A stretch of DNA of 42,828 nt from Lysobacter sp. (GTDB lineage Bacteria > Pseudomonadota > Gammaproteobacteria > Burkholderiales > Usitatibacteraceae). The notes beneath the pieces were generated by a model. That model did not search any database, had not been told where the DNA came from, and worked only from the letters and a program-made list of their open reading frames with translations. Where the stretch lies: NCBI GenBank assembly GCA_023700985.1, contig JAMPXV010000003.1, positions 1 through 42,828 on the forward strand, read 5' to 3'. The position numbers were made by a program, and so were the translations under genes. This document shows, piece by piece, positions 1 through 42,828 of this stretch; the stretch's first letter is position 1, and each line of letters begins with the position of its first letter.

Positions 1-389
1 CGCGCGAGCGACAGGTGCAGGCTCTTGAAGAGCTTCTCGATGAGGTTGGCGCGCTCGACGAGGTAGCCCATGAACACGAAGAGCGGCACGGCGATCAGGA
101 CGTCGTTGGACATCACCGCGTAGGCGCGCTGGACCATGAGGTCCAGCACCTGCTGCACCGCGATGTCGGGGTTCACGCTGCGGTAGGCGAGCCAGCCGAA
201 GAAGACGCCCATGCCCATCAGCGTGAAGGCCGTCGGGAAGCCCAGCATGATGGCCACGACCACGAGCCCGAGCATGATGAGCCCGAGGTGCCCGTTGGTG
301 AGGTTGGTCCACGGCGTGAAGATGACGAGCGGCGTGAGGATCATCCCCATGAGGATGAAGCCGAACCAGAGCTCCTTGCGGATCTTCAT
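1..389 (-). CDS. dctM: TRAP transporter large permease (DctM), N-terminal part, truncated by the window edge
   Basis: Manual reverse-strand translation from ATG at 389: MKIRKELWFGFILMGMILTPLVIFTPWTNLTNGHLGLIMLGLVVVAIMLGFPTAFTLMGMGVFFGWLAY...; directly downstream of dctQ with a 4-nt overlap. Confidence 0.85.
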   Translation of the reverse strand, partial: MKIRKELWFGFILMGMILTPLVIFTPWTNLTNGHLGLIMLGLVVVAIMLGFPTAFTLMGMGVFFGWLAYRSVNPDIAVQQVLDLMVQRAYAVMSNDVLIAVPLFVFMGYLVERANLIEKLFKSLHLSLA

Positions 390-1009
390 CGCGCGCCCTC
401 CTGGCGGGTGACGAGCGCGTCGAGCTTCTCGATGTCCTCGGTCTTCACGTTAACCATTTCCTTGAGCTTGTCGACGTCGACTTCCTCGACGTCCTCCTCG
501 CGCGAGGGCCATTCGCCCTGCTTGAGACAGACGATGCAGCGGACGATTTCCACGATCCCCTGCAGCAGCAGGAACGCGCCCGCGACCGGGATGATGGTCT
601 TGAAGGGGTAGATGGGCGGGCCGTCGGCCGTGATGTTGGAGTGCTCGTTGATCGCCCAGCTCTCCGCCGCGTAGGTGTAGCCCGCCCAGCACAGGGCGAT
701 CACGCCGGGGATGAAGAAGACGAAGTACAGGATGAGGTCGACCGTGGCCTGCGTGCGCGGCCGGAAGAAGCCGTAGAGCACGTCGCCGCGGACGTGGCCG
801 TTCTTGGCGAGCGTGTAGGCGCCGGCCATCATGAAGAGCGTGCCGTACAGCATGATCATCACGTCGAAGGCCCACGGGTGCGGGTTGTCGAGCGCGTAGC
901 GCGAGAAGACCTCCCACGAGATGAGCGCCGTGAGCGCGACGATGAGCCACGAGAACGCGTGGCCCACGAAGGTGCTCGTCTTGTCGACGAATAGCAGCAG
1001 CTTTTGCAT
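386..1009 (-). CDS. dctQ: TRAP transporter small permease (DctQ)
   Basis: 207-aa ORF, four hydrophobic segments, DctQ-like SWEVFSRYALDNPHPWAFD; adjacent to dctM and dctP. Confidence 0.85.
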   Translation of the reverse strand: MQKLLLFVDKTSTFVGHAFSWLIVALTALISWEVFSRYALDNPHPWAFDVMIMLYGTLFMMAGAYTLAKNGHVRGDVLYGFFRPRTQATVDLILYFVFFIPGVIALCWAGYTYAAESWAINEHSNITADGPPIYPFKTIIPVAGAFLLLQGIVEIVRCIVCLKQGEWPSREEDVEEVDVDKLKEMVNVKTEDIEKLDALVTRQEGAR

Positions 1010-1075
1010 GGCGGTCTGCCTGTTGCGGTTGCCCGGCGATCGGTCCGCCCGCCCGCAGGCGGCGGCTGAAACGAA

Positions 1076-1107
1076 ACAGCCATCCGGCGGCTTCGCCGGA
1101 TGGCTGT
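1076..1107. promoter_or_regulatory. Intercistronic hairpin between dctP and dctQ (possible attenuator or mRNA-stabilising stem)
   Basis: Perfect 14-bp stem ACAGCCATCCGGCG-GCTT-CGCCGGATGGCTGT; no obvious U-tract. Confidence 0.6.
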
Positions 1108-1123
1108 GACGGTTGACGCGCGC

Positions 1124-2248
1124 CTAGCCCTTCTTCGGCGCGGCGGCGGGTTTCGCGAAGTAGTGGTTGTAGGCCATGCGGCGGCCCACCACGGTGTCCA
1201 GTTCCCACTTCACGGCGCGCTCGGCGAACTGCTTCTGGGAAGCCTCGATCTCCTTGAAGAGCGCGTTGCCATCGGCCTTCTTGGCCGCGGCGGCGTCGTA
1301 GCCGGTGAGCTGTTGCTGCAGCACCGGATCCGGCGTCTTGTAGAACTTGACGCCCTTCTTCTGCAGGTCCTGGTAGTCCTTGGAATAGCGGTCGACCGCC
1401 TTCCAGCTCATGTCGGCGGAGGCAGCCTCGACCGCGTTCTCGATGATCGCCCTCATCTTGCCCGGCAGCGCGTCGAACTTGGTCTTGTTGAACATGATCT
1501 CGAACTGCTCGGCGTTCTGGTGGTAGCTCTGCAGCATGCACACCTTGGAGACGTCGGAGAAGCCCAGGAGGTTGTCGGACGAGGCGTTGTTGAACTCGGC
1601 CGCGTCCAGCAGGCCGCGGTCCATGGCCGGGACGATCTCGCCGCCGGGCAGGGCGTTCACCGCGGCGCCCAGCGCCGTGAACACGTCGATCGAGATGCCG
1701 ACCGTGCGGAACTTGAGGCCCTTGAAGTCGGCGGCCTTGGTGATGGGCTTCTTGAACCAGCCCAGGGGCTGGGTGGGCATCGGGCCGTACGGGAAGGACA
1801 CGACGTTGGCGTTGATCGAGCCGTAGAGCTTGCTCAGGAGTTCCTTGCCGCCGCCGTACTTGTGCCAGGCGAGCATCATGTTGGCGTCCATGCCGAAGGC
1901 CGGGCCGGAGCCCCACAGGGCGAGCGCGTTCTGCTTGCCGTAGTGGTACACGAGCACCCCGTGGCCGCCGTCCAGCGTGCCCTTGGAGACCGCGTCCAGC
2001 AGGCCGAAGGCCGGGACCACCGCGCCGGCCGGGAGCACCTCGATCTTGAGGTCGCCGCCGGTCATGTCGTTCACCTTCTTGGCGAAGTCCAGTGCGTACT
2101 CGTGGAAGATGTCCTTCGAGGGCCAGGTGGACTGCCAGCGCATCGCGATCGGGCCCTGGGCCTTGGCGATCATCGGGAAGGCGAGGGTGGAAGCGCCGGC
2201 GGCACCTGCCAGGAAATTGCGTCGCGTGACGCGAGTCTTGTCGGTCAT
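1124..2248 (-). CDS. dctP: TRAP transporter substrate-binding protein (DctP), Tat-type signal
   Basis: ORF 1124..2422; likely start at 2248 (MTDKTRVTRRNFLAGAAGASTLAFPMIAKAQ, Tat-like RRNFL motif); DctP-family body. Confidence 0.88.
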   Translation of the reverse strand: MTDKTRVTRRNFLAGAAGASTLAFPMIAKAQGPIAMRWQSTWPSKDIFHEYALDFAKKVNDMTGGDLKIEVLPAGAVVPAFGLLDAVSKGTLDGGHGVLVYHYGKQNALALWGSGPAFGMDANMMLAWHKYGGGKELLSKLYGSINANVVSFPYGPMPTQPLGWFKKPITKAADFKGLKFRTVGISIDVFTALGAAVNALPGGEIVPAMDRGLLDAAEFNNASSDNLLGFSDVSKVCMLQSYHQNAEQFEIMFNKTKFDALPGKMRAIIENAVEAASADMSWKAVDRYSKDYQDLQKKGVKFYKTPDPVLQQQLTGYDAAAAKKADGNALFKEIEASQKQFAERAVKWELDTVVGRRMAYNHYFAKPAAAPKKG

Positions 2249-2425
2249 TGTGTTTCTCCTCTGGGTTGTTGTTGCGCTCTTCAGAATGCGGCTCTTGCAG
2301 GCGGGGTGACTCGAGGGGGCGGCAAACCCGCCCGGGTGACATGGAATGCTAAAGCCCCGGGCGGGGTAAGGCAATAGATACCGTGGGGCGACCCCCTTTA
2401 CCCCCACTGCCGATAAAAGCACTGC

Positions 2426-4111
2426 CTACCGGTAGGACAAGAGCAGGAGGCCTGCCAGGACCACCACCACCCAGAGCATCATGGTCCGCGTGGCCCAGCT
2501 GCGGCCGATGGCCCCGGCCGGGCTCCCAATTCGAGCGGCCGTGCCAGCCACCCGCTCCGCCAGGCCCCGGGCCGGGCCCAGGGTGGCCCTTCGCAGCCCG
2601 GCGAGGCCGGCCTCGAGGGGGCCCCACGCGGCAGGCACCAGGCGCCGCCACAGCCAGTCGGTATCCAGCGTGATGGTGAGGGTGCGGCGCAGGAGCGGCA
2701 GGAGCAGGAAGAAGGCGAGCCCGGAAAAGAGCAGCAGCTGCAGCATCGCCACCACGTGCCCGGGCGTGTACGGCACATAGCTCACCGGGTACGGCAGGAG
2801 GGCGTAGAGGGGCCCGGGGGCCATGCCGATGCCGATGCACAGGAAGGCCATCAGCAGCATTGCGGCCCGCATAGGCGCCGGCGGGTCCGGGGGGCGCATC
2901 CCCGAGTCCTTCTGGAAGAAGACGAACCACGGGAACTTGATGCCGGCGTGCAGGAAGACGCCCGCCGAGGCCGCCGCCAGCAGCATCCACACGGCCTGCA
3001 GGTGCCCGTCGGCCGCGGCCTGCGAAATCATGGACTTGGACACGAACCCCGAGGTGAGGGGGAAGGACGAGATCGACAGCGCACCCACGATCCCGCAGGC
3101 CGCCGTGAGGGGCATGCTCTGGAAGAGCCCGCCCAGGTCGGTGCACTTGCGCTTGCCGGTCTGCAGGAGGACGGCGCCGGCCGACATGAGGAGCAGCGCC
3201 TTGTAGATGATGTGCGTGAATGCGTGCGCGGCCGCGCCGTTGACCGCCATGTCCGTGCCGATGCCCGCCCCGGTCACCATGAACCCCACCTGGTTCACGA
3301 TCGAATAGGCGAGGATGCGGCGCATGTCGTTCTCGAGGATCGCGAAGACGATTCCGTAGAACACCATGAAGAGCCCGATGGGGACGAGGATCTCCGTCCC
3401 CGCGAAGCCGCGCAGCAGCACGTAGACCGCCGTCTTCGTGGTGAACGCCGACAGGAACACCATCCCGCTCCACGAGGCCTCCGGGTAGGCGTCCGGGAGC
3501 CACGCCGACAACGGCGGCGCGCCGGCGTTGAGCAGGAACCCGGCGAGGATCAGCGCCTTGGCGACCGTGTCGGGGCGCATCGTCTCGAACGCAAGGGAGC
3601 CGGTCGCCGCCACGTGCCCCACCGTCCCCGCCATGAGGAGCATCCCGCCGAAGAGGTGCATGGCCAGGTAGCGCTGGCTCGCGGAGAAGGCCCGCGGCCC
3701 GGCCGACCAGAGCACGAGCGTGGAGCCGACGGCCATCACTTCCCAGAACACGAAGAGGGTGAGGAGGTCGCCCGCGAGCACCGCGCCGATGGCCGAGCCC
3801 GCGTACAGCAGGGCCGCGGGCACCTCGAGCCGGCTGGGCTGCCCGATCGCGAATAGCGCGCCCGCGAAGGCCATGATCGCGAAGATGGTCGCGAAGAGCC
3901 GCGACAGCCGGTCCAGGCGCACCACCGTCACGTCATAGCCGAGGAAGGCCCAGCGGCCGTAGGTGCCCTCGGGGAACGTCCACAGCAGCGCGAGGGCGAC
4001 GAGGGGCGCGGCGAGCAGCAGCGCCTGGCGCGCCCGGCCGCGAAGGAAGAAGGCCGCGACCCCCGCGAAGGCGAGCCACACGCCCGGATGCAGGAGCGCG
4101 CTAGCGGTCAT
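2426..4111 (-). CDS. Proton-conducting antiporter membrane subunit D family (MrpD/NuoN-like), third paralogue
   Basis: 561-aa polytopic protein; LTLFVFWEVMAVGSTLVLWSAG, AWLPDAYPEASWSGMVFLSAFTTKTAVYVLLRG, AHAFTHIIYKALLLMSAG motifs of the proton_antipo_M family. Confidence 0.85.
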   Translation of the reverse strand: MTASALLHPGVWLAFAGVAAFFLRGRARQALLLAAPLVALALLWTFPEGTYGRWAFLGYDVTVVRLDRLSRLFATIFAIMAFAGALFAIGQPSRLEVPAALLYAGSAIGAVLAGDLLTLFVFWEVMAVGSTLVLWSAGPRAFSASQRYLAMHLFGGMLLMAGTVGHVAATGSLAFETMRPDTVAKALILAGFLLNAGAPPLSAWLPDAYPEASWSGMVFLSAFTTKTAVYVLLRGFAGTEILVPIGLFMVFYGIVFAILENDMRRILAYSIVNQVGFMVTGAGIGTDMAVNGAAAHAFTHIIYKALLLMSAGAVLLQTGKRKCTDLGGLFQSMPLTAACGIVGALSISSFPLTSGFVSKSMISQAAADGHLQAVWMLLAAASAGVFLHAGIKFPWFVFFQKDSGMRPPDPPAPMRAAMLLMAFLCIGIGMAPGPLYALLPYPVSYVPYTPGHVVAMLQLLLFSGLAFFLLLPLLRRTLTITLDTDWLWRRLVPAAWGPLEAGLAGLRRATLGPARGLAERVAGTAARIGSPAGAIGRSWATRTMMLWVVVVLAGLLLLSYR

Positions 4112-4400
4112 AGTAGGTGTCCCCGCGCTTCAGCAGGAACCCCAGCAGCTTCGAGGCCACGACCATCGCCACGCAGGCGAGGAAGCCGTAGAGCGCGAAG
4201 AAAGCGGGCCAGCGCTCGACCTCGAAGTGCGGGTGCAGGTCCACCGCGAACCCGGCGGCCACCGTCGCGGCCAGCACGGCGATGAAGCCGATCCAGAGGC
4301 CGCGGATGGTCCGGGGGCGCATGAGCCAGTGGACCTCGCCCCCGCCGCCCCGCGGGGCGGGGGCGCTTGCGTCGGCTCGAGCCTTGGGCGACTTGGCCAT
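4101..4400 (-). CDS. Small membrane protein within the antiporter cluster (two predicted TM segments)
   Basis: In-frame part of ORF 4101..5171 from ATG at 4400: MAKSPKARADASAPAPRGGGGEVHWLMRPRTIRGLWIGFIAVLAATVAAGFAVDLHPHFEVERWPAFFALYGFLACVAMVVASKLLGFLLKRGDTYYDR; overlaps the next gene start. Confidence 0.7.
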   Translation of the reverse strand: MAKSPKARADASAPAPRGGGGEVHWLMRPRTIRGLWIGFIAVLAATVAAGFAVDLHPHFEVERWPAFFALYGFLACVAMVVASKLLGFLLKRGDTYYDR

Positions 4401-4402
4401 GG

Positions 4403-5860
4403 TCAACCTCCGATCAGGGCGCGCGCGAAGGCGATCGCGAGGCCCGGGAACAGGAACAGCGCCACGCAGGCGGCGGCCGTGAGCGCCTGCGCGATCACCA
4501 TGGGCGCGGGCGCCTCGTGCCCGTGGCCGTCGCGCTCCGGCGCCGGCAGGAAGAAGGCCCGCCAGACGATGGGCAGGAAGTACGCCGCGTTGAGGAGCGT
4601 GCTGGCCGCGAGCGCGCCCACAGCCAGCCAGTCCCGCGTGGCCATCGCGCCGGTGAGGATGAACCACTTCGAGACGAAGCCCGCGAGCGGCGGCAACCCG
4701 ATCATGGACAGGGCCCCGATCGCGAACGCGCCCATCGTCCACGGCATCGCGCGTCCGATGCCGTCGAGCTGGCTCACCTCGGTCTTGTGCGCCGCCGTGT
4801 AGATCGAGCCCGCCGCGAAGAAGAGCGTGATCTTGCCGAAGGCGTGCGCCACGAGGTGCAGCGCCGCGCCCATGATCGCCGCGGGCGTGAGGAGCGAGGC
4901 GGCCATCGTCACGTAGGCGAGCTGGCTCACCGTGGAGTAGGCCAGCCGGCGCTTGAGGTTGTCGGCGCGAAGCGCCACGGCGGAGGCGGCGACGAGCGTG
5001 AAGGCGGCCACGGCGGTAAGCCAGCCCGCGCCGCCAAGCGCCGCCAGCGCGTCGGTCCCGAAGACGTAGACGATCACCTTCACCACGCAGAAGACGCCCG
5101 CCTTCACCACCGCCACGGCGTGCAGCAGTGCCGATACCGGGGTGGGCGCGACCATCGCGGCGGGAAGCCACCGGTGGAAGGGCATGAGCGCCGCCTTGCC
5201 GATGCCGAACATGAAGAGCGCCAGCAGGATCGCCGCGGCCGTCGCGTCGACGCGCCCGCCGAGGATGCCCCCGGTGCGGAAGTCGAGCGTACCCGCGAGG
5301 ACCCAGGTCGCGATGATCGCGGGGAGCAGGAAGACGACCGACGTGCCCAGGAGCACGCCGAGGTACACGCGCCCGGCGCGCCGCGCCTCGTCGGTGCCGT
5401 GGTGCGTCACCAGCGGGTAGGTGACGAGGGTGAGGAGCTCGTAGAAGAGGAACAGCGTGAGGAGGTTGCCGGCGAACGCGATGCCGATGGCCGCGCCGAT
5501 GGCGCCCGCGAAGCAGACGAAGAAGCGCGTCTGGTTCTCCTCGCCGTTGCCGCGCAGGTAGCCGATCGAGTAGGCCGTGCTCACCACCCAGAGCGTCGAG
5601 GCCACGGCGGCGAAGAGCCAGCCGAGCGGCTCCACCACGAGCGCCACCTGCAGGCCGGGCAGCATCTCGAAGAGCGTGGCCGACGGCCTCTCGCCCGCCA
5701 GCACCGCCGGCGCGAGAGAGACCACCACGAAGAAGAGCATGGCCGCCGTCGCGAAGGTGGCGGCCTCGCGGAGATCCGGCTTGCGCCGCGCCAGGAGCAC
5801 GAGCGCGATGCCGGCGAACGGTATGCAGAGCGCGGCGAGCGCGAGTCCGCCGTTCGTCAT
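4403..5860 (-). CDS. Monovalent cation/H+ antiporter subunit D family protein, second paralogue
   Basis: In-frame part of ORF 4403..6646 from ATG 5860 (MTNGGLALAALCIPFAGIALVLLARR); LFLFYELLTLVTYPLVTHHG, GIGKAALMPFHRWLPAAMVAPTPVSALLHAVAVVKAG. Confidence 0.88.
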   Translation of the reverse strand: MTNGGLALAALCIPFAGIALVLLARRKPDLREAATFATAAMLFFVVVSLAPAVLAGERPSATLFEMLPGLQVALVVEPLGWLFAAVASTLWVVSTAYSIGYLRGNGEENQTRFFVCFAGAIGAAIGIAFAGNLLTLFLFYELLTLVTYPLVTHHGTDEARRAGRVYLGVLLGTSVVFLLPAIIATWVLAGTLDFRTGGILGGRVDATAAAILLALFMFGIGKAALMPFHRWLPAAMVAPTPVSALLHAVAVVKAGVFCVVKVIVYVFGTDALAALGGAGWLTAVAAFTLVAASAVALRADNLKRRLAYSTVSQLAYVTMAASLLTPAAIMGAALHLVAHAFGKITLFFAAGSIYTAAHKTEVSQLDGIGRAMPWTMGAFAIGALSMIGLPPLAGFVSKWFILTGAMATRDWLAVGALAASTLLNAAYFLPIVWRAFFLPAPERDGHGHEAPAPMVIAQALTAAACVALFLFPGLAIAFARALIGG

Positions 5861-7338
5861 CGCCCGGCCCCCATCAGCGCCGCGGCGGCGCGCGTCGCGG
5901 CGTCGAGAACGGGTGTCGCGTGCAGGCCCAGCGCGACCACCGCGGCGGTCATCGCGAGCGCCGGCGCCGTCATCTCCCACGGTGCCTCGCCCGGCGACGG
6001 GGCGCCCGCCGGGGGCTCCCGGAAGTACGCGCATTCGACGAAGCGCCACACGTAGGCGACCGCGAGAAGCGAACTGAGGAGCACCGCCGCGACGATCCAC
6101 CACTGCCCGGCCCCCATGGCCGCGGCCACCAGCGCCCACTTGCTCGCGAATCCGGCGGTTCCGGGCACGCCGATGAGGCTCAGGCCCCCGAGGACGAAGG
6201 CGAAGGCGGCCACGGGCATGGTGCGGCCCAGCCCCGCCAGACGGTCGAACCCCGTCCCGCCGAGGCGCAGCGCCATCGCGCCGGCCAGCAGGAAGAGCGC
6301 CCCCTTGGTGATGCCGTGGTTCACCACGTGGGCCATGGCCGCGGCGAGCCCCGTCGCGCTGCCGAGCGAGATGCCGAGCGTGATGTAGCCGATCTGCCCC
6401 ACGCTCGAGAAGGCGAGCAGGCGCTTGAGGTCCTTCTGCACGATGGCCGCGGCGGAGGCGACGAAGAGCGCGGCCACCGACAGGACCGCGAGCACGGGCC
6501 CGATCGGCAGGTCGCGGAACACCGCGTCCGCCCCGAAGACCGAGAAGTACACGCGCATGAGCACGTAGAGGGAGACCTTCGTGGCCGTCGCCGCGAGGAA
6601 GGCGGACACGACCGACGGCGCGTAGGTGTAGGCGTTGGGCAGCCACGCGTGCAGCGGGAAGAGTGCCAGCTTCAGGCCGATGCCCGCGGTGATGAACGCG
6701 AGCCCGACCACCAGCGGCCGCGTGTCCGCCACCCCGTCGAGCCGCGCGGCCATGTCGGCGAAGTTGAGCGTCCCCGTGGCGAGGTAGAGCATGCCCACGC
6801 CGATGATGTAGAGCGTGGCGCCCGTCGTGCCCAGGATGAGGTACTGGTAGGCGGCGGTGAGCGCGCGGCGGTCGCGCCCCAGCGCGATGAGCACGTAGGT
6901 GGCGAGCGACGAGATCTCGAGGAACACGAACAGGTTGAACGCGTCCCCCGTGAGCGCGATGCCGAGCAGCCCCGACAGGCAGAGCATCAGCAGCGCATAG
7001 AAGAGGTACTGGCGCTCCTGGCCGATCTCCGCCGTGACGCTGCGGCGGGCGTACGGCATGGCCACGAGCGCCATCGCGCTCACGAGGAGGGCCACCAGGG
7101 CGTTGGCGGCGTCGACGCGGTACTCGATCCCCCAGGGCGGCGGCCAGCTGCCGATCGCGTAGGAGATCGTGCCCTCGACGGTGACGCGCGCGAGGAGCGA
7201 GGCCGACATCGCCGCCGTGGCCGCCGCCACGGCGAACGCGATCGCCCAGCCGAGGAAGCCGCTCCTCGCCACCACGATGAGCGGGGCGGCGACGAGCGGC
7301 ACGACGGCGAGGAGGACGGGAAAGTGTTCGGCGGGCAA
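5857..7338 (-). CDS. mrpD: Monovalent cation/H+ antiporter subunit D family protein, first paralogue (MrpD/NuoN-like)
   Basis: 493 aa; LFVFLEISSLATYVLIALG, GIGLKLALFPLHAWLPNAYTYAPSVVSAFLAATATKVSLYVL. Confidence 0.88.
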   Translation of the reverse strand: MPAEHFPVLLAVVPLVAAPLIVVARSGFLGWAIAFAVAAATAAMSASLLARVTVEGTISYAIGSWPPPWGIEYRVDAANALVALLVSAMALVAMPYARRSVTAEIGQERQYLFYALLMLCLSGLLGIALTGDAFNLFVFLEISSLATYVLIALGRDRRALTAAYQYLILGTTGATLYIIGVGMLYLATGTLNFADMAARLDGVADTRPLVVGLAFITAGIGLKLALFPLHAWLPNAYTYAPSVVSAFLAATATKVSLYVLMRVYFSVFGADAVFRDLPIGPVLAVLSVAALFVASAAAIVQKDLKRLLAFSSVGQIGYITLGISLGSATGLAAAMAHVVNHGITKGALFLLAGAMALRLGGTGFDRLAGLGRTMPVAAFAFVLGGLSLIGVPGTAGFASKWALVAAAMGAGQWWIVAAVLLSSLLAVAYVWRFVECAYFREPPAGAPSPGEAPWEMTAPALAMTAAVVALGLHATPVLDAATRAAAALMGAGR

Positions 7339-7348
7339 GGTGGGCGCT

Positions 7349-7705
7349 TCAGTCGTCTTTCGCGTCGGCGGCGAGGAGCTCGTCCTCGTCGACCGTGCCG
7401 TAGGCCTCGCGGATGCGCACCACCAGCGCGAGGCCCAGCGCGAGGGTGGCCACGCCCACGACGATGGCGGTGAGGATGAGCACGTGCGGCAGGGGGTTGG
7501 AGTAGAGCGTGATGCCCGGGGTGACGATGGCCGCCGTGCCGCCGATGAGCTTGCCGGGCGCGACGTAGAGCAGGTACACGGAGGTCTGGAAGATCCCCAG
7601 CCCGACCAGCTTCTTCACGAGGTTGCCGCGCGAGATGACGATGTAGAGCCCGGTCATCATCACGAAGACCGTGGCCCAGTAGCTGAAGTGCCCGAGGAAG
7701 CTCAA
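7349..7705 (-). CDS. mrpC: Na+/H+ antiporter subunit C (MrpC/NuoK-like)
   Basis: 118 aa, three TM segments, NuoK-like GLYIVISRGNLVKKLVGLGIFQTSVYLLYVA. Confidence 0.85.
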   Translation of the reverse strand: MSFLGHFSYWATVFVMMTGLYIVISRGNLVKKLVGLGIFQTSVYLLYVAPGKLIGGTAAIVTPGITLYSNPLPHVLILTAIVVGVATLALGLALVVRIREAYGTVDEDELLAADAKDD

Positions 7706-8136
7706 CTGTCCTCCTCGAAGTCGCGCCCCCGGCCGGCGAAGATGTAGAAGATCTTGAGCATGACGCCGCTCACCGTGATGCCCACCCCGGCCTCCACCCA
7801 GAAGATGCCGCGGTGCTGGCCGTGCACGGGGTCGGGGTCGAGCACGAAGTAGTCGAGGAAGTTGCCGCCCAGGAGCAGCCCCGCGATGCCCACGCCGGCG
7901 TAGACCAGCACGCCCAGGGCGACCATCGACTCGACGACCGGCTCGGGCACCGCGCGCCGCGCCGCGGCCAGCCCGAAGATCACTGCGTAGAACACGACAG
8001 CCGCCGCGATCACCACGCCCGCCTGGAACCCGCCGCCGGGCCCGTAGTCGCCGTGGAACTGGACATAGAGCGCGAACATCAGCGCGAAGGGGATGAGGAT
8101 CTTCGCGACGACGCGAAGGATGATGTCGGACTTCAC
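7702..8136 (-). CDS. mrpB: MnhB-domain antiporter subunit B
   Basis: GTG start at 8136: (M)KSDIILRVVAKILIPFALMFALYVQFHGDYGPGGGFQAGVVIAAA..., typical MnhB HG..GPGGGFQAG motif. Confidence 0.87.
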   Translation of the reverse strand: MKSDIILRVVAKILIPFALMFALYVQFHGDYGPGGGFQAGVVIAAAVVFYAVIFGLAAARRAVPEPVVESMVALGVLVYAGVGIAGLLLGGNFLDYFVLDPDPVHGQHRGIFWVEAGVGITVSGVMLKIFYIFAGRGRDFEEDS

Positions 8137-8681
8137 GGGCCGCCCTCCCCGTCCTTGCGCCGCCGGCGCCGCAGCAGCGCGATGACGCCGATGCCGGCGG
8201 CGAAGACGACGGTGGTCTCGCCCAGCGTGTCGTAGCCGCGGTAGCTCGCGAGCACCGCGGTCACCACGTTGGGCACGCCGGTCTCCCTCGGCCCGTCCTC
8301 CAGGTAGCGGGGCGCCACGTGCCGGTGGATGGGCGATTGCGGGTCCGAGAACGCGGGCAGCCCGTGAGTGCCGTAGGCGACCAGCAGCCCCGTGAAGATC
8401 ACGACCGCGAGGGGCCAGGCGGGGCGCCTCGCGGGCTTGGCCTCCAGGCTCCCGACCAGGTGCAGCGCGCCCAGCAGCAGCACGGTGGAAATCCCCGCGC
8501 CCACTGCCGCCTCGGTCATCGCGACGTCGGCCGCGTCGAGTGCGGCCAGCGCCGTGGCCATGATGAAGCTGTAGGCCCCCGAAAGCACGACCACGCCGAA
8601 GAGGTTGCGGATACGGGCAATGGCCACGCCGACGATGGCGAGCATCGCGAGGAGGGCGGCGACGGCGCCGGTCTCGATCAC
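8133..8681 (-). CDS. DUF4040/MbhD-MbhE-like antiporter subunit (MrpA C-terminal-like)
   Basis: 182 aa; MTEAAVGAGISTVLLLGAL and VPNVVTAVLASYRGYDTLGETTVVFAAGIGVIALL are MrpA-C-terminus/MbhDE signatures. Confidence 0.82.
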   Translation of the reverse strand: MIETGAVAALLAMLAIVGVAIARIRNLFGVVVLSGAYSFIMATALAALDAADVAMTEAAVGAGISTVLLLGALHLVGSLEAKPARRPAWPLAVVIFTGLLVAYGTHGLPAFSDPQSPIHRHVAPRYLEDGPRETGVPNVVTAVLASYRGYDTLGETTVVFAAGIGVIALLRRRRRKDGEGGP

Positions 8682-9001
8682 TTCTCATCCCCGGATGCGT
8701 CGCCCTCGAGGACGGGGACGATGCCGCGCTCGTGGGCGGCCTTGGCGAGGGCGTGGGTGGCGGTGGGGCTCGCGAAGAAGATGAGCAGGCCCAGGATCGC
8801 GAGCTTGGCGGTCGCGAGCGTGAGCCCCGCGAGCAGCATGAGGCCCGCGATCACCAGCCCCGCGCCCAGCGTCTCGATCACGCTCGCGGCGTGCATTCGC
8901 GTGTAGAAGTCCGGCATGCGCAGCAGCCCCACCGCGCCGATCACGCAGAAGAGCCCGCCGAGCGCGAGCAGCACCATCGCCAGGATCTCGACCGGCGTCA
9001 T
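8678..9001 (-). CDS. mrpG: Na+/H+ antiporter subunit G
   Basis: MTPVEILAMVLLALGGLFCVIGAVGLLRMPDFYTRMHAASVIETLGAGLVIAGLML; MrpG GLLRMPDFYTRMHAA motif. Confidence 0.9.
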   Translation of the reverse strand: MTPVEILAMVLLALGGLFCVIGAVGLLRMPDFYTRMHAASVIETLGAGLVIAGLMLLAGLTLATAKLAILGLLIFFASPTATHALAKAAHERGIVPVLEGDASGDEK

Positions 9002-9288
9002 CGCATCTCCTCGTCGTCGACGGGGCTCGCGTGGCCGAGATCCCCGAGCCGGAAGAACTTGAGCACCGCGATCGTCCCCACCACGTTGAGGAGACCGTAG
9101 ACCAGCGCGAGGTCGGTGTACTCGGGGCGCCCGGTGAGGAACTCCAGCACGGCGAGGAGCAGCATCGCCACGGTGCCGATCGCGTTCACCGCGAGGGCCC
9201 TGTCGAAGAGCGTCGGGCCCAGGAACGCGCGCACCAGGGCGAGCGCCAGGGTCACGAGGAGGGCCACGATGGCGGGCGCGTAGATCAC
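8998..9288 (-). CDS. mrpF: Na+/H+ antiporter subunit F
   Basis: GTG start at 9288: (M)IYAPAIVALLVTLALALVRAFLGPTLFDRALAVNAIGTVAML...; MrpF GPTLFDRALAVN motif. Confidence 0.88.
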   Translation of the reverse strand: MIYAPAIVALLVTLALALVRAFLGPTLFDRALAVNAIGTVAMLLLAVLEFLTGRPEYTDLALVYGLLNVVGTIAVLKFFRLGDLGHASPVDDEEMR

Positions 9289-9758
9289 TGCGCACCCTCG
9301 AAGCGGGTGACGCGGCGGTCCATGTCGCCCTCCGCCAGGCTCTCGGCCCCGGCGCGGGTGAGGGCGTGCACGAGGAACTCGTCGCGGCCGGCCACGATCG
9401 TCACGGTGCCGGGCGTGAGCGTGATGGAATTGGCGTAGACGACGCGCCCCAGCGCGGATACCTGCGTGTTCTTCACGCGCACGAGCGCGGGGCTGATGGG
9501 AAGCTTCGGGTGGACGATGATCTTCGAGACGTCCCACGCGCTCTTCACGATCTCCACGCCGAGCCAGGGCCAGTAGCGCAGGGCCGAGCCCGAGAAGTCC
9601 ACCGGGTGCCCCTCGGGATCGACGACCTCGAGGCGCCGCGCGACGGCGACCACGGCGATCGCGCTCAGGGCGCCGGCCGTGAGCAGGAACGGCGTGAAGT
9701 ACCCCGACAGGAGCACCCAGAAGACGAAAAGCGAGACGGCGGCGCTGACCTTGCGCAT
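9285..9758 (-). CDS. mrpE: Na+/H+ antiporter subunit E
   Basis: ATG at 9758: MRKVSAAVSLFVFWVLLSGYFTPFLLTAG...YANSITLTPGTVTI..., MrpE LTPGT motif. Confidence 0.9.
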   Translation of the reverse strand: MRKVSAAVSLFVFWVLLSGYFTPFLLTAGALSAIAVVAVARRLEVVDPEGHPVDFSGSALRYWPWLGVEIVKSAWDVSKIIVHPKLPISPALVRVKNTQVSALGRVVYANSITLTPGTVTIVAGRDEFLVHALTRAGAESLAEGDMDRRVTRFEGAQ

Positions 9759-9847
9759 GGGATGACCCGGGAATCCTGTGGCGGCTGGCAGGTGGCCGAT
9801 TCTAACCAGCGCGCCGCTGCGCGGCCAAGCGTTTTCGGGCCGGGCGC

Positions 9848-10504
9848 CTAGGCCACGATCACGATGTGGACGCGATAAGGCCCGTGCGCGCCGATGACGA
9901 TCGTCTGCTCGATGTCCGCCGTGCGCGACGGACCCGACACGAAGAACACGGCACGCGGCGGCTCGCCGACCTCCGTGCGCAGGAGCGCGAAGGAGTCCTC
10001 CATCGTGTCCAGCAGCCGCGAGGCGCGCACGACGCAGACGTGCGTCTCGGGCAGCAGCGCGGTCACCTTGGGCGCGGCCGGCGAGGAGAGCAACAGCACC
10101 GTGCCCGTCTCGGCGATGGCGCAGAACGACCCCGTGAGCCCCGTCGCGTCGTCCGCGTTCGCGGGGCGATTGCGAAACTCGATGCCCGCGCCCGCCCAGT
10201 CGAGCCCGGCGAACTCGCTCCAGCCCGCCAGCGCCGGCGCGAGCCTGCCGGCCGCGAGGTACCGCGCCACCTCGGCCGGTATGTCCCCCTCCGATGCGAG
10301 CGTCGCGTGCGTGGTGCCCAGGCGCTCGCATTCCTTGCGGAACTGCGCCAGGCGGTCGGGCGCGTGCGCGAACGGCGGCTGCGGGCCCACCTCGTGGCGC
10401 GCGATCGCCTCGCGCACCATCGCCATCTCCGCCTCGGTCGGCTCGGAGCCGCTGCGCCCCTGCGCCTTGCGGATCCTCGCGAGGATGTTTTCCCTAGCTC
10501 CCAT
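9848..10504 (-). CDS. lutC: Lactate utilization protein C (LUD domain)
   Basis: 218 aa; MGARENILARIRKAQGR..., AETGTVLLLSSP, FVSGPSRTADIEQTIVIGAHGP. Confidence 0.88.
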   Translation of the reverse strand: MGARENILARIRKAQGRSGSEPTEAEMAMVREAIARHEVGPQPPFAHAPDRLAQFRKECERLGTTHATLASEGDIPAEVARYLAAGRLAPALAGWSEFAGLDWAGAGIEFRNRPANADDATGLTGSFCAIAETGTVLLLSSPAAPKVTALLPETHVCVVRASRLLDTMEDSFALLRTEVGEPPRAVFFVSGPSRTADIEQTIVIGAHGPYRVHIVIVA

Positions 10505-10521
10505 GCACCGTCACCCGAGCC

Positions 10522-10588
10522 TCATCCGTGTTCATCCGCCGTTATCCGTGTTCATCCGTGTTCCCGGGACTTTTGCTTGTATAACTCC
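10522..10588 (-). repeat. Interspersed 10-bp-unit element, copy A (leader plus four units)
   Basis: Reverse complement GAGTTATACAAGCAAAAGTCCCGGG AACACGGATG AACACGGATA ACGGCGGATG AACACGGATGA; overlaps the lutB 3' end. Confidence 0.8.
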
Positions 10589-11964
10589 CTGAAGGTTCTG
10601 CCTTGGGGCGCCGGCATGTCCCGCCCCTTCGTCCACCCGTCGATCCCGGGCAGGGAATGGATCAGCCCCTCCCGCCCGCCCAGCCAGCTCCCCACCCGCG
10701 CCCCCACCTTCGCGAAGAGCGCGTAGAGCGCCGGCCGGGTCGCCATGAAGCTCCACCCCGCGATCGCCATGCGCTCCGCCCAGGGCCTGAGCTTGCGGTC
10801 GAACTGCTGCTCGCGCAGCTTCCTCATCAGGTCCGGGAGCGGGATCTTCACCGGGCAGGCCACCGCGCACTCGCCGCAGAAGGTCGCCGCGTTGGGGAGG
10901 TCGCCCGCGTTCTCCAGGCCCACGTACACCGGGGTGAGGATCGACCCCATGGGGCCGGGGTAGACCCAGCCGTAGGCGTGGCCGCCCACGTTCTGGTACA
11001 CGGGGCAGTGGTTCATGCAGGCGCCGCAGCGGATGCAGCGCAGCATCTCCTGCAGGTCGCTTCCCACGAGCTTCGTGCGCCCCGCGTCGACGAGCACGAT
11101 GTGCATCTGCTCCGGGCCGTCGGCGTCGCCGGGCATCTTCAGGCCCGTCGTGAGCGTGAGGTAGTTGGTGATCGTCTGGCCGATGGCGGAACGGGGCAGC
11201 AGGCGGATGAGGGAGGCGAAGTCCTCGAAGGTGCCGATCACCTTCTCGATCCCGGTGATCACGCAGTGGATGCGCGGCAGCGTGGTCACCATGTCCGCGT
11301 TGCCCTCGTTGGTGACCGTGAGGGTCGTGCCCGTCTCGGCGATGACGAAGTTGGACCCGGAGATGCCCATGTCCGCCGTGAGGAAGTGGTCGCGCAGCGC
11401 CTCGCGCGCCTCGCGCGTCATGGCCGGGATCTCGGTCAGCCGCGGCTTGCCGTGCGCCTGCACGAAGAGCTCGGCCACCTGCTCCTTCGACTTGTGCACC
11501 GCGGGTGCCACGATGTGCGAGGGGGGCTCCTTGGCGAGCTGCAGGATGTACTCGCCGAGGTCCGTCTCCACCACCTGTATCCCGGCCTCCTCCAGGCGCT
11601 CGTTGAGGTTCACCTCCTCGGAGACCATCGACTTCGACTTGGCGACCTTCTTCACGCCGTTGCGGGTCGCGATGTCGACGATGATGCGGCAGGCGTCCTC
11701 CGCGCTCTCGGCCCAGTGCACCACCGCGCCGCGCCTGGTGGCGTTCCTCTCGAACTCCACCAGGTAGGCGTCGAGGTTGGCGAGCGCGCGGTCGCGGATC
11801 ATCGCCGCGTGCGTGCGCAGCTCCTCCCACACGCCGAACTCCGCCACCGCCCGCGCACGGCCGTCGACGAACTTGCCCTTGGCCTTCTTCATGTTCCCCT
11901 GCAGCAGGGCGTCGCCGAGCTTCTCGGTGGCGCGCTGCTTGAAGAACATGCTCTGGATTTGCAT
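10552..11964 (-). CDS. lutB: Lactate utilization iron-sulfur protein B (LUD plus 4Fe-4S)
   Basis: ORF 10552..12069; start at 11964 (MQIQSMFFKQRATEKLGDALLQGNMKKAKGKF); IRCGACMNHCPVYQNVGGHAYGWVYPGPMG, CGECAVACPVKIPLPDL. Confidence 0.9.
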   Translation of the reverse strand: MQIQSMFFKQRATEKLGDALLQGNMKKAKGKFVDGRARAVAEFGVWEELRTHAAMIRDRALANLDAYLVEFERNATRRGAVVHWAESAEDACRIIVDIATRNGVKKVAKSKSMVSEEVNLNERLEEAGIQVVETDLGEYILQLAKEPPSHIVAPAVHKSKEQVAELFVQAHGKPRLTEIPAMTREAREALRDHFLTADMGISGSNFVIAETGTTLTVTNEGNADMVTTLPRIHCVITGIEKVIGTFEDFASLIRLLPRSAIGQTITNYLTLTTGLKMPGDADGPEQMHIVLVDAGRTKLVGSDLQEMLRCIRCGACMNHCPVYQNVGGHAYGWVYPGPMGSILTPVYVGLENAGDLPNAATFCGECAVACPVKIPLPDLMRKLREQQFDRKLRPWAERMAIAGWSFMATRPALYALFAKVGARVGSWLGGREGLIHSLPGIDGWTKGRDMPAPQGRTFRELYKQKSREHG

Positions 11965-11979
11965 TAGCTGCCTCGAGTG

Positions 11980-12042
11980 ATGCGGGCGAAAATCTGTGGA
12001 AACGCCGATGAACGCCGATGCCCCGCCGATGAACGCCGATAA
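11980..12042 (+). repeat. Interspersed 10-bp-unit element, copy B (left arm of inverted pair)
   Basis: ATGCGGGCGAAAATCTGTGGA AACGCCGATG AACGCCGATG CCCCGCCGATG AACGCCGATAA; 59/63 match with the reverse complement of 12118-12180. Confidence 0.9.
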
Positions 12043-12117
12043 GGCAAGGTCGGGATCATGCGCCGACATTTCGCGAATGCAGTCGAGTCCAGCATCGCCG
12101 AACGCTCTGTGTCGAAT

Positions 12118-12221
12118 TTATCGGCGTTCATCGGCGGGGCATCGGCGTTCATCGGCGTCTCCAAAGACTCTCGCCCGCATAACTTCGCAGCGTCCATCGG
12201 AGTTCCCAAAGACTTTCGCAT
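12118..12221 (-). repeat. Interspersed 10-bp-unit element, copy C (right arm of inverted pair, plus a second degenerate leader copy)
   Basis: 12118-12158 is the exact reverse complement of 12002-12042 (41/41); leader repeated at 12190-12221 with 41-bp offset (ATGCGAAAGTCTTTGGGAACTCCGATGGACGC). Confidence 0.9.
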
Positions 12222-12224
12222 CCG

Positions 12225-12947
12225 TCAGCCCTCCCCCGCGATCACCTGCGCGAAGTGCAGCACCTTCGTCTCCCTGTCCCCGGTGCGGCGCAGGCGCCCC
12301 TCGATGTTCAGGAGGCACCCGAGGTCGCCGCCCACGATGGCGCCGGCGCCCGTGGCGCGGATCGACTCGCACTTGTTCTCGCACATGCGCGTCGAGATGT
12401 CGCCCAGCTTGATGGAGAAGGTGCCGCCGAAGCCGCAGCAGCGCTCGGCGCCGTCCATTTCGGCGACCTTCGCGCCGGCCATCTGCAGCAGGTAGCGCGG
12501 CTGCATCTTCACGCCCAGTTCGCGAAGCCCCGAGCAGCTGTCGTGGTAGGTGACGGTGCCGTCGAACCGGCCGGGCACCTTGTCGACCTTGAGCACGTCG
12601 ACGAGGAACTGGGAGAGCTCGTGCCACTTCGCCGCGAGCTTCTCGAATTCCGGCAGGTCGGGCTCGCCCTTGAAGAGGTCGTGCACCGTGGCGACCTTCA
12701 TCTGCCCCGAGCAGGATCCCGAGGGGGCCACGACGTAGTCGCAGTCGCGGAACTCGGCCAGCACCTTGCGCGCGAGCGCCTTCGCGACCTCGCGCCCGCC
12801 CGAGTTGTAGCCGGGCTGGCCGCAGCAGGTCTGGGATCCGGGCACCACGACCTCGCATCCCGCGCCCTCCAGGAGCTTCAGCGCCGCGAACCCGATCCCG
12901 GGCCGGGAGAGGTCCACGAGGCAGGTGACGAAGAGGCCGACTTTCAT
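12225..12947 (-). CDS. lutA: Lactate utilization (Fe-S)-binding protein A, CCG-domain
   Basis: 240 aa; MKVGLFVTCLVDLSRPGIGFAALKLLEGAGCEVVVPGSQTCCGQPGYNSG, YHDSCSGLRELGV, CCGFGGTFS. Confidence 0.92.
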   Translation of the reverse strand: MKVGLFVTCLVDLSRPGIGFAALKLLEGAGCEVVVPGSQTCCGQPGYNSGGREVAKALARKVLAEFRDCDYVVAPSGSCSGQMKVATVHDLFKGEPDLPEFEKLAAKWHELSQFLVDVLKVDKVPGRFDGTVTYHDSCSGLRELGVKMQPRYLLQMAGAKVAEMDGAERCCGFGGTFSIKLGDISTRMCENKCESIRATGAGAIVGGDLGCLLNIEGRLRRTGDRETKVLHFAQVIAGEG

Positions 12948-12971
12948 GCTGCCAGTGTAGCAGCGGGCCGG

Positions 12972-15062
12972 CTAGAAGGAGGCCGTGGCCGTGGCGCCGA
13001 GAGTCCAGGTGCGGCCCGCGGCCGGCTCGAAGTAGCGCCCGCGCGCCTCGGCCACGATCACCGAGCCTGCGTAGGCGTGTCCCCCCGCGTTGTCGAGGCG
13101 CGCGAAGGCGGAAAGGCGCCACGTCGCGAACCGGCGCTCGAAGCCTGCGCGAAGGTTCACCACCGCGTAGCCGGCGGCCGCGTCGGTGTTGGCGTCGTTC
13201 ACGTACACCCTGCCCGAGGCCTGGAGCTCCGCGCCGGCGTGAAAGCCGCTGGCCGCGTGCCGCCACACCGCTTCCGCGTGAAGCATCGATCCCGGCACGC
13301 CCGGGAGCCTCGAGCCCGCGGGCACGGGGATGGGCGGCGTGCCCGAGGTGAAGCCCTCGACGAAGCGCGCGTCGAGCCAGGTCCACGCCACGCTCGCCTC
13401 GAAGCCCGCGCCGAAACGGCCCTGCGCCGCGAGCTCGAGGCCGTCGCGCCTTGTCCGGGAGGCGTTCCGGAAGGTCGTGCGGCCGGCCGAGGAGGAGTCG
13501 ACGACGATCTCGTCTCGCGTGTCGATGCGGAAGAGCGCCGCGGTGAAGCGACCGCCCTCCCCGAGCCTCGCCTTGGCGCCGGCTTCCGCGTGGCGGCTGC
13601 GCGCGGGCCCGAGCTCGAGGTTGAGCCCCGTCGCGCCGCCGGGACGATAGGCGAGCTCGGCGAAGGTCGGCGTCTCGAACCCGCGGCCCGCGTTCGCGTA
13701 GAAGCTCCATGCGGGGTTCGCCTTGAAGAGGAGCCCCGCCACCGGCGTGACCTGCGTGTATTCCACGCGGCCGCTGTCGTCGGGGTTGGGCCCGGTGACG
13801 TAATGGTCGCGCGACTCGAAGGCCACGCGGCTGCGCCGCACGCCCGCGGCCGCGACCCACGCCGGCGCGAACCGCCACTCGCCCTGCGCGTAGAAGTCCG
13901 TGTTCGCGACGAGATCGTCCTCGTCGCGGCGAAGCTCGCCGCGGGTGCCGAATTCGTTCACGTAGCCTCGGCGCCGCTCTTCCAGCCCGTCGCGCTCGGC
14001 GCCCGCCGTGAGCGTGAGCGGCCGCTCTCCGGGAACCTGGCGCGTCCAGCGAAGCCCCGCGCCGCCGAAGCGGCGGTCGAGGTCGACCACGCCGCCCGAG
14101 GCGAGCGGCGCATCGCCGGCCTGCGCGAGGAACTGCAGCACGGTCCGCGACCCGCCGTGGACGCGCAGCTGGAGCGAGTCGTGCGAACCGAGATCGACCT
14201 CGTGCACCGCGCCGATCTGGCCCTGGCGAACGCTCTTGCGCGTGTCGAACAGCAGGGCGGCGGCGGCGGCCTGGCCCGGGTCGGCCTCGAACTGCGCCCG
14301 CGTGAGCCCCAGCGGATCCTGCGACTCCGGCTGGTCGAGGCCATTGGCGACGAGCGTGAGCCGGCCTCCCCCGAGGGGGGACGAGAGCTTCGCGTTGAAC
14401 TGCTCGCGAACGGCCGCGCCATGGGCGCGATGGCCGTCCGTCCGGAACCGCGACAGGCCGGCCAGGTAGTTCAGGTCCCCGCGCTGCCCGCCGAACCGCA
14501 GTGCCGCCCGCCGCGTGCCGTGCGAGCCGGCGAAGAGCGACGCGTCGAGCGTCGGCTCGGGCGGCCCGTCCGCGGTGAAGACCTGGATCACCCCGCCGGA
14601 TGCGTTTCCGTAGAGCGTCGCGAAGGGGCCGCGCAGCACCTCGACGCGATCGGCCGTCGCGAGGTCGAAGGAGGCCGCCTGGCCCTGCCCGTCCGGCATC
14701 GTCGCCGGGATCCCGTCGGCGATCAGGCGCACGCCTCGCACGCCGAAGCTCGCGCGCCCGCCGAAGCCGCGCAGCGACACCTGCAGGTCCTGCGCGTAGT
14801 TGTGGCGGTTGCGCACCGCCAGCCCGGGCACGCGGCCCATCGCCTCGGAGAGGTTCACCTGCAGGCGGTCCTGCGCGATGTCCCGCGCGTCGACGCGGTC
14901 GATCGCCGCCGGGATGTCGAGGAGGCCTTGCGGCAGGCGCGTGGCCGTCACCACCAGGTCGGCGATGCGGTCCTCGGCTTCGGCGGGGGCGTGCTGCGCG
15001 AACGCGCCGTTCGCCGCGAAGAGGAGTGCGGCGAGCGGGACCGGCGGGGCGACGGGGATCAG
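12972..15062 (-). CDS. TonB-dependent outer-membrane receptor
   Basis: In-frame region of ORF 12972..15995 after the pbpG stop: LIPVAPPVPLAALLFAANGAFAQ...DLVVTATRLPQGLLDIPAAIDRVDARDI...VEVLRGPFATLYGNASGGVIQVFT...; C-terminal TASF ends in Phe. Start codon unclear (possible CTG). Confidence 0.82.
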   Translation of the reverse strand: MIPVAPPVPLAALLFAANGAFAQHAPAEAEDRIADLVVTATRLPQGLLDIPAAIDRVDARDIAQDRLQVNLSEAMGRVPGLAVRNRHNYAQDLQVSLRGFGGRASFGVRGVRLIADGIPATMPDGQGQAASFDLATADRVEVLRGPFATLYGNASGGVIQVFTADGPPEPTLDASLFAGSHGTRRAALRFGGQRGDLNYLAGLSRFRTDGHRAHGAAVREQFNAKLSSPLGGGRLTLVANGLDQPESQDPLGLTRAQFEADPGQAAAAALLFDTRKSVRQGQIGAVHEVDLGSHDSLQLRVHGGSRTVLQFLAQAGDAPLASGGVVDLDRRFGGAGLRWTRQVPGERPLTLTAGAERDGLEERRRGYVNEFGTRGELRRDEDDLVANTDFYAQGEWRFAPAWVAAAGVRRSRVAFESRDHYVTGPNPDDSGRVEYTQVTPVAGLLFKANPAWSFYANAGRGFETPTFAELAYRPGGATGLNLELGPARSRHAEAGAKARLGEGGRFTAALFRIDTRDEIVVDSSSAGRTTFRNASRTRRDGLELAAQGRFGAGFEASVAWTWLDARFVEGFTSGTPPIPVPAGSRLPGVPGSMLHAEAVWRHAASGFHAGAELQASGRVYVNDANTDAAAGYAVVNLRAGFERRFATWRLSAFARLDNAGGHAYAGSVIVAEARGRYFEPAAGRTWTLGATATASF

Positions 15063-15961
15063 CCCGCGCGCAGGGCGCCGGCGAGGCGGGCGGGGTTCTT
15101 CTCGAGCCAGCGCTTGATGCGGTTGGCGTCCCCGATGCGCGTGAGGCGGCCCCAGGAATCCAGGAGCACGATCACGACGGGGGTGTTGGCGATCATCGCC
15201 TGCATGACGAGGCACTTGCCGGACTCGCTGATGTAGCCGGTCTTGGAGACGCCGATTTCCCAGTCGCCCGCGCGCACGAGCGCGTTGGTGTTCACGTAGG
15301 CGAGCTTGCGGCCGGTGGTCGGCAGCGTCACGTCGATGGCCGGCGTGGTGGAGTACTCGCGGATGACGTCGTACTTGGAGGCCTCGGCCACCAGGCGCGC
15401 GAGCTCCGCGGGGCTGGAGACGTTGCCGGGGGCGAGCCCGCTCGCGTCCACGAAGCGCGTGGAATCGAGGCCCAGCAGCTTCGCCTTGGCGTTCATGGCG
15501 TCCACGAAGGCGCCGGTGCCGCCCGGGTAGGCGCGCCCCAGCGCGGCCGCGGCGCGGTTGTCGGAAGCCACCAGCGCGATGCGGATGAGGTCGTCGCGGC
15601 GGAAATGGGCGCCCACGGGAAGGCGCGACCGCGTTCCCTTGAGGAGGTCGAGGTCGTCGGTGGTGATCTGGACGGGCTCGTCGAGCGGCAGCTTCGAGTC
15701 GAGGATCACCATCGCCGTCATCAGCTTGGTGATCGAGGCGATGGGATGCACCGTGTCGGCGTTCTTGGCGAAGAGCGTCTCGCCCGTCTTCGCGTCGAGC
15801 ACGAGGGCCGCCGTCGACATGAGGTTCGGGTCGCCGTCCTTGTCCACGTCCGCGACGGCCCGCGTGGCCTTCGTCGCCTTGGCGCGCGATACGGGCTTGT
15901 CCGCCGCGACGGCCGCGGTGGCAAGGGCGAGCAGGGCGAAAAGGGCTGCGAGGCGCTTCAT
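15059..15961 (-). CDS. pbpG: D-alanyl-D-alanine endopeptidase / PBP7-type peptidase S11
   Basis: ATG at 15961: MKRLAALFALLALATAAVAADKP...; SITKLMTAMV (SxxK), SDNRAAAALG (SxN), KTGYISESGKC (KTG). Confidence 0.88.
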   Translation of the reverse strand: MKRLAALFALLALATAAVAADKPVSRAKATKATRAVADVDKDGDPNLMSTAALVLDAKTGETLFAKNADTVHPIASITKLMTAMVILDSKLPLDEPVQITTDDLDLLKGTRSRLPVGAHFRRDDLIRIALVASDNRAAAALGRAYPGGTGAFVDAMNAKAKLLGLDSTRFVDASGLAPGNVSSPAELARLVAEASKYDVIREYSTTPAIDVTLPTTGRKLAYVNTNALVRAGDWEIGVSKTGYISESGKCLVMQAMIANTPVVIVLLDSWGRLTRIGDANRIKRWLEKNPARLAGALRAG

Positions 15962-16060
15962 GGGAACCGATCCGGAGCGGGGCAAGCCGCACCATAGCAA
16001 AGATATGGCGTCCGTGACAAGATAAGCCGTCTCAAGAAGAAATCCCAAATCCCTGATTCC

Positions 16061-17359
16061 ATGGCTCATTCCTCTCCGAAGACCCCGCACGCGGATACGC
16101 TGGCCGTGCACGCCGGCCAGTCGCCCGACCCGGCCACCGGCGCGCGCGCCGTGCCGATCTACCAGACGGCGAGCTACGTGCTGCCCGACACGGACACCGC
16201 CGCGGCGCTTTTCAACATGGAACTGCCGGGGCACGTCTACTCGCGGCTGTCGAACCCGACGGTCGCCGTCTTCGAGGAACGCATGGCGGCGCTGGAGGGC
16301 GGCGTGGGCGCGATCGCCACCGCGAGCGGCCAGGCCGCCCTGCACCTGGCCATCGCCACGCTCATGGGCAAGGGCGGCCACATCGTCTCTTCGGCGAGCC
16401 TCTACGGCGGCTCGCACAACCTCCTGCACTACACCCTGCCCCGTTTCGGCATCGAGACCACGTTCGTCGACTCGCGCGACCCGGAGGCCTGGCGGCGCGC
16501 CATCCGGCCGCAGACGCGGCTCCTCTTCGGCGAGACGGTCGGCAACCCGTCGGTGGACGTGCTGGACATCCCGGCCCTCGGGGCGCTGGCCGGGGAGCAC
16601 GCCATTCCGCTCCTCGTCGACGCGACGGTGACCACGCCCTACCTCGGGCGGGCTCTCGACATGGGCGCGCACCTGGTGATGCATTCCGCGACGAAGTTCC
16701 TGTCGGGGCACGGCGTCGTCATCGGCGGCGTCCTCGTGGACGGGGGCCGGTTCGACTGGGACGCCTCGGGCAGGTTCCCGACGCTCACGGCGCCCTACGA
16801 GGGATTCCACGGCATGGTGTTCAGCGAGGAATCCACGGTCTCGGCCTTCCTGCTTCGCGCGCGCCGCGAGGGGCTGCGCGACTTCGGCGCCTGCATGTCG
16901 GCGATGACCGCCTTCCAGATCCTGCAGGGGCTCGAGACGCTGCACCTGCGCATGCCGAGGCACGTGCAGACGGCCGCGAGGCTGGCGGCCTTCCTCGAGA
17001 GCCACGACGCCGTGGAGCGCGTGCACCACCCCGGCTGCGCCACGCACCCGGACCACGCGCTCGCCGCGCGGCTCTACCCGCAGGGCTGCAGCGCGATCCT
17101 GTCGTTCGAGCTGAAGGGCGGGCGCGAGGCCGGGCGCCGGTTCATCGAGGCGCTCACGCTCTTCTCGCACCTCGCCAACATCGGCGACGCCAAGTCGCTG
17201 GTGATCCACCCCGCCTCGACGACGCACTTCCGCATGGACGACGCGGCGCTCCGGGCGGCGGGCATCACGGCCGGGACGGTGCGCCTGTCGGTCGGCCTCG
17301 AGCATCCCGACGACCTCGTCGAGGATCTCTCGCGGGCGCTGCGGACCTCGCAGAAATGA
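16061..17359 (+). CDS. PLP-dependent O-acetylhomoserine sulfhydrylase / Cys-Met metabolism enzyme
   Basis: 432 aa; THADTLAVHAGQSPDPATGARAVPIYQTASYVLPDT, MHSATKFLSGHGVVIGGVL (PLP lysine). Confidence 0.87.
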   Translation: MAHSSPKTPHADTLAVHAGQSPDPATGARAVPIYQTASYVLPDTDTAAALFNMELPGHVYSRLSNPTVAVFEERMAALEGGVGAIATASGQAALHLAIATLMGKGGHIVSSASLYGGSHNLLHYTLPRFGIETTFVDSRDPEAWRRAIRPQTRLLFGETVGNPSVDVLDIPALGALAGEHAIPLLVDATVTTPYLGRALDMGAHLVMHSATKFLSGHGVVIGGVLVDGGRFDWDASGRFPTLTAPYEGFHGMVFSEESTVSAFLLRARREGLRDFGACMSAMTAFQILQGLETLHLRMPRHVQTAARLAAFLESHDAVERVHHPGCATHPDHALAARLYPQGCSAILSFELKGGREAGRRFIEALTLFSHLANIGDAKSLVIHPASTTHFRMDDAALRAAGITAGTVRLSVGLEHPDDLVEDLSRALRTSQK

Positions 17360-18147
17360 ACTTCATCGTGCAGGGCTACCCGGCCTACGCCTACACGGGG
17401 GGCAGGCCCTTCGACCCGAAGCTCCCCGCCGCCGTCTTCGTCCACGGCGCGGCGCTCGACCACAGCGCCTGGCAGTGGCAGTCGCGCTACCTCGCGCACC
17501 ACGGCTTCGCCGCGCTCGCCGTCGACCTGCCCGGCCACGGCCGCAGCCCCGGGGCGCTGCGCACCACCATCGAGGCGATGGCGGACTGGGTGGCCGCGTT
17601 CATCGAGGCCGCGTGCCTGGAGCGCGCGCACGTGGCGGGCCACAGCATGGGTTCCCTCGTGGCGCTGGAGACCGCGATCCGCCATCCGGCGCGCGTCGCG
17701 AGGCTGGCCCTCCTGGGCACCTCGGCGCCCATGCCGGTGGGGGAGGCCTTCCTCGCCGCGGCGAAGGACGACTCGCCCGCCGCGTTCGACATGCAGACCG
17801 CCTGGGGCCACGCGCGCCAGGTGGCGCTCGCGACGAGCGCGATTCCCGGCCAGGCGCTCGCCGGGGCCAGCCGGCAACTGGTGGCGCGCTCGGGACCGGG
17901 CGTGCAATACGCCGACCTCGCGGCCTGCCACGCCTGGGCGCCCTCCCCGGACGCGATCCGCGCCCTGGCGGCCCCGACGCTGGTCGTCGCCGGGCAACGC
18001 GACCAGATGACGCCGTGGAAGGCCGGCCAGGCGCTCGCGCGGGAGATCCCGGGCGCGCGCTTCGTGGCCCTGGAGGCGGGACACTCGATGATGAGCGAGG
18101 CGCCGCGCGAGGTGCTCGCGGCCCTGCGCGCCCACCTCGCCGGCTGA
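17356..18147 (+). CDS. Alpha/beta hydrolase
   Basis: 263 aa; FVHGAALDHSAWQWQ, GHSMGSLVALE nucleophile elbow, VVAGQRDQMTP, EAGHSMMSEAP. Confidence 0.85.
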   Translation: MNFIVQGYPAYAYTGGRPFDPKLPAAVFVHGAALDHSAWQWQSRYLAHHGFAALAVDLPGHGRSPGALRTTIEAMADWVAAFIEAACLERAHVAGHSMGSLVALETAIRHPARVARLALLGTSAPMPVGEAFLAAAKDDSPAAFDMQTAWGHARQVALATSAIPGQALAGASRQLVARSGPGVQYADLAACHAWAPSPDAIRALAAPTLVVAGQRDQMTPWKAGQALAREIPGARFVALEAGHSMMSEAPREVLAALRAHLAG

Positions 18148-18168
18148 CACGCGGCTAGGCGCCGCGGG

Positions 18169-18561
18169 CTAGAAGACCGGCGGGACGCACTTGAAGATGG
18201 CGCTCACGCCGGCCGGGCTGTCGCGCAGGCTGGCCGGCGACACGAGCCTCGCGCCGCCGTCGCACTTGCCACGGGCGCGGAGCTCGCGCTCGGCATCGAG
18301 CTCCATCGCCGTGACTTCCGCGGTCGGCAGATCCCCTTCGAAGCGGTCCCGGGCCAGCGTCGCCGCGTTCCGGGCGATCTCGCGGACCCGCACGGCGTCG
18401 AACTCCACGCGATACAGGTTCGCCTCGACGGCCGTGTTCCACCCGCGGCGTTCAGCCGGGACGATGCGGACCTCGCCCGGCACGGGCGCCGGCGCCGGTA
18501 CCAGCGCCGCGCACCCCGTGGCGAGCGCGGCGGCCGCGAGAACCAGGTCGATTTTTCTCAT
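18169..18561 (-). CDS. Small putative lipoprotein
   Basis: ATG at 18561: MRKIDLVLAAAALATGCAALVPAPAPV..., lipobox-like ATGC; 130 aa. Confidence 0.65.
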   Translation of the reverse strand: MRKIDLVLAAAALATGCAALVPAPAPVPGEVRIVPAERRGWNTAVEANLYRVEFDAVRVREIARNAATLARDRFEGDLPTAEVTAMELDAERELRARGKCDGGARLVSPASLRDSPAGVSAIFKCVPPVF

Positions 18562-20393
18562 GACGTCTCCTTTCCGGTGGCGGGCACGGCGTCCTCCTCG
18601 GACTCCTCCTGCTGCTGCAGTCGCCACATCTCCGCGAACAGGCCCTCCCGCGCGATGAGCTCGCGGAAGGTGCCCCGCTCCACGATGCGCCCGGCATCCA
18701 TCACCAGGATCTGGTCGGCGTCGACGACGGTCGACAGCCGGTGGGCGATGACGAGCGTCGTGCGGTTCCTCGAGATCTCCGCGAGCTCGGCCTGGATCGC
18801 CTTCTCGGTCCCCGAGTCCAGCGCCGAGGTCGCCTCGTCGAAGATGAGGATGGGCGGGTCCTTGAGCACCGTGCGCGCGATCGACACGCGCTGCTTCTCG
18901 CCGCCGGAGAGCTTGAGGCCCCGCTCGCCAACCATCGTCTCCCACTTGTCCGGCAGCGACTCGATGAAGTCGAAGATGTGCGCGACCCTGGCCGCCTCCT
19001 CCACTTCCTCGCGCTTCGCCTGGGGGCGGCCGTAGGCGATGTTGTAGTAGATCGTGTCGTTGAAGAGCACGGTGTCCTGCGGGACGATGCCGATGGCGGT
19101 CCGCACCGAGAGCTGCGTGACGTCGCGGATGTCCTGCCCGTCGATGAGGATGCGGCCCTCCTGCACGTCGTAGAAGCGGAAGAGGAGGCGCCCCAGCGTC
19201 GACTTCCCCGAGCCGCTCGCCCCAACGACGGCGACCGTCCTGCCCGCGGGCACCTCGAAGTCCACGCCGGAGAGGATCTGCCGTCGCGCATCGTAGGCGA
19301 AGTCCACGCCCTCGAAGCGGATCGAGCCGCCGGCCACCGCGAGCGCGGGCGCGCCCGGCTTGTCCTCGATCTCGCGGTTCACCGCGAGCAGGCGGAACAT
19401 CTTCTCCATGTCGGTCAGCGACTGCTTGATCTCGCGGTAGAGCACGCCCAGGAAGTTGAGCGGGATGTAGAGCTGGATGAGGAGCGCGTTCACCATCACC
19501 AGGTCGCCCAGCGTGAGCGCGCCGTGCACGATGCCGTCGGCCGCGCGCCACATGAGGAGCGAGACGGTGACCGCGATGATGGCGGCCTGCACGGTGTTCA
19601 GGAGCCCGAGCGAGGTCTCGCTCGTGACCACGGCCGACTCGTAGCGCGACAGGTTCTCGTCGTAGCGCCGCGCCTCGAAGGCCTCGTTGCCGAAGTACTT
19701 CACCGTCTCGTAGTTGATGAGCGAGTCGATGGCGCGCGTGTTGGCCTTCGAGTCCGACTCGTTCATGGCGCGGCGGTGGTGGATGCGCCGCTCCGAGATG
19801 AGGAAGGTCGCGGAGATGTAGAGGAGCAGCGCGCCCACGGTGATGACGCCGAACCAGACGTCGAAGCGCACGATGAGGAACCCGGTCACCAGCGCGATCT
19901 CGAAGAAGGTCGGCAGCACGCTGAAGACCATGAAGTTCAGGAGCGTGGAGATGCCGCGCGTGCCGCGCTCGATGTCGCGCGTGAGGCCGCCCGTCTGGCG
20001 CTCCAGGTGGAAGCGCAGCGACAGCGAGTGCATGTGCTCGAAGACCTGCAGCGCCACGCGCCGCATGGCGCGCTGCGCCACCTTCACGAACACGACGTCG
20101 CGCAGCTCGTTGAAGAGCGTGGAGGACATGCGCAGCAGCCCGTAGGCCGCCAGCAGCGCGAAGGGGACGGCGAGCACCGCCTTGGGCGCCGACAGCCCGT
20201 CGACGATGGCCTTCATGAGGAGCGGCACCGCGAGGTTCGCGAACTTGGCGGTGACCAGGAAGGCGATCGCCAGCAGGACGCGCCCGCGGTACTCCCACAG
20301 GTAGGGCAGGAGCTTCGCGATGACGCCGGCGTCGCCCGTGACGGGCGGCTCGGCTGGCTTGGGGGAGTCCTGCGGGAGGGTGGCGGTGCTCAT
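18558..20393 (-). CDS. ABC transporter, fused permease-ATPase (ABCB/ATM-like exporter)
   Basis: ORF 18558..20432; GASGSGKSTLGRLLFRFYD Walker A, LSGGEKQRVSIARTVLKDPPILIFDEATSALDSGTE; LTRDIERGTRGISTLLNFMVFSVLPTFFEI typical of ATM/HMT exporters. Confidence 0.87.
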   Translation of the reverse strand: MSTATLPQDSPKPAEPPVTGDAGVIAKLLPYLWEYRGRVLLAIAFLVTAKFANLAVPLLMKAIVDGLSAPKAVLAVPFALLAAYGLLRMSSTLFNELRDVVFVKVAQRAMRRVALQVFEHMHSLSLRFHLERQTGGLTRDIERGTRGISTLLNFMVFSVLPTFFEIALVTGFLIVRFDVWFGVITVGALLLYISATFLISERRIHHRRAMNESDSKANTRAIDSLINYETVKYFGNEAFEARRYDENLSRYESAVVTSETSLGLLNTVQAAIIAVTVSLLMWRAADGIVHGALTLGDLVMVNALLIQLYIPLNFLGVLYREIKQSLTDMEKMFRLLAVNREIEDKPGAPALAVAGGSIRFEGVDFAYDARRQILSGVDFEVPAGRTVAVVGASGSGKSTLGRLLFRFYDVQEGRILIDGQDIRDVTQLSVRTAIGIVPQDTVLFNDTIYYNIAYGRPQAKREEVEEAARVAHIFDFIESLPDKWETMVGERGLKLSGGEKQRVSIARTVLKDPPILIFDEATSALDSGTEKAIQAELAEISRNRTTLVIAHRLSTVVDADQILVMDAGRIVERGTFRELIAREGLFAEMWRLQQQEESEEDAVPATGKETS

Positions 20394-20430
20394 CGGTGGC
20401 GGCGCTTCGTCCGTTATAGTAGCAGCGACC

Positions 20431-21198
20431 ATGCCCCGCTTCGCCGCTAACCTGGGTTTCCTGTTCCCCGAGGTTCCCCTCGCGGAGCGCTTCGGCGCCG
20501 CGGCGGCCGCGGGCTTCGGGGCGGTGGAGTTCGCCCAGCCCTACGAGCTGGAGGCGCGCGAGATCGCCGAGCTGCTCGAGGCCAACGGCCTCGAGATGAT
20601 CCTCTTCAACCTGCCCATGGGCGACAAGGCCGCCGGCGACTTCGGCATCGCCTGCCTGCCCGGGCGCGAGGACGAGTTCCGGGAGGGCGTGGCCCGCGCC
20701 ATCGCCTACGCGGGCGTGCTGGGCAACGAGCGCGTCAACTGCATCGCCGGCAAGGCGCCCGCCGGGGCGGACGCGGCGGCGCTGCGCGCAACGCTCGTCG
20801 CCAACCTGCGCCACGCCGCGCGGGAGATGGGCCGCGCCGGCCTCACCCTCGTCCTCGAGCCGATCAACACCGTGGACGTGCCGGGCTTCGTCGTCGCCCG
20901 GCCGGCCGAGGGCGCGGCCCTGCTGGCGGAGACGGGCGCGCCCAACGCGGGCCTGCAGTACGACATCTACCACGCCGCCATGATGGGCGAGGACCCCGTC
21001 GAGGGCCTCGCGCGCTTCGCCCCCGTGATCCGGCACGTCCAGTTCGCCGACGCCCCCGGGCGGCACGAGCCCGGAACGGGGCGTGTCGACATCGCCGCCT
21101 GCTTCGCGCGCCTCGACGCCCTGGGCTACGCGGGCTGGACCGCCGCCGAGTACCGGCCCACGAAGGCCACCGTCGAGACCCTCGGCTGGCTCGCCTGA
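20431..21198 (+). CDS. hyi: Hydroxypyruvate isomerase family protein
   Basis: MPRFAANLGFLFPEVPLAERFGAAAAAGFGAVEFAQPYE..., LQYDIYHAAMMGED, HVQFADAPGRHEPGTG. Confidence 0.88.
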   Translation: MPRFAANLGFLFPEVPLAERFGAAAAAGFGAVEFAQPYELEAREIAELLEANGLEMILFNLPMGDKAAGDFGIACLPGREDEFREGVARAIAYAGVLGNERVNCIAGKAPAGADAAALRATLVANLRHAAREMGRAGLTLVLEPINTVDVPGFVVARPAEGAALLAETGAPNAGLQYDIYHAAMMGEDPVEGLARFAPVIRHVQFADAPGRHEPGTGRVDIAACFARLDALGYAGWTAAEYRPTKATVETLGWLA

Positions 21199-21270
21199 AG
21201 GTGCTTGCGCCCGCCGGGCGCGGTGCTAGGATGGACCGGCCTTGCCCCCCGCATTCCCGAGGAGACGACC

Positions 21271-22314
21271 GTGCTGCCGATTCGTGCCGCGCTGCGCTTC
21301 GCGATCCTGCTCCTCGCCGCGGCACTCCCGGCCGCCGGCGCCTCGATCCCCGCGGCCCCGGAGAAGCCCGCCGCGCCCGCCAAAGAGGAGGAAGCCACCC
21401 GCCGGCAACTCGAGGATGCCGCCGGTGCCGTCGTCGCCGTTCGCACCCGCGCCATCGGCAACGCGCGCTCGAAGGAGAGCCTGGGCGCCGAGCGTACCGG
21501 CTCCGGAATCCTCATCGCGCCCTCCGGGCTCGTCCTCACCATCGGCTACCTCATCCTCGAGGCCGACCAGGTGGAGATCACCGACTCCGGCGGCCGGTCG
21601 CTGCCGGCGACCGTCGTGGCCTACGACCACGCCACCGGGTTCGGCCTGCTGCGCCCCTTCGGGCCGCTCACGCCGAAGCCGGTCCGCCTCGGCGCCTCGG
21701 ACAAGGTCGAGCAGCTCGACCGCCTCATGATCGCCTCGGGCGGCGAGGGCGGCCTGTCGGTGGCCACGGTGGTCTCGAAGCGGCCCTTCGCCGGTTACTG
21801 GGAGTACCTCATCGACGGGGCCATCTTCACCGCGCCGCCGCGCATGGACCACAGCGGCGCGGCGCTGATCAACCGCGACGGCGAGCTGGTGGGCATCGGC
21901 TCGCTCTTCGTCATGGACGCGATGACGCCGGGAGAGCGCCTGCCGGGCAACATGTTCGTCCCCATCGACCTCATCAAGCCCATCCTCGCGGAGATGATCG
22001 AGACGGGCCGGCAGAAGGCCGGCCGGCGGCCGTGGATCGGCGTGAACACCGCCGAGGACGACGGGAGGCTGAAGGTCCTGCGCGTGACCGCCGAGGGCCC
22101 GGCGGAGGCCGCGGGCCTGCGGGCCGGCGACCTCATCCTCGCGGTGGGTGGCGAGAAGGTGCGCGACCTCGCGGACTTCTACCGCAAGCTGTGGGCCGCG
22201 GGGGAGCCGGGGGTGGAAGTCGGGCTCACGGTGCTGCAGGGCGCCGACCTCAGGGAGCTGAAGGTGCGCTCCATCGACCGGCTCGACTTCCTGCGCCGCA
22301 AGCCCACCATCTGA
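21271..22314 (+). CDS. S1C trypsin-like (DegP/HtrA-related) PDZ protein, catalytic triad apparently degenerate
   Basis: GTG start at 21271; signal peptide; GSGILIAPSGLVLTIGYLILEAD, MDHSGAALINRDGELVGIGS; C-terminal PDZ (GPAEAAGLRAGDLILAVGGEKV). Confidence 0.8.
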   Translation: MLPIRAALRFAILLLAAALPAAGASIPAAPEKPAAPAKEEEATRRQLEDAAGAVVAVRTRAIGNARSKESLGAERTGSGILIAPSGLVLTIGYLILEADQVEITDSGGRSLPATVVAYDHATGFGLLRPFGPLTPKPVRLGASDKVEQLDRLMIASGGEGGLSVATVVSKRPFAGYWEYLIDGAIFTAPPRMDHSGAALINRDGELVGIGSLFVMDAMTPGERLPGNMFVPIDLIKPILAEMIETGRQKAGRRPWIGVNTAEDDGRLKVLRVTAEGPAEAAGLRAGDLILAVGGEKVRDLADFYRKLWAAGEPGVEVGLTVLQGADLRELKVRSIDRLDFLRRKPTI

Positions 22315-22332
22315 GCCGCGTATGATCGCCGC

Positions 22333-23547
22333 GTGACCCCTGCCGCGGCGCGCGTTCGCCGCATCCTCTACACCGCCGCCTTCCTGCGCGCGCTCGCCAT
22401 CGGGATGATGGCGGTGCTGATCGGGCTGTACTGCGCCCGGCTCGGATTCACGGCGACGCAGATCGGCATGGTCCTCTCCGCGGCTCTGTGGGGGGCCGCG
22501 CTCGCCACCCTGCTCACCATGGTCGCCGGCAGCCGCCTGCCGGAGCGCGCGCTCCTCGTGACGCTCTCGGGGCTGCCCGTCCTGGGTTGCGCCCTCCTCC
22601 TCGCGACCGACGCGTTTCCGGTGATCGCCGCCGCGGCCTTCGTGGGCATGTTCAACGTGAACGGCCGCGACCGGGGCGCCATCCCGATCCTCGAGCAGGC
22701 GATGTTCCCCGCGACCACCACGGACACGGACCGCACGCGCGTCTTCGCCTGGTACAACGTGCTGCTCGACCTGGGCTATGCGGCGGGGGGTCTCCTGGCG
22801 GGGCTGCCCACGCTGCTCGAGATGGCCGCGGGGCTGGCCCCGCTGGCCGCGATGAAGGCGGCGCTGGTGATCTTCTGCGCGCTCTATCTCGCCTCCGCCG
22901 CGCTCTATGCCCGGCTGCCCGCCCGGGTGGGCGAGGCCGCGCCGTCGCGGCTGCGCGACCTCTCGCCGGAGAGCCGGCCCATCATCGCGAAGATCTCGGC
23001 GCTCTTCTTCGTCGACGCCTTCGCCGGCGGCTTCATCGGCTCGGCGATCTTCGCCTACTGGTTCTCCGAGCGGTTCGGGGCGACCGCCGCCACCGTGGCC
23101 GTGCTCTTCAGCGCCGGACGGCTGCTCTCGGCGGCTTCCCACATCGCGGCGGCGTGGCTCGCGAAGCGCATCGGGCTCATCAACACGATGGTCTACACGC
23201 ACATCCCCTCGAGCGCGCTCCTCTTCACGATCGTCGCCTCCGACGAGTTCGCGTGGGCCGCGTTCTTCTTCCTGCTGCGCGAGGCGCTCAACGAGATGGA
23301 CGTGCCCACGCGCCAGTCCTACGTGATGGCGGTGGTGAAGCCCGCCGAGCGCCTGGCCGCGGCCGGCGTGACGAACCTCGTGCGTTCCGGCGGTTGGGCG
23401 CTTGCGCCGATGTTCGCGGGGGCGCTGATGCAGACGGCGGGCCTGGGCGTGCCGCTGGTGCTCGCGGGGGTCGCCAAGATCGGCTACGACCTCGCGCTGT
23501 GGCGCGAATTCCGGCGGGTGAAGCCGCCGGAGGAGCGCGAGGCGTGA
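22333..23547 (+). CDS. MFS transporter
   Basis: 404-aa polytopic protein, ~12 TM segments, GLYCARLGFTATQIGMVLSAALWGAALAT. Confidence 0.8.
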   Translation: MTPAAARVRRILYTAAFLRALAIGMMAVLIGLYCARLGFTATQIGMVLSAALWGAALATLLTMVAGSRLPERALLVTLSGLPVLGCALLLATDAFPVIAAAAFVGMFNVNGRDRGAIPILEQAMFPATTTDTDRTRVFAWYNVLLDLGYAAGGLLAGLPTLLEMAAGLAPLAAMKAALVIFCALYLASAALYARLPARVGEAAPSRLRDLSPESRPIIAKISALFFVDAFAGGFIGSAIFAYWFSERFGATAATVAVLFSAGRLLSAASHIAAAWLAKRIGLINTMVYTHIPSSALLFTIVASDEFAWAAFFFLLREALNEMDVPTRQSYVMAVVKPAERLAAAGVTNLVRSGGWALAPMFAGALMQTAGLGVPLVLAGVAKIGYDLALWREFRRVKPPEEREA

Positions 23548-23560
23548 GCCGCCCTCGCAC

Positions 23561-24784
23561 TCAGGCGACGCTCGCCACCCGGTCGCGGCCGCCCTCCTTG
23601 GCGCGGTACATGCCTTCGTCCGCGCGTTGGAGCGCTTTCTCCTCGTCCTCGTCGGCATCGCTCGATTCCGAAACGCCGAAGCTCGCCGTGACCTGCAGCG
23701 CCTTTCCATCGAGGTAGATCGGCGTCTCCCGGATCGCGAGGCGCATGCGTTCGGCGACGGCCTTCGCCGCCTCGATGCCGGTGTGCGGCAGCATGACCAG
23801 GAACTCCTCGCCGCCGTAGCGCCCGATCACGTCGTAGGCGCGCAGGCTTGCCTTCAGCCGATTGGACGCCTGCCGCAGCACCTCGTCGCCTCCCAGGTGC
23901 CCGTGCGAGTCGTTGATCGACTTGAAATGGTCGATGTCGGCCATGATGAAGCCGATCCGGTCGACGCGCGTGACGCTTCGGCGATCGCGCGCCATCCGGC
24001 GGTACTCCTCGCCGATCCGCGTGAAAAGGTGCCGGCGGTTGAACAGGCCCGTCAACAGGTCGGTGGCTGCCAGCTCGGCGAGCCTTTTCTGCACCCGTTC
24101 GAGCCCCAAGGTGCCCTGCCGCATCGGCACGTAGAGCGCGGTGAACACGAGAACCAGCACCGACAGCAGCACCGCGAGCGAGAGCTGCAACGCCACGATG
24201 ATCCGCTCGTAAGCCGGCGACACGTCCAGGTACACCTCGAAGCTGCCGACGATTTCACCGCCCACGCGCACGGGCACGTACGTCTCCACCACATCGACGA
24301 GGAATCGGTCCTTGCCGTGCAGGTCGGCCACCTTCTCCTTCTTCACCAGTTTCGAGTCGAGCTCGCCCGTGCGAAGCACGCGCTCGAGCTTCGGATTGTT
24401 GGCGTCGACCTGGCCGATGATCGAGGCGTCCGTGCTGTAAGCGACCTTGCTCCCGCCGTCGTATACCTTGATCTTGACGATGCCGAAGGGGGCGAGAAAG
24501 GCGCGCATGCGCTGGTCCAGGCCGGTGAAATCGTCCTGGGAGAGGGCGATGCGGTTTCCCGCTGCGCTCGTCTGCACGAGCACCCGCTTTTCCTGGGCGA
24601 AGAGGGCTTGGGCCACCGCGACCGCATTGCCCTGGGCCGCCTCGATCACCTGGTTGCGGTAGATCGCGTGGACCCCCACACCGACCAGCAGCAGGATCGC
24701 CACGACCGAAACCGCGGACAGGATCGCGAAGCGCTTGAGCAAGCCCCGGTGACCGGCCTCCTGCAGGTCCTTGCTGTCATCCAC
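23561..24784 (-). CDS. Membrane-anchored diguanylate cyclase (GGDEF)
   Basis: 407 aa; two TMs flanking a periplasmic sensor region; RYGGEEFLVMLPHTG with an RAYD (RxxD) I-site five residues upstream. Confidence 0.9.
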   Translation of the reverse strand: MDDSKDLQEAGHRGLLKRFAILSAVSVVAILLLVGVGVHAIYRNQVIEAAQGNAVAVAQALFAQEKRVLVQTSAAGNRIALSQDDFTGLDQRMRAFLAPFGIVKIKVYDGGSKVAYSTDASIIGQVDANNPKLERVLRTGELDSKLVKKEKVADLHGKDRFLVDVVETYVPVRVGGEIVGSFEVYLDVSPAYERIIVALQLSLAVLLSVLVLVFTALYVPMRQGTLGLERVQKRLAELAATDLLTGLFNRRHLFTRIGEEYRRMARDRRSVTRVDRIGFIMADIDHFKSINDSHGHLGGDEVLRQASNRLKASLRAYDVIGRYGGEEFLVMLPHTGIEAAKAVAERMRLAIRETPIYLDGKALQVTASFGVSESSDADEDEEKALQRADEGMYRAKEGGRDRVASVA

Positions 24785-25191
24785 GGTCCGCCCGCGCTCC
24801 TAAGGTTGCGATCGACGTCAATTTCGCCGATTGCAGCTTCAGTGCCCTTGCGATTGGTCAATTGCAACTCAACCCGGCTGCGCCTTGCCGACGTATCGGC
24901 CACGTCTGCCTTTTCTTGAATCCGCGACCCCATCCCTTGAACGCCGTCGGCAAGATGACCCCGCGTCCTCCCGAGCCCGATCCGGCCGTGCTCGCGCGCG
25001 CGCTGGCGCTCTTCCGGCGTCGGCACACGAACACGATGGCGAGCCTCTTTCTCCTGGACCTCGCCACGACGGGGGTGCTCACGCTCGTGAGCATGCGCCG
25101 GACGGCCTTCCTCGCGGCGCTCGCGCTCTCCGCCGTCGCCTTCGGCCTGGTGGGCGCCGCCGGCGCGCCGGGTCCGGCCCGGCGCGCGGCG

Positions 25192-26256
25192 TCAGCCCAG
25201 CGCGGAGATCGCCGCGTCCGTCGTCTCGGCCATGCGCGCCTTGCCGCCGATGTCCGCCGGGAGGAACTTCCCCTCAGCGCACACGCGCTCGATGGCGCCC
25301 ATGATCGCGTCCGCCCCCGCCTGCTCGCCCAGGTGCTCGAGCATCATCGCCACCGTCCAGAAGGTGGCAATGGGGTTGGCGACGCCCTGGCCCATGATGT
25401 CGAATGCCGAGCCGTGGATGGGTTCGAACATCGAGGGAAAGAGCCGCTCGGGATTGAGGTTGGCCGTGGGCGCGATGCCCAGGCTCCCGGCAAGCGCACC
25501 CGCGAGGTCCGAGAGGATATCCGCGTGCAGGTTGGTCGCCACGATCGTGTCGAGCGAGCGCGGGTCCTTCACCATCACCGTGGTCGCGGCATCCACCAGC
25601 AGCTTTCGCACCGTGACCTCAGGGAATTCCTTCGCGATGTCCGCGGCGATCTCGTCCCACATCACCATGCCGTGGCGCTGCGCGTTGGACTTGGTGATGA
25701 CGGTGAGGTGCTTGCGGGGGCGCGAGGCGGCCAGCCGGAAGGCGAAGCGCATCACGCGCTCCACTCCCGCGCGCGTGAAGATGGACGTCTCCGCGGCCAC
25801 CTCGATAGGCAGGCCGCGGTGCGCGCGTCCGCCGATACCGGAATACTCGCCCTCGGTGTTTTCGCGCACGATGACCCAGTCGATGTCGCCGGGGCCACGG
25901 CCCGCGAGCGGGCTCGGGACACCGGGAAAGATGCGCGTAGGCCGCACGTTGGCGTACTGGTCGAAGCCCTGGCAGATCTTGAGGCGCAGGCCCCAGAGCG
26001 TGAGGTGGTCCGGCAATTCCGGATCGCCCACCGCGCCGAAGAGAATCGCGTCGAAGGGCTTCAGGGTCGCATTGCCTTCCTCCGGCATCATGATCCCGTG
26101 CTCGCGGTAGTAGTCCGAGCCCCAGGGGAAATGCGTCGGCTCGCAGTGGAATCCGCCGACCGTCCTCTCCACGGCCGAGAGGAGCCTCAGCCCCTCGGGC
26201 ACCACCTCCTTGCCGATGCCGTCGCCGGGGACGACGGCGATGCGATGCACGCGCAT
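25192..26256 (-). CDS. Isocitrate/isopropylmalate dehydrogenase family, tartrate dehydrogenase-like
   Basis: ATG 26256: MRVHRIAVVPGDGIGKEVVPEGLRLL...; VRENTEGEYSGIGGR, TSIFTRAGVERVMRFAF, EPIHGSAFDIMGQG. Confidence 0.85.
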   Translation of the reverse strand: MRVHRIAVVPGDGIGKEVVPEGLRLLSAVERTVGGFHCEPTHFPWGSDYYREHGIMMPEEGNATLKPFDAILFGAVGDPELPDHLTLWGLRLKICQGFDQYANVRPTRIFPGVPSPLAGRGPGDIDWVIVRENTEGEYSGIGGRAHRGLPIEVAAETSIFTRAGVERVMRFAFRLAASRPRKHLTVITKSNAQRHGMVMWDEIAADIAKEFPEVTVRKLLVDAATTVMVKDPRSLDTIVATNLHADILSDLAGALAGSLGIAPTANLNPERLFPSMFEPIHGSAFDIMGQGVANPIATFWTVAMMLEHLGEQAGADAIMGAIERVCAEGKFLPADIGGKARMAETTDAAISALG

Positions 26257-27233
26257 CAATCCCCCGCCTTGATCTTGTTGTCCTTGACGACCTTGGCCCA
26301 CCGCGCGATCTCGGACTTCAGGAACCGGTCCATCTCCTCGGGACCGCCGCCGACGATCTCCATGCCCTGCGCCGTGAGCTTCTCCGCGACGGCCGGCACC
26401 TTGAGCGCCTTGGCGAGCTCCTCGTGCATGCGCTTGACGATGGGCGCGGGCGTGCCGGCCGGGGCGATCACGCCCCACCAGGCGAGCGCCGAGAAGCCGG
26501 GCACGCCCTGGTCGGCGATGGGCGCCACGCCCGGCATCTGCGGGGAGGCCTTCGCGGACGTCACGCCCAGCGCCTTCACCTTGCCGCCCTTCACGTGCGG
26601 GTTCACCAGGAACACGGTGCCGATGGCCAGGGGCACCTGCCCGCCGACCGCGTCGATCATGAGCGGCCCGCCGCCCTTGTAGGGGATGTGGTTGAACTCG
26701 AGCCCGAGCTGGTTGCCCGCCTGCGCCATGGCGAGGTGGCCGAGGCTGCCGGTGCCGATGGAGCCGAAGCTCACGGCGCCCGGCTTCGCCTTGGCGGCGG
26801 CGAGCACGTCCCGGAAGTCCTTGTAGGGCTGGCCCGCGTGCGCCACGATCGCCATGGGCGAGGTGCCCACCAGCATCACGGGCGCGAGGTCCTTCGTGGT
26901 GTCGAAGGACATGTTGGGGATCAGCGAGGGGTTCACGCCGTGCGTGTCGAACACGAGGCCGAAGGTGTAGCCGTCCGGCGCGGCCTGCGCGACGGCCGCC
27001 GCGCCGATGGAGCCCGAGGCGCCGCCCTTGTTCTCGACGACGAACTGCTGGCCGAGCTGCGTGGTGAGCTGCGCGGCGAAGATGCGCGAGACCTGGTCGA
27101 CGGAGCCGCCGGGCGGGAAGACGGCGATGATCCGGACCGACTTGGCGGGCCAGGCCTGGGCCTGCGCCAGGGGGGCCGACAGGGCGGCCAGGGCAACCGC
27201 GAAGGACGCGGCGAGGCGAGCGGCGTTGCGCAT
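26256..27233 (-). CDS. Tripartite tricarboxylate transporter (Bug family) substrate-binding protein
   Basis: 325 aa; WPAKSVRIIAVFPPGGSVDQVSRIFAAQL...VVENKGGASGSIGAAAVAQAAPDGYT. Confidence 0.9.
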   Translation of the reverse strand: MRNAARLAASFAVALAALSAPLAQAQAWPAKSVRIIAVFPPGGSVDQVSRIFAAQLTTQLGQQFVVENKGGASGSIGAAAVAQAAPDGYTFGLVFDTHGVNPSLIPNMSFDTTKDLAPVMLVGTSPMAIVAHAGQPYKDFRDVLAAAKAKPGAVSFGSIGTGSLGHLAMAQAGNQLGLEFNHIPYKGGGPLMIDAVGGQVPLAIGTVFLVNPHVKGGKVKALGVTSAKASPQMPGVAPIADQGVPGFSALAWWGVIAPAGTPAPIVKRMHEELAKALKVPAVAEKLTAQGMEIVGGGPEEMDRFLKSEIARWAKVVKDNKIKAGD

Positions 27234-27264
27234 TTGTGTCTCCTGGAATGGACTTGGAACAGTA

Positions 27265-27762
27265 TCAGAACGCGAGGCGCATGACGTGCTCGCCCTCGCT
27301 CACCTCGCCGGTGCGCTCGAAGCCGAGCCGGCGGTAGAAGGCCTCGGGGCTGCCCTCTCCCTCGACGAAGCTGAGGAGCATCGCCTGCGTTCCCGGCACG
27401 GCGCGCGCGTGGTCGATGAGCAGGCGAAGCGCCTGCGCGCCGAAGCCCATCGACTGCCACCGCTGGTCGATCATGAACCGCCAGAGGCCCACGTAGGGCT
27501 CGCGCGACCAGTCCCCGGGCGCCGATTCCGGGCACTGGTGCCAGTCCTCCAGCATCGCGAACCCCACGGCCGTGCCGCCGGCGGCGATGCCGCGGAACCA
27601 GGCCTCCGGGTGGAAGTGCGCCTGCGCGATCGACACCGCGTTGGACGCGACGAACCCCTCCTGCGACGGCGCGACCTTCAGCCGCAGGTAGTCGCGCAGG
27701 TTCTCCTTCGTGATCTCGCGGAGCGAGACGCGCGAGGAGCGGTCTGGATCCAGCCCGGCCAA
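27265..27762 (-). CDS. GNAT family N-acetyltransferase (start uncertain, TTG at 27762 possible)
   Basis: ITKENLRDYLRLKVAPSQEGFVASNAVSIAQAHFHPEAWFRGI...GLWRFMIDQRWQSMGFGAQALRLLIDHARA. Confidence 0.75.
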   Translation of the reverse strand: MAGLDPDRSSRVSLREITKENLRDYLRLKVAPSQEGFVASNAVSIAQAHFHPEAWFRGIAAGGTAVGFAMLEDWHQCPESAPGDWSREPYVGLWRFMIDQRWQSMGFGAQALRLLIDHARAVPGTQAMLLSFVEGEGSPEAFYRRLGFERTGEVSEGEHVMRLAF

Positions 27763-27766
27763 GTGC

Positions 27767-27823
27767 GCGAACCCGGTTCGTGAACCCGGGTCACGAAACC
27801 GGTTCGGGAACCGGGTCCGCGAA
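27767..27823. repeat. ~13-bp quasi-tandem, near-palindromic repeat around the 3' end of the formate dehydrogenase gene
   Basis: GCGAACCCGG-TTCGTGAACCCGG-GTCACGAAACCGG-TTCGGGAACCGG-GTCCGCG; the first ~40 bp are near-palindromic around CCCGGG. Confidence 0.7.
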
Positions 27824-30625
27824 GGACTGCCCGCCGCCGTAGCTCGCCAGCTCCGCGAGCGTGCCGCCCTTGCGCACCGCCACCGCGCAGTACTTGAGCT
27901 CGGCGATCTTGCCGAACGGGTCCAGCGCCGGGTTGGTGAGGAGGTTGGCCGCCGCCTCGTAGAAGGCGAAGGGGATGAAGACCGACCCACGCGGCGTGCC
28001 GTCGTCGGCGCGCGCGGCGAGCGAGATCGCGCCGCGGCGCGAGGCCACCGTGATCACGTCGCCGGGGAGCGCGCCGATGGCGTCGAGGTCCAGCGGGTGC
28101 ATCGAGACGACGGCGCGCGGCTCGATCGCGTCGAGCACGGAGGCGCGGCGCGTCATCGACCCGGTGTGCCAGTGCTCGAGCTGCCGGCCGGTGATGAGGA
28201 CGTAGGGGTAGTCGGCGTCGGGCCGCTCGTCGGCCGGGATGAGGTCCGCGGGCACGAACTTCGCCCTTCCGTCCTTCGTCGGGAACCGGTCGGTGAACAC
28301 CACCGACTGCCCGGGGTCGTCCTCGGTGCGGCACGGGTAGGTCACGCTCGACTGCGCCTCGAGCCTTTCCCACGAGATGCCGCCGATGGAGTTCATGGCC
28401 CCGCGCATCTCCTCGTAGACCTGCGCCACGCCGCTTTCCGGCCCCCCGTAGTTCCAGTCGAGGCCGAGGCGCCTGGCGATCTCCTGGATGATCCACAGGT
28501 CCTGGCGCGCGTCCCCCGGGGGGTCGAGCGCGCGGCGGCCCATCTGCACGATGCGGTCGGTGTTGGTGACGGTGCCCGTCTTCTCCGGCCAGGCGGAAGC
28601 CGGCAGCACGACGTCGGCCAGGTAGGCCGTCTCGGTGAGGAAGATGTCCTGCACGACGAGGTGCTCGAGCTTCGCCAGGCCCTCGCGCGCGTGGTGCGCG
28701 TTGGGGTCCGACATCGCCGGGTTCTCGCCCTCGACGTACATTGCCCTGATCCGGCCCTCGCAGGCGGCATCCATGATCTCGACGACGGTGAGGCCGGGCT
28801 TCGTGTCGAGCTTCTGCCCCCAGTACTTCTCGAAGCGCGCGTTGGCCTCGGGGTTGTCCACGCGCTGGTAGTCCGGGAACATCATCGGGATGAGGCCGGC
28901 ATCCGACGCCCCTTGCACGTTGTTCTGGCCGCGCAGCGGGTGCAGGCCCGTGCCGGGCCGCCCGATCTGCCCGGTCATGAGCGTGAGCGCGATGAGGCAG
29001 CGCGCGTTGTCGGTGCCGTGCACGTGCTGCGAGATGCCCATGCCCCAGAGGATCATCGAGCCCTTCGACGTCGCGTAGGCGCGCGCCACCTCGCGGATCG
29101 TCTCCGCGGGGATGCCGCACAGCGGCGCCATCGCCTCGGCGCTGAAGCCCTTCGCGTTCTCCTTGAGCGCCTCGAAGCCCGTGGTGCGCTCCCGGATGAA
29201 CTCCGGGTCCACGAGCTTCTCCTCGAGGATGGTGTGGATCATCGCGTTGAGGAGGGCCACGTCCATGTCGGGCTTGAACTGCAGCACCCGCCACGCGTGC
29301 CGCGCGATGTCCGTGCGGCGCGGATCGGCCACGACGAGCTTCGCGCCGCGCTTCACCGCGTTCTTGATCCAGGTCGCCGCCACCGGGTGGTTCGAGGTCG
29401 GGTTGGAGCCGATGAGGAAGATCAGTTCGGCCTTCGCGACGTCGGATACCTGGTTCGACACCGCGCCGGAGCCGATCCCTTCCAGCAGCGCCGCGACCGA
29501 CGAGGCGTGGCACAGGCGAGTGCAGTGGTCGACGTTGTTCGAGCCGAAGCCGGTGCGCACCAGCTTCTGGAAGAGGTAGGCCTCCTCGTTGGAGCCCTTG
29601 GCGCTGCCGAAGCCGGCGAGCGCCTCGCCGCCGTGGGCGTCACGGACCTTCCTGAGCCCCCCCGCGGCGAAATCCAGCGCCTCCTCCCACGTGGCCTCGC
29701 GGAAGACCTCGCTCCAGCGCGTGGGATCGACGGTGAAGTCGCCTTGCTTGGGCGCGCCGGGCTTGCGGATGAGCGGCTTCGTGAGGCGGTGCGGGTGGTG
29801 CGCGTAGTCGAAGCCGTAGCGGCCCTTCACGCACAGCCGGTCGTGGTTGGCGGGGCCGTCGCGGCCGTCCACGCGCACGATCGTGTTGTCCTTCACGTGG
29901 TAGGTGAGCTGGCATCCCACGCCGCAGAACGGGCAGACCGAGTCGACCGTCCTGTCCGCCTTGATCGCGTAGGCGCCCTTGGCGGGTGCCAGCGCCCCCG
30001 TGGGGCACGCCTGCACGCATTCGCCGCAGGCCACGCACGTGGACTCCCCCATCGGGTCGTCGAAATCGAACGTGATCTTCGCGTGCGAGCCGCGCCACGA
30101 GTAGCCGATCACGTCGTTCACCTGCTCCTCGCGGCAAGCCCTCACGCAGCGCGTGCACTGGATGCAGGCGTCGAGGTTCACCGCCATGGCCGGGTGCGAG
30201 ACGTCGGCGGCCGGTTGCGCGCGCGCCCCGAAGCGCGGCTTGCCGACGCCCAGCTTCGCGCTCCAGAACGAGAGCTCGTTCATCTCCGGCTTGAGGTCCG
30301 CCGCCGGGGCGTCGGCCTTCAGGAGCTCGAGCACCATCTTCTGGGAGTGCACGGCGCGCGGCGAGACGCTGGAGACCTCCATGTCCTTCGCGGGGGCGCG
30401 GCAGCACGACGGCGCCAGCACGCGCTCGCCCTTGATTTCCACCATGCAGGCGCGGCAGTTGCCGTCGGGGCGGTAGCCCTCCTTGTAGCAGAGGTGCGGG
30501 ATGTCCACGCCGTGCCGCTTCGCGGCCTGGATGATCGTCTCCCCGGCCTGCGCGGAGACGGTCTCGCCGTTCAGCTTGAAGTCGATCGCTTCGGCTTGCG
30601 CAACCGGTTCGTTCATCGCATTCAT
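27791..30625 (-). CDS. fdsA: NAD-type formate dehydrogenase catalytic subunit (FdsA/FdhF-like)
   Basis: Start at 30625 (MNAMNEPVAQ) or 30616; N-terminal 2Fe-2S NuoG-like domain, CIQCTRCVRAC, CVACGECVQACPTGAL, MGISQHVHGTDNARCLIALTLMTGQIGRPGTGLHPLRGQNNVQGASDAG. Confidence 0.88.
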   Translation of the reverse strand: MNAMNEPVAQAEAIDFKLNGETVSAQAGETIIQAAKRHGVDIPHLCYKEGYRPDGNCRACMVEIKGERVLAPSCCRAPAKDMEVSSVSPRAVHSQKMVLELLKADAPAADLKPEMNELSFWSAKLGVGKPRFGARAQPAADVSHPAMAVNLDACIQCTRCVRACREEQVNDVIGYSWRGSHAKITFDFDDPMGESTCVACGECVQACPTGALAPAKGAYAIKADRTVDSVCPFCGVGCQLTYHVKDNTIVRVDGRDGPANHDRLCVKGRYGFDYAHHPHRLTKPLIRKPGAPKQGDFTVDPTRWSEVFREATWEEALDFAAGGLRKVRDAHGGEALAGFGSAKGSNEEAYLFQKLVRTGFGSNNVDHCTRLCHASSVAALLEGIGSGAVSNQVSDVAKAELIFLIGSNPTSNHPVAATWIKNAVKRGAKLVVADPRRTDIARHAWRVLQFKPDMDVALLNAMIHTILEEKLVDPEFIRERTTGFEALKENAKGFSAEAMAPLCGIPAETIREVARAYATSKGSMILWGMGISQHVHGTDNARCLIALTLMTGQIGRPGTGLHPLRGQNNVQGASDAGLIPMMFPDYQRVDNPEANARFEKYWGQKLDTKPGLTVVEIMDAACEGRIRAMYVEGENPAMSDPNAHHAREGLAKLEHLVVQDIFLTETAYLADVVLPASAWPEKTGTVTNTDRIVQMGRRALDPPGDARQDLWIIQEIARRLGLDWNYGGPESGVAQVYEEMRGAMNSIGGISWERLEAQSSVTYPCRTEDDPGQSVVFTDRFPTKDGRAKFVPADLIPADERPDADYPYVLITGRQLEHWHTGSMTRRASVLDAIEPRAVVSMHPLDLDAIGALPGDVITVASRRGAISLAARADDGTPRGSVFIPFAFYEAAANLLTNPALDPFGKIAELKYCAVAVRKGGTLAELASYGGGQSFADPVPEPVS

Positions 30626-30642
30626 CGAGCAGTACCCCTTTG

Positions 30643-30689
30643 GAACACGGATGAACACGGATGGACACGGATAAAGGCGGATGAATGCA
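30643..30689 (+). repeat. Interspersed 10-bp-unit element, copy D (left arm)
   Basis: CCCTTTGG AACACGGATG AACACGGATG GACACGGATA AAGGCGGATG AATGCAG. Confidence 0.8.
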
Positions 30690-30744
30690 GGGCCGGACGC
30701 GGCGCCAAATGGATCGAGACCGCGCTTTGACTCCCTTCAATCAA

Positions 30745-30799
30745 ACATCCGTGTTCATCCGTGTTCATCCGTGTCCCCGTCTTTGGGTCATTCCGTGCG
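30745..30799 (-). repeat. Interspersed 10-bp-unit element, copy E (right arm, inverted relative to D)
   Basis: Reverse complement ...CCCAAAGACGGGG ACACGGATGA ACACGGATGA ACACGGATGT; 27/30 match with 30644-30673. Confidence 0.8.
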
Positions 30800-30807
30800 A
30801 AGGCGCA

Positions 30808-32490
30808 TCAAACTTCGTGAGGGAAATGCTTGATCACGCAGCGGATCGGGTTCGGCGCCGCCTGCCCCAGCCCGCAGATGGACGCGTCCGCCATCGCCTG
30901 CGACAGCTCCTCCAGGAGCGCGGCATCCCACGCCGGCGCCTCCATGAGCTTCGCCGCCTTTGCGGTGCCCGCCCGGCAGGGCGTGCACTGGCCGCAGGAC
31001 TCGTCCTCGAAGAAGCGCATCATGTTGAGCGCCGCGTCCCGCGCCTTGTCGTGGTCCGAGAGCACGATCACGGCCGCCGAGCCGATGAAGCAGCCGTGCG
31101 GCTGGAGGGTATCGAAGTCGAGCGGGATGTCGCCCATCGACGCCGGCAGGATGCCCCCGGAGGCGCCGCCGGGGAGGTACGCGTAGAACTCGTGGCCCTC
31201 CAGCATCCCGCCGCAGTGCTCGGCGATGAGCTCCTTCACGGTGATGCCCGCCGGCGCGAGGTGCACGCCGGGCCGGTTCACGCGGCCCGACACCGAGAAG
31301 GAGCGCAGGCCCTTGCGGCCGTTGCGGCCCTGGGAGGCGAACCAGCCCGCCCCCTTCTCCAGGATCTCGCGCACCCAGTAGAGCGTCTCGAAGTTGTGCT
31401 CGAGCGTCGGGCGGCCGAAGAGGCCGACCTGGGCGACGTAGGGGGGCCGAAGCCGCGGCATGCCCCGCTTGCCCTCGATCGACTCGATCATCGCGGACTC
31501 CTCGCCGCAGATGTAGGCGCCGGCGCCGCGGCGAAGGTGGATCTCGGGAAGCGGCCCCGGCGGGTCGGCCTGCAGCAGCGCGATCTCCTTCTCGAGGGCC
31601 TCGCGGCAGGCGTGGTACTCGTCGCGCAGGTAGATCCAGATCCTCTCGATGCCCGTCGCCCAGGCGGCCACGAGCATGCCCTCGAGGAAGCGGTGCGGGT
31701 CGCGCTCGAGGTAGTGGCGGTCCTTGAACGTGCCGGGCTCGCCCTCGTCGATGTTCACCGCCATGTAGCGCGGGCCGGCCTCGGCGCGCACGATGCGCCA
31801 CTTGCGCCCGGTGGGGAAGCCCGCGCCGCCCAGCCCGCGCAGCCCGGCATCCTCCATGGTCTTCAGCACGACCTCCAGGTCGCGCTTTCCCGCGAGGCAC
31901 TCGGCCCACAGCGCGTATCCGCCGGCCTCGCGGTATTCCGCGTACCCGGTGTGCGAGGTGCGCGGCGGCCGCACGACCCCTTCCTTCACGACCGTCGCGA
32001 CCTTCTCGGCGGTGGCGTCGCCGAAGGCGTTCTGGCCCACGCAGACGGCGGGGGCCTCGGCGCAGCGCCCGATGCACGGCGCCGCCAGCACCCGCACGTT
32101 CGGGCCCAGCGTCACCTTCAGCCGCTCCAGGAGACCCTCGGCCCCGGCCATCCGGCAGGAAAGCGTGTCGCAGACGCGCACGGTGAGCTTCGCGGGCGCT
32201 TCCTCGCCCTCCTTCACGACATCGAAGTGGTGGTAGAAGGTCGCGACCTCGAAGACCTCGGCCTGCGAGAGCTTCATGGCCTCGGCCAGCGCCGCGAGGC
32301 GGGCGGCCGAGAGGCTGCCGAAGTGGTCCTGCACCTTGTGCAGGTTCTCGATGAGGTACTCGGGCGCGCGCGGCGCCTCGCCCAGGAGGGAGGCGATCTC
32401 CTCGCGGGCGACGGCGTCCACGGAGCGGCCCTTGGGAGTCGGGCGGGCCTTGCGGATCTTCGAGAGCGGAATGGCGACGCGGTCGTTCAT
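30808..32490 (-). CDS. fdsB: Formate dehydrogenase beta subunit, fused NuoE-like and NuoF-like (FdsG-FdsB/Fdh1B type)
   Basis: Start at 32490 (MNDRVAIPLSKIRKA); CDTLSCRMAGAEGLLERLK...APCIGRCAEAPAV (NuoE) followed by GLRGLGGAGFPTGRKWRIVRAEAG, CGEESAMIESIEGKRGMPRLRPPY, ESCGQCTPCRAGTAK (NuoF). Confidence 0.88.
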   Translation of the reverse strand: MNDRVAIPLSKIRKARPTPKGRSVDAVAREEIASLLGEAPRAPEYLIENLHKVQDHFGSLSAARLAALAEAMKLSQAEVFEVATFYHHFDVVKEGEEAPAKLTVRVCDTLSCRMAGAEGLLERLKVTLGPNVRVLAAPCIGRCAEAPAVCVGQNAFGDATAEKVATVVKEGVVRPPRTSHTGYAEYREAGGYALWAECLAGKRDLEVVLKTMEDAGLRGLGGAGFPTGRKWRIVRAEAGPRYMAVNIDEGEPGTFKDRHYLERDPHRFLEGMLVAAWATGIERIWIYLRDEYHACREALEKEIALLQADPPGPLPEIHLRRGAGAYICGEESAMIESIEGKRGMPRLRPPYVAQVGLFGRPTLEHNFETLYWVREILEKGAGWFASQGRNGRKGLRSFSVSGRVNRPGVHLAPAGITVKELIAEHCGGMLEGHEFYAYLPGGASGGILPASMGDIPLDFDTLQPHGCFIGSAAVIVLSDHDKARDAALNMMRFFEDESCGQCTPCRAGTAKAAKLMEAPAWDAALLEELSQAMADASICGLGQAAPNPIRCVIKHFPHEV

Positions 32491-32615
32491 GGCGGGCTCT
32501 GGGTTGTCTGCGGCGGGGCCGGCTTGGCTGGCGGCGCCCGGGGGCATGCCCTCGCGTCGCGGGCGATGGGCCTGGGAGTCAGGTGGTTAGACTACCGAAG
32601 GGGAGGCGAGTTTGG

Positions 32616-32633
32616 GCTTGACCCGAGTCAAGC
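32616..32633. promoter_or_regulatory. Candidate FNR/FixK-type palindrome GCTTGAC-CCGA-GTCAAGC
   Basis: 7-bp arms, core TTGAC-N4-GTCAA, in the divergent intergenic region between the fds operon and the amidotransferase gene. Confidence 0.45.
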
Positions 32634-32679
32634 GGCCCCCGTCCCGGCCGGGAGCGGGCGCTGTGCCAGAATGCGCCCC

Positions 32680-33603
32680 ATGTGCCGCGCCCTCCTCTAC
32701 CTCGGCGAGCCCGTCCTGCTGGACAACCTGCTGTACCAGCCCGATTCGGCGCTGGTGCGGCAGAGCTACATGCCGAAGATGCTGCACATGATGAACCTCG
32801 CCGGCTTCGGCATGCGCGCCTGGGACCGGCAGTCGCGCGCCCCCGGGAAGCCCTGGGCCTACGGCTCCACGGAGCTGCCGGTCTTCGACCGCAACCTCAA
32901 GAACCTCGCGGAAAAGGTCGAGGCCTCGGCCGTGCTGGCCCACGTGCGCGGGGTGGCCTACAGCACGGCCGTGGAGATCTCGCCCGCCAATGTGCACCCG
33001 TTCCAGTTTCCGGGCTCGCCGCTTGCCATGGCCCACAACGGCGACCTCGCCCGCTTCGCCGACCTGAGGCCGGCGCTGGCGTCCCACGTGCCGGAGAGCC
33101 TCGTCCGGCACATCCGGGGAACGACGGACAGCGAGTGGATCTACGCGCTCGTTCTCTCCGGCCTGCGCGATCCCCTCGCCGTGCCCGGGGGCGACGAGCT
33201 CGCCGAGGCGATCGCACGGGCGCTCGCCATCATCCGGCGCGAGCGGGAGCGCCTCGGCATCGACGTTTCGTCCTCGGTGAACCTGTTCTTCGCGGACGGC
33301 ACGCAGCTCGCGGCCGTGCGCTACTGCTTCGACTTCGGCCGCTACGCCACGGCGGACGCCGCGCGCGTGCACGAGGCGAACCTGAGCTTCCTGAGCCTGT
33401 GGTACACGCTGGGCCGCGACTACGGCCTGCACGACGGCGAGTGGCGGATGACGGGCGGGGCGCAGGCGGCCGACTCGATCCTCGTGGCCTCCGAGCCGCT
33501 CACGCGCGACGTCGCCTCCTGGGTCGAGGTGCCCGAGTACGCCGTGCTCCACGCCCGCCTGCGCGAGGGCCGGCCCGACGTGACGCTGCGCTACCTGGAC
33601 TAG
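32680..33603 (+). CDS. Class II glutamine amidotransferase (Ntn, YafJ-like)
   Basis: Start at 32680 gives N-terminal MCRALLYLGEP (Cys2 nucleophile); MAHNGDLARF, RGTTDSEWIYAL motifs. Confidence 0.88.
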   Translation: MCRALLYLGEPVLLDNLLYQPDSALVRQSYMPKMLHMMNLAGFGMRAWDRQSRAPGKPWAYGSTELPVFDRNLKNLAEKVEASAVLAHVRGVAYSTAVEISPANVHPFQFPGSPLAMAHNGDLARFADLRPALASHVPESLVRHIRGTTDSEWIYALVLSGLRDPLAVPGGDELAEAIARALAIIRRERERLGIDVSSSVNLFFADGTQLAAVRYCFDFGRYATADAARVHEANLSFLSLWYTLGRDYGLHDGEWRMTGGAQAADSILVASEPLTRDVASWVEVPEYAVLHARLREGRPDVTLRYLD

Positions 33604-34637
33604 CCGGGCGCCCCGCCTTCCGCCCAGAGCTGCGCGGCGCCGGCCTCCTCGATCAGCGCCGCCTCGCGGTCGCGCGAGGCCAGGCGGGCATGGGCCGCCA
33701 GGCGAGTGAGCGCGCGGTTGGTGCGCCCCAGCGCCTCGAGGAGGCTGCGCTGCACGGCCGAGCGCACGCGCGAGGCTGCGGGGCTCTCGCCGAAATAGAG
33801 GGCGCGAAAGGCGTCGGCCGGGATCTCCAGGAGCGTGGAAGCCTCGCGGGCGAAGGCCCACGTGCCGTGCGCGCTGCCGAGCAGCACCCCCATGAACCCC
33901 AGGGGCTTGCCCGGGCCGAGGACCGCCACGCGCCGCTCCATCCCGTCCACCGGGCGCACGACCTCCACCGCGCCGCGGGCCACTACCAGCACGGCGTGCG
34001 CCGCGCCGCCGGGCGCGTGCAGCAGCGCGCCGCGCGGAGCCTCGAGCACCCGGGCCGGCGCGATCACCTCGTCGATCTCGTCGGGGGGAAAGCGCTCGAA
34101 GAAGGCGAGGCGCGGCAGGAAGGACGCGAGGTCGAAGGGCGCCCGGCGCGGGCGCGCCACGTCCGCCAGGGGAACCGCGCCCTCCCGGGCGCGCGACGGC
34201 CGGTCCTCGGGCGAGGCGATCGCCGCCAGCCGCTCGTTCAGGGCGCGCAGCCTCCCGGCGAGCACGATCGTCACCCCGTGCTGCAGCTCGCGCGCGGCGG
34301 GGTGGCGCTGCGAGACCACGGCCCGGAAGTCCTCGAAGGTGAGGAACCAGCCGTCCACGTGCGACGTGGCGACGACCGTCGCCGTGCACGTGCCGGCCTC
34401 CACGAGGGCCATCTCGCCGAAGATGTCGCCGCCCGCGAGGCGCGCGACCACGATGCACTCGCCGCCCGGCGCCGGGATGCGGGCCTCGGCCCCGCCCTCG
34501 CGGAGCACGAAGGCGCCGCGGGCCGCATCCCCGTGCCGCACGAGGGTCGCGCCCTTCACGAAGGAGACGGGGCGGGCGGCGGCGAGCAGCAGCCCGCGCG
34601 CCTCGGGGGAAAGGGACTCCAGGAACGGCTGCGGCAT
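33600..34637 (-). CDS. Protein with two cyclic-nucleotide-binding-like domains
   Basis: FVKGATLVRHGDAARGAFVLREGGAEARI...GGDIFGEMALVEAGTCTATVVATSH and a second copy ...LLHAPGGAAHAVLVVARGAVEVVRPVDGMERRVAVLGPGKPLGFMGVLLGSAHGTWAFARE; no obvious HTH. Confidence 0.75.
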   Translation of the reverse strand: MPQPFLESLSPEARGLLLAAARPVSFVKGATLVRHGDAARGAFVLREGGAEARIPAPGGECIVVARLAGGDIFGEMALVEAGTCTATVVATSHVDGWFLTFEDFRAVVSQRHPAARELQHGVTIVLAGRLRALNERLAAIASPEDRPSRAREGAVPLADVARPRRAPFDLASFLPRLAFFERFPPDEIDEVIAPARVLEAPRGALLHAPGGAAHAVLVVARGAVEVVRPVDGMERRVAVLGPGKPLGFMGVLLGSAHGTWAFAREASTLLEIPADAFRALYFGESPAASRVRSAVQRSLLEALGRTNRALTRLAAHARLASRDREAALIEEAGAAQLWAEGGAPG

Positions 34638-34657
34638 GGCGTCGCCCCGATCGATTG

Positions 34658-34742
34658 ACCCTCACCCCCGACCCCTCTCCCGCAAGCGGGAGAGGGGAGA
34701 AGTTCTCCCTTCTCCCTTGGGAGAAGGGCCGGGGATGAGGGT
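34658..34742. repeat. Palindromic intergenic repeat with terminal inverted arms and two internal hairpins
   Basis: ACCCTCACCCCCGACCC...GGGCCGGGGATGAGGGT terminal arms (15/17); internal CCCCTCTCCCGC-AA-GCGGGAGAGGGG perfect stem and TTCTCCC-TT-GGGAGAA. Confidence 0.85.
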
Positions 34743-34746
34743 GCTG

Positions 34747-35622
34747 CTAAAGCACCGACTTGAGGAGCTTGCCCATCTCGGCCGGGTTGCGCGTCACCTT
34801 GATGCCGCACTCCTCCATCACGGAAAGCTTCTCCTGCGCCGTCCCCTTGCCGCCGGAGATGATGGCGCCCGCGTGCCCCATGCGCTTGCCGGGGGGCGCG
34901 GTCACGCCCGCGATGAAGCCCACGACGGGCTTCTTCATGTTGCCCTTGATCCAGCGGGCGCACGTCTCCTCGTCGGAGCCGCCGATCTCGCCGATCATGA
35001 TCACCGCATCGGTGTCGGGATCGTCGTTGAAGAGCCTGAGCACGTCGATGTGCTTGAGGCCGTTCACCGGGTCCCCGCCGATGCCCACGGCCGAGGACTG
35101 GCCGAGCCCCAGGGCGGTGAGCTGCCCCACGGCCTCGTAGGTGAGCGTGCCGGAGCGCGAGACCACGCCGATGCGGCCCTTCCTGTGGATGTGGCCGGGC
35201 ATGATGCCGATCTTGATCTCCTCGGGCGTGATCGTGCCGGGACAGTTGGGCCCGAGGAGGATCGTCTTCCTGCCCTTCATGCGGTCGCGCGTGCGGATCA
35301 TGTCGCGCACCGGGATGCCCTCGGTGATGCAGATCACCAGGTCCAGCTCCGCGTCCACCGCCTCGTCGATGGCGGCTGCCGCGAAGGGCGGCGGCACGTA
35401 GATCACGGAGACGGTCGCGCCCGTCTGCTTCTTCGCCTCCGCCACCGAGCCGTAGATCGGGATGCCCTCGAAGTCCTCGCCGGCCTTCTTGGGATTCACG
35501 CCGGCCACGAAGCAGTTCCTGCCGTTCGCGTAGTCGCGGCACATCTTCGTGTGGAACTGGCCGGTCTTGCCCGTGATGCCCTGCGTGATGACCTTGGTGT
35601 CCTTGTTGATGAGGATGCTCAT
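34747..35622 (-). CDS. sucD: Succinyl-CoA synthetase (ADP-forming) alpha subunit
   Basis: [34 protein letters not shown]...[42 protein letters not shown]. Confidence 0.95.
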
Positions 35623-35635
35623 GTCGTTTTCCCTG

Positions 35636-36799
<1,164 letters not shown>

Positions 36800-36897
36800 T
36801 GTCGTGGGGAGCCTGAGTGATGAGCCCGGCCATTCTAGCAGCCGGGGCAGAGGGCCCCGCCTTGACGCCGGTCAGTCGCGCGCGGGGATTCGCGCGC

Positions 36898-37470
36898 TCA
36901 GTGGTTCTCGGTCGGCCCGCCTTGCGCGGCCGGGGTGCCCCCCCGGTACCAGCGCGGATAGAACCGCGCCACGACCTCCCCGTGCGAGTCGAGCGCGTGG
37001 CAGCGGTCGAGCTGCGGGGGCTTGCGGTCGGGCGGGGCGAGGCCCTGGCCGGCGAAGGTCTGGAAGGCGGCCGTCGCGAGCGACCCGGCGAGCTCCGTGA
37101 GGTGCGTGCACCCGTTCACGCCGCCGAGGCGTTCCTTCACGTGCCGGAGGTAGCCGGGGCCGATGGAAAGGCCGACGAGCTTCGCGTAATCGGGCGTGAT
37201 CGCGTCGCACGCGCCGGCGTAGGGCATGGCGTCAGTGGCCGCGGCCGCGTCGACGATGCGCAGCTCCCGGTCCACGGTGATCCTGAGCCACATGTCGTGG
37301 ACCGCCTCGCCGGGGGGCCTGCGGCGGCCGCCCACGGGGAACTCCACGTCCTTGCGGTCGAAGAGGCGCCCCTCGATGTCGTAGAGGCCGTCCTCGCGCC
37401 GGTAGCCGACGATCTCGATCGTGCGCCTGTGCAGGGGCTCTCGCTTCGCGCCGGAATCGGGCAGCGGCAT
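36898..37470 (-). CDS. DUF2889-type protein
   Basis: Start at 37470: [44 protein letters not shown]...[71 protein letters not shown]. Confidence 0.8.
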
Positions 37471-37487
37471 CGCGTCCGGCTCGCGCC

Positions 37488-40082
37488 TCAGCCCTTGCGC
37501 GCCTGGCGGATCGCCTCGGCGAACTCCTGGCCCGTCTGGTAGCGCTGGTTGAAGTCCTTGGCGAGCGCCTTGTCGATGATGGCGTCGATCCAGGGCGGCA
37601 GGTCGGGGTTGATCTCGCGGATGCGGGGGTGCGGGTTGCTCGCGATGGCGAACATGAGCTGCGTCATCGACTCGCCCTCGAAGGGCAGGCGCCCGCACAG
37701 CATCTGGAAGAGCGTCACGCCGAGCGAGAAGAGGTCGGAGCGGCCGTCGATCTTCTTGCCGGCGAGCTGCTCGGGCGACATGTAGGACGGCGTGCCCAGC
37801 ACCATGCCGGTCTTCGTCCTGGACGAGTCCGTGATGCGCGCGATGCCGAAGTCCGTCACCTTGGCGGTGTCGCTCTCCGGCTCGTACATGATGTTGGCGG
37901 GCTTGATGTCGCGGTGCACGACCCCCATCGAGTGCGCGTAGCCCAGGGCGTCCGCCACGCGCTCGACGATCGAGAGCACGCGGTCGGCCGGCAGCAGGTT
38001 GGGCTGCTTCACGTAGGGCACGAGGTCCTTGCCCTTCAGGAACTCCATGGCGATGTAGGCGAGGTCGTGCTCCTCGCCCGCGTCGTAGATGGTGACGATG
38101 TTGGGGTGGGTGAGGCGCCCGGCCGTCTCCGCCTCGCGGAAGAAGCGCTCCTTGGCCTCCTGCAGCTCGTCGCCCTCGAATTCCGCGGACAGCGCCATCG
38201 TCTTGATGGCCACCGTGCGCCCGATCTTCGGGTCCTTGCCGAGGTAGACCACGCCCATGGCGCCCTTGCCGAGTTCCTTCTCCACCTGGTAGCGGCCGAG
38301 CATCGGCTTCTCCGCCTGCCCGCCCTGCAGGACCATGGTCGCCGCGTTGGAGCGCGCGGCCGACGAGCCGCCGAGGATGATGGTCTCGCTCATCGCCTTG
38401 GCGCGCTGCATGCGCTCGGCCACGTCCTTGAACCCGGGGTCGGAACGGTGGATGAACCCGAACACCGATTCCGCCTTGTTGAACTGGCGGCGCCGCTCGA
38501 AGTCGAGGGCCAGCGCGTAGAGGTTCTCGCCCAGCTGCTCGTCGTAGGGGCACTTGCGGAACTTGTCGAACGCCATGTCGAGCTGGCCCTGCTGCTGGAA
38601 GGCGAGCCCGAGCATGCGGTTGGACTCCGCGCCCTCGAGGTCGGCCCTCTCCTTGCCGCGCTCGGTGACGAGGAAGCGCTTGGTGGTGAGGAGGAGGTGC
38701 CCGACGACGAGCAGGGTGGCGGGCAGCATGAGCTGCAGCCACAGCCCCGCGCCCGTCATGAGGCCCAGGTGCGCGCCGAACAGCGCCACGAGGAGCAGCG
38801 CCGTGAGAACCGCGCCCATGCCCGCGCCCAGGCGCGGCAGGAGCAGCACCAGGTAGGCGGCGATGAGCACGTAGACCGCAAGCGATGCCCAGGGGCCCCA
38901 GGTCGGCGCGACGAAGAAGTGCTCCTGGAGGAGCGAGGAGACGGAGTGCGCGAGGGTGGTGACCGGGTGCATCTGCGCCGAGATCGGCGTCACCTGGTTG
39001 TTGCCGATTCCCGCGGCGACCGCCCCGATGAGCACGATCTTGTCGGCGTACTTGGCCGCCGGGATCTTGCCGGTGTAGACGTCGAAGAACGAGTCGACCG
39101 GGAAGGCCGTGCGGCCGTCGCGGTCCTTGTAGAAGTACGTGAACATCTTGGACTGCTCGTCGGTGCGCAGGATCTTGCTGCCCAGCGCCACGCTCTCGCC
39201 GACGTTCACCTTGATGTCCTTCGGGCCCAGGTTGAGGCTGCGCGCGGCGATCGTCAGCGCGAGCGAGGGAAAGAGCTGGCCGTAGTGGTCGATGACCAGG
39301 GGCTCGGTGCGGATGGCGCCGTCGGCCGGGTCCGGGTAGGCGTTGAGGTGGCCCATCGCGGCCACGTTGGCGCCGATCTGCTCGATGGGGGCGATGAGCG
39401 ATACGCCGTAGATGGGGGAGGCGTCCACGCGCGAGTTGCCGCCGATCGCGTTGCGGGCGACGTAGTCGGGCAGCGGCTTGTCCGGCTTGCCCGGCGGGGC
39501 GGCGCCCATCAGCTCGTCGAAGACCATGGGCACCACGACGTTGCCTGCCTTCTTCACGCTCGCGGCAAGGCGGATGTCGTTGTTGAGCGAGACGGAGGCC
39601 TCGCGCAGGAGCTTGCCGATCTCGGCGACCTCGCCGGCGGGCTGCGCCACCTGGGCGGCGGGCGTCGCCCCGCCGATGACGCCGACGCCGGGCGCCTCCT
39701 GGGGCGCGGCCTGCGGATAGGCCTTGTCGTAGATGTCGAGCATCTTCTCGACGTAGGCGAGGCCCGGGTCGATCTGCGGCTCGAAGAAGAAGACGGTGTT
39801 GCCGATGACCTTGGCCTTCGCGGCGGAGAGCTGGTCGATCAGCTTGGCGTGGACCTCGCGCGGCCAGGGCCAGCGGCCGATGTTGGCGATCGACTGCTCG
39901 TCGATCGCGACCACGGCGATCTTGTCGCTCGGGTTCTTGGAGGTCATGCGGACGCCGAGGTCGTAGGCCCAGCGCTCGAAGCCGGGTATCAGGTTCGACG
40001 TCATGCTGAAGGCGAACATGGCGACGGCGATCACCACGCCGAGGAACCAGTCGGCCTTCCAGAATTGGCTCTTCATTGGCAC
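37488..40082 (-). CDS. CHASE2-domain, TPR-containing transmembrane Ser/Thr protein kinase
   Basis: N-terminal CHASE2 (WAYDLGVRMTSKNPSDKIAVVAIDEQSIANIGRWPWPREVHAKLIDQL), TMs, TPR-like segment, kinase with GKGAMGVVYLG, VAIK, VVHRDIKPANIM, DFGIAR, GTPSYMSPEQL. Confidence 0.9.
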   Translation of the reverse strand: MPMKSQFWKADWFLGVVIAVAMFAFSMTSNLIPGFERWAYDLGVRMTSKNPSDKIAVVAIDEQSIANIGRWPWPREVHAKLIDQLSAAKAKVIGNTVFFFEPQIDPGLAYVEKMLDIYDKAYPQAAPQEAPGVGVIGGATPAAQVAQPAGEVAEIGKLLREASVSLNNDIRLAASVKKAGNVVVPMVFDELMGAAPPGKPDKPLPDYVARNAIGGNSRVDASPIYGVSLIAPIEQIGANVAAMGHLNAYPDPADGAIRTEPLVIDHYGQLFPSLALTIAARSLNLGPKDIKVNVGESVALGSKILRTDEQSKMFTYFYKDRDGRTAFPVDSFFDVYTGKIPAAKYADKIVLIGAVAAGIGNNQVTPISAQMHPVTTLAHSVSSLLQEHFFVAPTWGPWASLAVYVLIAAYLVLLLPRLGAGMGAVLTALLLVALFGAHLGLMTGAGLWLQLMLPATLLVVGHLLLTTKRFLVTERGKERADLEGAESNRMLGLAFQQQGQLDMAFDKFRKCPYDEQLGENLYALALDFERRRQFNKAESVFGFIHRSDPGFKDVAERMQRAKAMSETIILGGSSAARSNAATMVLQGGQAEKPMLGRYQVEKELGKGAMGVVYLGKDPKIGRTVAIKTMALSAEFEGDELQEAKERFFREAETAGRLTHPNIVTIYDAGEEHDLAYIAMEFLKGKDLVPYVKQPNLLPADRVLSIVERVADALGYAHSMGVVHRDIKPANIMYEPESDTAKVTDFGIARITDSSRTKTGMVLGTPSYMSPEQLAGKKIDGRSDLFSLGVTLFQMLCGRLPFEGESMTQLMFAIASNPHPRIREINPDLPPWIDAIIDKALAKDFNQRYQTGQEFAEAIRQARKG

Positions 40083-40197
40083 TCCCTGTGCGTTCCCCCG
40101 GCCGCCGGGCGGGTGGCTCCAGCGGGCGGCCGCTGCGAGAGCCGGAATCTTACACGGTGTGCGAGGCGGGCGTGTGCCGCCGCGGCCATCGCGCGTT

Positions 40198-40698
40198 TCA
40201 GGTCCCGTGCCGGGAAAGGGCCGCCCGGATCGCCTCCACGCGGTCGCGGTTGACGGAGAAGTCGCGCACCCCGAGGCGCGCGGCGCTCTTCACGTGGATC
40301 ACCCCGGACGCGGCGACCAGCGCGAACTCCGTGTCGTCGACGAAGCCCATCGCCCGGCTGGCGAACTCCGCGTGGAGGTAGGAAGGCGTGCGCGTGACCA
40401 CCGTCGCGCGAGGCATCGACGCGACGGCGGCCTCGAGGGCGGCCCAGGCCCGAGCGGGGTCGCCCTGGAAGGCGATGGGCGCGACGTGGTGCGTCGCGTC
40501 CTCCCGCGGCGCCGTGGAGGAGACCCAGTTCGGCCGCCAGCCGCCGTCGGCGAACCGGCCGCCCGCGAACCCCAGGGAGGCCGGCCGCGTTCCGGAGAAA
40601 AGGCCCATTGTCGGTCCGGCGAGGGCGGCGGCGAGCACGGCCAGGGCGAGGGCCGCGGTGCCGGTCGCGGCAACGCGGCGCACCCGCCCGGCGTTCAC
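40198..40698 (-). CDS. DUF1499 family protein
   Basis: 166 aa; ...MGLFSGTRPASLGFAGGRFADGGWRPNWVSS...YLHAEFASRAMGFVDDTEFALVAASGVIHVKSAARLGVRDFSVNRDRVEAIRA. Confidence 0.82.
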   Translation of the reverse strand: MNAGRVRRVAATGTAALALAVLAAALAGPTMGLFSGTRPASLGFAGGRFADGGWRPNWVSSTAPREDATHHVAPIAFQGDPARAWAALEAAVASMPRATVVTRTPSYLHAEFASRAMGFVDDTEFALVAASGVIHVKSAARLGVRDFSVNRDRVEAIRAALSRHGT

Positions 40699-41669
40699 GG
40701 CACCAGGATGGTGGACCCGGTCGTCTTGCGGGCCTCGAGGTCGCGGTGGGCCTGCGCCGCGTCCTTGAGGGCGTAGGACTGCCGCGGATCGATCTTGATG
40801 CGCCCGGCGACGACGTGGTCGAAGAGTTCCTTCGTGGCGGCGAGCAGCTCCTCGCGCTTGCCGACGTGGGTGTCGAGCGTGGGGCGCGTGACGTAGAGCG
40901 AACCCTTGGCCGCGAGGACGCCGAGGTTCAGCGCGTCGACGGGCCCCGTGGCGTTGCCGAAGCTCACCATGAGGCCGCGCGGCTGCAGGCAGTCGAGCGA
41001 CTTCATGAAGGTGTCCTTGCCGATCGAGTCGTACACCACCGGCACGCCCTTGCCGCCCGTGATCTCCTTCACGCGGGCGAGGAAGTCCTCCTTCGTGTAG
41101 ATGATCGTGTGCGCGGCGCCATGCGCCCGGGCGATCGCCGCCTTCTCTTCAGAGCCCACGGTGCCGATGAGATTCGCGCCCAGCGCCTTCGCCCACTGGC
41201 AGGCGATGAGGCCCACGCCGCCGGCGGCCGCGTGGAAGAGGATCGTCTCGCCCGCCTTCACGGGATAGGTGCGGCGCAGCAGGTACTGGACCGTGAGGCC
41301 CTGCAGCATCATGCACGCCGCCTGCTCGAACGAGATCGCGTCGGGGAGCTTCACCAGGCGCTCGGCCGGATGGATCTTCACCTCGGCGTAGGTTCCCAGC
41401 GGGCCCGTGGTCCAGGCCACCCGGTCGCCCGCCTTGATCTCGGTCACGCCGGGGCCGACCGCCTCGACGACGCCGGCGCCCTCGCGACCGATGGCCGCGG
41501 GAAGGGGCAGCGGGTAGAGGCCGCTGCGGTGGTAGGTATCGATGTAGTTGAGGCCGATGGCCTTCAGGCGGATGCGCGCCTCGCCGGGGCCGGGGTCGCC
41601 GACGGCGACTTCCTCCCACTGGAGGACTTCGGGACCGCCGGTCTTGTGGAATCGGATCGCGTGGGGCAT
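40695..41669 (-). CDS. qor: NADPH:quinone oxidoreductase (MDR superfamily)
   Basis: Start at 41669: MPHAIRFHKTGGPEVLQWEEVAVGDPGPGEARIRLKAIGLNYIDTYHRSGLYPLPLPAAIGREGAGVVEAVG...AAAGGVGLIACQWAKALGANLIGTVGS. Confidence 0.92.
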   Translation of the reverse strand: MPHAIRFHKTGGPEVLQWEEVAVGDPGPGEARIRLKAIGLNYIDTYHRSGLYPLPLPAAIGREGAGVVEAVGPGVTEIKAGDRVAWTTGPLGTYAEVKIHPAERLVKLPDAISFEQAACMMLQGLTVQYLLRRTYPVKAGETILFHAAAGGVGLIACQWAKALGANLIGTVGSEEKAAIARAHGAAHTIIYTKEDFLARVKEITGGKGVPVVYDSIGKDTFMKSLDCLQPRGLMVSFGNATGPVDALNLGVLAAKGSLYVTRPTLDTHVGKREELLAATKELFDHVVAGRIKIDPRQSYALKDAAQAHRDLEARKTTGSTILVP

Positions 41670-41743
41670 GGGGAGCTCGGAAGAGGTTGGGGTACGGAGG
41701 CGATATTGTGAACCGAAAACGCCCGGGGAACGGGGACGCGGCG

Positions 41744-41760
41744 GCAGGCGCACCGCCTGC
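41744..41760. terminator. Small GC-rich hairpin in the fmt-like/qor intergenic region
   Basis: GCAGGCG-CAC-CGCCTGC, 7-bp stem; no convincing U-tract. Confidence 0.3.
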
Positions 41761-41799
41761 GCGCGGGAATGCGCCTCCCGGGACTTCGCGCGAGGCGCG

Positions 41800-42732
41800 T
41801 CAGGTGCCGAGGATCGTGCCGGGGCCCGCGCCCGCGGCCCTGGCCCACTCGGCGGCGGAGACCTTCTTGCCCTCCTCCGGCTTCACCTTGGCGATCTCGA
41901 CCTGGCCGCCCTGGGCGGTGACGCGAATGGACTCGGCGCCGACCTCGGTGATCTCGCCGATCTTGCCCTTCACCGCGCCGAAGGTGCGCACGAGGTGCTT
42001 GCGCGAGCCGAAGAGCTGCAGCTTCCTTCCGCCGATGGTGGTCCACGCGCCCGGCGCGGGATCGGCGCCGCGGATCGTGTTGTGGATCCAGTCCACGTGC
42101 TGGTTCCAGTACACCCGCGCCTCGGCGGCGCGGAACCAGCCCTCGTAGGAGGCCTGCGACTCGTCCTGCACGACTTCCGCGTGCTTGCCGGCGACCACGA
42201 GGTCGGCGGCCTCGAGCATCGCCTGCACGCCCATCGGGAAGAGGCGGTCGAAGTAGACCGTGCCGAGCGTGTCGTTCTCCGAGACCGGCGTGCGCTTCTG
42301 CAGGATCACCGCGCCCTCGTCCAGCCCGTCGGTGGGGCGGAAGATCGTGAGCCCGGTCTCCGTCTCCCCCCTGGTGATGGGCCAGTTGATGGAACTGGGG
42401 CCGCGGTACTTCGGCAGGAGCGACGGGTGGAACTGGATCGTGCCGTGCGTCGGGATGCTCACGAACTCCTGCGGCGCGAACTGCAGCACGAAGGCCATGA
42501 TGCCGATGTCGGCACCGAGCTTCTTCATCGCCGCGGTCGCCTCCGGCGCCTTGAGCGAGGGGAACTGGAAGACCTCGAGGCCCTTCTCGAGGGCCGTGAC
42601 CTTCATGGGGTCGGGCCTGGCGCCCTCCTTCTCGGGGGCGCAGAAGACGCCGGCGACGGTGTCGCCGCGGGCGAGGAAGGCTTCGAGGACGGCTTTGCCG
42701 AAATCCTGCTGTCCGATGATCGCAATGCGCAT
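41800..42732 (-). CDS. Methionyl-tRNA formyltransferase-like / 10-formyl-THF hydrolase-domain protein
   Basis: MRIAIIGQQDFGKAVLEAFLARGDTVAGVFCAPEKEGARPDPMKVTALEKGLEVFQ...GTIQFHPSLLPKYRGPSSINWPITRGETETGLTIFRPTDGLDEGAVILQK. Confidence 0.85.
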   Translation of the reverse strand: MRIAIIGQQDFGKAVLEAFLARGDTVAGVFCAPEKEGARPDPMKVTALEKGLEVFQFPSLKAPEATAAMKKLGADIGIMAFVLQFAPQEFVSIPTHGTIQFHPSLLPKYRGPSSINWPITRGETETGLTIFRPTDGLDEGAVILQKRTPVSENDTLGTVYFDRLFPMGVQAMLEAADLVVAGKHAEVVQDESQASYEGWFRAAEARVYWNQHVDWIHNTIRGADPAPGAWTTIGGRKLQLFGSRKHLVRTFGAVKGKIGEITEVGAESIRVTAQGGQVEIAKVKPEEGKKVSAAEWARAAGAGPGTILGT

Positions 42733-42733
42733 G

Positions 42734-42801
42734 AGAGTTATCCGATCGAAAGTCCTGGGAAACGCCGATGAACGCCGATGTCACGCCGATGAACGCCGAT
42801 G
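42734..42801 (+). repeat. Interspersed 10-bp-unit element, copy F
   Basis: GAGTTATCCGATCGAAAGTCCTGGGA AACGCCGATG AACGCCGATG TCACGCCGATG AACGCCGATG; immediately upstream of the formyltransferase-like gene. Confidence 0.85.
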
Positions 42802-42828
42802 GCCTGGCGGCAATTCAATGAGCGCTCA

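Follow-up and report, generated by a model that had tools for sequence, protein, structure and literature searches.

The window, by which we mean the whole stretch of 42,828 nucleotides that was analysed, carries two neighbouring lut genes on the minus strand: lutA (12225-12947), encoding a cysteine-rich domain, and lutB, encoding LUD and LutB_C domains. Because the conserved start of lutB is the ATG at 11964, the open reading frame reaching 12069 is an over-extension. The gap between the two genes holds a palindromic element of about 209 bp, composed of two inverted arms and a core of about 79 nt with no recognisable gene (Table 1). An inverted pair had been described here in the original prediction, and its alignments can be read off the sequence: 11980-12042 matches the reverse complement of 12118-12180 at 59 of 63 positions, while 12002-12042 is identical to that of 12118-12158 over 41 nt. 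The pair stands, and its length of 63 nt does not: in a repeat search of the window, the arms reach 4 nt further out, giving 67-nt arms that are 93% complementary and 75 nt apart. This extension, a degenerate third arm and many further copies in the genome had been missed. The third arm is likely to be left over from an element that occupied the lut site earlier; the lutA-side arm of the orthologous elements in the relatives G001 and G004 is the equivalent of its sequence.

Table 1. Features of the lut-gap element and related arms in the window.
Feature	Position	Strand	Remarks
Left arm	11976..12042	+	Outer stem AGTGATGCGGGCGAAAATCTGTGGAAA, then CGCCGATGAACGCCGAT-GCCC-CGCCGATGAACGCCGAT; the arm recurs at many places in the genome
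Right arm	12118..12184	-	Inverted; 62/67 match to the left arm; linker GCCC as in the left arm
Core (loop)	12043..12117		75 bp by repeat-finder bounds; 79 nt from the innermost CGCCGAT unit
Degenerate third arm	12190..12230 (about)	-	Matches the right arm at 83% over 30 nt; overlaps the lutA stop
lutA-lutB intergenic gap with element	11965..12224		260 bp; empty or overlapping in G003, G005 and G014
Single arm, lut-element type	42736..42800	+	Adjoins the contig end
Element of sister arm type ACACGGATGAACACGGAT (ACACGGAT type)	30640..30790		Arms of two different subtypes; core 82% similar at the orthologous G007 site
Half element, one ACACGGAT-type arm	10523..10588	-	In the gap after lutB

The very long hairpin that had been proposed for this unit is borne out by folding. 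The DNA of 11976-12184 folds at -89.3 kcal/mol, against -40.3 +/- 3.4 kcal/mol for shuffled sequences (z -14.6), and the RNA of the lutA-lutB gap, taken on the lut strand, folds with a z of -12.9. A search of the whole window with the Rfam 15 families returned no match above the gathering score.

Dispersal of the element is directly visible in the window's own genome (G000). The gap sequence gave 89 match rows there, both strands counted, which resolve into about 20 arm-core-arm units plus single arms; only pairs with arms at most 300 nt apart were collected, a limit that would leave out any parent element carrying genes. The arms, about 67 nt long, are built of repeated CGCNGAT units. Fifteen of the 18 elements scored in G000 lie between co-directional genes, two between convergent and one between divergent ones; over all loci the corresponding figures are 56, 10 and 1 of 67, with gene direction inferred from codon-position G+C, orthologs counted repeatedly and no background rate to set beside them, which leaves the near-absence from divergent gaps as the sole firm positional statement. 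Nested arms were found at the lut site of the window, in L013 and at site 7 of G007, which suggests that a newer element inserted into an older copy or recombined with it. At the last of these sites (L241), a single right arm is accompanied by two left arms in tandem, which are separated by part of an older core; this arrangement is probably an intermediate of recombination or insertion.

Several further repeats were noted alongside these units. The superfamily is represented in two gaps of the lut region, namely the lutA-lutB gap and, with a half element, the gap directly after lutB. Single arms near 2400-2550 of L014, L021, L022 and L026 are situated just past the end of one gene and before the start of the next; as read from the sequence, examples precede panC-like and homogentisate dioxygenase-like starts. 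The genome also contains a second palindromic family, GGGACGGTTCTACAGAACCGGTCTATTC, with perfect arms of up to 86 nt and a core of about 31 nt, at L035 (G000:C14), L014 1397-1527, L017 3509-3615, L025 28-188 and L030 1413-1616. This second family resembles the repeats around the only RAYT gene of the genome.

The two arms of an element share variants that are private to it. The linker between the arm halves varies from element to element (GCCC, GCCA, GTCA, CTCA, TTCA, GTAA, GACC, AACTGCA and others), and in G000, where more than ten different linkers occur, all 17 elements have the same one in both arms; the best of 100,000 permutations reached 8 matches of 17. Over four genomes, the linker agrees in 49 of 50 elements. 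Taken over the whole inner 40 nt, within-element arm identity equals or barely exceeds the permutation maximum in three of the four genomes, because arms are nearly uniform within a genome. The arms of an element therefore co-vary, and the independent evolution of the two arms that would have contradicted the original prediction is not what we see; its suggestion that a gene-conversion-like process maintains the palindrome agrees with these data.

The same arms speak to the idea that selection maintains an RNA hairpin for processing or stabilising the lut mRNA, as an RNase III site or by translational insulation, much as was proposed for NEMIS in Neisseria. Such selection would be compatible with the strong RNA fold (z -12.9) and with the predominance of co-directional gaps (the setting of 15 of 18 elements in G000 and of 56 of the 67 in total). 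However, selection on RNA pairing should leave more G-U than A-C mismatches on the coding strand, and in the 56 elements between co-directional genes we counted 38 GU and 41 AC (p 0.82), although the count includes orthologous copies, which limits its independence, and a bias would be masked as well if copying were very recent. RNA-pairing selection on the arms thus finds no support in this balance. In addition, the core flips and changes freely (see below), related species have no element at lut, and Rfam offers no match. We consider this explanation unlikely and do not think that the lut hairpin is under selection as RNA, though its transcript would form a long duplex. The part of the original prediction that pointed to a regulatory hairpin specific to lut fails likewise, since the unit is dispersed (about 20 arm pairs in the genome) and its arm mismatches show no G-U bias. 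Linker sharing with no excess of G-U mismatches makes the symmetry of the arms look like the product of DNA-level copying rather than of RNA-pairing selection, and it is to DNA-level copying that the data point.

Relatives within the genus and the family hold similar elements, and the sites they occupy are old and common to several species. The lut junction is occupied in G000, G001, G002, G004, G006 and G007 and, outside the genus, in G010 and G012, while no element is present there in G003, G005 and G014. At eight further sites, examined with one flank query each, G003 and G005 are empty wherever the site was found. The proposal that the unit is MITE-like is supported: it occurs at scattered places, and relatives differ in whether they carry it. 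Comparison of the lutA-lutB junctions gave empty sites, but a clean target-site duplication was not demonstrated: in some species the lut element is bordered by CTGA-like repeats, but these overlap stop and start signals, and the other sites have no common duplication. The arm-pair pattern occurs in 70 stretches of public genomes, mainly betaproteobacterial MAGs, and also in Geobacter, another deltaproteobacterium, Armatimonadetes, Lentisphaerales and Salinisphaera japonica. Among the plasmids, phages and viral contigs searched, nothing matched the element.

The type of arm found at a shared site depends on the genome. At such sites G000 carries CGCCGATGAACGCCGAT, G001, G002 and G004 carry CGCCGAT..TGCCGC, G006 and G007 carry ACACGGATGAACACGGAT, and G014 carries CGCAGATAAACACGGAT. 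The predominant types are CGCCGAT in G000, G001, G002 and G004 and ACACGGAT in G006 and G007. By exact pattern, the ACACGGAT pair occurs 82 times in G007 and 13 times in G000, and the four-unit CGCCGAT pattern occurs 36 times in G000, 39 times in G002, twice in G007 and not at all in G003, G005 and G006. The sisters G000 and G007 have flanks that are 95.9% identical, and their arm types nevertheless differ at lut, s1, s3, s4, s5, s7 and s8. From this combination of close flanks and different arm types it appears that, within a short time, one whole element took the place of another at each of the seven sites, although repeated insertion at favoured sites could have had the same result. Replacement is not universal, given that the ACACGGAT element of the window at 30640-30790 has been kept at the same site in G007 with a core 82% similar.

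Core turnover was followed in the sisters G002 and G004 (95.7%). Random core pairs match at 0.57 +/- 0.07, with a maximum of 0.70, and against this range three of nine orthologous G002/G004 cores are kept (0.95, 0.95 and 0.99), one matches at 0.82 when inverted, and five stand at chance level. Inversion was also seen at lut, where the cores of G004 and G001 match at 0.86 but lie in opposite orientations relative to the genes; the core of G002 is different. The orientation of the core is thus variable among species, at lut as well as elsewhere, as is typical of an inverton, a segment inverting between inverted repeats. At L010 the cores of G001 and G002 match at 0.91 and that of G004 is different; the core common to G001 and G002 shows which side changed, G004 being the odd one out. 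An outer arm variant may persist in spite of a core swap (L086/L105 and L097/L100). Other cores, namely that of s8 and that of the window element at 30640-30790, drift vertically with no exchange.

Within G000 the cores of different copies are unrelated to each other, and the core consensus is weak (21.9 bits against 9.9 +/- 0.5 for shuffles). Their length is better conserved, with a mode of exactly 79 nt in 27 of 72 elements from several genomes. Related cores do occur at different sites, at 85% in G004, 79% in G002 and 70-89% in G007, the last across several sites and as expected after a burst. When the eight replaced cores of G002 and G004 were searched for in eight genomes, each matched itself alone, except for one 85% pair within G004. 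A search of 28 family genomes for seven of the replaced cores and for the core of the lut-gap element revealed no further source, and no resident donor core above 85% was found in the CGCCGAT family. Two side observations concern the interior of the cores. GANTC sites number 0.93 per core against 0.58 in shuffles, 13 of them at core ends (67 elements). In L064, the lut junction of G009, another inverted repeat (CCCGTTCGTGCTGAGGTATCGAAG...) lies inside the core and enlarges it to about 200 nt.

Two explanations of the changing cores deserve comment at this point. One is an assembly artefact, in which the inverted and swapped cores would come from errors of short-read graphs at the repeated arms; the genomes compared are for the most part fragmented short-read MAGs, and the window contig ends beside an arm. 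We regard it as very improbable: the element measures about 209 bp and its 67-bp arms are shorter than ordinary reads, the same architecture is present in single-contig genomes (G010; GR16-43, CP019169), and mis-joined cores should reappear elsewhere in the sister genome, which they do not. The other is a cassette system, with arms that serve as sites for a putative recombinase or are rewritten by a templated process and cores exchanged for ones from outside the genome. The privacy of the swapped cores to each genome, the length held near 79 nt and the outer arm variants that persist while the core changes (L086/L105, L097/L100) would all suit it. Yet the recombinase that such a system needs is hypothetical, single and nested arms occur, and the cores of s8 and of 30640-30790 drift with no exchange, so a cassette system seems to us unlikely, if slightly less so than the selected RNA hairpin.

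Among known systems, the closest in architecture are the REPINs, REP doublets that form hairpins; in the GI doublets of SBW25, 71 bp separate the first residues of one invariant 16-mer and the other (PMC3116915). Like them, the element has two inverted conserved ends and a less conserved spacer, and it is extragenic, dispersed and hairpin-forming. It is tempting to suppose that, as a REPIN or BIME, it is mobilised in trans by a RAYT (a Y1 transposase), since it is an inverted doublet with a spacer of just this description and RAYTs are present in some of the genomes. However, the only RAYT of the genome (L035) is surrounded by unrelated GGGACGGTTCTGTAGAACCGTCCC repeats, element arms do not occur on both sides of the gene at any of 20 RAYT loci in relatives, where other repeats are found, and G002, with its many copies, gave no Y1_Tnp match. 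The element further departs from REPINs in its long arms (about 67 nt, made of tandem CGCNGAT units): neither 11976-12042 nor 12118-12184 shows the GTAG or CGTC tag that marks one end of a 20-40 bp REP palindrome. It has no link to a RAYT, and its cores flip or are replaced at fixed sites. Mobilisation by a RAYT is, in our opinion, quite improbable; Y1 transposase genes are the enzyme class we examined, and no mobilising enzyme was found among them.

Bacterial MITEs and palindromic repeats (Correia/NEMIS, ERIC, RUP, CIR and YPAL; PMC2229807) resemble the element in being small (100-200 bp), non-coding, intergenic stem-loops with terminal inverted repeats, and it shares the many copies of a MITE. 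It differs from them in that it is not A+T rich and has no TA ends, its near-perfect arms are much longer, its cores are unrelated between most copies in G000, and it has no demonstrated target duplication. The main texts on Geobacter describe families of palindromic multicopy sequences in intergenic regions with non-random insertion (PMC2996986, PMC2700814). Our element is similar to those families by description, not by alignment, and the CGCCGAT arm pair is also found in a Geobacter MAG; swapping and flipping of cores are not described in the main text of these reports. Flipping between close relatives of a segment enclosed by inverted repeats is likewise known from the minute inversions at chloroplast hairpin loops, for example at trnH-psbA (PMC2903610). 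Our literature search for the arm sequence yielded no paper containing it, and a search by topic gave no closer system. The chloroplast inversions are, to our knowledge, single loci, and we know of no dispersed family, swapping or multi-site homogenisation of arms among them. On our best reading, the kind of element—a dispersed MITE- or REPIN-like palindrome—is already known, and the swapping and flipping of cores at fixed sites together with homogenised arms is a variant feature.

Overall, the lut unit probably belongs to a dispersed family of non-autonomous MITE/REPIN-type elements that form hairpins, with arms that are homogenised, cores that are flipped and content that is replaced in place. 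In such a scenario, hairpin or cruciform extrusion of the palindrome, most likely on the lagging strand, would allow template switching or recombination from one of its arms to the other, by which the core could be flipped and one arm copied onto the other. Recombination with other family members via the common arms, or their insertion, might replace cores and whole elements in place. One observation counts against this last step: a core taken from a resident element should have a near-identical donor, and the eight replaced cores had none in the eight genomes searched. The reading as a whole is also weakened by the failure to find a mobilising enzyme among the Y1 transposase genes or a clear target-site duplication, by the predominance of short-read MAGs among the genomes and by the near-uniform arms, which in three of four genomes leave little or no excess identity within elements over the inner 40 nt. 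A constant-length core repeatedly exchanged at fixed sites for private, apparently never-reused sequence, with arms rewritten genome-wide to a species-specific unit, might instead reflect an unrecognised exchange or renewal of cores that is cassette-like, templated or fed by inter-strain transfer, a possibility that we entertain with considerable doubt.

Small palindromic repeats are common in bacterial genomes, yet little is understood of the way in which they are copied and their palindromic form is maintained. The family presented here forms a natural time series, in which the same site in sister species holds the element intact, inverted, replaced or not at all. It separates the homogenisation of arms, which appears to operate at the DNA level and shows no wobble bias, from the turnover of cores, and both become testable. 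As the same arm units are found in distant bacteria, the process may be widespread.
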